Source: Actinomycetes bacterium (GTDB lineage: Bacteria; Actinomycetota; Actinomycetes; Nanopelagicales; Nanopelagicaceae). Taken from it: 55,992 nucleotides of DNA. Shown in pieces: positions 1 to 55,992 of this stretch (the stretch's first letter is position 1; every line of letters starts with the position of its first letter). Below the pieces are notes generated by a model. That model saw nothing but the letters and a program-made list of their open reading frames with translations, had not been told where the DNA came from and made no database searches. The stretch is from positions 1-55,992 of the forward strand of contig JANYDL010000078.1 in the NCBI GenBank assembly GCA_025363635.1. Reading direction: 5' to 3'. The position numbers and the translations under genes are program-made.

Positions 1-45
1 TTTTTATTCACCGATATATAACATTCGAAACCATGGGAGAAGATA

Positions 46-975
46 ATGAAGCTTTATAACAACATTACTGAAGTAGTTGGCAATACTCCGCTTGTCCGAT
101 TGAACCGAATCATGGATGGCGCGGCTGCACATGTATATGCAAAACTCGAATTTTACAATCCGTCTGCAACCGTCAAGGACCGTATTGGGATTGCGATGGT
201 AGATGCAGCCGAAAAAACTGGAGAATTGAAGTCTGGCGGAACGATTGTCGAAGCCACGTCGGGCAACACCGGTATTGCACTTGCGATGGTTGGCGCAGCC
301 CGCGGTTACAAGGTGATCTTGACCATGCCTGATTCCATGTCAAAAGAGCGCAGAACTTTATTGCGCGCTTACGGAGCTGAGCTCGTTCTCACTCCTGCTG
401 CGGAAGGCATGAAAGGTGCGATTGCGAAAGCCGAAGAAATTGGCGCCACCCAAGGGGCAGTTCTCGTTCGTCAATTTGAAAATGAAGCCAATCCAGCAAT
501 CCACCGCAATACAACCGCTGAAGAGATTTGGCGTGACACCGACGGAACGGTCGCTGCAGTTGTGGCAGGAATCGGGACGGGTGGAACTATCACGGGCATT
601 GGACAGGTTCTCAAAGAACGAAATCCCGAAGTGAAGATTTTTGCAGTTGAGCCGGCCGCTTCTCCACTTCTTAACGGCGGATCTCCGAGTGGGCACCCCA
701 TTCAAGGTATTGGCGCCAATTTTATTCCTAAAATTTTGGACACCTCAATTTATGATGAGGTTTTTGACGCAACTGCAGATGATGCCGTGGCTTATGCGCG
801 TCGTGCCGGCGCTGAGGAAGGAATTCTCGCGGGGATTTCCTCTGGAGCCGCGCTCTGGGCTGCTAGCCAAGTTGCGAAGCGACCAGAATTTGCCGGCAAA
901 AACATTGTCGTCATCATCCCTTCTTTTGGTGAGCGCTACCTTTCTACTATCTTGTACAAGGACCTGGCGGAATAA
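46..975 (+). CDS. cysK: cysteine synthase A (O-acetylserine sulfhydrylase)
   Basis: PLP enzyme that makes L-cysteine from O-acetylserine and sulfide in the cytoplasm. The 309 residues match the usual CysK length. Visible motifs are the PLP lysine K44 in [10 protein letters not shown], the substrate loop TSGNTG (71-76) and the phosphate-binding loop GIGTGGT (about 175-181). The ATG at 46 has a good ribosome site, GGGAGA, five bases upstream. cysE starts 4 bases after its stop, so the donor-making and donor-using enzymes form an operon. The family call is secure; the substrate is inferred from the cysE partner. Confidence 0.95.
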
Positions 976-979
976 AAAT

Positions 980-1486
980 ATGGCATTGCACATTAGGGAA
1001 GATATCCAGACTGCTTTCGCACGCGATCCGGCGGCGAGATCGGTGGCGGAAATTTTCCTTGCCTATCCGGGCCTTCACGCTGTCTGGGGGCATCGCATGG
1101 CACATTGGCTCTGGACACATAATTTCAAATTAGTTGCTCGGGTTTGGTCCAATTTCACAAGGAGTGCAACTGGCGTTGAAATTCATCCAGGCGCGGTCAT
1201 TGGACGGCGATTCTTCATCGATCACGGGATGGGCGTGGTCATTGGAGAGACGGCGATAATTGGGGATGACGTTCTCATGTACCACGATGTAACCCTTGGA
1301 GCCAGAGGCTACAAAAAAGGTAAACGCCATCCGACCATAGGCAACGGAGTCATCCTCGGCGCAGGCGCGCGTGTCATTGGGGATGTAACAGTGGGCGCAG
1401 GCGCGGTTGTAGGAGCCAATACGCTCATTACTCGCGATGTAGCTGAGCGAGCAGTGCTGGATTCATCTGAATTCTTTGTCATTTGA
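980..1486 (+). CDS. cysE: serine O-acetyltransferase
   Basis: Transfers acetyl from acetyl-CoA to L-serine, giving O-acetylserine for CysK. The ATG at 980, 4 bases after cysK, is chosen because the protein then begins at the CysE homology; an open frame reaching back into cysK is not used. The 168-residue product has an N-terminal helical part and a left-handed beta-helix of hexapeptide repeats (about 62-155), with the active-site [11 protein letters not shown] segment (80-90) and HDVTLG (102-107). It is short at the C-terminus: the usual VVxGxPA tail is replaced by about ten residues. The last residue is isoleucine, the residue that docks into CysK in known cysteine synthase complexes. Confidence 0.93.
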
Positions 1487-1576
1487 GTTTGCTCAGGTTT
1501 TTTGCTTTGCATAAGTGAAGGTTTTCGTGCTTGGAGCGTTAACACGCCCGTAACTCAGTCTTGGCACGATGGGAAC

Positions 1577-2893
1577 ATGCCCAGTGATGAGATTGTAGGA
1601 AAGAGCAAACAAGAGGCCTTTGTCCTTCGAACCTTGGAGGAGCGAAACATTCGTTTTGTTCGGTTGTGGTTCACCGATGTACTGGGATTTCTCAAGTCGG
1701 TAGCAATTGCTCCAGCTGAACTTGAAAATGCTTTTGAAGAAGGCATTGGATTTGACGGCTCAGCAATCGAAGGCTTTGCCCGTATTAGCGAAGCGGATAT
1801 GTTGGCAAAACCAGATCCAAGCACTTTTTCCATTCTTCCGTGGAGGACCGAAGCGCCCGGCGCGGCCCGAATGTTTTGCGATATTGCAATGCCAGATGGC
1901 ACACCCTCATTGACGGATCCCCGACATGTTCTTCGACGCACACTTAATCGTGCCGCCGAAATGGGTTACACCTGTTATACCCACCCAGAAATTGAATTCT
2001 TTCTCTTTAAGGAACGCCCTGTGCTTGGGGAGAGACCTATACCGGTTGATTCCGGCGGATATTTTGATCAGACGCCTGCAGTTGTCGGGCACGATTTTCG
2101 TCGTCAAGCAATCACCATTCTTGAATCGATGGGGATCAGTGTTGAATTTAGTCATCATGAGGGTGCCCCAGGGCAGCAAGAAATTGATTTGCGTTACGCG
2201 GATGCACTTAGCACTGCAGATAACATCATGACTTTTCGTCATGTTGTTAAAGAAGTCGCTCTCGATCAGGGATTTCATGCATCTTTTATGCCGAAGCCAT
2301 TTACCGATCATCCTGGTTCTGGAATGCATACTCACGTATCTCTATTTGAGGGAGAGAACAACGCTTTCTTTGATCCACATGAAGAGTACAACTTGTCAAA
2401 AGTTGGTCGATCATTCATAGCGGGATTGTTGCGCCATGCAGCGGAGATTACCGCGATTACAAATCAATGGGTGAACTCGTACAAGAGATTACATGGCGGG
2501 GGAGAAGCGCCAGCATTTGCAAATTGGGGACCTAGCAATCGAGGAGCGCTCGTGCGCGTACCTATGTATAAACCGAAAAAAGAAAACTCAACGCGCATTG
2601 AGTTTCGTTCACCTGACTCCGCCTGCAATCCTTATCTTGCCTATGCCGTTATGTTGTCGGCGGGTTTGAAGGGAGTGCAGGAAAAGTACGAACTTCCTGA
2701 CTCACGTGAATCTGTCGCGCTTCCCAGTGACCTCAACGAAGCAATAATCGCAATGCAGGGAAGCGATCTGGTGAGGGAAACTCTGGGAGAGCGTGTTTTT
2801 GAGTACGTGCTTCGAAACAAGAGAGCTGAGTGGAACGATTATAAGCAACAAGTGACTGCTTACGAACTCGACAGATACCTTCCAATTCTCTAA
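1577..2893 (+). CDS. glnA: type I glutamine synthetase, GlnA2-like
   Basis: ATP-dependent ligation of ammonia to glutamate, cytoplasmic, normally dodecameric. From the ATG at 1577 (purine-rich GATGGGA just upstream) the protein has 438 residues. The open frame reaches back to 1502, but the extra 25 codons lie outside the homology. Near the start KQEAFVLRTLEERNIRFVRL and then FDGSAIEGFAR closely resemble mycobacterial GlnA2. Later come the metal/ATP region HPEIEFF, SFMPKPF and NRGALVRVP, and the C-terminal FRSPDSACNPYLAYAV. The NLYDLPPEE adenylylation loop of GSI-beta enzymes is absent, so control by GlnE adenylylation is unlikely. Some GlnA2-like proteins use other amines; that cannot be excluded. 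Confidence 0.9.
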   Translation: MPSDEIVGKSKQEAFVLRTLEERNIRFVRLWFTDVLGFLKSVAIAPAELENAFEEGIGFDGSAIEGFARISEADMLAKPDPSTFSILPWRTEAPGAARMFCDIAMPDGTPSLTDPRHVLRRTLNRAAEMGYTCYTHPEIEFFLFKERPVLGERPIPVDSGGYFDQTPAVVGHDFRRQAITILESMGISVEFSHHEGAPGQQEIDLRYADALSTADNIMTFRHVVKEVALDQGFHASFMPKPFTDHPGSGMHTHVSLFEGENNAFFDPHEEYNLSKVGRSFIAGLLRHAAEITAITNQWVNSYKRLHGGGEAPAFANWGPSNRGALVRVPMYKPKKENSTRIEFRSPDSACNPYLAYAVMLSAGLKGVQEKYELPDSRESVALPSDLNEAIIAMQGSDLVRETLGERVFEYVLRNKRAEWNDYKQQVTAYELDRYLPIL

Positions 2894-2930
2894 AAGGCTC
2901 TACAATCTGGAGACGGATTACGGAGATCTG

Positions 2931-3815
2931 ATGAAAACGATTCTGGATGCAATTGGGAATACGCCCCTTATAAATATTGAGGGTATTTGGGTCAAGATGG
3001 AGTATTTAAATCCATCAGGCTCTATTAAGGCTCGCATCGCGAAATTCATCATCGAACGAGCAGAACGGGATGGGCTACTTTCTCCTGGAGATACGATCGT
3101 TGAGGCATCCAGTGGAAACACTGGTAATGCGATGAGCATGGTTGCGGCAGTTAAAGGCTATAAAATGATTGTGGTGATGCCCGATGGCATGAGTCCAGAA
3201 CGAACTGCAATTTCTCGCGCCTTTGGTGCAGAGGTGCGCACCATGGGAGATTTTCACGTCAACGATGCCTTGGCAGAGGCTCGACGTATGGGTTCTATGC
3301 CAGGTTTTTTTGCTCCCCAACAGTTTGATAATGAGTGGAATGTAGATGAAAACCGAGATTGGCTTGGTCAGGAAATTCTTGAACAAATGCCTGTAGTGCC
3401 TGATTTGGTAATCGGAGGAATTGGTACCGGTGGAACGATCATTGGTGTGGGCCAAGCATTCAAGTCCGCAAATCCACATTGCAAGGTGATTGCACTGGAG
3501 CCTGCAGAATCATGCACCATCTTGTGTGGTGAAGTCGCGAAGCATTTAATTGAAGGCATAGCAGATGGATTTGTCCCCGGAATCGTCGAGCGGCATAGGG
3601 GTTCGCTCGACGGTTTCGTGGATATACATTCAGATGAATCGATAGAAGAGATGCGCCGATTGGCTCGTGTTCACGGATTATTTGTAGGACCGTCCTCGGG
3701 AGCACACATGCTGGCTGCAAAGAAATTGAAGGCAGAGTACCAAGTTGAAAATGTCGTGACTTTCTTTTGCGACGAAGGAGAAAAATATATTACTGATTAC
3801 TGGTTGGAGAAGTAG
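2931..3815 (+). CDS. cysteine synthase-family PLP enzyme (second copy)
   Basis: Fold-type II PLP enzyme of the CysK/CysM/CBS family, 294 residues. The PLP lysine is K33 in NPSGSIKARI, followed by SSGNTGNA (about 64-71) and GIGTGGT (about 163-169). It is clearly diverged from the cysK product at 46, so it is a paralogue rather than a recent duplicate. The donor (O-acetylserine, O-phosphoserine or another beta-substituted serine) cannot be read from the sequence. The ATG at 2931 follows CGGAG, and a TACAAT hexamer at 2901-2906 may be the -10 box of its own promoter after glnA. Its 3' end overlaps the convergent acetyltransferase gene by 26 bases. Confidence 0.8.
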   Translation: MKTILDAIGNTPLINIEGIWVKMEYLNPSGSIKARIAKFIIERAERDGLLSPGDTIVEASSGNTGNAMSMVAAVKGYKMIVVMPDGMSPERTAISRAFGAEVRTMGDFHVNDALAEARRMGSMPGFFAPQQFDNEWNVDENRDWLGQEILEQMPVVPDLVIGGIGTGGTIIGVGQAFKSANPHCKVIALEPAESCTILCGEVAKHLIEGIADGFVPGIVERHRGSLDGFVDIHSDESIEEMRRLARVHGLFVGPSSGAHMLAAKKLKAEYQVENVVTFFCDEGEKYITDYWLEK

Positions 3816-4284
3816 TTTTAGCTATCTTTTCAATTGCAGTCCCTGTTGCGCGAAAGACAGTCCAATCATCCATCGCAACTGCTCCTAGAGATGTATAGAA
3901 ATCAATGGAAGGTTGGTTCCAGTCAAGTACCCACCACTGAAATCTTTCATAACCACGATGAAGACAAATGGTTGCTAATTCCCGCAACAGGGCTAGACCA
4001 TATCCCGACCCACGATGTTCAGGCACGACAAAGAGATCTTCAAGATAGATCCCGTGCTTTCCAAGCCATGTCGAATAATTCAGATGCCAGATTGCAACTC
4101 CGACTACGATTTCATTGTGAACCGCAAGGTGAGCAAATACTTGTGGATTTTCACAAAAAAGGCTGCTAGCCAAATCTTCCTCGGTGGCGCGGACTTGATC
4201 GAGGGCTTTCTCGTATTTAGCCAATTCTCGGATGAGCGTGAGAATGGCAGGCACATCTCCAGGTACTGCGGGTCGAATCGACAT
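3790..4284 (-). CDS. GNAT N-acetyltransferase, diamine/thialysine acetyltransferase-like
   Basis: 164-residue acetyl-CoA-dependent N-acetyltransferase. The N-terminus IRPAVPGDVPAILTLIRELA, the YLEDLFV strand, the acetyl-CoA loop PEHRGSGYG (about 88-96) and WVLDWNQPSIDFYTSLGA are typical of the spermidine/spermine N1-acetyltransferase-like branch, which acetylates polyamines or thialysine. The exact substrate is unknown. It is transcribed alone, convergent with and overlapping the PLP enzyme gene. A TAGATT hexamer 6 bases before the ATG suggests a leaderless transcript. Confidence 0.85.
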   Translation of the reverse strand: MSIRPAVPGDVPAILTLIRELAKYEKALDQVRATEEDLASSLFCENPQVFAHLAVHNEIVVGVAIWHLNYSTWLGKHGIYLEDLFVVPEHRGSGYGLALLRELATICLHRGYERFQWWVLDWNQPSIDFYTSLGAVAMDDWTVFRATGTAIEKIAKTTSPTSNQ

Positions 4285-4290
4285 GTATTT

Positions 4291-4296
4291 AATCTA
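4291..4296 (-). promoter_or_regulatory. -10 box of leaderless GNAT gene
   Basis: TAGATT on the minus strand, 6 bases before the ATG at 4284. No ribosome-binding site precedes that ATG. The spacing puts the transcription start at or next to the A of ATG. Confidence 0.45.
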
Positions 4297-4357
4297 TCTC
4301 GAGCCACATTTGGTCGCGAGTTTGCTGATTTTTAGAGGTGGCGGCTACCCTTCTCAT

Positions 4358-4409
4358 ATGAAGTCGCGGGATAAGAATCTTGAAAGCCTCATGTGCTGCC
4401 TCCTTAGTT

Positions 4410-4429
<20 letters not shown>
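4358..4429 (+). CDS. leuA leader peptide
   Basis: Small open frame of 23 codons (ATG 4358, TAG 4427-4429) just before leuA, with a purine-rich GAGGTGG about 15 bases upstream. Five codons are leucine (CTT, CTC, CTC, CTT, CTC), concentrated near the end. A second in-frame ATG at 4391 would give the 12-mer MCCLLSCRGGVL with three leucines and three cysteines. A leucine-rich short frame ending in a G/C-rich stem region upstream of leuA is what a ribosome-stalling leader should look like. The true start codon is uncertain. Confidence 0.6.
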
Positions 4430-6220
<1,791 letters not shown>

Positions 6221-6242
6221 CGACGCCCATTACGGTTGGTGT

Positions 6243-6974
6243 ATGAGTCTTTACCGTGACCAGGCGGTGGTCCTGCGAACTCACAAGTTGGGCGAAGCAG
6301 ATCGCATCATCACAATGTTGACTCGTGAGCATGGTCGAATCAGAGGCGTTGCCAAAGGTGTTCGCAGAACAAAATCAAAATTCGGCGCCCGACTTGAGCC
6401 AGGCAGTCACGTCGATATACAGCTCTATGTTGGAAAAACTTTTGACACCATCACACAAGTTGAAGCGATCGAAAATTATGGGGAGTCGCTGACGCATGAT
6501 TATCAGAGGTGGACCATTGCCTCCGCAATTTTGGAAACGGCAGAGCGTTTTACCTCCCAAGAACATGAACCCGCCCTGCAGGAATACCTACTTGTCGTTT
6601 CTGGATTGAAAGCGCTCGCTGAGAGCGCTCATGATCCCTCACTCATTCTCGATGCATTTCTTCTGCGATCTCTTGCGATTGGGGGCTATGCCCCTTCCAT
6701 GACTATCTGTTCGCGTTGCGAAAAACCTGGTCCGCACAAATATTTTTCACTCGTTGGTGGGGGCAGTGTCTGCATGGAATGTCGACCGTCAGCCAGTGCG
6801 ATGCCGGCACCAGAGACACTTGCCCTCATGGCTGCGCTCTTGAGCGGAGAGTGGAATATTGCAGACGCTAGTGTGGGAAAAGTTCGTCGTGAAGCCACTG
6901 GCTTAATCGCTGCATATTTGCAGTGGCATCTGGAACGTGGACTGCGAAGCCTTCCATTGGTGGAGCGGGCGTGA
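6243..6974 (+). CDS. recO: DNA repair protein RecO
   Basis: Recombination mediator that, with RecR, loads RecA on SSB-coated DNA. The start at ATG 6243 gives 243 residues, beginning [20 protein letters not shown], the standard RecO OB-fold N-terminus; the frame is open to 6189 inside leuA but that part is not homologous. The C-terminal part has a four-cysteine zinc motif (CSRC ... CMEC, about 156-178). The gene starts 22 bases after leuA, and its TGA lies inside the GTGA start of uppS, so the two are translationally coupled. Confidence 0.93.
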
Positions 6975-7726
6975 TTCGTAAACCGACTCCTCATCTATCG
7001 GGGGAAAAACCACCCGTGTTACCACCGGGCCAAATTCCTCGTCACGTGGCCCTTGTCATGGATGGTAACGGACGCTGGGCCCAAGAGCGTGGACTGCCTC
7101 GAACTGCAGGTCACGAAGCAGGGGAGGCGGCTCTTTTTGACGTCGTCGAAGGTGCAATCGAAATTGGCATCAAAGAAATTAGCGCTTTTGCTTTCTCGAC
7201 TGAGAATTGGCGCCGCTCGCCCGAGGAAGTGAAATTCCTGATGGGCTTTAATCGAGATGTCATTCGACGCCGACGAGACGAGATGAATGAAATGGGTGTG
7301 CGAGTCAGATGGGTGGGGCGTCCGAAGCGATTGTGGAAGAGTGTGATTGACGAGCTTCAAGCGGCGGAAGAGTTGACCGCGAAAAACAAAGTTCTGACCT
7401 TGAATATGTGTGTGAATTATGGAGGCCGCGCGGAAATTGTTGATGCCGCGGCCGCATTGTCGCGAGATGTGCAGGCGGGAAAAGTGAAACCTGATGCCAT
7501 CAACGAAAAAGTTTTCGCGCGTTACCTCGATGCACCTTCAATGTCGGATGTTGACCTTTTTCTTCGAACTTCCGGAGAATTGCGCACGAGTAATTTCCTA
7601 CCATGGCAATCGGTTTATGCCGAGTTTGTCTTCATGGATGTCTTATGGCCAGATGTTGATCGCAGGGTGTTGTGGCGCGGTATAGAAGAATATTCACAAC
7701 GGAACAGGCGGTTTGGAAAGGCATAG
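6971..7726 (+). CDS. uppS: cis-prenyl (decaprenyl/undecaprenyl) diphosphate synthase
   Basis: Condenses isopentenyl diphosphate in Z configuration to make the polyprenyl carrier lipid for the cell wall. The GTG at 6971 overlaps the recO stop and gives 251 residues. Catalytic aspartate D31 lies in [12 protein letters not shown]; later [21 protein letters not shown] and [15 protein letters not shown] are diagnostic. recO-uppS adjacency is the usual actinobacterial order, where this copy corresponds to the long-chain Z-prenyl synthase (Rv2361c-like). Chain length cannot be determined by eye. Confidence 0.93.
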
Positions 7727-7854
7727 TGGTGGATATGCAGAACGAAAAAGTAAAGCGAAAAAGCCCAAAAAAGCCGAAATAGCACTGTGGCGTAAACATA
7801 GTGAGAGTGGTAGATGGCTGAGTAATCCCCTACGATAGCCAAAGGAGGTGGTCC

Positions 7855-8508
7855 ATGAAGTTGGCGCGTGTAGTTCGTGCGGTTCCGACGGATTCCGCCG
7901 ACTCTTTCCACGTCGAGCCTCGTCGGCGAGAAATTGAGCACATCCCTGGCGCAGTCGTTCTGAGAAAATCTCGCTTCTACCCCATTATCATTCTCATTAC
8001 GCTCATGGTTGCATCGGGCTTTTACTACGTGGCCAACACTCATTCTGTGGCTACAACTGCGACCTTTAACGCCGATGCAGTTCAAGGAAAAGTTGCACTG
8101 ACAGGAGCCGAACTCCGTCAGGTAGTCCTTCAAGAAGGCATCACCGCTTATTGGGTCGGTCCAGATCCCGGTTCCAAATATGCGCTCAGTGTTTTAGCCG
8201 ATGGGCAGGTGTACGTGAGATATCTTCCTGACGGCAAAGGGCTAAGTGATAAGAAGGCCGCGTATAAAGTCGTCGCGACATATGTCACTGCCAATGCTTT
8301 TGCCAAGACTCGAGACGCCGCGACTGCCGTAGGGAGCGTGGGATTTGTCGATGCTGATGGAAATGCTATTTATTACGCCAGCGCTCGCGCTACAAATGTC
8401 TACATTGGACTCAAAGACCTGGATCTTCAATTAGAGGTCTTCGATCCTGTGGCAGGCAAAGCTATTCTCGCTGCTAGGACCTCTGGCATGGTACGTAAGA
8501 TCGTTTAG
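7855..8508 (+). CDS. membrane-anchored protein of unrecognised family (copy A)
   Basis: Not recognised. 217 residues: a cytoplasmic, charged N-terminus (1-40), one membrane segment (about 42-60, FYPIIILITLMVASGFYYVA) and an outside domain of about 150 residues. The outside domain has AYWVGP (99-104), GSKYALSV (106-113), YLPDGKGLSD (123-132) and VGFVDADGN (162-170). The same order of motifs occurs in the genes at 8791 and 38782, so this is a paralogous family. A strong ribosome site, AAAGGAGGT (7841-7849), precedes the ATG. The 128-base gap after uppS shows only a weak TACGAT at 7831-7836 that could be a -10 box. The function could involve the cell envelope; nothing in the sequence settles it. 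Confidence 0.75.
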   Translation: MKLARVVRAVPTDSADSFHVEPRRREIEHIPGAVVLRKSRFYPIIILITLMVASGFYYVANTHSVATTATFNADAVQGKVALTGAELRQVVLQEGITAYWVGPDPGSKYALSVLADGQVYVRYLPDGKGLSDKKAAYKVVATYVTANAFAKTRDAATAVGSVGFVDADGNAIYYASARATNVYIGLKDLDLQLEVFDPVAGKAILAARTSGMVRKIV

Positions 8509-8790
8509 ACGCCGGAGATTTCTCCCGTAGCGAATTTTTTCCTCCGATTTGGGTGTGACTAAGCCCACAATGGTCTGAACAGCGATTCTTACAAGGTACA
8601 CTTATGTACACGAGGTCTATTTTTTTTGCTGTAAAATTTTTTACGGTCGTTTCCTTTGTGAGGTGCCGCGGCACACTGGCAATGAGGATCACGCGAGTTC
8701 TATCTCCTTGAACCTACTTAGGTTCATTAAGAAGGCGGTCTTCAGACCACACATGCCGATTTGAACATGAAAGCGGGCTGATTAAAAGTC
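8509..8790. other. 282-base gap packed with short inverted repeats
   Basis: No gene is seen. Short hairpin-capable repeats follow one another: GGAGA/TCTCC (8514-8525), TGGG/CCCA (8550-8567), GTACA/TGTAC (8596-8609), then a T8 run (8620-8627), GTAAAA/TTTTAC (8631-8644), the perfect palindrome GTGCCGCGGCAC (8663-8674), GAACCTA/TAGGTTC (8710-8725) and GGTCT/AGACC (8737-8748). The first hairpins plus the T8 run could end transcription of copy A; the rest would lie in the 5' region of copy B, as a structured leader, a small RNA or protein sites. Confidence 0.4.
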
Positions 8791-9393
8791 GTGTCGGATT
8801 ACGGGATTAGGGAGATTGTTGGCGATTTCAAGCCAAAAAAGCGACGAAGTATTCGCTCTGCAATTCCCTATTTAGTGACCGCCCTTATTTTTTCAACAAT
8901 CAGCTTCTCGGTGACTTATGTGATCAACCAGAAGCAGCGCGCCAAAGAGGAAATTTTGCTTGTTGTGCATGGCGGTAAAGCGGTAGATGAAGCTGAGTTG
9001 CGGAAAATCATCAACTCCAAGAAACTCAACGTGTACTGGGTTGGTCCTGAAAAAGGGATGAAGTATGTTCTCAATGCTGCCGTCACCAGCAGTATCTCTC
9101 TACGTTATTTACCAGAAGGCGCTGCCCTTGGTGATAACAAAGTGAATTTTCGTGAAGTTGGAACATTCGTCTCGCCCAACGCTTTTAAAGTGACTCAGCA
9201 AGCCGCCACCCAAGAAAATGGGGTTGGTTTTGTCAATGTCGATGGTCAAGCGGTGTATTACGACTCAAGAGATCCCAAGAATGTTTATCTTGGAATTAAG
9301 GATGCGGATATCCAAGTTGAAATATTCGATCCTCGGCCGGATCAATCGTTGGCCGAGGCACTTATGCAAGGAAGAGTTCAAAAGATTAAATAG
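8791..9393 (+). CDS. membrane-anchored protein of unrecognised family (copy B)
   Basis: Paralogue of the gene at 7855. 200 residues, starting at a GTG with no strong ribosome site. Charged N-terminus, one membrane segment (about 25-46), then the outside domain with VYWVGP (81-86), GMKYVL (89-94), YLPEG (106-110) and VGFVNVDGQAVYYDS (145-159), and a closing part KNVYLGIKDADIQVEIFDP that matches copy A closely. Copies A and B are more alike than either is to the copy at 38782. Lies 282 bases after copy A and ends 12 bases before the convergent zur gene. Role unknown. Confidence 0.72.
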   Translation: MSDYGIREIVGDFKPKKRRSIRSAIPYLVTALIFSTISFSVTYVINQKQRAKEEILLVVHGGKAVDEAELRKIINSKKLNVYWVGPEKGMKYVLNAAVTSSISLRYLPEGAALGDNKVNFREVGTFVSPNAFKVTQQAATQENGVGFVNVDGQAVYYDSRDPKNVYLGIKDADIQVEIFDPRPDQSLAEALMQGRVQKIK

Positions 9394-9405
9394 GTAGGTC
9401 TGCCT

Positions 9406-9771
9406 CTAGCAGTTAGAGCAGATGCCGAAAATTTCTGCGCTATGCCCGACCTCTCGAAAACCATAATGAGCTGCTTCTTGTAAAGCCCACTTTTCAATCT
9501 CCCCGCCTTCAATTTCAACGGTGCGTCCACATTTTTTACAGACTAGGTGATGATGATGGGCATCACCACATACACGATAAATTGCTTCCCCGTCGTCACG
9601 TCGGAGAATATCCACAATATTTTCTTTGATTAAGGCTTGAAGACCCCGATAAACAGTGGTCAGCCCAATGTTTTTGCCATCTCGAACCATTGCTCTATGT
9701 ATTTCTTGAGCGCTCGCGAAACCTCCGACATGCTCGAGAGTCGAGAGGATTCTCTCTCCCGACTTATTCAT
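9406..9771 (-). CDS. zur: zinc uptake regulator, Fur family
   Basis: 121-residue Fur-family repressor. The start at 9771 overlaps the zupT stop as ATGA; the frame is open ten codons further but that start would lie inside zupT. N-terminal winged helix (1-65, with LTTVYRGLQALI), a histidine-rich metal site (DAHHHHLVC, 70-78) and structural zinc cysteines CKKC (78-81) and CSNC (118-121). Zur rather than Fur is inferred from co-transcription with a ZIP zinc transporter and the Zur-type box upstream. Zinc-loaded Zur should repress its own operon. Confidence 0.88.
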   Translation of the reverse strand: MNKSGERILSTLEHVGGFASAQEIHRAMVRDGKNIGLTTVYRGLQALIKENIVDILRRDDGEAIYRVCGDAHHHHLVCKKCGRTVEIEGGEIEKWALQEAAHYGFREVGHSAEIFGICSNC

Positions 9772-10514
9772 CCCTGACCGATCAGCGCAACCACAACCCA
9801 CATAATCAATACTCCAAAAATCGTGGCCACCATGGTCAGACGTGAGGGATGGCGTGAGTGAGCTTCCGGAAGAATATGAGAGGTTGCTAAATAAATGATG
9901 AAACCAGAAAATACCGCTAGATAGATTGCCAAATATGGTTTGCTGATGACAATGTAGGTGCCTAGGGCTGCACCGCTGATGCGCATCAGAGCATCCAGAC
10001 TTAAAAGAGAGATAGCCCGCCTAGACCAATGTCCACTCTTGACAAGAAAAGAGACTGTGTTGAGCCCGTCGCTAAAAGCGTGAGCGAGAACTGCTATAAA
10101 GACGGCGAGGCCGAGGGTATTGCTGATATGAAATGCCAAACCAAGAGCCACGCCATCAAGAAAAACGTGGCCGCCCATAGCAACTGCTCCCACTGTTCCA
10201 GCAATGGTCGCCCTGTGTTGATGTTCGTGGCCGTAGTCAGATTCTGCCGGCTCATGGGATCCCAGCAATTGTTCGGCAAAGTGCAATCCCAGAAAACCCG
10301 CAACGAAGGCGAGTGAAACGCTTGGAACATGCCAAAGAGTCTTTGTGCTGAGAGAGAAAACTTCAGGTAAAAGGTCAAAAGAAACCAGACCAAGGAGAAG
10401 TCCCGCGGCCAAGCCCAGCGTGAGATGGAGACGATCCCGCGAACGAATCGCAAGATAGCCACCTGCAGATGTGGCTACCGCAGAGAGAGCCGCCAGGGGG
10501 ATAGCGAAGTTCAT
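9768..10514 (-). CDS. zupT: ZIP-family metal transporter (zinc uptake)
   Basis: About 248 residues from ATG 10514, with about eight membrane segments. The membrane metal motif HAFSDGLN in one helix and GGHVFLDGVALGLAFH in another hold the histidines and aspartates used for metal passage. A His-rich loop (YGHEHQH) before them is typical of ZIP proteins. First gene of the zupT-zur operon. The frame stays open to 10577, but the ATG at 10514 is preferred because TACCCT lies 6 bases before it and the Zur box lies just beyond. Another divalent metal is possible but less likely given the regulator. Confidence 0.88.
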   Translation of the reverse strand: MNFAIPLAALSAVATSAGGYLAIRSRDRLHLTLGLAAGLLLGLVSFDLLPEVFSLSTKTLWHVPSVSLAFVAGFLGLHFAEQLLGSHEPAESDYGHEHQHRATIAGTVGAVAMGGHVFLDGVALGLAFHISNTLGLAVFIAVLAHAFSDGLNTVSFLVKSGHWSRRAISLLSLDALMRISGAALGTYIVISKPYLAIYLAVFSGFIIYLATSHILPEAHSRHPSRLTMVATIFGVLIMWVVVALIGQG

Positions 10515-10520
10515 CTTCGC

Positions 10521-10526
10521 AGGGTA
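10521..10526 (-). promoter_or_regulatory. -10 box of zupT-zur, leaderless
   Basis: TACCCT on the minus strand with 6 bases to the ATG at 10514, no ribosome site between. The Zur box is centred on the expected -35 position (about 10544-10549). Confidence 0.55.
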
Positions 10527-10533
10527 ACAAGAA

Positions 10534-10554
10534 TGAAAATGATTGTCATTTTCA
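10534..10554. promoter_or_regulatory. Zur box upstream of zupT-zur
   Basis: 21-base inverted repeat with arms TGAAAATGAT and GTCATTTTCA around a central T; nine of ten arm positions match. This agrees with the AT-rich Zur/FurB operators of Streptomyces and mycobacteria. It covers the -35 region of the zupT promoter, so zinc-bound repressor would block RNA polymerase. It also lies about 110 bases before glyS, transcribed the other way. Confidence 0.85.
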
Positions 10555-10663
10555 GGAGTAATGGCGCGTTGAACCAAGCCGACCAGGGCTAAAGTTGGCC
10601 CTCACGGGTTGCAACCACATCGGTTGTGCACCGCCGACAGCCAGCCGGATGAGGAGAAGAGTC

Positions 10664-12040
10664 ATGGCCGATCGCCTAGAAACAATAGTGAGCCTTTCCA
10701 AACGGAGAGGATTTGTCTACCCCTCCAGCGAGATTTACGGGGGATTGCGCGCAGCATGGGATTACGGCCCACTAGGCGTTGAACTTAAAAATAATGTGAA
10801 ACGCCAATGGTGGAAAGCCATGGTTACGGGACGTGAAGATGTCGTGGGCATTGACTCCTGTGTGATTTTGGCAAAAGAAGTGTGGGAAGTTTCAGGTCAC
10901 GTTGCAACATTTTCTGATCCCTTGACTGAGTGCACTGCCTGTCACAAGCGATATCGCGCCGATCACCTTGAAGAAGCATATGAATCAAAAAATAAAAGAG
11001 CGCCGGAATCCCTTGCTGAGGTGAATTGCCCTGCCTGCGGGAATAAGGGGAAATTTACCACGCCCAAACAATTTTCAGGTTTATTAAAAACCTATCTTGG
11101 ACCCGTGGAAGATGAATCTGGTTTGGCTTATCTGCGGCCAGAGACTGCTCAAGGCATCTTCATTAATTTTGACAATGTAGCTACTACTTCGCGAAAGAAA
11201 CCGCCGTTTGGTATTGGTCAAATTGGCAAATCATTTCGCAATGAAATCACCCCTGGAAATTTTATCTTTCGCACGCGTGAATTCGAGCAGATGGAGATGG
11301 AGTTTTTTGTAGTCCCTGGCACCGATGAAGATTGGCACCAGTATTGGATAGATACTCGGATGTCCTGGTATGTAGATTTAGGAATTAACCCTGAGCGACT
11401 CAGAATTTTTGATCACCCAAAAGAAAAGCTCTCTCACTATTCAAAACGTACCGCCGATATTGAATACAAATTTGAATTTGCCGGTACTGAGTGGGGAGAA
11501 TTAGAGGGAATCGCCAGTCGAACCGATTTTGATTTAAAGGCGCATTCGGCCGCCACGGGTAAAGATTTATCGTGGTTTGATCAAGAGAAGAATGAGCGAT
11601 GGACTCCATTTGTCATCGAACCCGCAGCAGGGGTTGATCGGTGCGTGCTGACATTTTTACTTGATGCATTCACTGAAGATGAGGCACCCAATTCTAAAGG
11701 CGAGATGGAGAAGCGAGCCGTGCTTAAGCTTGATCATCGCCTTGCTCCCATAAAAGTCGCCGTCCTTCCCCTTTCGAGAAACGCAGATCTATCTCCCAAA
11801 GCGAGAGATCTGGCTACTCAGTTAAGAAAGAATTGGAATATCGATTTCGACGATGCTGGGGCGATTGGGCGTCGCTATCGCCGCCAGGATGAAATCGGGA
11901 CACCCTTCTGTATCACTATTGATTTCGATACATTGGAAGATCAGGCCGTGACCATTCGCCATCGCGACACGATGGTTCAAGAACGCATCGCTTTAGATCA
12001 GGTTGAATCTTGGTTGGCGCCACGATTACTCGGCGTGTAG
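10664..12040 (+). CDS. glyS: glycyl-tRNA synthetase (class II, alpha2 type)
   Basis: Charges tRNA-Gly. Start ATG 10664 follows GAGGAGAAGA and gives 458 residues beginning [20 protein letters not shown], the usual N-terminus; the longer frame from 10595 has no homology. Class II motifs: [13 protein letters not shown], then [25 protein letters not shown] (motif 2 region), and [14 protein letters not shown] (motif 3). The anticodon-binding domain occupies about 355-458. A four-cysteine zinc-like pair (CTAC ... CPAC, about 86-125) is seen in the insert, as in other actinobacterial single-chain GlyRS. Confidence 0.95.
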
Positions 12041-13176
12041 AACCACTGATACTCCACTTAGCAAGTGGCGATTTAGCAATTGACCCACCAGTGGTTTTGG
12101 CACCCATGGCGGGAATTACTAACGCTCCGTTTAGGACTCTGTGCCGCCAGCAAGGGGCGGGGTTATTTGTATCTGAAATGGTCACTGCTCGAGCTCTCAT
12201 TGAGAGGCGCCCGGAAACTTTAAGAATGATTCAACCTGGCATCGGCGAGTGGCCTCGATCGGTTCAGTTGTACAGCGTTGATGCCGACGCAATGCGTGCA
12301 GCAGTGACGATGCTCGGCAAAGAAGATCTCGCTGATCACATCGATATGAATTTTGGTTGCCCCGTGCCAAAAGTGACGAGAAAGGGCGGCGGTGCTGCAT
12401 TACCCTATAAGCGGAATTTGTTTGCTTCGATTGTGGGAGCTGCTCTAAGAGCAGCCCAGCCTTTTCATATTCCCGTAACGGTCAAAATGCGAGTTGGCAT
12501 AGATAGCGATCATGAAACTTATCTTGAAGCGGCCAAAACGGCAGCGGACTTGGGCGTTAACTGGGTTGCGCTGCATGCTCGCACTGCGGAACAAATGTAT
12601 GAGGGCAAATCCGATTGGAGCAAAATCACCGAACTTGTCGAGCACCTAAAACCTACCGGCGTTCCAGTTTTAGGAAATGGAGATATCTGGAGCGGCCGTG
12701 ATGGCGTCGCTATGATGGAGCAAACAGGATGTGCAGGTGTGGTTGTTGGACGAGGGTGTCTGGGCAGGCCGTGGCTTTTTACTGATTTAGCTGCTTCTTT
12801 TGCTGGAAATAAAATTCAAACCAGTCCATCGCTTTTTGAGGTAAGAGAATTAATGTTTCGCCACGGACAATTGATCGTGGAGTATTTCGAATCTGAAGAG
12901 CGTGGCTGTAGAGATTTGCGAAAACACATGGCTTGGTATCTCAAAGGATTTAGAGTTCCGAGTGAGTTGCGCCGACAATTTGGAATGGTTGCATCTCTGG
13001 CTGAATTGCGCACTTTGTTGGATTCCTTGACCGAGCAGCCATACCCTGTAGATGTGGGAGAGAAACCAAGAGGACGTACCAGCCACAGTCGACCTGTAAA
13101 TCTTCCTTATGGATGGCTCGATGATCCAGATGAAATGGCTTTCATCGAACTTGAAGATGCGTTTTCCGGCGGCTGA
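12010..13176 (+). CDS. dus: tRNA-dihydrouridine synthase (DusB-like)
   Basis: Flavoenzyme that reduces uridines in tRNA D-loops. FMN-binding TIM barrel beginning [16 protein letters not shown]; catalytic cysteine in [19 protein letters not shown]; then [19 protein letters not shown] and a C-terminal helical tRNA-binding domain. The start is uncertain. The only conventional start codon before the conserved barrel is TTG at 12010, which overlaps glyS by 31 bases; the next ATG lies within the conserved PMAG motif and is too late. Actinobacterial neighbours glyS and dgt support the call. Confidence 0.88.
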
Positions 13177-13177
13177 G

Positions 13178-13807
13178 ATGTTTGGGTTTAAGATTTTTCG
13201 ACGATTGGTGAGTGCTGCGATTTTGCTTGTCGTGGTTCTACCTTTCTTCGCACTAGGTAAAATTTGGGTAGCAGGGCATTATCCCGCGCCTCGAAAATCA
13301 GATGTCATAGTCGTTTTAGGCGCAGCTCAATTTGATGGACGTCCCAGCGAAGTTCTACTTGCGCGATTGTCTCAGGCAAAGAAAGCATTCAACGATGGGT
13401 TGGCACTGGTAATAATTACCGTGGGATCTGGCGCACCAGGGGATAGGACCACTGAGGCTGCTGCGGGAAGAAAATGGTTGATCGAAAATGGTGTGAAAGT
13501 TAACGCGGTGATTGCTGTAGAAAAGGGTCGCGATACATACGCAAGCACTCAAGGGTACGTTGCTGAAATGAAGAAGTTGAGAGCGAAATCGGCGTTGATA
13601 GTTACCGATCCCTATCACTGCTTGCGAGCAATAACGATGGCTCATGATCTCGGGGTGAGTGGAAGTTGTTCTCCCGTGCATACAGGGCCAAATTCGCTAC
13701 TCAATTTTGATTTTCATTATCTTTTTAGAGAAACGAGTGCATATTTGGCATATGTAACTTTGGGACGCAAAGGTATACATGTGAGTGATCACTTGGGACA
13801 GGCATAG
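13178..13807 (+). CDS. YdcF/SanA-like DUF218 membrane protein
   Basis: About 210 residues from ATG 13178, just after the dus stop. One N-terminal membrane segment (about 10-28) is followed by a DUF218 domain: DVIVVLGAAQFDGRPSEVLLARL, VGSGAPGDRTTEA and VTDPYHCLRAI. Members include E. coli SanA and YdcF, linked to envelope integrity; the biochemical activity is not settled. Translation may begin earlier in the frame (13157). It sits between dus and dgt in the core gene run. Confidence 0.8.
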   Translation: MFGFKIFRRLVSAAILLVVVLPFFALGKIWVAGHYPAPRKSDVIVVLGAAQFDGRPSEVLLARLSQAKKAFNDGLALVIITVGSGAPGDRTTEAAAGRKWLIENGVKVNAVIAVEKGRDTYASTQGYVAEMKKLRAKSALIVTDPYHCLRAITMAHDLGVSGSCSPVHTGPNSLLNFDFHYLFRETSAYLAYVTLGRKGIHVSDHLGQA

Positions 13808-13817
13808 GGTTATATCT

Positions 13818-15062
13818 GTGACGAATTATAGCGAGAACGATCTTGCACGCTTTGTATATGAACCCGCCAAGCGTGCTGGTCGCACTGAATTTATGCGTGA
13901 CAGAGCACGTGTTATTCACTCTGCTTCTTTGCGTCGGTTGGGAGCTAAAACACAAGTAGCCGTTCCCTGGGAGAACGATTTTCAAAGAACTCGATTGGCT
14001 CACTCGTTAGAGGTTGCGCAAATTGGTCGTGAACTTGGCGACTCACTTGGAGCAGATCCTGATTTACTAGACACCGCTTGTTTGGCTCATGATTTAGGTC
14101 ATCCACCTTTCGGACACAATGGTGAATCTGCGCTCGCAGGTATTACCGAATCATGCGGAGGATTTGAAGGCAACGCGCAAAGTTTTCGAATCCTCACTCG
14201 ACTAGAGGCCAAAACGGTGACGCATGAGGGAAGATCGGCAGGGCTCAATTTGACGAGAGCGTCACTTGATGCTGTAACCAAATATCCCTGGGTGCAGGCT
14301 GAAGGAAAAAAGAAATACGGGGTCTACCACGATGATTTAGAGATTTTTGATTGGATGCGGCTGGGTGCCGGTGACACCGGTCGTTGTATTGAAGCGCAGA
14401 TCATGGATTGGTCAGATGATGTTTCGTATAGCGTGCACGACTTAGAGGATGCACTTGTTGCCGGACAGATTCACGTGTCAAATTTTGAGGCTGACTTGCC
14501 ATCGCTTTATTCGGTAATGAGGAGTGATTATGGAGTTGATGCGACGGAGCAAGAAGCACTTATGGCTTTGGATCGACTTCGAACCTTAAGTTGTTGGCCT
14601 AGCTTTTATGATGGAACGCACAGAAGTTTGGCGAGACTTAAAGATCTAACAAGTCAATTAATTGGCAGATTTGTTCTAGCCGCAGAAGTCGAAACCCGAA
14701 AGATACACGGCGGTGAGCGACTCATGAGATATGGCGCAGATTTAGAGGTCCCACGCGAACAACGAATTGAAGTGGGGTTGTTGAAGTCCGTTGCCGGTCA
14801 CTACCTCATCAACGCTCCAATAGCACAAGAGAGATATGCCAGACAAAGAATTGTGATTACCGATTTGGTGGACATCCTCTTTCAAAGTGCCCCAAAGTAT
14901 CTTGATTCAATATTTCTAGAGGATTGGAGAAATGCAGGTAATGACGCGGAGCGATTAAGAGTTGTAGTGGACCAAGTAGCAAGCCTGACAGATGTCGGTG
15001 CCTATGCATTGCACTCCCGACTGAGTTCGGATATTGAGTCACGGGTAGACTGGTTAGCATGA
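13818..15062 (+). CDS. dgt: deoxyguanosinetriphosphate triphosphohydrolase-like protein
   Basis: HD-domain dNTP triphosphohydrolase that splits dGTP or other dNTPs to nucleoside and triphosphate. The GTG at 13818 gives 414 residues. Motifs: RTRLAHSLEVAQIGR, then CLAHDLGHPPFGHNGE with the HD pair, and DDVSYSVHDLEDAL, which completes the metal site. The frame is open to 13785 but that start is inside the previous gene. Its TGA overlaps the dnaG ATG (ATGA). dgt-dnaG is a conserved actinobacterial pair. Confidence 0.92.
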   Translation: MTNYSENDLARFVYEPAKRAGRTEFMRDRARVIHSASLRRLGAKTQVAVPWENDFQRTRLAHSLEVAQIGRELGDSLGADPDLLDTACLAHDLGHPPFGHNGESALAGITESCGGFEGNAQSFRILTRLEAKTVTHEGRSAGLNLTRASLDAVTKYPWVQAEGKKKYGVYHDDLEIFDWMRLGAGDTGRCIEAQIMDWSDDVSYSVHDLEDALVAGQIHVSNFEADLPSLYSVMRSDYGVDATEQEALMALDRLRTLSCWPSFYDGTHRSLARLKDLTSQLIGRFVLAAEVETRKIHGGERLMRYGADLEVPREQRIEVGLLKSVAGHYLINAPIAQERYARQRIVITDLVDILFQSAPKYLDSIFLEDWRNAGNDAERLRVVVDQVASLTDVGAYALHSRLSSDIESRVDWLA

Positions 15063-16924
15063 GCGGTCGCATTAAGGATGAGGATGTTACATACATTCGC
15101 GAGCGCGCTCCTATAGATGAAGTCGTTGGAGATTATGTGCAACTCAAGAATGCGGGGGGTGGCCAGAAGAAGGGGCTCTGTCCTTTTCATGATGAGAAGT
15201 CCCCGTCATTTCATGTCACGCCCAGCAAGGGATATTTCCATTGTTTTGGATGTCAAAGCGGTGGGGATGTTATTGCTTTCCTCATGAAGATAGACCATCT
15301 ATCATTCACCGAAACGGTTGAGAGATTGGCCGATCGGATTGGATACACACTGCAGTATGAAGAAGGTTCCAGCGGGAAATCTGCCCCAGTTGGACAAAGA
15401 TCACGACTCATAGCAGCAAATGCGCAAGCCGCGAAGTTCTATCAGATCCAGTTGAACGAGTCATCGCAGGCACAACTTGGACGTGAACTTCTTACCCAAC
15501 GTGGTTTTGATAGAAGTGCGTGCGAAAGATTTGAAGTGGGCTACGCACCCGATGACTGGGATGGCCTAACCAAGCATCTTCGTGCTCAAGGGTTCAGCAT
15601 CGAAGAACTAGAAGTCGCAGGTTTGTCAAAGATGGGCCAACGCGGACCGATTGATCGGTTTCGCAATCGGCTGATGTGGCCAATACGAGATATCTCCGGT
15701 GACGTGGTGGGATTTGGTGCACGCAAACTGGCCAGTGACGATGTTGATTCGGGTCCTAAATATTTGAATACTCCCGAAACCCCGCTCTACAAAAAAAGTC
15801 AGGTGCTATACGGCTTGGATATGGCAAAGAAAGAAATCGCCAAGAAGAGACAAGCGGTAATCGTTGAAGGATATACGGATGTGATGGCCGCTCAACTGGC
15901 CGGAATTACAACGGCAATCGCAACCTGTGGAACGGCATTCGGCGATGACCATATCCGTATCTTGCGAAGACTTTTAATGGATGACGACGCTTTTCGAGGT
16001 GAGGTGATCTTTACCTTTGATGGTGACGAAGCAGGCCAGAAAGCAGCCCTTCGTGCGTTCGGAGATGACCAGAAGTTTGTGACACAAACTTTTGTGGCGG
16101 TTGAACCTGATGGGTTAGACCCATGCGAACTTCGACAACAAAAAGGTGATCTTGCGCTACGAGACTTGATTGCACGTCGAGTTCCGCTTTTTGAATTTGC
16201 GATTCGAACTGAACTTAAAAAACATAAACTCGATTCTGCCGAGGGGCGTGTTAATGCATTGACCGCAGTTGCCCCCCTTGTCGCACAAATTCGAGATAAG
16301 TCTTTACGACCAGAATACATTCGCTCTCTGGCGGGCTGGTTAGGAGCTGAAGTCGAGATTGTTTCTTCGGCAGTCAATGCAGCGTTACGTTCTCAACCAT
16401 CACGAGATCTCAAATTAAATTCGCAGGCCTTGGTTGATTCTGGAAAAGAATTAGTCGAAGACCAATCTTGGCGCCCAAACCCTGCTGAACCGCGACTTGT
16501 ACTCGAGCGCGAAGTGCTGAAAGCGCGACTTCAAATGCCAGAACTTGTAAGTCAATGGGGCGAGATCGAAATTGCAGCTTTTACTCATCCCGCATATTCC
16601 CAACTGCGCGCCCTGATTGTTTCCAAAGAGGAAACGACGATTCGAGCAGAAGATATGAATGATGCACATATGAGTTCTCTCATCACCGAACTTTCGGTCG
16701 AGCCGATTAGGACTGACGGTGAGATTTCCCAAAGATATGTCGAAAGCATCATCGCTCGATTGCGTGAGATGGGCGTAAGTCGTGCCATCGCTGAGGTGAA
16801 GTCCACTTTGCAGCGCCTCAATCCCCTCACCTGCGAGGTCGAATACACCGCGTTATTTACTGATTTGGTCGCCCTTGAGGCGAAAAGGAGATCGCTCCAT
16901 GATGCGGCGGTAGGGGATCTGTGA
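15059..16924 (+). CDS. dnaG: DNA primase
   Basis: Makes RNA primers for replication. 621 residues. The N-terminal zinc domain has C41, H44, C62 and C65 (CPFHDEKSPSFH ... FHCFGC). The catalytic core includes YLNTPETPLYKKSQVLYGLD, the TOPRIM glutamate in VIVEGYTDVMAA and the metal-binding DGDEAGQKAA. The C-terminal third (about 450-621) is the helicase-interaction region and is poorly conserved. Start overlaps the dgt stop, so the two are coupled. Confidence 0.95.
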   Translation: MSGRIKDEDVTYIRERAPIDEVVGDYVQLKNAGGGQKKGLCPFHDEKSPSFHVTPSKGYFHCFGCQSGGDVIAFLMKIDHLSFTETVERLADRIGYTLQYEEGSSGKSAPVGQRSRLIAANAQAAKFYQIQLNESSQAQLGRELLTQRGFDRSACERFEVGYAPDDWDGLTKHLRAQGFSIEELEVAGLSKMGQRGPIDRFRNRLMWPIRDISGDVVGFGARKLASDDVDSGPKYLNTPETPLYKKSQVLYGLDMAKKEIAKKRQAVIVEGYTDVMAAQLAGITTAIATCGTAFGDDHIRILRRLLMDDDAFRGEVIFTFDGDEAGQKAALRAFGDDQKFVTQTFVAVEPDGLDPCELRQQKGDLALRDLIARRVPLFEFAIRTELKKHKLDSAEGRVNALTAVAPLVAQIRDKSLRPEYIRSLAGWLGAEVEIVSSAVNAALRSQPSRDLKLNSQALVDSGKELVEDQSWRPNPAEPRLVLEREVLKARLQMPELVSQWGEIEIAAFTHPAYSQLRALIVSKEETTIRAEDMNDAHMSSLITELSVEPIRTDGEISQRYVESIIARLREMGVSRAIAEVKSTLQRLNPLTCEVEYTALFTDLVALEAKRRSLHDAAVGDL

Positions 16925-16980
16925 TTTCTGAGCACCCCAAATCGTGCGCTAGAGTTGCGACCTTGCCAGAACGTACGTAA

Positions 16981-17053
16981 TCCCTGATAGCTCAATTGGC
17001 AGAGCAGCCGGCTGTTAACCGGCAGGTTCTTGGTTCGAGTCCAAGTCAGGGAG
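16981..17053 (+). tRNA. tRNA-Asn (anticodon GTT)
   Basis: Cloverleaf read directly: acceptor TCCCTGA/TCAGGGA, D-arm GCTC..GAGC, anticodon stem GCCGG/CCGGC with loop CTGTTAA (anticodon GTT) and T-arm CTTGG TTCGAGT CCAAG; discriminator G. CCA is not encoded in full. A TAGAGT hexamer at 16950-16955 is a possible -10 box. Confidence 0.97.
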
Positions 17054-17096
17054 CAGATTTTTGAAAATTGGTATTACCATTCTTGTAAATTGCCAT

Positions 17097-17102
17097 TAGC
17101 CT
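17097..17102 (+). promoter_or_regulatory. -10 box of leaderless DoxX-Rieske gene
   Basis: TAGCCT with 6 bases to the ATG at 17109. There is no ribosome site, so translation of a leaderless mRNA is likely. Confidence 0.45.
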
Positions 17103-17108
17103 TCGTGG

Positions 17109-17999
17109 ATGCCTTTATTGCAAACTCAAATCCGCGCAGTTGTTTCATCTTGGCGTTCGCAGAGTCCATCGATGAGAGTGATTCGCCTCTGGTTGGGGTT
17201 TACGTGGATTTACGGTGGATGGGATAAAGCAACCGACCCCAATTTTCTTGGCAAGGAAGGGGCCACTTCGCTTGCCAAGCAATTAGCAGGATACTCAAAG
17301 ACATCGCCGATTGGTTTTCTTTTTCAACACCTCATTGAGCGGGCAACGATTGTTGGCATCGTAGTAATGCTCTCAGAATTTGCCATTGGGATTGCAACAA
17401 TCCTCTGGATTGCACCAACCTTTATCGCCTTTACCGGATTTACGATGTCGCTGGGACTGTGGTTGGCGGCTACCTGGCATGTCAAGCCATATTTCCTTGG
17501 AAGCGACACTGCCTATGCTGTCCTTTGGCTGGCGTATTTGCTTGCACTCGTCGGCAAACGTAAGAAAGTCGAACTCTCTCTGGATCGTCGAGGTGCTATT
17601 CGCCTTGGTGGGCTGGGTGTATCGGCGCTTATAGCGATTCTGTTGGGAAGAAGTCTGGCTAAATCTCCTGTTAAAACATCAACATCAGCAACAGCATCAG
17701 CAAATCAGATCCTCAAGGTCGCGGAACTGCCGGTGGGCAAAACTCACGAGTTTGTTACTGCAACTGGAGAGCCAGCCGTTCTCTTTAGAACAAAGAATGG
17801 AGTCTTTGCGTATTCGGAGATTTGTACCCACCAAGGTTGCACCGTTGCCTATTCTCCTGCAGATAGGACTTTGGTATGTCCGTGTCATCAATCGGCATTT
17901 GACCCATTTAAAGGCGCTCGCGTATTGAGCGGGCCAGCTCCTGCTCCGCTACCAAAGATCAAAGTAGCAATTAAAGGAGATTGGATTGTCCTGGTTTAA
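17109..17999 (+). CDS. DoxX/TQO-like membrane domain fused to a Rieske [2Fe-2S] domain
   Basis: 296 residues with two parts. The first 150 hold about four membrane helices of the DoxX/DoxD type (RLWLGFTWIYGGWDKATDP). The section to about 185 adds a fifth hydrophobic segment. The last 95 residues form a Rieske domain with cluster ligands C239, H241, C257 and H260 (CTHQGC, CPCH), plus C244 and C259 placed for the usual disulfide. The Rieske part follows a helix and Ser/Thr-rich linker, so it should sit outside the membrane. It probably moves electrons between quinones or thiols and an acceptor. The partner is unknown. Confidence 0.82.
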   Translation: MPLLQTQIRAVVSSWRSQSPSMRVIRLWLGFTWIYGGWDKATDPNFLGKEGATSLAKQLAGYSKTSPIGFLFQHLIERATIVGIVVMLSEFAIGIATILWIAPTFIAFTGFTMSLGLWLAATWHVKPYFLGSDTAYAVLWLAYLLALVGKRKKVELSLDRRGAIRLGGLGVSALIAILLGRSLAKSPVKTSTSATASANQILKVAELPVGKTHEFVTATGEPAVLFRTKNGVFAYSEICTHQGCTVAYSPADRTLVCPCHQSAFDPFKGARVLSGPAPAPLPKIKVAIKGDWIVLV

Positions 18000-18103
18000 C
18001 AGTGGGCCACAGTCTAGAAACTCTCAGCGAATTTTCAGCAAAGGTTAGAGTTGTATTAATCCTCAATCACTAATTTTAGTTCTAATAATGGAAAGGTAAT
18101 GAG

Positions 18104-19252
18104 ATGCGCCGTGCACAAGAATTAACCACTGCTTTCCTTCGATCCACTGTGATGAAGGTCGGATCAGGTTTCGTGTTGGGTGCCGCTTTAGTTGGAGGCG
18201 TTGCCTCTGCGGTGGTTTCACCAGCACCAGCCGTAAAAGCGTGCGTCGACAATAAAACGCAGGCCATGTATCTATCTCCCACTGGTGCTTGTGCGAAAAC
18301 TCGAACACTCGTCGATCTTGGTTCCGGCGGAATTAATGTGAAGGCGGTCGCGGCAGCGGTGACGCCCAGTGTTGTGACGGTGAGTGTTGTTGCCAGTTCG
18401 GGAAGTGGCACTGGTTCTGGTTCAATCATCCAGTCGAACTCGACATCGAGTTATATTCTTACGAATAATCACGTCGTCGAGGGCGCCGCGATTGGTGGAA
18501 AGATCACTGTTGAGTTTTCCAATGGCGATACCGCGGAGGCAACGATTGTCGGACGTGATTCCACATATGACTTAGCGGTGATCAAAGTTTCATTAGGAAA
18601 TCTTCCGGTTATAGCTATTGGAGATTCATCGGCTTTGAGTATCGGCGATCCAGTGATTGCGATTGGTTCACCGCTTGGGCTCTCCAGTACGGTCACCAGT
18701 GGAATAGTTTCTGCACTCAATCGTCCGGTCACAACTGGAAGCACGAGTGTTACGTCTTTCATCGATGCAATCCAAACGGATGCTGCAATTAATCCTGGTA
18801 ATTCAGGCGGCGCATTGGTCGATGCGCAAGGTCGCATAGTGGGCGTGAATTCAGCAATTGCTTCGCTCTCAACGTCCTCCACTTCACAAAGTGGAAGCAT
18901 TGGACTTGGTTTTTCAATTCCGATCAATGAGGCTAATAGAGTTGCCACTGAACTCATCACGACTGGGAAATCCACGAGACCAGTCCTTGGAGTTTTCTTT
19001 GACAACACCTATACCGGAGTCGGTGCGAAAATCAGCTCGCTAAGTCTTGGAGAAGGTGCAGCCGTAGCTGGCGTACCAGCGGGATCAATTATTCGATCCA
19101 TAGATGGCTTCCGCATTGCCGATCAGGTAGCCGCAATCGTAAAGATTCGTTCCTACGCTCCTTTATCGGTGGTCTCTCTCGTGGTCGATCTTCCCAATGG
19201 GGGAGGTTCTAAGACATTCAAAGTCACCCTAGGTTCTGCGCCCTCTCAATGA
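18104..19252 (+). CDS. HtrA/DegP-like trypsin-fold serine protease with PDZ domain
   Basis: Envelope protease or chaperone of the HtrA group, 382 residues. N-terminal membrane anchor or signal segment (17-39), then a short cysteine-bearing stretch (ACVDNKTQAMYL...GAC, 46-63), as found in several actinobacterial exported proteins. The protease domain has the triad H123 (TNNHVV), D156 (YDLAVI) and S234 (PGNSGGAL). A PDZ domain occupies about 290-378. Ribosome site GGAAAGG lies about eight bases before the ATG. It should act outside the membrane on misfolded proteins. A single PDZ is typical of actinobacterial members. Confidence 0.9.
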   Translation: MRRAQELTTAFLRSTVMKVGSGFVLGAALVGGVASAVVSPAPAVKACVDNKTQAMYLSPTGACAKTRTLVDLGSGGINVKAVAAAVTPSVVTVSVVASSGSGTGSGSIIQSNSTSSYILTNNHVVEGAAIGGKITVEFSNGDTAEATIVGRDSTYDLAVIKVSLGNLPVIAIGDSSALSIGDPVIAIGSPLGLSSTVTSGIVSALNRPVTTGSTSVTSFIDAIQTDAAINPGNSGGALVDAQGRIVGVNSAIASLSTSSTSQSGSIGLGFSIPINEANRVATELITTGKSTRPVLGVFFDNTYTGVGAKISSLSLGEGAAVAGVPAGSIIRSIDGFRIADQVAAIVKIRSYAPLSVVSLVVDLPNGGGSKTFKVTLGSAPSQ

Positions 19253-19270
19253 ACTTAGATAACGACCCGA

Positions 19271-19276
19271 TAGACT
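19271..19276 (+). promoter_or_regulatory. -10 box of ACT-domain gene
   Basis: TAGACT, 5 bases before the ATG at 19282, compatible with a leaderless mRNA. GAGG within the spacer could alternatively act as a ribosome site for an upstream transcript. Confidence 0.35.
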
Positions 19277-19281
19277 GAGGT

Positions 19282-19521
19282 ATGGCTCTTTTCAGGTTGC
19301 AAATCTCTCTGCCAGATCGACCTGGCTCTTTAGGAGCGCTTGCATCTGCGATCGGATTCGCCGGAGGCGACATCAGAGGTTTAGTGGTGATGAAAAGTGA
19401 AGATGGGCGCGGCTTTGATGACATTACAGTTGCAATACCGGGAAATGATCCAACCGATTTACTCAATATCTTGCGAGATATTGGAGGAGTTGAGGTTTTG
19501 AACGTTATTTCCGTTGAGTGA
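19282..19521 (+). CDS. stand-alone ACT-domain protein
   Basis: 79 residues that make one ACT domain: LFRLQISLPDRPGSLGALA begins the first strand and helix, with the ligand-loop pattern DRPGSL; the closing strand is GVEVLNVIS. ACT domains bind amino acids and usually regulate other proteins. Which ligand or partner it serves is not visible. It follows the protease gene by 29 bases and overlaps the 3' end of the convergent galK by 17 bases. Confidence 0.8.
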   Translation: MALFRLQISLPDRPGSLGALASAIGFAGGDIRGLVVMKSEDGRGFDDITVAIPGNDPTDLLNILRDIGGVEVLNVISVE

Positions 19522-20650
19522 TGTGAGCGCCTTGGCTAGGTAGTGAGGAAAAAAAACGGGGAGGTTCGAAGTTTATTTTTGCAAAGGCGTTTTCAATTGC
19601 CTTTGATGTTGCTTTAGCCTCACTAGCCCTCACTAGTGCAATCGCACTTCCTCCAAATCCACCACCAACCATGCGAGCACCGAGGGCCCCCTCACTTTGA
19701 GCTGTCTGGACGGCCAGGTCGAGTTCTGGACACGAGACCTCATAATCATCGCGTAATGAAGAATGAGAATCATTTATGAGTTTTCCAAGTAGAGCGAAAT
19801 CTTTCGTCTCAAGTGCTACAACCGCGTCAAGCACTCTCTGCATCTCAGTCACAGCATGACGCGCTCGACGAAATTCGACCTCGGTCAAAGTTAATTGTGA
19901 TGAGATAAGTAAATCCAGCGATAGATCTCGCAAGGAATGGAGATTGAGTTTTTCGGCTACAGATTCACAGGCCGCACGCCGACTTGCGTAACCTCCATCA
20001 ACAAGAGCGTGGTGGGCGCGAGTGTCGACAACGAGAAGTTCGAGTCCGCTGGCAGCTAGATCAAACGGAATGAGTTGTGTTGATAGATCTCGACAATCCA
20101 ATAGCAATGCGAATCCCTCTTTCGCCATCAGCGAAACAGATTGATCCATAATTCCGCATGGCATGCCTACGAAATCATTCTCTGCTTTTTGCGTGGCTCG
20201 TGCGAGATACTGGGATGAGTGGTTTAGGTTGAAGAGTTCATTCAATCCAACCGCAACGCTGCACTCGAGCGCTGCAGAGGACGAGAGCCCTGCGCCAAGT
20301 GGAACATGACCATCTATAAGAATGTCAATTCCATGTGGTAATTCACCTTCGGAATTGAGCGCCCACACCACGCCGAGCACATAGTTTTCCCAACCACGTT
20401 TGAATGGAAGTGTGATTTCATCCAAAGAAAATTGATGGATCTCCGACTTTCTTTGGGCGGATGCGATTCTTACTATTCGGTCAGCGCGTTTACTTATTGC
20501 AGCTGAAGTTCGATCTTTGATCGCAAAGGGAAGAACAAGGCCTTCGCTGTAATCGATGTGCTCGCCAATAACATTGACTCGTCCCGGCGCTACCGCGACT
20601 AAGTCAGGCTTGATGCCAAAAGTATGTGCGAACTGCGTATATGCACTCAT
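19505..20650 (-). CDS. galK: galactokinase
   Basis: Phosphorylates galactose at C1 with ATP, first committed step of the Leloir pathway. 381 residues, GHMP kinase fold. The family signature GRVNVIGEHIDYSEGLVLPFAI, the ATP loop PLGAGLSSSAALE and the C-terminal GARMVGGGFGGSAIAL are all present. The ATG at 20650 overlaps the galE stop (ATGA), so galT-galE-galK is a coupled operon with galK last. Confidence 0.95.
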   Translation of the reverse strand: MSAYTQFAHTFGIKPDLVAVAPGRVNVIGEHIDYSEGLVLPFAIKDRTSAAISKRADRIVRIASAQRKSEIHQFSLDEITLPFKRGWENYVLGVVWALNSEGELPHGIDILIDGHVPLGAGLSSSAALECSVAVGLNELFNLNHSSQYLARATQKAENDFVGMPCGIMDQSVSLMAKEGFALLLDCRDLSTQLIPFDLAASGLELLVVDTRAHHALVDGGYASRRAACESVAEKLNLHSLRDLSLDLLISSQLTLTEVEFRRARHAVTEMQRVLDAVVALETKDFALLGKLINDSHSSLRDDYEVSCPELDLAVQTAQSEGALGARMVGGGFGGSAIALVRASEAKATSKAIENAFAKINFEPPRFFSSLPSQGAHITQRK

Positions 20651-21600
20651 CGAGATGCTGCCGCATCAGCCACCATGACGTTGATATCTCGCTGGGGGGT
20701 CCAGCCAAGAATTTTCTGAGCTTTTCTTATGTCAGCTATTAAGACTGCTGGATCTCCAAGGCGTCGAGCCGATTCAATAAATGGAACTTGGTGGCGAAGT
20801 GCTGCAGATGCCGCCGTGAGTACTTCTCTCACGGAATAACCCGTTCCGCTTCCAAGGTTGATAATTTCATGTGATGACTCCTTGATCACACGAAGCGCTG
20901 AGATGTGCGCATCAATGAGATCAATGACGTGTACGTAATCGCGAATGCAGGTTCCATCAACAGTCGGCCAATCCACACCAAAAATTTTTACCGGATTGGC
21001 TGGTGTGCTCCTAAGAATATTCGGAATCAGGTGAGTCTCTGGATCATGACGTTCGGTCAACCATCCTCGCTGAGATTGAAGGGCACCAGCGACATTGAAG
21101 TAGCGAAGGCTAGCTGCCGCTAATCCGTGCGCCCGCGCCTCATCTGTAATCATGGCGTCAATGGCCAATTTTGTGGCACCGTATGCATTCGTTGGTCGGG
21201 TCGGGGCATTTTCAGAAATGGGTACGGATTCTGGTTCTCCATAGGTGGCAGCAGAAGATGAGAAAACAATCTTCTTCACCTTGTTTTCACGCATTACATC
21301 CAGCAAATTTCTGCTTCCCACGACATTAACTTGCCAGTACAACTCGGGCTTAGCGACGGATTCTCCGACGAGAGATTTTCCAGCAAAATGAATTACTGCT
21401 GAGCAGCCCTCAAGAGATTCACTTATCGCCTCTCGATTAAGTAGTGAACCTTTGACGAATTTCACCCCTTTGGGCACATCATCTTCATGCCCCGTGCTGC
21501 AATCGTCTAATACAGAGATATCAAATCCTTGCCCCATCAGGATATCTACCGCAGTCGCTCCGATATATCCCGCGCCACCCGTTACCAAAATGCGTGTCAT
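20647..21600 (-). CDS. galE: UDP-glucose 4-epimerase
   Basis: Interconverts UDP-galactose and UDP-glucose; short-chain dehydrogenase fold with bound NAD. 317 residues. NAD loop TGGAGYIG (7-14), catalytic pair Y140 and K144 (YGATK) with serines at FSSSAAT just before, then RYFNVAGA. Coupled to galT upstream and galK downstream by four-base overlaps. Confidence 0.95.
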   Translation of the reverse strand: MTRILVTGGAGYIGATAVDILMGQGFDISVLDDCSTGHEDDVPKGVKFVKGSLLNREAISESLEGCSAVIHFAGKSLVGESVAKPELYWQVNVVGSRNLLDVMRENKVKKIVFSSSAATYGEPESVPISENAPTRPTNAYGATKLAIDAMITDEARAHGLAAASLRYFNVAGALQSQRGWLTERHDPETHLIPNILRSTPANPVKIFGVDWPTVDGTCIRDYVHVIDLIDAHISALRVIKESSHEIINLGSGTGYSVREVLTAASAALRHQVPFIESARRLGDPAVLIADIRKAQKILGWTPQRDINVMVADAAASR

Positions 21601-22715
21601 TTATTAAGAACCACTTCTCGCAATTGACCTGCCGATTGTTCGGGCAACATATCCATAATGAATGCTCCCATGGCCGATTCTGAACCTGCGAGGTATTTCA
21701 ATTTTCCTGGTGCACGCCTCACGCTCGTAATTTGCCAATGTAGTCGCAAAAGATCTCTTCCTTCTCGTACTGGTGCTTGGTGCCATGCAGCTATGTACGC
21801 CATCGGTATTCCAAAAACTCCATCGAGCCTTTGTAGGACTTCCAGTGCCATTTCAGGAAATGAATCGCAAGCCTGCATAGAGAGTTCAGTCAAATCAGCG
21901 ACAGGCGATAAAGGGGCTACATGGATTTCAAAGGGGTATCTAGCTGCGAAAGGGACGAAAGCGATCCAGTGTTCATTCTGAGCGATGATTCTGACTTCAT
22001 CTCGAATTTCCCTCGCAACTATTTCATCAAAAAGAATGCGTCCAGTGTTTTTAAAATACCGCGTTGCTGCCAACATCATCTTCTCGGTCTTTGGCGGCAG
22101 ATAAGAATATGCATAAATTTGCCCGTGGGGATGCATCAAAGTCACGCCGATTTCTTCTCCTCGGTTTTCAAAGGGAAAAACTTGTCGGACAAAGTCGAGT
22201 GATGAAAGTTCCGCGGTTCGATCCCGCCATGCCTCCAAAACTGTTCGAACTTGGCGTGGGGTCAGTTCGGCAAACGATTGCCCGTGATGTGGCGTGAAGC
22301 AGACAACTTCGCAGACGCCAGCTGCAGGTGCTTTGGGTGTTTCTGGGCCGCGTGTTTCAGGAAGAGACCACACATCTTCGGGGGGGCGCAATGATGGAAA
22401 GCGATTATCGAACACGACGACCTCATAGTCCGCATCAGGAATTTCACTCAAGCCGCTTTTTGATGTGGGACACAGAGGGCACAACTCTTTGGGGGGAAGG
22501 AAAGTTCTGCTCTGCCTATGCGAAGCTAACGCGATCCACTCGTTAAGAAGAGAATCTAAACGCAATTCGCCAATAGATGGTTGGCTTTCGTGAGGGCGTT
22601 CATCAATTGCTGACCGAATCTGCGATTGTGTGTCGTAATAGCGAATAGTTCGCCCGTCGGCCATTTCTTGGCTATTCCGACTGACCCCTGCCCCTAAAAC
22701 CTTGATCCGCGTCAT
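21597..22715 (-). CDS. galT: galactose-1-phosphate uridylyltransferase
   Basis: Exchanges UMP between UDP-glucose and galactose-1-phosphate. 372 residues. Zinc cysteines C79 and C82 (CPLC) and the active-site HPHGQ (H195 and H197; the second histidine carries UMP). The ATG at 22715 is kept over an internal ATG at 22664 because residues just before MADGRTIRYYD still resemble other GalT proteins and because TAGAGT lies nine bases upstream. First gene of galTEK, divergent from the alpha-galactosidase with only 20 bases between start codons. Confidence 0.93.
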   Translation of the reverse strand: MTRIKVLGAGVSRNSQEMADGRTIRYYDTQSQIRSAIDERPHESQPSIGELRLDSLLNEWIALASHRQSRTFLPPKELCPLCPTSKSGLSEIPDADYEVVVFDNRFPSLRPPEDVWSLPETRGPETPKAPAAGVCEVVCFTPHHGQSFAELTPRQVRTVLEAWRDRTAELSSLDFVRQVFPFENRGEEIGVTLMHPHGQIYAYSYLPPKTEKMMLAATRYFKNTGRILFDEIVAREIRDEVRIIAQNEHWIAFVPFAARYPFEIHVAPLSPVADLTELSMQACDSFPEMALEVLQRLDGVFGIPMAYIAAWHQAPVREGRDLLRLHWQITSVRRAPGKLKYLAGSESAMGAFIMDMLPEQSAGQLREVVLNK

Positions 22716-22723
22716 AGTGTCGT

Positions 22724-22730
22724 TACTCTA
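22724..22730. promoter_or_regulatory. overlapping divergent -10 boxes, galT and alpha-galactosidase
   Basis: The seven bases TACTCTA hold TACTCT for the plus strand (6 bases before the ATG at 22736) and TAGAGT for the minus strand (9 bases before the ATG at 22715). Both genes lack ribosome sites here. RNA polymerase could open only one direction at a time, so the two units would compete or share a regulator. Confidence 0.5.
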
Positions 22731-22735
22731 CCGAT

Positions 22736-24841
22736 ATGAATAAGCAATCGGCACTGCTTTCGTCAGCGACCACTACATTCTTCTGCGAAGTGCAGAATGG
22801 TGCCTTAGTAATTCGACATTGGGGTGCACCTTTGACGGGTGAAATTTCCCAAGTGGAACTAGCCACTAGGCCTTCGGTGGCGCACAGCGGTTTTGATTCC
22901 CCAGTTGTGGCTGGCGTTATGAGAGAGAGCGCTCGTGGATTCTTAGGTCGGCAAACGCTTGCAGGGCACGGACTCGCCGGAGCATGGTCAACAAGATTTG
23001 AAGTTGTCGCATTTTCTTCATTTGATTCGTATGTTTTGGTTACCCTTCGCGATGACGCTGCACTTCTCGAGGTAAATCTCAGTTTCTCCCTTGATTCATT
23101 CGGAGTTCTAAGGCAGAGGGCCCGCATTACCAATTTGAGTGAAGAAATCTTTCACCTCAGCGACTATATTCATTGGCTCCCACTTCCTCGCGAAGCGAAT
23201 CAAACACTAGATTTCGTAGGACGTTGGTCAAATGAACGCAATCCTCAACGTAGAGATATTGGCACTGGTACATGGGTTCGTGATTCTCGTGAAGGGCGAA
23301 GTGGGCATAATTTTTCCATTGCCGAGATAGCGTTAACGAAGGAAACCAATTTTCAATCTGGTGAGGCATGGGCGATCAGTATCGCGTGGAGTGGAAACTC
23401 TCAATATGCGGTGGAGCGGATCTGGGATGGTTCGCAGTCAATCGGTGGCGGAGAACTCCTGCTTCCAGGAGAGGTAAAACTTGCTAGGGGTGAATCTTAT
23501 GAAGCTCCAGAATTAGTCGCAGTTTATTCACATGATGGTTTGGATGGTCTCAGTCATAAATTCCACTCGCATATCCGCGCTAGATCCCAGCACCCGTTAC
23601 GTCCTCGCCCACTAACTCTCAATATGTGGGAGGCCGTATATTTTGCCCATGACGAAGAAAATATTAGAAAGATTGTCGATGTCGCAAGCGAGATTGGAGT
23701 GGAAAGAGTTGTCCTTGACGATGGTTGGTTCCATTCGCGAAGAGACGATAGGTCCGGGCTTGGCGATTGGGTAATAGATCCACTTGTTTGGCCTCAAGGT
23801 TTGACACCCGTCATCGAGTACATAAATTCAAAAGGTATTGAATTTGGACTTTGGTTCGAAGGAGAGATGGTCAATATTGATTCAGATTTATACCGCGCCC
23901 ATCCAGAATGGATTTTGCAAGAATCTGGAAGAGTGCCCCCAGAATGGCGTCATCAGCATGTTTTAGATTTAGGGCACGAAGGTGCATATCAACATGTCTT
24001 GTCTCAAGTTGATGCAGTGTTGAGTGCGAACAATATTTCTTATATTAAATGGGACCACAATCGGGTTTTAGTCGATGCTGGACACCTTGGCCAAGCTGGA
24101 GTGCATCGTCAAACGCAAGCGATATATAGATTTTTTAAAGAGTTGAAGGTTCGGCACCCTCAATTGGAAATTGAATCATGCGCGTCAGGTGGAGCACGAG
24201 TTGATCTTGGAGTGATTGATTATGTAGATCGTTTTTGGACCAGCGACAACAATGATGCGCTAGCTCGTCAAACTATTCAACGTTGGACTGCACAAGTTAT
24301 TCCCCCAGAATTACTAGGTACTCATGTTGGGCCAACACACGGCCACCAGACGGGTCGGACCTTAGAACTTTCATTCCGTGCGATCACGGCTCTTTTTGGG
24401 CATGCTGGGATCGAGTGGGATATTACGGAGGCCGATCCTAAACAAAGAAAGTTATTAGGGACATGGGCAAAATATTACAAAGAGAATCGGGATTTTTTAC
24501 ATGGCGAACGCATGGTCCGCGTTGATTATCCAGATGCTTCGGCCTACCTTCATGGAGTTTGCGCTGTTGATCAATCTCGTGCGATCTATGCCTATGTTCA
24601 GTTAGAACCGACAATTGCGGTACATCCAGCGCCAATGAAGTTTCCACACCTGGATCATTCAGCAACGTACTTTGTGAAAGCGGTACATCCAGCGGGAAGA
24701 CCACGTTATATGTTGATTGAAACTCCAGAGTGGCTCCTCAATGGGATAGAACTTTCAGGATCTGCACTCGCCAACATAGGGCTTAGCGTTCCTATCCTTG
24801 CGCCGGCAAACGCCTTCCTCATCGAGATATCGCGAGTTTAA
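22736..24841 (+). CDS. alpha-galactosidase, GH36
   Basis: Hydrolyses terminal alpha-galactosides such as melibiose or raffinose. 701 residues: an N-terminal beta-sandwich (to about 290), a TIM barrel and a C-terminal beta domain. Family motifs: [12 protein letters not shown], the nucleophile aspartate in YIKWDHNR (near 24046-24062), [13 protein letters not shown], and the acid/base aspartate in WTSDNNDA (near 24237-24258). There is no signal peptide, so it works on imported oligosaccharide in the cytoplasm and feeds galactose into galK-galT-galE beside it. Its stop overlaps the convergent glpK by four bases. Confidence 0.93.
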
Positions 24842-26337
24842 TCAACCCAGTTGAGAGAGCGTTCTACCGCTTTCTTCCATTGGGCATAACCTACCTCGCG
24901 TACTTCTTGAGTGGTGGTTGACTTCCATTGTCGAGAAGGTTGCCATTGTTTGCGAATCTCTTCTTTATCTTTCCAAAAACCCACGGCTAATCCTGCCGAA
25001 TATGCAGCGCCTAGGGCCGTCGTTTCACTGACAAGAGGTCTTGTGATCTGAATCCCCATCACATCCGCTTGCATCTGCATACAAAATTCATTTGCTGTGA
25101 TTCCACCATCGACTCGCATTTCAGTCATGGGTACACCGCTATCTGCCACCATCGCGTCCATGATGTCTCTAGTTTGGTAGCAAATCGCTTCTAAGGCCGC
25201 GCGTGCTAGGTGAGATTTTGTCGCCGCACGAGTTAAGCCAACAATTACCCCACGTGCATCAGCACGCCAGTATGGTGCGAAGAGACCGGAAAAGGCTGGA
25301 ACGAAATAAACTCCACCGTTATTTTCAACTGAGGATGCAAGATTTTCAGTTTCGGCCGCGCTCTGGATAATTCCCATTTGATCTCGTAGCCATTGAATCG
25401 CGGAGCCGGTGACAGCTACTGAACCTTCTAAAGCGTAATGCACAGGTTCATCTCCGAATTTAAATACGACGGTGGTCAAGAGCCCGTTTTTGGAACGCAC
25501 TATCTCAGTGCCAGTGTTGAGGAGAGCGAAATTACCTGTCCCGTATGTTGTTTTGGACTCACCTCTGTCAAAACACACTTGCCCGACCATCGCTGCCTGT
25601 TGATCACCGAGTATTCCCGCGATAGGTACTGCGCAACCTAGAGGACCAGCCGGGTCGGTCATTGCATAGATTTCAGATGAGGAGCGAATCTCGGGCAAAA
25701 TTGTCCGAGGTACACCGAACAAAGAGAGCAAATCATCATCCCAATTCAGTGTTTCAATATTCATCAACAGTGTTCGGCTGGCGTTAGTGACATCGGTGAG
25801 GTGTACGCCTCCATGTGCTCCACCGGAAAGATTCCACAGGACCCAAGAATCGATAGTTCCTGCAATCGCATTTCCTTCTGCAATAGCTTGCTGAATAGTT
25901 GGCACATTTTTGATAAACCAATGCAATTTACTGCCCGAAAAGTAAGGAGCGATCGTAAGGCCGGTTCGATGTCGGATGAGATCGCATTGTTTAGGTGAGA
26001 GGGTGGATAAGAATTCTGCCGTTCTCGTGTCCTGCCAAACGATCGCGTTTGACAGGGCTTGGCCCGTGTTTGAATCCCAGAAAACAGTGGTCTCGCGTTG
26101 ATTCGTGATTCCAATTGCTGCCAGGTCGGAGCCTAAAAGGTTGGCATTCTTTAATGCGCCGGTTATCACTTCTTGGACTCTCTGCCATATTTCATTAGCA
26201 TCGTGCTCCACCCATCCAGCTTGGGGAAGGATTTGGCGATGCTCGAGTTGATGTTGGCCAACAATCTTGCCGCTGTGGTCAAAGATCATAAAACGAGTAC
26301 TACTTGTTCCCTGATCAAGGCTCCCAATGAAGGACAT
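24838..26337 (-). CDS. glpK: glycerol kinase
   Basis: Makes glycerol-3-phosphate from glycerol and ATP. About 499 residues from ATG 26337, which has GGAG six bases upstream; a GTG at 26349 is the alternative. FGGY kinase fold: [15 protein letters not shown] (phosphate loop), [12 protein letters not shown], and GALEGSV-like [18 protein letters not shown], with the C-terminal [22 protein letters not shown]. Divergent from glpD, 65 bases apart. No glpF or regulator gene is in the window. Confidence 0.95.
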
Positions 26338-26402
26338 CACAGACTCCACTTCGTGAATGCATTAGACTTAACTCTACTGGCCAAGCAAGTAGAGGAGAGG
26401 TT

Positions 26403-28076
26403 ATGTTCAACTCGCGTTTGGACCCTCAGCAACATAAAGAAGCCCTCCACGCATTAGCCACCGAAAAATTTGATGTGCTCGTCATTGGCGGGGGAGTTAC
26501 GGGCGCAGGCGCTGCCTTGGATGCGGCCTCTCGTGGACTCAGAGTCGCACTTGTCGAGCCTCGAGATTTAGCTGCAGGTACTTCCAGCCGCTCAAGCAAA
26601 TTGATACACGGTGGCTTGAGGTACTTGGAGCAGTATGACTTTCGATTGGTGCGCGAAGCGCTCCAGGAACGCGAAGCGATGGTCACATCCTTGGCGCCGC
26701 ATTTAGTAAAACCCGTCGCCTTTCTCTACCCCCTTCATGAGAAATTGAAAGATCGCACATATGTTGGAGCGGGTCTTGCTCTATACGACGTATTGCGCGG
26801 ATTTCAGAGAGCGCTGCCTTGGCACAAACATCTGAGTCAGAAGAATGTTTCCGAAGTCGCACCTTGTCTACGACAAGACATCGTGACTGGCGCCATTAAG
26901 TATTTTGATGCTCAAGTAGATGATGCGCGACATACGATGATGATCGCGAGAACTGCAGCAAGGCATGGCGCCATCATCGCGTTAGGTGCATCTTGCGAAT
27001 CTTTGGTGCGCGACGGAAATCGAGTTGTTGGGGCGGTCGTAAGGGATTGTGTAAATGATAATTTAATAACGGTTCAGGCCGGGGTGGTTGTCATGTGCGC
27101 TGGCGTTTGGAGCGACGAGCTGCATGAAAAGTTCGGATTAAAAGCTGGTTACGAAGTAAGGATGAGTAAAGGCGCTCACATAGTTTTGCCTGGTTCGGCC
27201 ATTCAATCTGAGGTCGGAATCATTTTGAAAACCCCAGTATCCGTCTTGTTTGTCATTCCTTGGGGTGACAAGTGGATTGTCGGTACTACCGATACAGAAT
27301 TTAATGGAGATCGAAATGAGCCACTCGCTAACCGAGATGACATCGATTACATACTGGCGCAGGCGAATAGGGTTCTAGAACCTCAATTGAAATACGAAGA
27401 CATCATTGGAGTTTATGCAGGTTTGCGACCACTTGTCTCTCGCAAGGCTGACTCTTTGACAACAAAACTTTCGCGTGAACACACTGTCGATCGACCCGCC
27501 AATGGTTTTGTAAGTATTGCTGGCGGAAAGTACACGACATATCGAATCATGGCACAGGATGTAATCGATCTTGCCGCGAAAGAATTACGCGGAGAGGTAA
27601 AGAAATCCACCACGGATAAATTACCAATCGTAGGTGCTGATGGTTATGGAGCATTGGTTCAGCAAGTTCCACTCATTGCCAAGGAATCAGGACTCTCCGA
27701 GACGACAATCGTGCACTTGCTCAATCGCTACGGTTCGCTTATTAGCGAAATTTTAGAACTTATTGCGCAAGACCCAAGCCTGGGTCAAGTACTGACTTCC
27801 AAGTTGCCTTATATCCGAGCAGAAATTTATTATGCCGTTAGTCATGAGGGTGCGCGCAGTATTGAAGATGTCATTGCTCGACGTACGAGATTGGCATTTG
27901 AAGCTGAAAATGGAGGTGACTTTTTACTCGACAGCGTGGCCGAAATTATTGCTCCACTTTTAAATTGGACCCGCGCGCAAAAGAATGAATCAATAAGGGC
28001 GTACAAGGTTATTTCCGAAAACGAGCGAGTCGCCGCCGAAGAGTTGTTGGTAGCAGTGGAGAAAATTAGTTCTTAA
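26403..28076 (+). CDS. glpD: glycerol-3-phosphate dehydrogenase (FAD, respiratory)
   Basis: Oxidises glycerol-3-phosphate to dihydroxyacetone phosphate and feeds electrons to quinone at the membrane. 557 residues. FAD loop VIGGGVTGAGAALDAASRG (27-45), TSSRSSKLIHGGLRYLEQYDF, and RPLVSRK; C-terminal DAO cap domain. The ribosome site AGAGGAGAGG is strong. Works with the divergent glpK. Its 3' end overlaps the convergent muramidase gene by 11 bases. Confidence 0.95.
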   Translation: MFNSRLDPQQHKEALHALATEKFDVLVIGGGVTGAGAALDAASRGLRVALVEPRDLAAGTSSRSSKLIHGGLRYLEQYDFRLVREALQEREAMVTSLAPHLVKPVAFLYPLHEKLKDRTYVGAGLALYDVLRGFQRALPWHKHLSQKNVSEVAPCLRQDIVTGAIKYFDAQVDDARHTMMIARTAARHGAIIALGASCESLVRDGNRVVGAVVRDCVNDNLITVQAGVVVMCAGVWSDELHEKFGLKAGYEVRMSKGAHIVLPGSAIQSEVGIILKTPVSVLFVIPWGDKWIVGTTDTEFNGDRNEPLANRDDIDYILAQANRVLEPQLKYEDIIGVYAGLRPLVSRKADSLTTKLSREHTVDRPANGFVSIAGGKYTTYRIMAQDVIDLAAKELRGEVKKSTTDKLPIVGADGYGALVQQVPLIAKESGLSETTIVHLLNRYGSLISEILELIAQDPSLGQVLTSKLPYIRAEIYYAVSHEGARSIEDVIARRTRLAFEAENGGDFLLDSVAEIIAPLLNWTRAQKNESIRAYKVISENERVAAEELLVAVEKISS

Positions 28077-29712
28077 TTTGGTTTCGACATGAATCCACAG
28101 GCGGAATTGGGGTTGGGCTAACTGTTGGGGTTGGCGTGCTAGTGGGAGTGGGTTTCGGAGTTGGTATTGGTCCCTGCTCGACAATAAAAGTCACTGGAGC
28201 AAAACTGGTTGCATGGGTTCCAGAAATATCCGTGAAAACTACCTGACCATTCCAGGTACCGGCCGGAACTCCATTGACGCTGAGTTTCCAACTTCCACTT
28301 GATGATCGCACCGCATTTTGCTTCACAATGGTCGGAAGCGGAGTAATTGGGTCAGCGATAAATTTCACTGTGCCTGTAACAACGGGAGTTCCAAGAGGAC
28401 GTACAACTTCAACAGAAAATACGACCGGTTTATCAGTCGTAGTCGATGCGGTATTGACGATTGTGGTTTGGCTAGGTTCTTGAACTGGCATGAGATCGGC
28501 AACATCAGGCACCCAAGCCCCCTTCATCAAATCAAGGAAAGTGCTTGGGGCACCTCTGAATACATTGAGGTCAACTCTTGAACCGCTGACACCGTATTTC
28601 TTTGCGATGCCGCATGAAGTGTATTGCCACATCGTCCAGAGGGAGGAGCAATTTGAAGTAGTCCATGAATGGACGAAACATCCGATATTTTTCAATCCTG
28701 GCTGAGCGAGTGGATCGGCTGGATTTATGCCGTAATGAGCAACCCATAGGGGATATTTTGCTAACTCTGAACTCCGCACCATGGCATTTTCAAGAAACTG
28801 CGGATATGAATAAAGAATTGGGGTCCTGCCGGTCTTTGAAGCAACATCTCGAAGCCAAGTCTGCGCCCACAACGTGATAAGTGTTCGCGAAGTGTATTTT
28901 GCGCAATTCCCGTTGGAACTAGTCCGAACACAGTTATTTTCAAGATCAAGTGCATAAGAAAGATCTCTTTCTGTATAACCACCAAGACTTGCCAATCTCC
29001 AGATAACTTTTTGTGCTTGTGCATGTGCATCTTCTACGACGATAGAGGGATCTGAAGAATCAGGAAGCGTGGCGTAATGATAGAACCCTGTGTAGATCCC
29101 GGCTGCCTGTGCCGAGTTGTGGTCAATCGACACATACTTCAAAGCTTGCGCATCAGCGACTTCCTTTGTGTCGGAAGCTTTGATCATCACAAATCTAATT
29201 CCCGCCGTGTACATCTTTGCGAAATCTATTGGTGCATTCGATGGATGTTGCCAGCGACTGATATCCATTCCATGGATTCGCCCTCCCGGTCCGGCCTCGG
29301 CGATGAGAGAGGTCGGATCTGAATTGCTCATCTCCGGAGTTGACTTAATTCTTATCGACCGCGTCGCCGATATCGTCGACTTTGATGGAGTGTAAGCCAC
29401 GGCGCGATACTTAACAGTCGCGCTTTGTGCGGTGGTTGACTTTTCAATCTTCCAGGTTCCAGCCCGGGTTGTGGAAGTGGAAAGTTGAGACTTTTGCCAT
29501 TTCCCGTCAAGTTGAATTTGAATGTCAATTTTGACTGCACTTCGTGATGGGCGCAATTGTCCGAAAAGTGTAATTGTTGGTTCGGTAACGCTTGGAGTTT
29601 GTACTAATGAAAATGTCAAAGAATAGGAAGTCGCCTTTGCTGAAGTGAGGTTGAGAGTGCCGGCGATGATAGCCAAAGAAATTCCTAAAGCAGTGCGAGT
29701 CATCTTGGTCAT
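28066..29712 (-). CDS. secreted GH25 muramidase with Ig-like and Pro/Thr-rich parts
   Basis: Cell-wall hydrolase, 548 residues. Signal peptide (1 to about 27), a beta-rich domain (about 28-122), a GH25 lysozyme barrel with catalytic-type D150 (HGMDISRWQ) and the D256/E258 pair (ALDLEN), an Ig-like domain (about 415-515), then a Pro/Thr repeat tail (PTPKPTPTSTPTPT) and a last cysteine. GH25 enzymes cut the MurNAc-GlcNAc bond. It could act on its own wall (remodelling) or on other bacteria. The start overlaps the stop of the small upstream gene as ATGA, so it belongs to the regulator operon. Confidence 0.88.
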   Translation of the reverse strand: MTKMTRTALGISLAIIAGTLNLTSAKATSYSLTFSLVQTPSVTEPTITLFGQLRPSRSAVKIDIQIQLDGKWQKSQLSTSTTRAGTWKIEKSTTAQSATVKYRAVAYTPSKSTISATRSIRIKSTPEMSNSDPTSLIAEAGPGGRIHGMDISRWQHPSNAPIDFAKMYTAGIRFVMIKASDTKEVADAQALKYVSIDHNSAQAAGIYTGFYHYATLPDSSDPSIVVEDAHAQAQKVIWRLASLGGYTERDLSYALDLENNCVRTSSNGNCAKYTSRTLITLWAQTWLRDVASKTGRTPILYSYPQFLENAMVRSSELAKYPLWVAHYGINPADPLAQPGLKNIGCFVHSWTTSNCSSLWTMWQYTSCGIAKKYGVSGSRVDLNVFRGAPSTFLDLMKGAWVPDVADLMPVQEPSQTTIVNTASTTTDKPVVFSVEVVRPLGTPVVTGTVKFIADPITPLPTIVKQNAVRSSSGSWKLSVNGVPAGTWNGQVVFTDISGTHATSFAPVTFIVEQGPIPTPKPTPTSTPTPTVSPTPIPPVDSCRNQIKN

Positions 29713-29969
29713 GCTAACTCCTCCACGCGCAATGCTAACCCCGTGATCTCAAAGATGGCATCTTCTAGCGCTTTGCGATGTGACTCGCGGATAGCAGAAA
29801 ATTCAAGGGCACCTGAGAATTTTCGGACGTCCGAAAAATCAAGAAAAAGCGTATTCACTTCAATACTTGCCAACCGGGCATCAAAATAAGCTATCCACGC
29901 CATGCGATTATTGCGTTCTAATAGATTGAGTACATCGCTCCAAAGGCTCCGCAACTCATGTAAATTCAC
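29709..29969 (-). CDS. small protein like the C-terminal domain of DnaX tau
   Basis: About 86 residues from GTG 29969. The pattern LWSDVLNLLERNNRMAW, then A.L....NTLFLDF and HRKALEDAIFE...LRVEEL follows the C-terminal domain of actinobacterial DNA polymerase III gamma/tau, but no AAA+ part is present. This match is by eye and needs a profile search. The start is unresolved: the frame stays open upstream to TTG 30014 and ATG 30092, both overlapping the regulator gene. Lies between the regulator and the muramidase, overlapping the latter by ATGA. Function unknown. Confidence 0.55.
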   Translation of the reverse strand: MNLHELRSLWSDVLNLLERNNRMAWIAYFDARLASIEVNTLFLDFSDVRKFSGALEFSAIRESHRKALEDAIFEITGLALRVEELA

Positions 29970-29994
29970 ATAACTGAGGATACCCGAGGCTGTC

Positions 29995-30663
29995 TTAACA
30001 TGCTCCCTCTCCAACCCACTTGTGATACTGATTAGTAAGCAGAACTCGCAAGTTACGCTTGCGATCTGATGCAATTTGTAGATGCTGTGCAATTCTCGCG
30101 ACTATTTGTTCTACAGACTTCTCACTGACAAATCTCAATTTTGCGATTTCACCGTTGCTCAATCCCGCGGCGACGAGTCTCAGAGTTTCTACTTGAATAT
30201 CTGTGAGAGCATTTAATGTCGCGAACACCGAGTTTCCGCTATTCGCAGGAAATCTATTTACCCACACCGTTCCTTCGTTTGCTTCAAGAGCTCGAATCGA
30301 ATCGGGAACTGCCTCACACAAAATATCAAGATCTCCCATCGCCTTCTTGAGAACAACTCGCGAGGATTGGGCGATATCTCTTTCATGAACTCCGATGAGT
30401 CTTAGGTCCGCACAAGAAGCAGTATGGACTACGCCGAGATTTCTATTCTTCTTTCGCATTAAGTTGGCAAGTTCTACACCCTTACGAGAGTTAAAAAGAA
30501 CATCTATAACGACGACTTTTGGATTAAGTGTCATAAACAAATTCTCTGCGGTGGCAATGCTGCTAGATTTGCCCCCGATATTAATACCTCGCAGACGCAT
30601 TGCTTCCGCCAAAGTAGCAAGCTCAAATGCATCACCGTTAATAAGTAATACGGTCAGATTCAT
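29995..30663 (-). CDS. NarL/LuxR-type response regulator, atypical receiver
   Basis: About 222 residues: a receiver-like domain (about 1-120) and a LuxR-type helix-turn-helix (about 150-210: LTDIQVETLRLVAAGLSNGEIA). The receiver has the phosphate-site aspartate in VVVIDVLF (57 counting from the ATG at 30672) and K near 109, but only one acidic residue at the first strand (NGDAFE) instead of a pair. Its activity may be phosphorylation-independent or weak. Start at 30663 is preferred because TAGGCT lies ten bases upstream; the ATG at 30672 would be only one base after it. No histidine kinase gene is nearby. Confidence 0.75.
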   Translation of the reverse strand: MNLTVLLINGDAFELATLAEAMRLRGINIGGKSSSIATAENLFMTLNPKVVVIDVLFNSRKGVELANLMRKKNRNLGVVHTASCADLRLIGVHERDIAQSSRVVLKKAMGDLDILCEAVPDSIRALEANEGTVWVNRFPANSGNSVFATLNALTDIQVETLRLVAAGLSNGEIAKLRFVSEKSVEQIVARIAQHLQIASDRKRNLRVLLTNQYHKWVGEGAC

Positions 30664-30673
30664 AGTGCTCATT

Positions 30674-30679
30674 AGCCTA
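30674..30679 (-). promoter_or_regulatory. -10 box of the regulator operon
   Basis: TAGGCT on the minus strand, ten bases before ATG 30663. No ribosome site follows. It would drive regulator, tau-like gene and muramidase together. Confidence 0.4.
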
Positions 30680-30751
30680 TGTGCTCAGTAAGTCCAACAC
30701 TTAGCTATCCAGCGATCACAGCCAAATTCTAGGGCTACCTCTCGAAAGAAA

Positions 30752-31582
30752 TTATTTTATAATGTCTAAAATCGCGGGAGAAATTTTCCTCACAACATCG
30801 CTTGACGTTAAAGGACCGTTAGTTAAGGCCAACTCTGCGGCGTTCGAATGTATCAATGAAGCGGTAGCAGCTATTGATGCCAAATTGATTTGATGTCGTA
30901 ATATTAATTCTGAGTTAGTTGCCAGGAGTGCTCCAATAATTCCTGTTAACACATCTCCAGTTCCTGCAGTAGCCAGCCATGAAGGTGCCGATGGCAATTC
31001 GATTTGCGTGTCTAGAGAAGCGACAACACTAACGTTGCCTTTCAGCAGTACGGTGACACCGAAATCAGATGCAGTTTTACTCGCCCAGAATTTCGGGTTA
31101 TCGCTAATTTCCTCAAGGGTTACCGAAAATCCCTTTCTTGAAAGCAGGGCCTGCAGCTCTTTGTGGTGAGGTGTGATCAAGGTTGGCGAAGAGGCATGAT
31201 CGAGGTACTTGAGCGCACCTGCGTCTAGACAAATCGGCAATCCGCTCCGACAAGCCCTTAATATTTGATGTCTATGTTTTGACGAGATTCTTTCAGTTGG
31301 GATTCCTGAGCCAGCAACCCAAGCGGTGACTCTGCCAACTCCGAGAACAATTTCCGGATTCATAGAAATGACTAGACTGTTCACTCTTCGCGGGCCAACG
31401 TATCGAATAAGTCCAATTCCGCTTCGAAGAGCAGCCGAGGTGGTCAAGATTGCAGCTCCTGGATATTGACGCGAGCCTGCTATCACTCCCAATACTCCGC
31501 GTGAATATTTATCATCTGACGGAGTGGGAATCGCAATAAAGGGGCGAGCGGCATCGGCGTTCCACAATTTCCAGTCATTCAT
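30752..31582 (-). CDS. nnrD: ADP-dependent NAD(P)H-hydrate dehydratase
   Basis: Repairs hydrated NAD(P)H, an inactive by-product. About 276 residues from ATG 31582 (AGGTG just upstream); a longer open frame to 31693 crosses into the divergent gene and is not used. Ribokinase-like fold of the YjeF C-terminal family: GVLGVIAGSRQYPGAAIL near the start and ATAGTGDVLTGIIGALLA near the end, the anion hole and nucleotide site. The YjeF N-terminal epimerase domain is not fused here, unlike many bacterial forms. Confidence 0.88.
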   Translation of the reverse strand: MNDWKLWNADAARPFIAIPTPSDDKYSRGVLGVIAGSRQYPGAAILTTSAALRSGIGLIRYVGPRRVNSLVISMNPEIVLGVGRVTAWVAGSGIPTERISSKHRHQILRACRSGLPICLDAGALKYLDHASSPTLITPHHKELQALLSRKGFSVTLEEISDNPKFWASKTASDFGVTVLLKGNVSVVASLDTQIELPSAPSWLATAGTGDVLTGIIGALLATNSELILRHQINLASIAATASLIHSNAAELALTNGPLTSSDVVRKISPAILDIIK

Positions 31583-31648
31583 GATTGCACCTGCACTTCT
31601 GTCTCCATTGAGTATATTTGCTCCCAAGATATTAAGGGAGAAAAAATC

Positions 31649-32530
31649 ATGAGGTCTTTGGCGGTAGTTGAATCGAATGAACATCCGTACCATCTAGTTG
31701 TCGAAGATGCAGGAGGGTTTTGGACACTTCCCGGTCTGACATCTTTGGCTCAAGCTATGCAGCTGCGGCTTTCAGAACTGCAACAGATTGTTGAAGGACC
31801 ACTGGGAATCAAAATATCGGGAAAACTTGCTGGGCCAGTCTCAACCGAAATGGAGGTGTGGGGTGCCGGCGTGACCTATCTGCGCTCTCGAGACGCGCGC
31901 AAAGAAGAAAGTGGCGTCCCTGATGTATATCAAAGAGTGTATGAAGCCGATAGACCAGAACTTTTTTTGAAATCCTCCGCTGTTCGAACGGTAGGTACGG
32001 GGGAAAATATCGGGATTCGGGCGGACTCTGCAGCATCAGTACCTGAACCCGAAGTTGCAATAATTGTGAATATCTACCGGGAGGTTGTTGGTCTCACCAT
32101 CTGCAATGATGTGACAGCCAGGACAATTGAAGGTGTCAATCCACTATATCTTTCACAAGCCAAGATTTACGTGGGCTCGAATGCACTTGGTCCGCTAATT
32201 CGACCAATTTGGCAGATCGAATCGATTCTTGAACTGGGAATTAAAGCCTCAATTACGAGAAATAAAAAGATTGTGTGGGAAGCGAATACTTCGCTGAAGT
32301 CTCTGCATAGGACTTTTGAAGATTTAATTGAATATCTTTTTCGTTGCCAGGTTTTTCCTTATGGAGTAATACTTTCAACGGGAACTGGAATTGTCCCTCC
32401 TATGGACATTGCGCTGGAGGGCGGGGACGTTGTCTCCATTACCGTTGATCAGATTGGAACACTTACAAATACCGTCGCAGTCATACCCGAGGAAAGTCAT
32501 CGATTGACTCTCGGACTTGAGAGGGATTGA
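31649..32530 (+). CDS. FAH-family sugar-acid enzyme (KDG/KDA dehydratase or diketo-acid hydrolase type)
   Basis: 293 residues of the fumarylacetoacetate hydrolase fold. The metal and substrate motifs GAGVTYLRSRDARKEE, DRPELFLKS, EPEVAIIVN and PLYLSQAKIYVGSNALGP match the branch that dehydrates 2-keto-3-deoxy-arabinonate or splits 2,4-diketo-3-deoxy-fuconate. Which of these two reactions it does cannot be told by sight. Ribosome site AAGGGAG. First gene of a run with the hydroxyacid dehydrogenase, IlvD dehydratase, lactonase and pullulanase. Confidence 0.8.
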   Translation: MRSLAVVESNEHPYHLVVEDAGGFWTLPGLTSLAQAMQLRLSELQQIVEGPLGIKISGKLAGPVSTEMEVWGAGVTYLRSRDARKEESGVPDVYQRVYEADRPELFLKSSAVRTVGTGENIGIRADSAASVPEPEVAIIVNIYREVVGLTICNDVTARTIEGVNPLYLSQAKIYVGSNALGPLIRPIWQIESILELGIKASITRNKKIVWEANTSLKSLHRTFEDLIEYLFRCQVFPYGVILSTGTGIVPPMDIALEGGDVVSITVDQIGTLTNTVAVIPEESHRLTLGLERD

Positions 32531-33441
32531 TGAGTATGAAGATCGCGGTCTGGTCACAATGGGATGATCTCGACGTTCCACATGAAATAGTTCGATTCTC
32601 TCCTGGAAACCTGCCACTGGAAAGCTCAGATCTCTCGGAAATCACTTTCTATGTTCCTACTTATATGGGAGGCAAGAAGGCGCTTGAATTCGTACATAAA
32701 ATGCCTAACCTAAAGATTCTTCAGATGCCGAGTGCAGGCTTTGAAGATGCGCCGCCTTTTTTGCGACCTGAGATCACTTTATGTAGTGGTCGCGGGATTC
32801 ACGATGCATCCACAGCGGAGTTGGCAGTAGGAATGACAATTGCTTCGCTAAGGGGATTTCCTACATTTGTTCGTGATCAAGATCGCGCGGAGTGGCACCA
32901 AAAGCAATTTCGATCCATCAACGATCGCAAGATTGGCATTGTTGGCTTTGGGTCAATTGGGAAAACGATCGCTCATTATTTGTCAGGGTTCGATGTAGAG
33001 GTGATCGGATTTTCACGCTCCGGTGCAGATGGTTCTCTTCCTATGGCAGATTTCGACGAAGTGTTGCCTAGATTGGACGTAGTTATTCTTATTCTGCCGC
33101 TCACTGCAGAAAGCAGGGGGCTTTTCGATGCTCGACGTCTTGCATTGTTAAAAGATGGCGCGTTACTGGTTAACGTAGCCCGCGGACCAATTGTTGATAC
33201 AGATGCATTAATAACAGAGCTAAATTCAGGTCGAATTACCGCAGCGCTGGATGTAACTGACCCTGAACCGCTGCCAAAAGAACATCCTTTGTGGAGGGCA
33301 AAGGGAGTTTTTATTTCCCCGCATGTGGGAGGGCACACAAGCGCATTTGAGCCTCGCGCAAGAAGGCTGATCGAAAGTCAACTTTCCAAATTGGCGTCAG
33401 GAATTCGCCTAGAGAATATCGTCGTGGAGGCGCAAGCCTAG
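32530..33441 (+). CDS. D-isomer-specific 2-hydroxyacid dehydrogenase
   Basis: NAD(P)-dependent reduction or oxidation of 2-keto/2-hydroxy acids. About 303 residues from ATG 32530, which shares one base with the previous stop; a TTG at 32527 is also possible. Rossmann loop IGIVGFGSIGKT, catalytic arginine in NVARGPIVDTDAL, glutamate in DPEPLPKEHPLW and histidine in SPHVGGHT. In this cluster it may handle a keto-acid such as glyoxylate or hydroxypyruvate, or a keto-deoxy sugar acid; the substrate is open. Confidence 0.85.
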   Translation: MSMKIAVWSQWDDLDVPHEIVRFSPGNLPLESSDLSEITFYVPTYMGGKKALEFVHKMPNLKILQMPSAGFEDAPPFLRPEITLCSGRGIHDASTAELAVGMTIASLRGFPTFVRDQDRAEWHQKQFRSINDRKIGIVGFGSIGKTIAHYLSGFDVEVIGFSRSGADGSLPMADFDEVLPRLDVVILILPLTAESRGLFDARRLALLKDGALLVNVARGPIVDTDALITELNSGRITAALDVTDPEPLPKEHPLWRAKGVFISPHVGGHTSAFEPRARRLIESQLSKLASGIRLENIVVEAQA

Positions 33442-33455
33442 ATAGGATTTCGAGC

Positions 33456-35189
33456 ATGAGCGATGATCCAGCAAAAGGCACGAGACGAAGTTCAGAATGG
33501 TTTGCGGGGACAGGGAAGAACGGATTCATTCATCGCTCTTGGATGCGTAATCAGGGATTCGCACCTGACCTCTTTGATGGACGGCCCGTTATAGGTATCG
33601 GATCAACATGGTCGGAATTCACACCGTGTAATGCTCATCTCAATCGAGTGGCTGAATCCATCAAGCGGGGGGTATGGGAAGCCGGAGGTTTCCCCCTCGA
33701 GTTTCCTGCCATGTCCTTAGGTGAGCCAATCATGCGACCGACAACCATGCTTTATCGAAATTTGCTCGCAATGGAAGTTGAGGAGTCTATTCGCGCCAAT
33801 CCGATGGATGGCGTGATCTTGCTTGCTGGTTGCGACAAAACAACGCCGGGGATGCTAATGGGAGCGGCGAGCGTAGATATACCGACGTTGATGATGACGG
33901 GCGGTCCGATGCTTAATGGAAAGTTTAGAGGAAAAGATATTGGCTCCGGCACGGATGTCTGGAAGTTTGCAGAAGAAGTGCGTGCTGGCACGATGAGTGT
34001 AGAAGAATTTGCAGAGGCTGAAACTTGCATGGCGAGAAGTGCAGGTCACTGTATGACAATGGGGACGGCTTCAACGATGGCTTCCGTGACAGAAGCCCTT
34101 GGGATGCAACTTCCAGGAAGTGCAGCAATTCCGGCAGTTGATTCCCGTCGCTATGCGCTCGCACAAATCGCCGGACGTCGAGTTGTCGAAATGGTAAAAG
34201 AAGATCTGAAACTTTCAAAAATACTCACACGAAAGGCCTTTGAAAACGCGATTAAAATCAACGCCGCTGTTGGCGGTTCTACCAATGCCGTCGTTCATTT
34301 ACTCGCCCTAGCGGGACGCGTAGGTGTACCCCTTGAACTCCAAGACTTTGATGATCTTGCTAGAAACATTCCTGTCCTCGTAAATCTGATGCCTTCTGGG
34401 AAATATCTTATGGAAGATTTCTTCTATGCTGGTGGTATTCCAGTTGTTATGTCCGAGTTGGGCGAGTTGCTTCATCGCGATCATGTAACTGTCACTGGTA
34501 AAACCGTGGCGGAGAATATTGAAAAAGCCAAGAATTGGAACGAAGATGTTATTACGCCAACCTCGACCCCGTTTCAGGTTGCAGGATCCGGGACCATCGT
34601 TCTTACAGGCTCTCTCGCCCCTGATGGAGCGGTATTAAAGATCTCTGCTGCATCACCGCATCTACTCAATCATCGTGGCACGGCTCGAGTTTTTAGCACA
34701 GTTGAGGAATACAACATCGCTGCTGATGACCCCAATATGGATGTCGAGGAAAATGACATTATCGTTTTGCAAAATGCCGGCCCCAAGGGATATCCGGGTT
34801 TCCCGGAAGTGGGAAATGTTTCCATGCCGCGTAAACTTCTAGAACGTGGAATAACTGACATGATACGTATCTCGGATGCACGAATGAGTGGAACAGCATT
34901 TGGGACAGTGATTTTGCATGTGGCCCCAGAGGCGGCGGTCGGAGGCCCTTTAGCTCTCGTCGAGACTGGTGATCAAATTCAACTTGATGTTGAAAACCGT
35001 CGACTCGATTTGTTGGTCGCGGAAGACGTTTTGGTTGCGAGACGCGCAAAATGGCAAAGTCCAGTCGGTGGCCCAACTCGAGGTTGGTCCAAACTTTATA
35101 TCGATCATGTTATGCAGGCCAACAAGGGAGCAGATCTCGATTTTCTCGTTGGCAGTTCAGGAAGTGAAGTCGGTCGCCATTCCCATTAG
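33456..35189 (+). CDS. IlvD/Edd-family sugar-acid dehydratase
   Basis: Dehydrates an aldonic acid to its 2-keto-3-deoxy form with an Fe-S cluster. 577 residues. The three cluster cysteines C58, C126 and C199 are conserved (TPCNAHLN, AGCDKTTPGM, GHCMTMGTASTMAS). The GGPMLNGKFRGKDIGSGTDVW stretch and the last residues GRHSH resemble L-arabonate/xylonate dehydratases rather than the dihydroxyacid dehydratase IlvD. The sugar acid is a pentonate or L-fuconate by context; the window also holds a lactonase and an FAH enzyme that would come before and after it. Confidence 0.88.
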   Translation: MSDDPAKGTRRSSEWFAGTGKNGFIHRSWMRNQGFAPDLFDGRPVIGIGSTWSEFTPCNAHLNRVAESIKRGVWEAGGFPLEFPAMSLGEPIMRPTTMLYRNLLAMEVEESIRANPMDGVILLAGCDKTTPGMLMGAASVDIPTLMMTGGPMLNGKFRGKDIGSGTDVWKFAEEVRAGTMSVEEFAEAETCMARSAGHCMTMGTASTMASVTEALGMQLPGSAAIPAVDSRRYALAQIAGRRVVEMVKEDLKLSKILTRKAFENAIKINAAVGGSTNAVVHLLALAGRVGVPLELQDFDDLARNIPVLVNLMPSGKYLMEDFFYAGGIPVVMSELGELLHRDHVTVTGKTVAENIEKAKNWNEDVITPTSTPFQVAGSGTIVLTGSLAPDGAVLKISAASPHLLNHRGTARVFSTVEEYNIAADDPNMDVEENDIIVLQNAGPKGYPGFPEVGNVSMPRKLLERGITDMIRISDARMSGTAFGTVILHVAPEAAVGGPLALVETGDQIQLDVENRRLDLLVAEDVLVARRAKWQSPVGGPTRGWSKLYIDHVMQANKGADLDFLVGSSGSEVGRHSH

Positions 35190-35240
35190 TTTCCCCATCT
35201 TTAACTTGCGCGATGAGGCCTACCAAGATTAGGAGCAACG

Positions 35241-36116
35241 GTGAAGGTTGAAGTTTATGATTCACGTCGCAATATCCTCGGTGAAGGTCCTGCATGTTCG
35301 GGAGCTAAAAATGAAGTAATTTCATGGGTAGATATTTACGGCAGAAAAGTTCGATCGAAAGACATACTTTCGGGTGAGATAGAAGAAATCGTCACAGTTG
35401 AAGATATTGGCTTTGCAATCCCCCGTGCCACTGGCGGGTATGTATTAGGTGAAGTGAGTGGACCCCTATTGCGAGATTCAGATGGAACTTCGCACCGACT
35501 GCCTTCGAGGGTGGATGCAGATGGCTACATGCCATCTCAAGTAGTTCGTTGGAATGATGCCAAAGTCTCGCCAAAAGGAGATTTATATCTTGGAACCATG
35601 GCGTACGACTTTAAGGTAAATGCTGGTGCGTTGTATCAGATTCGAGCAGATGGCAAGCATATTCGTCGAGTATTTGGAGATGTCACCATTAGCAATGGCA
35701 TCGACTGGAGCGTGAATGGATCTTTGATGTATTTCATTGACACCCCGCTCAATCGAATTGATGTATTCGATGTAGAGGAGAGAGAGATAAAGAATCGCAG
35801 AACTTTTCTTCATTTTCAGAAAGAGAGTGGTTCTCCCGATGGAATGTGTGTTGATGCAGAAGGAAATCTTTGGGTCGCATTTTGGCTGGGAAATTCAGTA
35901 CGGTGCTACGATGGAATTTCGGGAGACTTGATTCAGGAGATAATGTGTCCTGCACCTCGCATTACATCTTGCGCTTTTGGCGGAAGCGATCTCGATCAAC
36001 TTTTCATAACTAGCGCTAGCGAAGATACGGATTTAACCTCATATCCAGAGGCAGGCATGGTTTTTGTTACCAACCCAGGAGTACGAGGACAGAAAACGGC
36101 GGCGTTCGGAGCATGA
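35241..36116 (+). CDS. SMP-30/gluconolactonase-family lactonase
   Basis: Six-bladed beta-propeller lactonase, 291 residues, GTG start at 35241 behind AGGAG. Metal-site motifs: LGEGP near the start (E15), SNGIDWS in the middle, and SPDGMCVDAEGNLWVAFW. It would open a sugar-acid lactone, the product of the aldose 1-dehydrogenase, to the free acid for the IlvD-family enzyme. Its TGA lies inside the ATGA start of the pullulanase gene, so the two are coupled. Confidence 0.85.
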   Translation: MKVEVYDSRRNILGEGPACSGAKNEVISWVDIYGRKVRSKDILSGEIEEIVTVEDIGFAIPRATGGYVLGEVSGPLLRDSDGTSHRLPSRVDADGYMPSQVVRWNDAKVSPKGDLYLGTMAYDFKVNAGALYQIRADGKHIRRVFGDVTISNGIDWSVNGSLMYFIDTPLNRIDVFDVEEREIKNRRTFLHFQKESGSPDGMCVDAEGNLWVAFWLGNSVRCYDGISGDLIQEIMCPAPRITSCAFGGSDLDQLFITSASEDTDLTSYPEAGMVFVTNPGVRGQKTAAFGA

Positions 36117-38719
36117 TTAAAGTCAAATTTCAAGGACGCAAAATTGCAGCGCTGATCGCCATCTTGGCTTTGGTCGGCCTTATATTTCCTCTGCAAGCTT
36201 TCGCCACACCTTCCACCGTTCACTTGACGATTCACTATCAACGTCCGGCGGATGATTACAAGGGTTGGAATGTCTGGCTTTGGAAAAATGTCTCTGGTAC
36301 CACCGGTGATGTCGATGTATCGCCCACTGGGAGTGAATTCAATGGATCTGACGCATTTGGAAAGATTTTGACTATCGACATTCCCAATATGGATTCCTTT
36401 GAAAATGTGGGATTCATTATGCGCTTGAATAACTGGGTAGCAAAAGATGTTTCAGACGATCGATTTATTACAAAATTTGATGCAAATGGAAATGCGGAGA
36501 TTTGGCTAGTGCAGGCAGATCCGCAAATCCATCTGACTTTACCCACCTCCGTGGCGGCGATACGTAGCGCAATGATTGACGGATTTCGTCAGATTACGTT
36601 GGAACTGAGTCAGAAAGCGACCTTGTCGGGAGTGGGCAACGAAGGTTTCGCGGTTTCTGATGGTTTGGAGGTTTCATCCGTCACAAGCCTAAACGGTAGT
36701 TCAGCCGGTGCCACAAAGGTGGTACTTAACCTTTCTTCCGACATTGTCTTAGGCAAGACCTACACAATTACGAATTCCAAATTTGGATCCGTACAAACAA
36801 AAGCCGGGCAAATAATGAGTTCTTCCAGCTTTAGCGATCGATTCACCTATGCAGGTGATGATCTGGGATCCACGTATTCAACCGACCATACTAATTTTCG
36901 CGTATGGGCACCGACTGCGAGTGCTGTGAGTTTAGTTTCTTATGCGACTGCTAACGCTCCCGCAACTTCAGGCTCAATGACCCCAATGACTCCAGATATA
37001 AGTGGGACCTGGGTGGTTTCGAAGAAAGGTGATCTCAACGGGAGCGTTTACACGTACCGAGTTACGGTTGGGGGAGTCGATTCAGAAGCAGTGGATCCTT
37101 ATGTTCGCGCAGTAACAATAAATGGAGAGCGCGGAGTTGTTGTGAATCTTGCCCAAACTGATCCAAAAGTGTGGACCACGAGTAAACCATTTTTTAGCGG
37201 GAAGGGCACCGATGCTCTTATTTATGAACTGCATATTCGTGATCTTTCTATGGATGCTTCAAGCAATATTCCCATAGCTCATAAAGGTAAGTTCCTTGCC
37301 TTGGCGGATGTGAATACTGTGGACGCTACTGGCGCAAAGACGGGAGTGAATGCAATAAAGGATCTTGGGGTGACTCACGTGGAGCTTTTGCCCGTATTCG
37401 ACTATGCATCCGTTGATGAAAGTAACCCGACATTCAATTGGGGTTACGACCCCCAGAATTACAACGTCCCTGAAGGCTCTTATTCCACGGATCCCATAAA
37501 TCCGAAGATACGAATCTTGGAATTTAAAACTGCGATTCAGGCTCTACACGATCAGAAATTACGAGTGATGATGGACGTGGTTTACAACCACGTATTTAGT
37601 GTTTCGAATTTCAGCGAAGAGAAAATTGTACCTGGCTATTTTTTCAGAACTAACTCAGACGGGTCCCTGACAAATGGGAGTGGAGTTGGGAATGACATGG
37701 CTTCCGAACGCCCCATGGCGCGCAAATTTATTGTAGATTCCGTAAAGTATTGGGCGAAGCAATACCACATAGACGGTTTCCGATTTGATCTGATGGGCCT
37801 TTTGGATATTGAAACAATGCAACAAATCCGCAAAGAGCTCAACAAGATTGACCCAACCATATTGATAATTGGCGAAGGGTGGAACATGGGCACCCTCGAC
37901 GCAACCCTTCGAGCAAATCAACAAAATATAGGTTCGCTCACAGGTATTTCTGCCTTCAATGACCAACTTCGTGATGGAGTGAAAGGCTCTGTTTTCAATG
38001 TGGGTGAGGCAGGGTATGCCACAGGGAACTTTGGCCAGATAGGAAATACCAAAGTGGGAATTATCGGTAACGTTTTCTATAGTAAGGACGTTCTGGGTAA
38101 TTGGATAACGGCCAACCCCACTCAATCAGTAAATTATGTAGAGTCGCATGACAATTTAACTTTGGCGGACAAGATTGTAGCGAGCGTTCCAGGGGCTAGC
38201 GCTGACACGATCGCTACATTGGACCGACTCTCGGCTTCCATTCCGCTTTTAGCCCAGGGAGTGCCTTTTATTCAAGCGGGCCAAGAGTTTTTGCGAAGTA
38301 AGAAGGGCGACGCTAACAGCTATAAGTCAGATGATTCCGTCAATTCGCTAAAGTGGAACTTACGTAGCGAAAATGCAGTGACTGTCGATTATTACAAAGG
38401 TTTGATTTCACTTCGCGCAGCACATCCAGCGTTTCGAATGTCAACAACGGCAGAAATTCAAAAGAATTTCCGCTTCCTTCCGGCCAGCAAAAATGTCATC
38501 TCGTACCTCATCAATGGGGCGGCGGTAAAAGATTCGTGGAAGTCCATCTTCGTTGCTCACAATCCAAATGCCACCGCAGTGGTGATGACGCTACCGACAA
38601 AGGGAGATTGGCACGTCTTCGTGAAAGGGACAAAAGCAGGAACGAGAATCTTGTCGATAATGAAAGGGGTGAGCAAAGTTTCGGTGGACGCGCGGTCTAC
38701 ACTTGTTATGGAGAAGTAG
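36113..38719 (+). CDS. secreted type I pullulanase, GH13
   Basis: Cuts alpha-1,6 links in pullulan or branched starch outside the cell. 868 residues: signal peptide (about 1-31), a starch-binding CBM41/PUD-like domain (HLTIHYQRPADDYKGWNVWLW), another beta domain, a CBM48-like domain (about 250-345) and the GH13 barrel. Barrel regions: VVYNHVF, the nucleophile aspartate in GFRFDLMG (37774-37797), the acid glutamate in IIGEGW (37863-37883) and the third aspartate in VESHDN (38138-38155). There is no cell-wall sorting motif, so it is secreted freely or held by the signal part. Being coupled to a sugar-acid lactonase is unusual. Confidence 0.9.
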   Translation: MIKVKFQGRKIAALIAILALVGLIFPLQAFATPSTVHLTIHYQRPADDYKGWNVWLWKNVSGTTGDVDVSPTGSEFNGSDAFGKILTIDIPNMDSFENVGFIMRLNNWVAKDVSDDRFITKFDANGNAEIWLVQADPQIHLTLPTSVAAIRSAMIDGFRQITLELSQKATLSGVGNEGFAVSDGLEVSSVTSLNGSSAGATKVVLNLSSDIVLGKTYTITNSKFGSVQTKAGQIMSSSSFSDRFTYAGDDLGSTYSTDHTNFRVWAPTASAVSLVSYATANAPATSGSMTPMTPDISGTWVVSKKGDLNGSVYTYRVTVGGVDSEAVDPYVRAVTINGERGVVVNLAQTDPKVWTTSKPFFSGKGTDALIYELHIRDLSMDASSNIPIAHKGKFLALADVNTVDATGAKTGVNAIKDLGVTHVELLPVFDYASVDESNPTFNWGYDPQNYNVPEGSYSTDPINPKIRILEFKTAIQALHDQKLRVMMDVVYNHVFSVSNFSEEKIVPGYFFRTNSDGSLTNGSGVGNDMASERPMARKFIVDSVKYWAKQYHIDGFRFDLMGLLDIETMQQIRKELNKIDPTILIIGEGWNMGTLDATLRANQQNIGSLTGISAFNDQLRDGVKGSVFNVGEAGYATGNFGQIGNTKVGIIGNVFYSKDVLGNWITANPTQSVNYVESHDNLTLADKIVASVPGASADTIATLDRLSASIPLLAQGVPFIQAGQEFLRSKKGDANSYKSDDSVNSLKWNLRSENAVTVDYYKGLISLRAAHPAFRMSTTAEIQKNFRFLPASKNVISYLINGAAVKDSWKSIFVAHNPNATAVVMTLPTKGDWHVFVKGTKAGTRILSIMKGVSKVSVDARSTLVMEK

Positions 38720-38768
38720 TTGCCGAGCTAAGTGAAGTTGGGCGGACACAATAATTACATATTAGTCT

Positions 38769-38774
38769 TACTGT
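38769..38774 (+). promoter_or_regulatory. possible -10 box of copy C
   Basis: TACTGT with seven bases to the ATG at 38782; other TA-T hexamers (38763, 38760) overlap the region, so the choice is loose. Confidence 0.3.
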
Positions 38775-38781
38775 TAGTCAA

Positions 38782-39414
38782 ATGCTACCCTCGGCTGTGA
38801 CACTTGATTCGGAGAACAAGCCCGATTCCGAGGTTCAAGAAAGTAAGGTCCATCGCTACAGTCGCGAGCATCCGCACTTTGTACGAAATTACGTTTTTTC
38901 AATCGCACTTGCCCTTCTCCTCGGAGTCCTACTCTTTTACTTCGTCGGCGGGAGTGAGTCAGCCGAGGAGGAGCAGTTGAATCGGGTTTCGGGTGCCGTA
39001 ACGCTCTCCGAGGCACAACTTGTCAACGCGGTGAAATCTGCAGGTGCTGTGGCTTACTGGCTCGGACCAATCTCTGGTAGCAAATACACCCTCGTCATTT
39101 CCAAAAAGGGCGAAGCGATCGTTACCTATCTTCCTAACGGAGAAGGAATTGATAATCAAAAGGAGCATCGTCTCATTGTAAAGACGAATACGAAGATCGA
39201 TTCGGTTGGACCTTTGACCTCTTCGCAGACAGAGGTAAGCAATGTCAATGAGTCCACCCCGAGTGGGGCTTACTATTCTTATGATCCCTATCTTCCAGAT
39301 CACGTGGTGATTTCTTTGCCAAATAAAGGTGGTCACGTTCGTATTTATTATCCCACGAGGAGATCACCAAACTATATTGCCTTAGATGCAGAATCTCTCA
39401 TTCTCATTTCTTAA
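38782..39414 (+). CDS. membrane-anchored protein of unrecognised family (copy C)
   Basis: Third paralogue of the family at 7855 and 8791, 210 residues, about 30 kb away. Charged cytoplasmic N-terminus (1-35), one membrane segment (about 36-56), a short acidic linker, then AYWLGP (91-96), GSKYTLVI (99-106) and YLPNGEG (116-122). The second half is diverged: only GAYYSYDP, the VVISLP strand and a final VRIYYP remain. Stands alone between the pullulanase and the flavin dehydrogenase; no ribosome site is apparent. Function unknown. Confidence 0.7.
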   Translation: MLPSAVTLDSENKPDSEVQESKVHRYSREHPHFVRNYVFSIALALLLGVLLFYFVGGSESAEEEQLNRVSGAVTLSEAQLVNAVKSAGAVAYWLGPISGSKYTLVISKKGEAIVTYLPNGEGIDNQKEHRLIVKTNTKIDSVGPLTSSQTEVSNVNESTPSGAYYSYDPYLPDHVVISLPNKGGHVRIYYPTRRSPNYIALDAESLILIS

Positions 39415-39423
39415 ATCAAGGTG

Positions 39424-39429
39424 TAGCCT
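39424..39429 (+). promoter_or_regulatory. -10 box of flavin dehydrogenase gene
   Basis: TAGCCT, nine bases before the ATG at 39439, no ribosome site between. It would also drive the coupled aldo/keto reductase gene. Confidence 0.4.
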
Positions 39430-39438
39430 CCTATCACA

Positions 39439-40683
39439 ATGACCGCGGGTGATGGAGATTTTCTCAAGAGTAAGCGACAGTGGCCAAGTATTCGATATTT
39501 TCTCTCTTTGATTGATTTTTCGCTTCCGGCTTTTAATCTAAAACGAAGGACTTTGCATCGGGCTGTGACCATAGAAGATCTGAAGCGAGCAGCAAAAAAG
39601 CGTGTACCAAGAGTCGTTTTTGATTATGTAGAAGGCTCAGCAGGAAATGAAGTTGGAATTTCGCGCTCACTGCTCAGTTATCGAAATGTCGAATGGAAAG
39701 TCCGTGGCTTTTCGGATGTATCTGAAATCGACACCTCTATATACATTCTGAATGAACGAGTCGAGATGCCTATTTTGTTTGCTCCGACCGGTTATACGCG
39801 TTTCATGAATCACGTCGGAGAGCCAGCCGTTGCATCAGTGGCTGAGAACAATAATTTGATTTATACCTTATCCACTATGGGCACCACATCTCCAGCGGAA
39901 TTGGCACGTGCTGTTCCAGGTTCACGTCGTTGGTTTCAACTTTATGTGGTTCAAAATCGTCAAGATAGTCTTAATGTCATCAATCAAGCGAAAGATAACG
40001 GCTTTGAGGCGCTAGTTCTGACCATTGATACTCCAGTAACTGGACTTCGACATCGCGATACACGAAATGGACTCACAATTCCTCCACGAATCCGGCCTTC
40101 AACAATTATTGCTATTGCGCGAAAACCGCGATGGTGGATAAATCTCCTCACTACGAAACCATTAGAATTTGCGGCGTTTCGCGGGTGGGATCGGTCCCTT
40201 CAAGAGCTCGCGTCAACAATTTTTGATCCTTCCATGACATGGAAAGATTTGGAATGGTTACAAAGTGTTTGGGATGGTCCAATCATTGTTAAAGGGGTGC
40301 AAAACGTAAGAGATGCTAGAAAACTTTCAAGAATGGGCGTCGCGGGTATTGTCGTTTCTAATCATGGCGGGAGGCAATTGGACCAAGGACCAGTCCCCTT
40401 GGAAATCTTGAGCGATATCGTTAAAGAAGTTGATGGCAAAGTGGATGTGTATATAGATGGCGCGATTATGTCGGGCAGCGATGTCTATAGTGCAATTGCA
40501 CTTGGTGCGAAAGCGGTTTTCATTGGGCGTGCTTACCTTTATGGGATTATGGCCGGTGGCCAAAGGGGAGTTGAAAAAGTTGTAGAAATTATGAAGAAAG
40601 AACTGATCAACACAATGGCGCTATCGGGAGCGAAGACTATTGAAGATATTCATGAGCTAGGCGCAAGAATTCGAAAGTCTTGA
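39439..40683 (+). CDS. FMN-dependent alpha-hydroxyacid dehydrogenase (LldD-like)
   Basis: 414 residues. FMN TIM barrel with the catalytic histidine in VVSNHGGRQLDQGP, FDYVEGSAGNE near the N-terminus, MPILFAPTGYTRFMN, and DGAIMSGSDVYSAIALGAKAVFIGRA. Family members oxidise L-lactate, glycolate or other 2-hydroxyacids and pass electrons to quinone or oxygen. L-lactate is a product of the L-fucose oxidation route, which would fit the cluster. Substrate not proven. Its TGA overlaps the next ATG by one base. Confidence 0.85.
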   Translation: MTAGDGDFLKSKRQWPSIRYFLSLIDFSLPAFNLKRRTLHRAVTIEDLKRAAKKRVPRVVFDYVEGSAGNEVGISRSLLSYRNVEWKVRGFSDVSEIDTSIYILNERVEMPILFAPTGYTRFMNHVGEPAVASVAENNNLIYTLSTMGTTSPAELARAVPGSRRWFQLYVVQNRQDSLNVINQAKDNGFEALVLTIDTPVTGLRHRDTRNGLTIPPRIRPSTIIAIARKPRWWINLLTTKPLEFAAFRGWDRSLQELASTIFDPSMTWKDLEWLQSVWDGPIIVKGVQNVRDARKLSRMGVAGIVVSNHGGRQLDQGPVPLEILSDIVKEVDGKVDVYIDGAIMSGSDVYSAIALGAKAVFIGRAYLYGIMAGGQRGVEKVVEIMKKELINTMALSGAKTIEDIHELGARIRKS

Positions 40684-41723
40684 TGCAAAAACGAGAACTA
40701 GTAAAGGGATACTTCATCTCTCCTGTTTTAAAAGGTGGCTGGCAACTCAGTGATGGTCACTCATTATCTGAGTCGCCGGAAAATCGGACTGGCGTAGATG
40801 ACACGATTGCATTTATTGAGGCAGGAATTACAACGCTTGATTTTGGAGATATTTATACAGGCGTTGAAGAGATTATTGGGCGAGCAGTTGCTCAATTGTC
40901 CGAGAAATATGGACGGGATGGGCGCAAAAAAGTACAACTTCATACTAAATATGTGCCCAATGAATCTAGTTTAGCGAACTTTGATAAAGGCGATATCGAG
41001 CGAATCGTAAATCGTTCGCTCCATCGGCTGCAGGTAGAGCAAGTAGATCTAGTGCAATTTCACTGGTGGCGTTACGAGAACCCAAATTACCTAAACGCCT
41101 TGGAAGAACTTTTTAGACTCAAGAGTTTGGGAAAAATTGGACACGTTGGCATTACGAATTTCGATGTAACACGCCTACAAGAAATGGTGAATTCTGGGTT
41201 GAAGCCAGCGAGTATCCAACTTCAATACTCCCTTTTGGATAGGCGTCCAGAAGAGGGTATGACGGATTATTGCAGAGATCAGGGAATTGGAATTCTCTGT
41301 TACGGAACTGTGGCAGGTGGCTATATTTCTGAGAGGTACTTGGGTGAGGGAGTTCCGTCGACCTATGAAACCCGCTCAAAAGTAAAATATCGTTTGATCA
41401 TTGACGAATTTGGAGGGTGGGAACTTTTTCAGGAATTGTTAGCCGTGCTTAAGAATATTGCGATCGCACACCATAGTGATATCGCGACTATTTCATCTGC
41501 CTTTACGCTCTCTCGTAAAGGCGTCTGTGGGGTGATTGTGGGCGCAAGAAACCTGATCCATCTGCAAAGAAATCTTTCGATACCCGAGATACGTTTTTCT
41601 GATGCAGAAATTGAGGCTATTGAGGAAGTCTTGTCGCGAGCAGAGGGACCCAGAGGTCCTGTTTATGACTTAGAGAGGTATTCGGATAAACACAGAAATA
41701 TCATGAAGACCAATTTAAATTAA
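40683..41723 (+). CDS. aldo/keto reductase
   Basis: NADPH-type aldo/keto reductase barrel, 346 residues from ATG 40683. TTLDFGDIYTGVEEIIG carries the catalytic aspartate and tyrosine, LHTKYVPNE the lysine, and VDLVQFHWWRYE the histidine. The C-terminal TLSRKGVCGVIVGARNLIHLQRN is the usual cofactor region. Coupled to the flavin dehydrogenase gene by a one-base overlap. Substrate unknown; role in sugar or carbonyl metabolism inferred from context. Confidence 0.82.
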   Translation: MQKRELVKGYFISPVLKGGWQLSDGHSLSESPENRTGVDDTIAFIEAGITTLDFGDIYTGVEEIIGRAVAQLSEKYGRDGRKKVQLHTKYVPNESSLANFDKGDIERIVNRSLHRLQVEQVDLVQFHWWRYENPNYLNALEELFRLKSLGKIGHVGITNFDVTRLQEMVNSGLKPASIQLQYSLLDRRPEEGMTDYCRDQGIGILCYGTVAGGYISERYLGEGVPSTYETRSKVKYRLIIDEFGGWELFQELLAVLKNIAIAHHSDIATISSAFTLSRKGVCGVIVGARNLIHLQRNLSIPEIRFSDAEIEAIEEVLSRAEGPRGPVYDLERYSDKHRNIMKTNLN

Positions 41724-41726
41724 CTT

Positions 41727-42041
41727 TTATGTGAGCAAATCTGCGTCGAGAGTGATTGAGTTTGTTCGCTCTACTCTCATTATCAATTTCTCTTCTGGGT
41801 CGGGGCATGCAAATTCCGTGTCAATGCTTAACCAATCGCTTTTCAAGAGAGTGCGCTGTTTGGCAGATAGAAAGGGAAGCACCGATTGAAGAGCGTAAAT
41901 GCAAAAATGTTTGCCTTGTGGAATCTTTAATTCCGAACTATTTCTTAATTCAAAGAAATCGCCGACTTGCATGCCACACACGGATCTACCCTCTATCCGA
42001 TCGACCACAACTTTCAGGTTGAAAAGGTCCATTTGCGCCAT
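41727..42041 (-). CDS. TIGR04076-type small protein
   Basis: 104 residues. LKVVVDRIEGRSVCGMQVGDFFELR, then FCIYALQSVLPFL and FACPDPEEKLIMRVERT recall the TIGR04076 family of small cysteine-bearing proteins of unknown role, often next to aldo/keto reductases. That is the case here on both sides. Its 3' end is 3 bases from the convergent reductase. TAAGGT five bases before the ATG suggests a leaderless mRNA. Confidence 0.65.
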   Translation of the reverse strand: MAQMDLFNLKVVVDRIEGRSVCGMQVGDFFELRNSSELKIPQGKHFCIYALQSVLPFLSAKQRTLLKSDWLSIDTEFACPDPEEKLIMRVERTNSITLDADLLT

Positions 42042-42046
42042 ACGAA

Positions 42047-42052
42047 ACCTTA
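42047..42052 (-). promoter_or_regulatory. -10 box of TIGR04076-like gene
   Basis: TAAGGT on the minus strand, five bases before the ATG at 42041. No ribosome site. Confidence 0.4.
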
Positions 42053-42145
42053 TCTTGAATTAATTTGCCAATGTTCTTTTCCAGTTCTGCCGTGAGCCGA
42101 TACTATAGGATTTCGACTGGCGGAAATTGGACTAGGGAGAAACAA

Positions 42146-43138
42146 ATGACCTCATTGGAAACATCAACAGTTCGTGACCGCATAACCCTGACCAAACTTG
42201 GTTTAGGTTGCGCTCAATTTGGAAATCTTTTCCACGAAACTACAGATGAGGCTTGCACTGAGGCGGTTCTCCAGTCATGGAAGTCTGGGGTTCGGTATTT
42301 CGACGTCGCGCCGCACTATGGATTGGGATTGGGTGAAAGACGCTTAGGTCAGGCGATTAAGTCACTGCCTCGTGAAGAAATCATTGTCTCTACAAAGGTG
42401 GGAAGAGTTTTGGAACCAAGTCCGGAGACGGCAGATCGGCAAGACGAGCAAGGGTTTGTGGTTCCGGCGAATGTGAAGAGGGTATTTGATTTTTCTCGAG
42501 ACGGAATCATGCGCTCGTTTGAGGATAGTTTGAAGAGAATGGATTTGGATTATGTAGATGTACTTTACTTGCACGATCCAGATGATCATTGGCAAAGCGC
42601 TTCGACCACGGGCGTACAAACTCTGATTGAATTGCGTGATCAAGGCGTCGTGAAGGCGATAGGCGCAGGAATGAATCAACATGAGATGCTTACCAAATTT
42701 GTCAAAGAAACAGACATTGACTTAGTCATGTTGGCAGGCAGGTTTACACTTTTGGAGCAAGGTGCCCTCACGGAGTTGCTTCCTACCGCGATGAAGAAAA
42801 AGGTCGGAATTGTTAACGTCGGCGTGTATAACTCCGGGCTACTCAGCAAAGCGCGACCAGGTCAAGGGGCTAATTACAATTATGCGCCAGCCTCTGATGA
42901 GATCTTGGCTCGCGTACATCAAATAGCGGATGTATGTGAAGAGTTTGATGTGACTCTTCCAGAGGCTGCCATCGCTTATGTCCAACTTCATCCGGCGGTT
43001 TGCTCGGTGGTATTGGGAGCTCGTGATGGAGAACAGGCACACGTAAATGCCACTCGATTTGGAAAAGAAATTCCCGTTGAATTATGGAGGAAATTAAGTG
43101 ATAAAAGGCTGATAGTAGATCCTGAACATTTCAAGTAA
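42146..43138 (+). CDS. D-threo-aldose 1-dehydrogenase-like aldo/keto reductase
   Basis: 330 residues from ATG 42146 with AGGGAGA upstream; a TACTAT at 42101-42106 may be its -10 box. Motifs LGLGCAQFGNLF, RYFDVAPHYGLGLGERRLG, STKVGRVLEP and YLHDPDDHW are close to the aldose 1-dehydrogenase branch that oxidises L-fucose, D-arabinose or L-xylose to the lactone. It would be the entry step feeding the SMP-30 lactonase and the IlvD-type dehydratase further upstream. The sugar is inferred, not shown. Confidence 0.8.
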   Translation: MTSLETSTVRDRITLTKLGLGCAQFGNLFHETTDEACTEAVLQSWKSGVRYFDVAPHYGLGLGERRLGQAIKSLPREEIIVSTKVGRVLEPSPETADRQDEQGFVVPANVKRVFDFSRDGIMRSFEDSLKRMDLDYVDVLYLHDPDDHWQSASTTGVQTLIELRDQGVVKAIGAGMNQHEMLTKFVKETDIDLVMLAGRFTLLEQGALTELLPTAMKKKVGIVNVGVYNSGLLSKARPGQGANYNYAPASDEILARVHQIADVCEEFDVTLPEAAIAYVQLHPAVCSVVLGARDGEQAHVNATRFGKEIPVELWRKLSDKRLIVDPEHFK

Positions 43139-43182
43139 TTTCTTCATAATTCTCGACCGTAAGTCCACTTCTTCACACTTGC

Positions 43183-43188
43183 TATCCT
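43183..43188 (+). promoter_or_regulatory. -10 box of leaderless VOC gene
   Basis: TATCCT, six bases before the ATG at 43195; the spacer TTCCCC has no ribosome-binding potential. Confidence 0.5.
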
Positions 43189-43194
43189 TTCCCC

Positions 43195-43647
43195 ATGCCC
43201 TCTATTAGCCACATGCTCTGGTTTGACGACCAAGCCGAAGAAGCCGCCAATTTATATCTTTCTATTTTTGGAACCGGTGTCATCAGTAACGTTTCTCGAG
43301 GACCAGATGGGAAGGCGTTTACGGTGAATTTCGAATTACTCGGTGAGGCATATATAGCGCTCAACGGTGGCCCAATGCATACTTTCTCAGAAGGGTTTTC
43401 TATTTTTGTACATTGTGATGGACAAGAAGAAGTCGATCGTTACTGGGACGCGTTCATCAATTCAGGTGGTTCAGAAGGGCGATGCGGTTGGCTTAAGGAC
43501 AAGTACGGACTTTCATGGCAGATTATCCCGCGCCAATTAGGGGAGAGCCTGAGTAATCCAGATCCGTCGAAGGCACGGAAAGCCATGGAAGCAATGATGC
43601 AGATGCGTAAAATAAACGTTAGCGAGCTTGAGGCAGCTGTTCGATAA
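43195..43647 (+). CDS. VOC-superfamily protein (PhnB/3-demethylubiquinone methyltransferase-like fold)
   Basis: 150 residues: ISHMLWFDDQAEEAANLYLSIF begins the fold, FTVNFELLGEAYIALNGG continues it, and the second half ends with CGWLKDKYGLSWQIIP, a pattern of the PF06983-type group. Despite older names these are not methyltransferases; most have no known role. Single transcription unit by appearance. Confidence 0.8.
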   Translation: MPSISHMLWFDDQAEEAANLYLSIFGTGVISNVSRGPDGKAFTVNFELLGEAYIALNGGPMHTFSEGFSIFVHCDGQEEVDRYWDAFINSGGSEGRCGWLKDKYGLSWQIIPRQLGESLSNPDPSKARKAMEAMMQMRKINVSELEAAVR

Positions 43648-43683
43648 ATTTTAGGTTTACTGTGTGCGCGTGGGTAAAAAATA

Positions 43684-44823
43684 GTGAAAGAGAAATTTGG
43701 CAGCTCGAGAGAATTGCCGACTCGTGGTTTTGTCTTTGCGGCAATTGCTTTTGCGATGATGGGATTCACTTCGAGTTGTTGGGGAACAATGCTTCCCTGG
43801 ATCGTGAGTCGAACGGGCATTTCTATCTCTAAGTCAGGCTTAATTCTTGCGTGCTTTACCTTCTTCACACTTGCAGGAACTCTTTCGGGTCAAATTTTTG
43901 GAAGTCGGCGAGATCTCATTTGGTTTATTCGTCGAGGGATCCTGGTTGCTCTCTTGGGTTTCGTAGGTGTTGTGAGCTCGCCCAATCTCCCGCTACTCAC
44001 CCTTTCTGCATGCATTGCCGGTTTTGGCTATGGCTCAACGGGTGTCTCTCTTTTGCAACTCCTCAATCGGAGTAGCAATGCAACTCATCGTCGAATGAAT
44101 GTGGCAAGTGCCGCAACTGGCTTCGGCGCCCTGGCAGGTCCATTGAGTATAGGAACCGTTGGATCGAGGCACATCCCAGTAATTGTTATTTCCGCCATTG
44201 GGATTTCCATGGTTGCAACGAGATTGTTGACCGGTGCCAGTTGGAGAGTTGAAAGATTCCAAGACGATTCACAAACGAGAGGCAATCATTTTCGTTTGGC
44301 CATGGTGTTAGTAGCGATCATCTTCTACTCAGGGGCAGAAAACTCTATTGGTGCTTGGCTTCCAACAATAATCAGTCACTCCCGGGGGACTTTAGAGGCC
44401 GGTGCGCTTAGTAGTGCTTTTTTCTATCTGTTTTTTACTTTGGGACGGTTCATTGGCGTATTTATGGCCAAGCGATTAGATGCACATGCGATAATTTTGC
44501 TTTGTACCACCGCGACATTTATCCCCTTTACCTTCGCCATTCTTAACCACGGTAAGGCGAGTCTGGGTCTTGGTTTGTGTGGCCTCTTTCTTGGACCTAT
44601 ATTTCCCAATGCTTCAAGTTGGATTGCAAGGAAGACACCCGGATTTCCTCTCGCGACTACGGCAACGATGCTTGCAATCATGACAGGCGGCTTTATTTTC
44701 CCACCGACAATTGGCTTTATTCTGGAGGGACATGGCGTTTCGGGTTATTTACTTTCATTAGGAGTTTTACTTTTAGCCTCGACTTCTCTTTTTGCGTACA
44801 GTTATGCAAAATGGCGTAGCTAA
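43684..44823 (+). CDS. MFS transporter
   Basis: 379 residues, GTG start, about 11-12 membrane helices (AFAMMGFTSSCWGTMLPWIV is the first). A basic loop follows helix 2 (SRRDLIWFIRRG), and the second half begins near residue 200. Substrate cannot be read. The position next to the sugar-acid genes makes a sugar:proton carrier of the fucose-permease kind plausible. Ends 7 bases from the convergent DinB-family gene. Confidence 0.8.
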   Translation: MKEKFGSSRELPTRGFVFAAIAFAMMGFTSSCWGTMLPWIVSRTGISISKSGLILACFTFFTLAGTLSGQIFGSRRDLIWFIRRGILVALLGFVGVVSSPNLPLLTLSACIAGFGYGSTGVSLLQLLNRSSNATHRRMNVASAATGFGALAGPLSIGTVGSRHIPVIVISAIGISMVATRLLTGASWRVERFQDDSQTRGNHFRLAMVLVAIIFYSGAENSIGAWLPTIISHSRGTLEAGALSSAFFYLFFTLGRFIGVFMAKRLDAHAIILLCTTATFIPFTFAILNHGKASLGLGLCGLFLGPIFPNASSWIARKTPGFPLATTATMLAIMTGGFIFPPTIGFILEGHGVSGYLLSLGVLLLASTSLFAYSYAKWRS

Positions 44824-44830
44824 GAAAATT

Positions 44831-45430
44831 TTATTCGCGAAGGGTGCCATTCCATTTCCAACCTTGACGCCTAGGCTTTCCGGATAGTTCTATCCGTCCA
44901 GCGAGCCAGAGTAGAAGTTGACCATGGGTTTCGAATGTCGGAAATTCAGTTGTACCAGAAAATAGTCTTTCTATCGCAAATTCAGCAGCGTCATTATTTG
45001 GTACGAAAGTCAATCCAAATCCCTTTGCCAAGTCGTAAGTGTGGACACTTACTTCGACCACTCCCATTGCTGCGAAACCTATTGGATCTGAGACTCCGTA
45101 TGCATGCCATGCTCGATCAGTGGTTTTGGAATCCTTAATAGTTTTTTGAAGAATTCTTGATGCAGTGCAAATCATAGGTAGATATTCGGCAGGCGTAGCT
45201 TTATCTTTCTTGTCAAAGAAAACGGGTTGATAACTATCCATACGTTGCCCTACGACTTGGAAGGCATACTCTGAGCAAGCGCGCATCGTATGAATCGCGG
45301 TTTGTGATTGAGTCCATTCAAGATCTGGAGTAGAGATTTCCCAATCCAGTCCTATCGTTGTCAGAAGGGCTTGTGAGAGTTCTTCGGAAACTAATTCGAG
45401 ATAGTTTGCGGCTGCTGTTAGAGTAATCAT
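44831..45430 (-). CDS. DinB/mycothiol-dependent maleylpyruvate isomerase-like protein
   Basis: 199 residues from ATG 45430 (ATG 45433 adjoins it). Four-helix DinB-type bundle with LEWTQSQTAIHTMRACSEYAF, AAMGVVEVSVHTYDLAKGFGL and LLLWLAGRIEL, as in the actinobacterial MDMPI-like group. Family members use mycothiol and a metal site of histidines. The real substrate is unknown. Divergent from the flavin oxidoreductase gene. Confidence 0.75.
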   Translation of the reverse strand: MITLTAAANYLELVSEELSQALLTTIGLDWEISTPDLEWTQSQTAIHTMRACSEYAFQVVGQRMDSYQPVFFDKKDKATPAEYLPMICTASRILQKTIKDSKTTDRAWHAYGVSDPIGFAAMGVVEVSVHTYDLAKGFGLTFVPNNDAAEFAIERLFSGTTEFPTFETHGQLLLWLAGRIELSGKPRRQGWKWNGTLRE

Positions 45431-45436
45431 CATCTG

Positions 45437-45442
45437 ATAATA
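45437..45442 (-). promoter_or_regulatory. -10 box of DinB-family gene
   Basis: TATTAT on the minus strand, six bases before ATG 45430. It overlaps a GATAAT on the plus strand that may serve the flavin oxidoreductase gene. Confidence 0.4.
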
Positions 45443-45458
45443 GTTGTACGATCATTCC

Positions 45459-46526
45459 ATGGTAAGTATGTTTGATGAAATCAAAATCCGAGATCTGGTA
45501 ATACCTAATCGCATTTGGCTTTCGCCGATGTGCCAATATTCGGCAACTGATGGCTTACCTAATTCTTGGCACCTAGTCCATCTTGGCAAATTTGCCATGG
45601 GCAGAGTCGGATTAATCATGACGGAAGCCTCGGGTATTTCACCAACGGCGCGTTCGACGTTACATGACACTGGTATCTGGAACGACGATCAAGTGCGAGC
45701 CTGGCGTCCGATAGTTGATTTTGTGCATGCACAAGGGTCAAAGATTGGAATCCAACTTTGGCATGCGGGGCAAAAGGGTTCAACGACAACTCCCTGGCAA
45801 GGTCAGGATTATGTTTCATCCCATGAGGGAGGGTGGGAGGCTTCTTCCCCAAGCGGAATTGCGTTTGGAAAGTTGCCACAGCCTGGAACGATCTCCATCT
45901 CAGAAATGAAAGAGACGGTTGCCTTATACCGGTCGGCTGCAAAACGAGCGCTAGAAGCGAATTTTGACGTTGTTGAGATTCACGGCGCTCACGGATATTT
46001 GATTCATTCCTTTCTTTCGCCTATTACCAATCGACGCAATGACGAATATGGCGGGAGCTTTGAGAATCGCATTCGCTTTCTATTGGAGGTTGTCGAGTCA
46101 ATAAGGGAAGTGTGGCCGAGTTCCCATCCACTTTTCTTGCGTACTTCATCTCACGATTGGATTGAAGGTGGCTGGAGCACGCAAGAGAATGGCGAATTAG
46201 CCAAAATTCTTCTGACAAAAGGTGTCGATCTCATCGATTGTTCCTCCGGAGGGATCAAGGCTGACATTACTTATCCCGTAGGCCCGGGCTATCAGGTGCG
46301 ATTTTCAGAAGACATCAAGAAGGCAAGCGAGATGCTCACCTGCGCCGTAGGAATGATTAGTGATCCAGAATTCGCAGAGGAAATCGTGCAAAACAATCGT
46401 GCCGATGCCGTGATGCTAGGAAGAGAGTTTCTCCGGGATCCTAATTGGGTCTTACATGCAGCCACAAGGTTGGGTTATCCATTGACATGGTTGAATCAAT
46501 ATAAGCAAGCCGCACCAAAAAAGTAG
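45459..46526 (+). CDS. old-yellow-enzyme-type NADH:flavin oxidoreductase (YqjM-like)
   Basis: FMN enzyme that reduces activated C=C bonds. About 355 residues. Motifs: NRIWLSPMCQYSATDG, with the cysteine typical of the YqjM class; GIQLWHAGQKG; the substrate-binding histidine region VEIHGAHGYLIHSFLSP; and GREFLRDPNW near the end. Start either 45459 or 45468; neither has a clear ribosome site. Divergent from the DinB-family gene. Substrate unknown. Confidence 0.88.
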   Translation: MVSMFDEIKIRDLVIPNRIWLSPMCQYSATDGLPNSWHLVHLGKFAMGRVGLIMTEASGISPTARSTLHDTGIWNDDQVRAWRPIVDFVHAQGSKIGIQLWHAGQKGSTTTPWQGQDYVSSHEGGWEASSPSGIAFGKLPQPGTISISEMKETVALYRSAAKRALEANFDVVEIHGAHGYLIHSFLSPITNRRNDEYGGSFENRIRFLLEVVESIREVWPSSHPLFLRTSSHDWIEGGWSTQENGELAKILLTKGVDLIDCSSGGIKADITYPVGPGYQVRFSEDIKKASEMLTCAVGMISDPEFAEEIVQNNRADAVMLGREFLRDPNWVLHAATRLGYPLTWLNQYKQAAPKK

Positions 46527-46547
46527 TTGATAGAATTGAAATTAAGT

Positions 46548-46564
46548 GCGCACAATTTGTGCGC
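46548..46564. promoter_or_regulatory. operator-like palindrome upstream of the DUF885-like gene
   Basis: Perfect 8-base arms around a single T: GCGCACAA-T-TTGTGCGC. It ends 9 bases before TATAAA (46574-46579), so it covers the expected -35 region. With no T run after it, it is not a terminator. The remaining gap to 46673 holds the likely 5' leader and nothing else recognisable. Confidence 0.55.
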
Positions 46565-46673
46565 CTTGCGCATTATAAATATTTCTCGACTACTTTTCAC
46601 TGATTGCTTTTTCTAATATCATTTTCAACTAATCAAAGGGTGTCACAACCATCAACTCGTCCATGGAGATTCA

Positions 46674-48341
46674 ATGCACTTTGTTAAAGATATTGAAACG
46701 TTGGGGGCAGATTTTTGGAGTTGGCGAACATTGCAACAACCCAGGTCTCACGATGACATTCCACGTATCGAAAGACCGAAGTACTGGAAGCCTGAATGGT
46801 CCGCCACCTCAATAGCTGATCATCGAAAATGCATTGAAGAGTTCGAAAGGCGATGGAAGACAATAGATGCTGGACCTGTAAGCTCTCCAAAATTTGATAC
46901 GGAAAGTTGGGTTGACTATCAATTGATTGGTAGTGCGATTTATCGGGTCTTTTGGGAACTGGATTACATCAAAATTTGGCAGGAGCAACCTAGATTTTAT
47001 GTTGATCAAACTATTGGAGTTCTTTTTGACCTACTGTTGCCGCCCAAATTGGGAAATGAAGTAATACAAGAGTCGATCCATATTTTGAATTTCACGAAGG
47101 AAATTTTGGATCATGGAATTGCAAATCTTGAGGGGAAGGCGATCGCACCTTTTGCTCAGGTCGCGATTGATTTATTGGCGAACATCGAAAGTCAGATCGC
47201 TACCGTCGTCACGGAATTGAAAGTCATTGATCCCACGGGATCGGGAGACGCTCTTGAATCTGCCGGAAAAGGTGCCGCCGATGCATTTGTAAATTTTCGA
47301 ACGTGGCTAACATCTAATCTTCATTCAATGCGCCCAATAAAGGCGATCGGGCCGGAGAAATATCAGTGGTTCTTTGAGCATGTGGCGTTAGTACCTTTCA
47401 CTACTCACGAACTACGAATGATTGGGCAGATTGAATGGGATAGGGCAGTTGCATTTGAGCATGTGATGATGAACAAACATCGAAATATTCCGGTGCCACC
47501 TATTCCTAAGACGGCAGAGGAACAAGTTGCGCAGGAGGCCATTAAGGAGCGGGAAGTTCGCAATTTCTATGAGGGCGAAGGGATACTCTCCCAGCCCAAT
47601 TCCCTCAAGCACTATTTGACCGCTCCGTTGCCGCCTTATCTAGTACCCATAAAATGGCTCGGAGTTACCGACGACCTTACGGGTGTTTCAAGGGTGGAGG
47701 AGGATGGTTATTCATACGTTCCCGCTCCGCATGCGGCTCTACCCTATTTTTATGCAGCGAATGCTCGTGATACCCGTGCGGGAATTGTTCATGAAGGTGC
47801 TCACTACCAGCAATTGGCGACTTCATGGAGACATCAACGGCCACTTCGCCGCCATTACTACGACTCTGGGGTTAACGAAGGCATAGCTTTCTATAACGAA
47901 GAATTACTTTTAGCTGCTGGACTCTTTGATGATGCGCCGCACTCGCAGACCGTTATGTATAATTTTATGAAACTCAGAGCCATGCGGGTAATTGTGGATG
48001 TTGAATTGGCCACCGGCAGAATTGATATCCCGACTGCGACGGCGTATTTAGAGAAGCAAGTTCCGATGGACCACGAAACTGCTTATGAAGAGGCAGTTTT
48101 CTTCTCGTCGAATCCAGGTCAAGCGCTGACTTACCAAATTGGAAAGACACAGATCATCAAATTGTTTTCCGACGCGATAGCGAAGAAGCGCGCTGAGTCA
48201 ACCGCGTTTAAGATGCAAGAATTTCATGATTTTCTTTGGCTGAACGGGAACGTCCCACTTTCGCTTCTTCGCTTCGAATATCTCAATGATGCATCCGAAA
48301 TAGAACTCATCCAGAATACAAAGAAAAGAAAAGGGGATTAG
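46674..48341 (+). CDS. DUF885-like zinc metallopeptidase
   Basis: 555 residues, mostly helical, no signal peptide. The HExxH motif is at H373-E374-H377 (VHEGAHYQQ), followed by SGVNEGIAFYNEELLL, which supplies the likely third ligand. Both fit the DUF885 gluzincin-like group, although the usual HExxPGHH form is changed. It would act in the cytoplasm, perhaps on imported peptides, since the next genes are a peptidase and a peptide ABC importer. GGAG six bases before the ATG. Substrate not known. Confidence 0.8.
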   Translation: MHFVKDIETLGADFWSWRTLQQPRSHDDIPRIERPKYWKPEWSATSIADHRKCIEEFERRWKTIDAGPVSSPKFDTESWVDYQLIGSAIYRVFWELDYIKIWQEQPRFYVDQTIGVLFDLLLPPKLGNEVIQESIHILNFTKEILDHGIANLEGKAIAPFAQVAIDLLANIESQIATVVTELKVIDPTGSGDALESAGKGAADAFVNFRTWLTSNLHSMRPIKAIGPEKYQWFFEHVALVPFTTHELRMIGQIEWDRAVAFEHVMMNKHRNIPVPPIPKTAEEQVAQEAIKEREVRNFYEGEGILSQPNSLKHYLTAPLPPYLVPIKWLGVTDDLTGVSRVEEDGYSYVPAPHAALPYFYAANARDTRAGIVHEGAHYQQLATSWRHQRPLRRHYYDSGVNEGIAFYNEELLLAAGLFDDAPHSQTVMYNFMKLRAMRVIVDVELATGRIDIPTATAYLEKQVPMDHETAYEEAVFFSSNPGQALTYQIGKTQIIKLFSDAIAKKRAESTAFKMQEFHDFLWLNGNVPLSLLRFEYLNDASEIELIQNTKKRKGD

Positions 48342-48344
48342 GCA

Positions 48345-48737
48345 ATGAACTCTGATCAGACTTACATCTGGAATGGTGTTCTCACCATGTACGAGGGATT
48401 TATTGAAAAGAATCGTCCAAAAATCGATCAGTTCATTAATGAGGATTGCACGGTGTGGGATTCTTCCGAACGTGACATGGCTTTTGGATTGAAAGGATTG
48501 AATGAAGTACGTGGTCGACGTCCCAATGACCCAAGTGCTCCACGCCCCCTAAAGATTGAAGCTACAGATCCTGTCATTGATATTCATGGGGACTTGGCCA
48601 TTGCCAGGCACTATCTAAAAGTTTCCTATGAAAATAATTCGGCTCCAACGCGAGAAATACGCAATACGGGAATTTGGAAAAGATTTCCGCAAGGTTGGCA
48701 GTTAATTCACAATCATGAGGACGAGTTACCACTTTAA
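48345..48737 (+). CDS. SnoaL/DUF4440-like NTF2-fold protein
   Basis: 130 residues of the NTF2-like fold: an N-terminal helix region, then a strand pair around FGLKGLNEVRGRR, and the terminal pattern IWKRFPQGWQLIHNHED, typical of DUF4440/SnoaL-type proteins. Some are small enzymes, some ligand binders. Starts 4 bases after the DUF885-like gene and lies 22 bases before the M24 peptidase, so co-transcribed. Specific role unknown. Confidence 0.72.
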   Translation: MNSDQTYIWNGVLTMYEGFIEKNRPKIDQFINEDCTVWDSSERDMAFGLKGLNEVRGRRPNDPSAPRPLKIEATDPVIDIHGDLAIARHYLKVSYENNSAPTREIRNTGIWKRFPQGWQLIHNHEDELPL

Positions 48738-48759
48738 TCGCTAGAGAGAGGTCGATCTA

Positions 48760-49893
48760 ATGTTCGATTACAAGGCGCGACGTGATGGTTTATATGCCCT
48801 CATGGAGAAAGAGGGCGTTGACTTAGTCTTTTTGCCAAAACATTCGGCAGATCTTGATTACTTAACCGGAACCGAACGTCGGGTGGTCACATTTGGCAAT
48901 GTGGCTTACACCCACCATTGGGTAGCAGGGGCTTTCTTGAATCCTAAATTTGAACCGAAATTTGTATTGCCTCGGATGATTGTCGAATTTGATTCCCCGA
49001 ACGGGATTGATCCGAATACAACAACTGTCAACGAACTGGATGACGCTCACGCTAAATTCAAGAATGTGGCCCAGAGTTTTGGTCATGTGAAAAGAATTGC
49101 TGTAAGTGCGCGCACCTGGAGCGAGACTGTTATGCATCTTATGCAAATATTTCCTGATGCGACCATCGTGAACGCAGAAGATTTGGTGAATAAGTTGCGT
49201 CGAATCAAGTCAGCCGAAGAGTTGGAGCAGATGACCAAAGCTTGTCTGCTGGTTGATGATGTTCTAGCTCAGGTTGAAGGGCGAGTAAATATTGGCGTTT
49301 CGGAGTTGGATCTAAAGACTGAAGTCAATTTCCAAATGAACGAACGTGGGTCAAAGACCGAATCATTTGATACTGCAGTCTGGTCCATGGGGCCAAAAAG
49401 CAATCGCGATGCCTCAGATCGTCGAACTAGTAATCCAATTGTCGGTGGTATGGGAGTCTCGTTTGATTTTGGGTCAGTGATAAATGGATATTGTGCCGAT
49501 TTTGGACGAACTATCTTCGTGGGGGATCCAACCGAGGAGTATCAGAAAGTGTATGAACTGGTAATGGCTGCACAGGCCGCCGGAATTGCCGCTGTAAAGC
49601 CCGGAGTACTTGCTTCAGAGGTTCATAAGGCGACGAGGGATGTGATAGTTCAAGGTGGTTACGGTGATTGGTTTAGACACCGCACTGGCCACTGCATCGG
49701 CTTAGATGTACATGAGTTTCCCTACATATCAGAAGAAGACCACACTCCTCTCGAAGTTGGAATGACATTTACCATCGAACCATCCGTTTTTTGGCCGGGG
49801 CATGTTGGAGTTCGAGTTGAAGACATTATTGTCGTTGAGGAGAGCGGTGGTCGAAAAATAAACAAGCACTCAACTGACCTAGTGGCAAATTAG
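48760..49893 (+). CDS. M24-family aminopeptidase (Xaa-Pro peptidase-like)
   Basis: 377 residues: N-terminal creatinase-like domain (1-150) and a C-terminal pita-bread domain. Metal ligands are in FDFGSVINGYCADFGRT (two aspartates), HRTGHCIGLDVHEFP (histidine) and TIEPSVFWPGHVGVRVED (two glutamates). Removes residues from proline-containing peptides or related compounds. Ribosome site AGAGAGAGG. Third gene of the run, just before the importer genes. Confidence 0.9.
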   Translation: MFDYKARRDGLYALMEKEGVDLVFLPKHSADLDYLTGTERRVVTFGNVAYTHHWVAGAFLNPKFEPKFVLPRMIVEFDSPNGIDPNTTTVNELDDAHAKFKNVAQSFGHVKRIAVSARTWSETVMHLMQIFPDATIVNAEDLVNKLRRIKSAEELEQMTKACLLVDDVLAQVEGRVNIGVSELDLKTEVNFQMNERGSKTESFDTAVWSMGPKSNRDASDRRTSNPIVGGMGVSFDFGSVINGYCADFGRTIFVGDPTEEYQKVYELVMAAQAAGIAAVKPGVLASEVHKATRDVIVQGGYGDWFRHRTGHCIGLDVHEFPYISEEDHTPLEVGMTFTIEPSVFWPGHVGVRVEDIIVVEESGGRKINKHSTDLVAN

Positions 49894-49908
49894 TTACATA
49901 TATGTAAC
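49893..49908. promoter_or_regulatory. perfect 16-base palindrome upstream of the peptide ABC operon
   Basis: GTTACATATATGTAAC, with its first base at the M24 stop codon. It is self-complementary over all 16 bases, the form of a dimeric repressor site. The gap that follows (to 50094) holds a TTGACA at 49987-49992, a possible -35 box without a good -10 partner, and a purine-rich ribosome site (AAAGAAAGG) before the binding-protein ATG. Confidence 0.5.
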
Positions 49909-50094
49909 AAAAGATAATGGATGGTCCCAAGTACGCCATTCGCACATATGTCAGATAAAAAGAGAAGTCCCTCTATCTACTTTGTGTTGACAGTCACAAT
50001 GCAAAAAGACACAATTCACCTACGAAAACGCTCTTAAGCCCTGTGGTTTGGGATGTTTAGGTGCGATCACGATTCATAAAGAAAGGCACTATCA

Positions 50095-51681
50095 ATGAAG
50101 ACGCACTTTAAAAGTATTGCCAGTGTCGCACTTTCTGTTGCGTTAGTTACAACTGCATTTGTAACGACACCAGCGTCAGCTGCAACAAAGAATTTGACTA
50201 TCGAAACCGTGTTTCAGTTGACGCCGCCAGATCCTGGTCGCACATTTGAACAGACCGGAAACATGATCAATCACGCGATGTATCAAACACTTGTTACCTA
50301 CAAGGGTGGAGATGCGTCGACTCCGGTTCCAAGCATTGCCTCTAAATGGACTGTAAATGCAGGAGCCACTCAATTTACATTTACTATTGACCCAAAAGCT
50401 AAGTTCTCTGATGGGACAAAAGTTACTTCAGCGGACGTCGTTTTCTCTCTTAACCGCGTAAAGAACATTAAGGGAAATCCGTCCTCCTTGATGGCTGGTA
50501 TTACCGTTTCAGCCCCAGATGCCACAACTGTTGTCCTTACAACGGATAAGGCGACTCCACAGGTGCTTGCAATTATTACCTCTCCTTCACTTGGAATCGT
50601 GAATAGCAAGGTTGTCAAAGCCAATGGCGGATCAGATGCAGTAGATGCAAGCACATCGGACACCGCACTCAAGTACTTAACAAGTGCTTCAGCGGGTAGT
50701 GGTCCATACATGTTGAAGTCTTTCAATCTCACCACCGAAGTTGATCTTGTTAAGAATCCCAACTTCTGGGGAACTGATAAGCCAGCGTATGACAAGATCA
50801 TTTTCCGAAATGTTCCTGTAAACGTTCAGCGCCTTGATGTTATTAAGGGATCATCATCAATCGCCATTGACCTCTCACCAGATCAGGCGAGCGGAGTTGG
50901 CAACAAGGTAAACGTTATTAAAGGACAAGCTTCTAACGTCTTCTTCTTCTACTTGAGTGCGAATTCGGCCTTCTCGGCAGCAACTAAATTCACATCTAAT
51001 CCAAAATGTGTTGAGGCCGTTCGCTACGGGATCAACTACAACAAGATCGTTAGGTACGCTGGTCTCGGCGCAATCCAAGCTCCGGGAATCATTCCTAGCT
51101 TCTTCTCTGGAGCTCTTACTCAAAAGGATGCGATCAAGCAAGATACAGCGCGTGCCAAAGCGGCATTCGATGCTTGCGGAATCAAAGACACCCCAGTATC
51201 GATTAGTTTCTGGGGTAGCGGTGGAGCGGTAAATGGTCTGAACTTCGGATCACTCGCAGCTCTCGTCAATGAAGATCTGAATGCGGTTGGTTTCAACACA
51301 TCCCTTACCGGAGCACCAATTGCTGTCTCGCTACCTTTGTACCGCGACAACAAGGAAGAGATGGGTTTGTGGCTTTGGGGTCCAGACTGGCCAGACTCAA
51401 CCAACTACACCGAAAGCTTTAGTCCAGGAACCAAGGTTGGTCTCCGTATGGGTTGGGCCGCAGGTGCTGATCCAACTATTAGTGCGTTGCAGGCGAAAGC
51501 CGCAACTGAAACTGATGCGAAGAAGCGCGCAGCGCTCTTTACTCAGTGGCAGAAAGAGATGAATTTGCGTAGTCCGCTTATTCCTCTCGTTCAGCCAGCC
51601 GACATATTGGTTGCAAACAAGTCAGTCCTAAACGTTAAGGACCACCCAATCTGGAAGCTAAATCTCACAGAACTTAAGTAA
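50095..51681 (+). CDS. peptide-type ABC transporter substrate-binding protein
   Basis: Family 5 solute-binding protein, 528 residues, that captures oligopeptides or related compounds outside the membrane. The signal peptide (1-29) ends at a normal PASA-A site. No lipobox cysteine follows, so it may be released or held by other means. The N-terminal domain has the family pattern TSADVVFSLNRVKN and the C-terminal half LWLWGPDWPDSTNYTESFSP. First gene of a five-gene importer set. Confidence 0.9.
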   Translation: MKTHFKSIASVALSVALVTTAFVTTPASAATKNLTIETVFQLTPPDPGRTFEQTGNMINHAMYQTLVTYKGGDASTPVPSIASKWTVNAGATQFTFTIDPKAKFSDGTKVTSADVVFSLNRVKNIKGNPSSLMAGITVSAPDATTVVLTTDKATPQVLAIITSPSLGIVNSKVVKANGGSDAVDASTSDTALKYLTSASAGSGPYMLKSFNLTTEVDLVKNPNFWGTDKPAYDKIIFRNVPVNVQRLDVIKGSSSIAIDLSPDQASGVGNKVNVIKGQASNVFFFYLSANSAFSAATKFTSNPKCVEAVRYGINYNKIVRYAGLGAIQAPGIIPSFFSGALTQKDAIKQDTARAKAAFDACGIKDTPVSISFWGSGGAVNGLNFGSLAALVNEDLNAVGFNTSLTGAPIAVSLPLYRDNKEEMGLWLWGPDWPDSTNYTESFSPGTKVGLRMGWAAGADPTISALQAKAATETDAKKRAALFTQWQKEMNLRSPLIPLVQPADILVANKSVLNVKDHPIWKLNLTELK

Positions 51682-51709
51682 TTTACTTAACGCCTGAAAA
51701 AAACTATAG

Positions 51710-52789
51710 ATGAGGACGAAGCCAATTTCAGAAGAGAAGAGTCAGCGAAAGCGTTTTCTCTCTGGAAATGGCTTCGTCCCATTTATTTTAAGAAGATTAC
51801 TCACCAGCATTCTTTTGGTTTTTGGCGTTACTTTTATTTCTTTTTCGATCACGCAGTTAGTCCCCGGTGATCCTGTCGCTGCAAATCTGGGGCAAAGTGC
51901 CTATAGCAATCCTGAAATTGTTGCGGCTTTCAAAAAGCAATTTGGACTCGATAGACCTGTTCCAGTTCAATATGTGAAGTATGTCGCCAAATTAATGCAC
52001 GGAGACCTGGGTGTTTCACTTTCTAGCAAGCGTCCAGTGCTTGAGGATTTGAAAGAATACTTTCCAGCGACATTGGAGATTGCTCTCGTAGCGGTATTTC
52101 TCGCACTCGTCGTCGGTCTGCTGCTGGGGATTATTTCCGCCGTGACTCGTGACCGATTGCCAGATCAAATAATCAGAGTGTTCAGTTTGACGGGTGTTTC
52201 TATGCCTGCTTTTTGGACCGCGTTAACCGCCTTTTATCTATTCTTTTTCGTATTGGGCTGGGCTCCAGGTACCGGACGACTAGCGCCAGGCGCCGATCCA
52301 CCCCCCACCGTGACCGGTCTGTACACCGTGGATTCCCTCATCGCTGGGGATTTTTCAACTTTCAGGCAGGCCGTTTCATATTTGCTCCTACCTGCAATCG
52401 TCCTTGCCATCTACGCCATTGGCGTACTGACGCGATTTACTAGAGCGTCCATGCTGGAGATTTTGGGAAATGACTATGTGAGGGCGGCAAGAGCAAAAGG
52501 GTTGTCTGAATTTACCGTGATTCGTCGCCACGTACTGCGACCTGCGTTGCTCTCTATTATCACCGTGGCGGGCGTGGCTTTTTCAAGTCTTCTTGCCGGT
52601 TCAGTTCTTGTTGAAAATGTTTTTTCTTGGCCAGGACTTGGGCAATATGCCTATCGCGCCGCTGTTGGGCTAGACCTGCCGGGAATTATGGGAGTAAGCA
52701 TGGTCGTGGCCACTGTTTACATCACTATGAATTTGATTGTCGATATTCTTTATCGAGTCATTGACCCTCAAATGCGAGACGTAAGTTGA
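51710..52789 (+). CDS. ABC transporter permease, DppB type
   Basis: 359 residues, six membrane segments. Begins with FILRRLLTSILLVFGVTFISF and VPGDPVAANLG, typical of DppB. The EAA loop for the ATPase is near YVRAARAKGLSEFTVIRRHVLRPAL. Twenty-eight bases after the binding protein; one base overlap with the next permease gene. Confidence 0.93.
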   Translation: MRTKPISEEKSQRKRFLSGNGFVPFILRRLLTSILLVFGVTFISFSITQLVPGDPVAANLGQSAYSNPEIVAAFKKQFGLDRPVPVQYVKYVAKLMHGDLGVSLSSKRPVLEDLKEYFPATLEIALVAVFLALVVGLLLGIISAVTRDRLPDQIIRVFSLTGVSMPAFWTALTAFYLFFFVLGWAPGTGRLAPGADPPPTVTGLYTVDSLIAGDFSTFRQAVSYLLLPAIVLAIYAIGVLTRFTRASMLEILGNDYVRAARAKGLSEFTVIRRHVLRPALLSIITVAGVAFSSLLAGSVLVENVFSWPGLGQYAYRAAVGLDLPGIMGVSMVVATVYITMNLIVDILYRVIDPQMRDVS

Positions 52790-53652
52790 TGAAAATCACT
52801 TTAAAGAAGATAAAGAGTTCAAAAAACAGTAACTCAATTTGGCGCCAGCCATTAGCCGTGGTTGGGGTTGGCATTATTGTCATCTGGACTTTGTTGGCGA
52901 TTTTTGCTCCTTGGATTGCTCCATACAATCCCAATGCACAAGATGCAGCCAAGTTCTTGGCACCTTCTGCCGCACACTGGATGGGCACCGACGAACTCAA
53001 CCGAGATATTTTGAGTCGAGTTATTTTTGGTGCCCGAATTTCTCTACCGTATTCGCTTTTATTGGTTGCTTTATCCGCAACCCTGGGGTCAATTGTCGGT
53101 GCGATTTCTGGGTATGCCGGCGGAAAAGTTGATTCATTTCTTATGAGGGTCACGGATGTTTTCTTTGCATTCCCGGGGATCGTTCTCGCCATGGCTGTTG
53201 CTGCAGCACTTGGTCCTCAGATCCGAAATGCTGTTATTGCGATAACAATTGTGGCGTGGCCGGTGTACGCCAGACTCGTGAGGGGTCTCATTTTGAATGC
53301 AAAGCAGAATGATTACGTAACGGCTTCAGCGCTATTAGGGTCCTCGTCGCTGAGGACGTTAATTGTGGACTTGCGACCCAATCTTTCGGGTCCGGTTTTC
53401 GTACTTGCAGCACTTGAAGTCGGAAATGCCTTGCTGCTTCTTTCAGGGCTTTCATTTTTGGGACTTGGAGCCCAGCCTCCGGCCTCTGAATGGGGATCGA
53501 TGGTCTCCTTGGGCGCAGAGAATTTTGATCGCTGGTGGGTGGGTTTATTTCCTGGCTTAGCGATATTAACGGCCGTTCTTGCATTCAATTTCATCGGCGA
53601 TGCTCTCAGGGACGCGATGGATCCACGTACAGCGAAGGCGCTGCGCGACTAA
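52789..53652 (+). CDS. ABC transporter permease, DppC type
   Basis: 287 residues, six membrane segments. Contains PNAQDAAKFLAPSAAHWMGTDELNRDILSRVIFGAR, the standard DppC signature, and the EAA loop near QNDYVTASALLGSSSLRTL. The ATG at 52789 shares one base with the preceding stop (TGATG); the stop shares one base with the next ATG (TAATG). Pairs with the DppB-type subunit. Confidence 0.93.
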   Translation: MKITLKKIKSSKNSNSIWRQPLAVVGVGIIVIWTLLAIFAPWIAPYNPNAQDAAKFLAPSAAHWMGTDELNRDILSRVIFGARISLPYSLLLVALSATLGSIVGAISGYAGGKVDSFLMRVTDVFFAFPGIVLAMAVAAALGPQIRNAVIAITIVAWPVYARLVRGLILNAKQNDYVTASALLGSSSLRTLIVDLRPNLSGPVFVLAALEVGNALLLLSGLSFLGLGAQPPASEWGSMVSLGAENFDRWWVGLFPGLAILTAVLAFNFIGDALRDAMDPRTAKALRD

Positions 53653-54656
53653 TGGACTTATTAACTGTAAAGAATTTGACGGTGACTCTAGCGACGGGTC
53701 GCGGGGATGCCGCTGCCGTCCGCGACCTCTCCTTCACCGTTGGGCACGGCGAATTTTTAGGGATTGCAGGAGAAAGTGGAAGTGGTAAAACAATGACCGC
53801 TTTGAGCCTGCTCGGCCTTTTACCTCATAAAGGTCGGGCAACTGGTTCTATTAATTTTGATGGACGGGAAATTCTCACAAGTTCAAAACGCGAGTATCGC
53901 GACTTGAGAGGAAAAGAAATCGCAATGATCTTCCAAGATCCGATGACCTCGTTGCATCCAATGTTGACTGTTGAAGTTCAATTGACCGAACACCTTCGGC
54001 ATCACAGAAAAGTTAGCAAGGATGCGGCTCGCCAAAGCGCACTTGAATTATTATCGACGGTAAAAATTCCAGCTCCCGAAGCAGCCCTTCGCGCTCATCC
54101 GAGTCAGTTCTCTGGCGGTATGCGACAACGAATTGCCATCGCGATGGCGCTGGCCTGCGAGCCGAAGTTGCTCATCGCGGACGAACCAACGACCGCCCTT
54201 GATGTCACCGTTCAGGCAGGCATCCTCAAACTCCTGCATCAACTTCGCAAAGAGCGAAATCTTTCTGTCATGGTTATTACCCATGATTTAGGTGTTCTAT
54301 CTTCCTTAACCGATCGAATCATGATCATGTACGCGGGCTCTGAAGTGGAAACAGCATCGACGAGCGACTTACTTCAGAGACCACGCCACCCGTATACCAG
54401 TGGGCTTATCGCCGCACTTCCTGGACACAATGATGTTGCGAAATCTTCTAGTTCAAAGCGCTTACTTTCTATTGAAGGAATGCCCCCAGAACTTGGAAAT
54501 TTCCCACCTGGATGTGCTTTCCACACGCGTTGCAATTATGCGATCGAAGCGTGCAAGAGTGCGCTCCCCGAACGCATTCAGTTATCAGAATCGCACCGCA
54601 TTTATTGCCCGGTTGATCCTTTCTCGGGGAAAGCCGGTATTGAGGTAGCGCAATGA
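53652..54656 (+). CDS. ABC transporter ATPase, DppD type
   Basis: 334 residues from ATG 53652; the longer open frame back into the permease gene is not used. Walker A GESGSGKT, signature FSGGMRQRIAIAMAL, Walker B LLIADEPTTALD, switch histidine in VITHDLG, then the C-terminal oligopeptide-type extension GCAFHTRCNYAIEACKS with cysteines that bind an Fe-S cluster in some homologues. Confidence 0.93.
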   Translation: MDLLTVKNLTVTLATGRGDAAAVRDLSFTVGHGEFLGIAGESGSGKTMTALSLLGLLPHKGRATGSINFDGREILTSSKREYRDLRGKEIAMIFQDPMTSLHPMLTVEVQLTEHLRHHRKVSKDAARQSALELLSTVKIPAPEAALRAHPSQFSGGMRQRIAIAMALACEPKLLIADEPTTALDVTVQAGILKLLHQLRKERNLSVMVITHDLGVLSSLTDRIMIMYAGSEVETASTSDLLQRPRHPYTSGLIAALPGHNDVAKSSSSKRLLSIEGMPPELGNFPPGCAFHTRCNYAIEACKSALPERIQLSESHRIYCPVDPFSGKAGIEVAQ

Positions 54657-55624
54657 AAGAGATTCTGAATGTATCGAATGCTGTCGTTGAGTATGACCGC
54701 CAAGGTCAGAAAATTAGAGCGGTTGCCGGAGTAGATCTCACTCTCAATTCGGGTGAAATTTTAGGTTTGGTTGGGGAATCCGGTTGTGGCAAGTCGACTT
54801 TAGGAAAGGCCATCGTAGGAATTCTTAAGACCGCCAAGGGTGAGGTTATCTTTGACGGCTCAAAAGTAAACAAGTTAACGCGGGGCCAACGCCCTAAGCA
54901 TTTTCGAAATCTGCAGATGGTCTTCCAAGATCCTTATGGGTCTTTAAACCCACGACGAAAAATCGGGGCGCAAATTTCAGATGGCTTGATAGTCGGAGGG
55001 TCCTCGAGAAAAGACGCGTTACAACAGGCTCAAGATTTACTCGAAAAAGTTGGTCTGCCGAGAAATGCGGTCGATAGATTTCCTCATGAATTTTCGGGTG
55101 GTCAACGCCAACGTATATCAATCGCCCGCGCACTTGCGGCATCTCCAACTGCGATTGTTGCGGATGAGCCAATTTCTGCACTAGACACTTCTTCACAAGC
55201 TCAAGTAGCAAACTTGTTAGTGAATCTTGTTGAGGAATATGACATGGGTATGGTTTTCATCTCTCATGATCTCTCGATCGTGCGCAGAATTTCAGATCGA
55301 GCAGCAGTAATGTATTTGGGAAAGATTGTAGAAATAGGAACCGTGGAGCAGATTTGGAATAACCCAAGTCATCCATACACGCGTGCACTGATTTCTGCGA
55401 TACCTCATGCAGATGGCACCGGGTTTATGCCTCAGGATTTGCCCGGGGATGTTCCTAATCCAATGAGTCCTCCGTCCGGATGCCGTTTCCATCCTCGTTG
55501 TCCACTTGCTCTTCCAAAGTGCGCAGAAGTTGAACCGGAGTTTTTGAAATTGCGTGATGGACGTAGCGTCGCTTGCCATTTACAAACTGAAGGAAGTGAG
55601 CCAGTCTCCATATCAATCAGTTAG
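54653..55624 (+). CDS. ABC transporter ATPase, DppF type
   Basis: 323 residues. Walker A GESGCGKST, signature FSGGQRQRISIARAL, Walker B AIVADEPISALD, switch VFISHDLS and the C-terminal GCRFHPRCPLALPKC. Starts inside the DppD stop (ATGA). Completes a heterodimeric peptide-type importer. Confidence 0.93.
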   Translation: MKEILNVSNAVVEYDRQGQKIRAVAGVDLTLNSGEILGLVGESGCGKSTLGKAIVGILKTAKGEVIFDGSKVNKLTRGQRPKHFRNLQMVFQDPYGSLNPRRKIGAQISDGLIVGGSSRKDALQQAQDLLEKVGLPRNAVDRFPHEFSGGQRQRISIARALAASPTAIVADEPISALDTSSQAQVANLLVNLVEEYDMGMVFISHDLSIVRRISDRAAVMYLGKIVEIGTVEQIWNNPSHPYTRALISAIPHADGTGFMPQDLPGDVPNPMSPPSGCRFHPRCPLALPKCAEVEPEFLKLRDGRSVACHLQTEGSEPVSISIS

Positions 55625-55671
55625 TTCATCGCACCCACCCACGATTGCCAGTTGAAATCGAAAGGCGCCAT

Positions 55672-55992
55672 ATGCTTCTAGCAAATGCACGAATAGTAGA
55701 TGTCGTCTCAGGTGCAATTAGTTCTCATGATGCAGTCAGGATTGATGAAAGTGGCCGAATCTCAGCGATGGGACTCTCGACAACTCTGAGTCGCACGGGT
55801 AACGATGAAATGATTGACCTAGATGGAAGATATTTATTTCCAGGTCTTATCTCGTGTCACACTCATTTATCAGTAGTTTTCCCATTTTCTTTGACCGATC
55901 CACATGAGGATCCTGCCATCACTGCATTCAGAGCGGCTGCTCGTGCACACGAAGCACTTCATTCTGGAATCACGACACTTCGCTCTGTTCAT
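55672..55992 (+). CDS. amidohydrolase-family protein, N-terminal part (cut by window end)
   Basis: At least 107 codons from ATG 55672, AAAGG upstream, 47 bases after the ATPase gene. Starts MLLANARIVDVVSGAIS and reaches FPGLISCHTHLSVV, the metal-binding HxH of the amidohydrolase superfamily, then runs off the window. It could act on an imported amide, dipeptide or similar compound, since it follows the importer. The rest of the active site is not visible. Confidence 0.85.
   Translation, partial: MLLANARIVDVVSGAISSHDAVRIDESGRISAMGLSTTLSRTGNDEMIDLDGRYLFPGLISCHTHLSVVFPFSLTDPHEDPAITAFRAAARAHEALHSGITTLRSVH

What the first reader, a model, noticed from the sequence alone, without database searches (positions are those of the whole stretch)
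7855..9393. A three-member unrecognised membrane-anchored family
Two adjacent genes (7855, 8791) and one remote gene (38782) share one membrane helix and a common outside domain with [AV]YW[VL]GP, G[SM]KY, and YLP[DEN]G in the same order. Three copies in a compact genome argues for real, separated roles. I cannot match the domain to any known family by eye.
Basis: seen in the sequence. Interest (0 to 1): 0.5.

Follow-up and report, generated by a model that had tools for sequence, protein, structure and literature searches.

The report
Membrane partner of collagen-like surface proteins
The three genes belong to an undescribed family of membrane proteins with an outward-facing domain; in related bacteria the family often sits right beside genes for collagen-like proteins, which suggests, but does not prove, that it holds or builds collagen-like fibres on the cell surface.

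Summary
In detail: the three proteins are related (BLASTP E 6e-43, 4e-17, 4e-12) and no curated family claims them. But the genome has nine copies, not three, and 10 of 21 genomes of the genus carry 2-12 copies each. AlphaFold2 models of P0001 and of the P0003 domain share one layout; the nearest solved folds (DIP2269, RseB/MucB, Tsi3, PsbP) all score Z under 8.

The lead lies outside the window. Where related genera carry a single copy, 13 of 14 copies abut a collagen-like (Gly-X-Y) gene on the same strand. In Thermoleophilia 11 of 34 loci have one within 500 nt (about 0.45 expected); in the window's genus 12 of 55 (about 1.5 expected). Best explanation (0.5): a membrane-anchored socket or assembly partner for secreted collagen-like proteins, multiplied in this genus. 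Against it: the window's own three copies have no collagen neighbour and fall in two clades that nearly lack one, and 11 congeners have collagen-like genes without the family. Their role is therefore inferred. Nothing was tested at the bench.

The parts
7855..8508 (+). P0001, family member, 217 aa, first gene after uppS
   Evidence: 39% identical to P0002 over 175 aa
7978..8082 (+). predicted long helix of P0001 (residues 42-76), taken to hold the membrane span
   Evidence: AlphaFold2 model m6671b3a7e4b6; membrane span by eye
8104..8505 (+). outside alpha/beta domain of P0001 (residues 84-217), order H-EEE-H-EEEE-H, block pLDDT mostly 91-98
8791..9393 (+). P0002, family member, 200 aa; its orthologues sit at the same site in congeners
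38782..39414 (+). P0003, family member of the second deep clade, 210 aa, between a pullulanase-like gene and an lldD-like gene (names by eye)
38965..39411 (+). outside domain of P0003 (residues 62-210), mean pLDDT 85.8, same order as P0001 plus two short strands
6923..7726 (+). uppS-like gene (name by eye), left border of the family's site
9406..9801 (-). Fur/Zur-like gene (name by eye), right border of the site, convergent

Best explanation
The family is a single-span membrane protein with a short inner tail and one compact alpha/beta domain of about 145 residues outside (two or three in some relatives). I infer that its original work is to hold or assemble an exported collagen-like (Gly-X-Y) protein at the outer face of the membrane: the collagen-like partner has no recognisable C-terminal anchor of its own and would dock by an end onto the domain. 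In the window's genus the gene was multiplied. Some copies stayed beside collagen-like genes; others, among them the three in the window, sit alone and probably serve another fibre or ligand. Shown: homology, copy number, predicted layout, gene linkage, purifying selection. Inferred: orientation and export, contact between the partners, and any role of the window's three copies.
For: Single-copy genera: 13 of 14 loci overlap or lie within 17 nt of a collagen-like frame, 9 with it upstream and 4 downstream, all on the same strand. Thermoleophilia: 11 of 34 within 500 nt, 0.45 expected, binomial 4e-13. Window's genus: 12 of 55, 1.5 expected, 0 of 1e6 simulations; without the two whose neighbour is a LuxR-type regulator with a collagen insert, 10 of 55, 4e-6. 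The link thus recurs in two classes. Collagen neighbours show no LPXTG and no C-terminal stretch over Kyte-Doolittle 1.67. In this family of bacteria 15 of 21 adjacent collagen-like proteins with a readable end carry a two-cysteine end module, against 0 of 18 not adjacent. A sortase (Pfam 1.6e-29) lies beside the pair in L218. Collagen segments per genome are more numerous in the 10 congeners with the family than in the 11 without (2-27 against 2-5; p 0.013).
Against: The window's three copies have no collagen-like frame within 4 kb and lie in own-genus clades of 22 rows with none and 27 rows with one. 43 of 55 own-genus and 23 of 34 Thermoleophilia loci have none within 500 nt. All 21 genomes of the genus have collagen-like genes but only 10 have the family; two of 29 Thermoleophilia genomes with the family have no collagen match. 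Non-adjacent collagen-like proteins lack a C-terminal anchor too, so that trait does not set the pair apart. The two-cysteine module was sought after seeing the ends, is absent in 0 of 3 other own-genus neighbours and 0 of 11 Thermoleophilia neighbours (that is, none has it), and 15 of the 20 control loci come from genomes without the family. Loci are related, so the tests overstate. No background was measured for the single-copy genera.
Confidence: 0.5

Rival explanations
1. Free-standing surface receptor or adhesin: the outside domain binds a lipid, glycan or peptide ligand by itself; collagen-like neighbours are merely other surface genes in the same loci.
For: 43 of 55 own-genus loci have no collagen-like frame near. 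The nearest solved folds include small stand-alone envelope proteins: DIP2269 Z 6.3 and 6.2, TP0453 5.5, Apa 5.0 and 4.6. Site-bound copies are conserved between congeners.
Against: 13 of 14 single copies are tightly joined to collagen-like genes, more than a loose surface-gene neighbourhood explains. Fold scores are all under 8.
Confidence: 0.2
2. Envelope sensor or co-regulator: the outside domain detects a signal and acts on a regulator, as RseB/MucB act on an anti-sigma factor.
For: A LuxR-type regulator cluster (11 genes) lies near the family at 9 loci (GerE confirmed by Pfam in the 3 tested). An ECF sigma and a zinc-finger anti-sigma gene lie beside copies in L083, L090 and L104. RseB/MucB are among the top fold rows, Z 6.2-5.2.
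Against: Most loci have no such regulator nearby; regulators may simply control the gene. The fold rows are tied with many others under Z 8.
Confidence: 0.2
3. Immunity protein against a wall-targeting toxin (Tsi3-like), which would explain many divergent copies.
For: Tsi3 scores Z 6.0 and 5.1; copies are many and divergent.
Against: No toxin gene was recognised in the neighbour sets that were looked at, though no toxin library was searched; the fold match is weak.
Confidence: 0.05

Closest known systems
DIP2269 of Corynebacterium diphtheriae (PDB 3v7b)
   Same: Best structural row for both models: Z 6.3 (112 aligned, 4.2 A) and 6.2 (119 aligned, 4.1 A).
   Different: 7-11% identity, Z under 8; common descent is not shown. 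I know of no collagen link (recalled).
RseB / MucB
   Same: Outside-facing envelope domain; RseB residues about 218-316 align at Z 6.1 and 5.8; some family copies sit beside ECF sigma and anti-sigma genes.
   Different: RseB/MucB have a further large domain (recalled; the match covers only the end of a 260-residue chain). The window proteins have one domain.
PsbP/Mog1-like proteins (PsbP, Tsi3, SciW, Apa; the grouping is recalled)
   Same: Several rows of this kind recur in both lists, Z 3.8-6.0.
   Different: No sequence match; Z in the range of common arrangements.
Streptococcal Scl collagen-like proteins
   Same: Collagen-like region displayed on the surface.
   Different: Scl carries its own C-terminal wall-anchoring motif (PMC8968730, passage seen). 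Here no such motif was found in the adjacent collagen-like proteins and the proposed anchor is a separate gene.

Membership tests
Any Pfam-A or NCBIfam family | whole-protein score over the family's curated cut-off | tested here: not met
   None for P0001, P0002, P0003. Among 35 members the only strong matches are histone-like families in 3 members (Pfam HC2 2e-6, NCBIfam Rv3852 4.5e-9), which I take to be their lysine-rich tails.
PHROGs phage families | match at E 0.001 or better | tested here: not met
   best E 0.084 over the three proteins
PsbP/Mog1-like fold | structural match at Z 8 or more | tested here: inconclusive
   best rows of this kind Z 6.0 (Tsi3) and 5.2 (PsbP); nothing over 6.3
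RseB/MucB | two-domain architecture (recalled) | tested here: not met
   the models show a helix and one domain
Collagen-like proteins | Gly-X-Y repeats in the protein itself | tested here: not met
   no Gly-X-Y runs in the three sequences; the link is by neighbourhood in relatives only
The collagen-partner group proposed here | collagen-like gene within 500 nt | tested here: not met
   no collagen-like frame within 4 kb of either window locus; met by 13 of 14 single-copy relatives
The collagen-partner group proposed here | physical contact with a collagen-like protein | not testable with these tools
   needs binding or deletion experiments

The most novel reading that the evidence does not exclude
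A two-part surface-fibre system of Actinomycetota: a separately encoded membrane socket and an anchorless collagen-like protein that docks on it by its end (in one group through a two-cysteine end module). In one genus known from lake and groundwater MAGs the socket was multiplied to as many as twelve copies placed under different regulators, and collagen-like linkers were even built into some of the neighbouring LuxR-type regulators.
Probability: 0.35. Interest if true: 0.65.

Novelty: new variant of a known kind. Interest (0 to 1): 0.5.

Why it matters
Bacterial collagen-like proteins are known, but the well-studied ones carry their own anchor (passage in PMC8968730). A conserved, separately encoded membrane partner would be a different way of displaying them, and the gene pairs listed here make it directly testable. 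It would also give a first functional handle on an undescribed domain present nine times in a 1.85 Mb genome.

Tried and rejected
Mobile origin: no match for P0002 in phage or plasmid records by tblastn, nor in IMG/VR with A3 or P0002. A tie to uppS: of 20 congeneric uppS loci, 9 are followed by family genes, 5 directly by the Fur/Zur-like gene, 4 by another ORF (serine-hydrolase-like by eye) and 2 end with the contig, so uppS looks like a border, not a partner. Foldseek alone: best E 0.098 and 0.024 in the PDB, 0.057 in BFVD. Two marginal phylum hits, G207 and G153 (E 6e-4 and 8e-4, inside frames of 826 and 1331 aa), were not taken as members. The idea that only family-adjacent collagen-like proteins lack a C-terminal anchor failed: controls lack it too. 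Names for the downstream genes (signal-peptidase-like, MotB-like) stayed under cut-offs. Six literature searches listed nothing that I could see on this family or on such a partner; only listings were seen, plus one passage of PMC10202952 and passages of PMC8968730, and the library holds open-licence papers only. Promoter and terminator scan of 7500-9500: 1 and 3 sites against 2.0 and 2.0 in shuffles.

Rows dropped: 7 of 74 hits shorter than 160 aa or fragmentary were left out of the alignment behind the trees; L171, a second fragment of one uppS, was left out of the UppS tree; 2 of 20 control loci had no complete 3' end, and of 23 adjacent loci given to L021 (end cut) was not examined and L098 gave no ORF; L075 and L097 were not given to it.

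Full report
Observation. BLASTP gives E 6e-43, 4e-17 and 4e-12 between them. None reaches a curated cut-off in Pfam or NCBIfam; PHROGs give nothing better than E 0.084; a profile of 18 members finds no PDB sequence better than E 0.96.

How many. A profile of the three finds nine loci in the genome: three in the window, two on contig 63, one each on contigs 16, 14, 7 and 94. Among 60 related genomes 10 have the family: the window's own and 9 of 20 congeners, 2-12 matches each; with that profile none of 16 representatives of other genera of the family and none of 23 class-mates had it. A broader profile finds it in 24 of 296 genomes of the order: 10 of the genus, and 14 with one match each in three other genera. 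In the class of G437 it is in 29 of 299; I call that class Thermoleophilia because two of its contigs match, by length, named Solirubrobacterales records. Some proteins carry the domain two or three times in a row. A draw of 396 genomes of the phylum with the narrower profile gave 5 matches, own genome and two marginal ones included.

Structure. AlphaFold2 gives P0001 a mean pLDDT of 87.5, mostly 91-98 by blocks in the domain, and the P0003 domain 85.8. Both run H-EEE-H-EEEE-H; P0003 has two more short strands. Foldseek has no convincing match. The second look by VIA-align gives largely the same short list for both models: DIP2269, RseB/MucB, BT_1490, TP0453, Tsi3, TM1622, PsbP and Apa, with no Z over 6.3. 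This hints at a PsbP/Mog1-like or RseB-like sandwich; it does not show membership.

Descent. In a tree of 72 rows P0001 and P0002 lie on one side and P0003 on the other side of a 100/100 split. Copies cluster by genomic site: nine changes among six site labels, against 26 in shuffles. The UppS tree puts the 10 genomes with the family and 10 without it on two sides of one branch, 97/94 (one genome had no UppS match). At the uppS site 9 of 20 genomes carry family genes, 5 nothing, 4 another ORF, and 2 end there. dN/dS is 0.04-0.14 in the 4 of 10 pairs that could be computed.

Collagen link. Some own-genus copies lie beside long Gly-X-Y proteins (Pfam Collagen 5e-54 and 9.8e-7 in the two tested). 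Loci within 500 nt of a frame with ten or more triplets: 12 of 55 in the genus, about 1.5 expected. Nine of the 12 have the collagen frame upstream on the same strand, one downstream, and two are divergent LuxR-type regulators that carry a collagen insert. In Thermoleophilia 11 of 34, about 0.45 expected. In the single-copy genera 13 of 14, overlapping or within 17 nt between stop-to-stop frames, always on the same strand (eight triplets; no background measured there). Loci are related, and contigs 16 and 63 may be one locus, so they are not independent draws. On a tree of 113 rows the collagen label needs 12 changes against 32 in shuffles; the window's copies fall in own-genus clades of 22 rows without a collagen neighbour and 27 rows with one.

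Against. All 21 genomes of the genus have collagen-like genes, but only 10 have the family, and two of 29 Thermoleophilia genomes with the family show no collagen match. Most loci in both classes have no collagen frame near.

Partner proteins. No LPXTG was flagged and no C-terminal stretch exceeded Kyte-Doolittle 1.67 in the adjacent collagen-like proteins; controls reach 1.68, so they do not differ. In this family of bacteria 15 of 21 adjacent ones with a readable end (5 of 5, 0 of 3 and 10 of 13 by group) carry a two-cysteine end module, against 0 of 18 controls and 0 of 11 in Thermoleophilia; the pattern was written after seeing the ends, and most control loci come from genomes without the family. 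L218 has a sortase beside the pair.

Reading. A tight, same-strand pair of a membrane-anchored outside domain and an exported collagen-like protein, recurring in two classes, is best explained by a socket or assembly partner for the fibre (0.5). For the window's three copies this is inference from relatives. A free-standing receptor (0.2) or a sensor (0.2) remain open: several copies sit beside LuxR-type or ECF sigma genes.

Noticed in passing
L075:3873-4844 (-), L097:5567-6547 (+): LuxR-type regulators with a collagen-like stretch between the N-terminal part and the helix-turn-helix (L075: Pfam Collagen 1.4e-10 and GerE 2.3e-7; L097 read by eye), each divergent from a family gene.
   Followed up: partly
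L119:1404-2243, L121:1853-2677, L122:5548-6426: Family members with a long KKAPAKK-like inner tail; three of 35 members match histone-like families, presumably these three.
   Followed up: no
L119:2284-3591, L122:6461-7761, L217, L226, L227, L229: After collagen-like gene and family gene come two further conserved genes; the second (about 171 aa) looks MotB-like by eye, with only E 0.076 and 0.13 to MotB_plug in two and no match in three others.
   Followed up: partly
L022:2832-3653, L082, L088, L095, L098, L103: A conserved membrane gene follows the collagen-family pair at six own-genus loci; only the L095 copy hints at signal peptidase S26 (E 0.019-0.057, below cut-offs).
   Followed up: partly
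window 7727-9405; L161, L164, L165, L166: The stretch between uppS and the Fur/Zur-like gene is a variable cargo site: family genes, nothing, or a serine-hydrolase-like ORF (by eye) in different congeners.
   Followed up: partly
L127:6597-8933, L128:6735-9041, L129:1846-4173: In Solirubrobacterales loci the family gene is followed by a conserved 769-779 aa, seemingly multi-span protein without a convincing Pfam match (L127 tested).
   Followed up: no
L104:6157-6402 (G018 contig 80): A family copy with an in-frame TGA: a decaying copy or an assembly error.
   Followed up: no
G000 contigs 16 and 63 (L021, L020): Both contigs end inside a collagen-like frame on matching strands; they may be two ends of one locus broken at the repeats.
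   Followed up: no
L218:3264-3860: A sortase gene (Pfam 1.6e-29) directly before a family gene and a collagen-like gene.
   Followed up: yes
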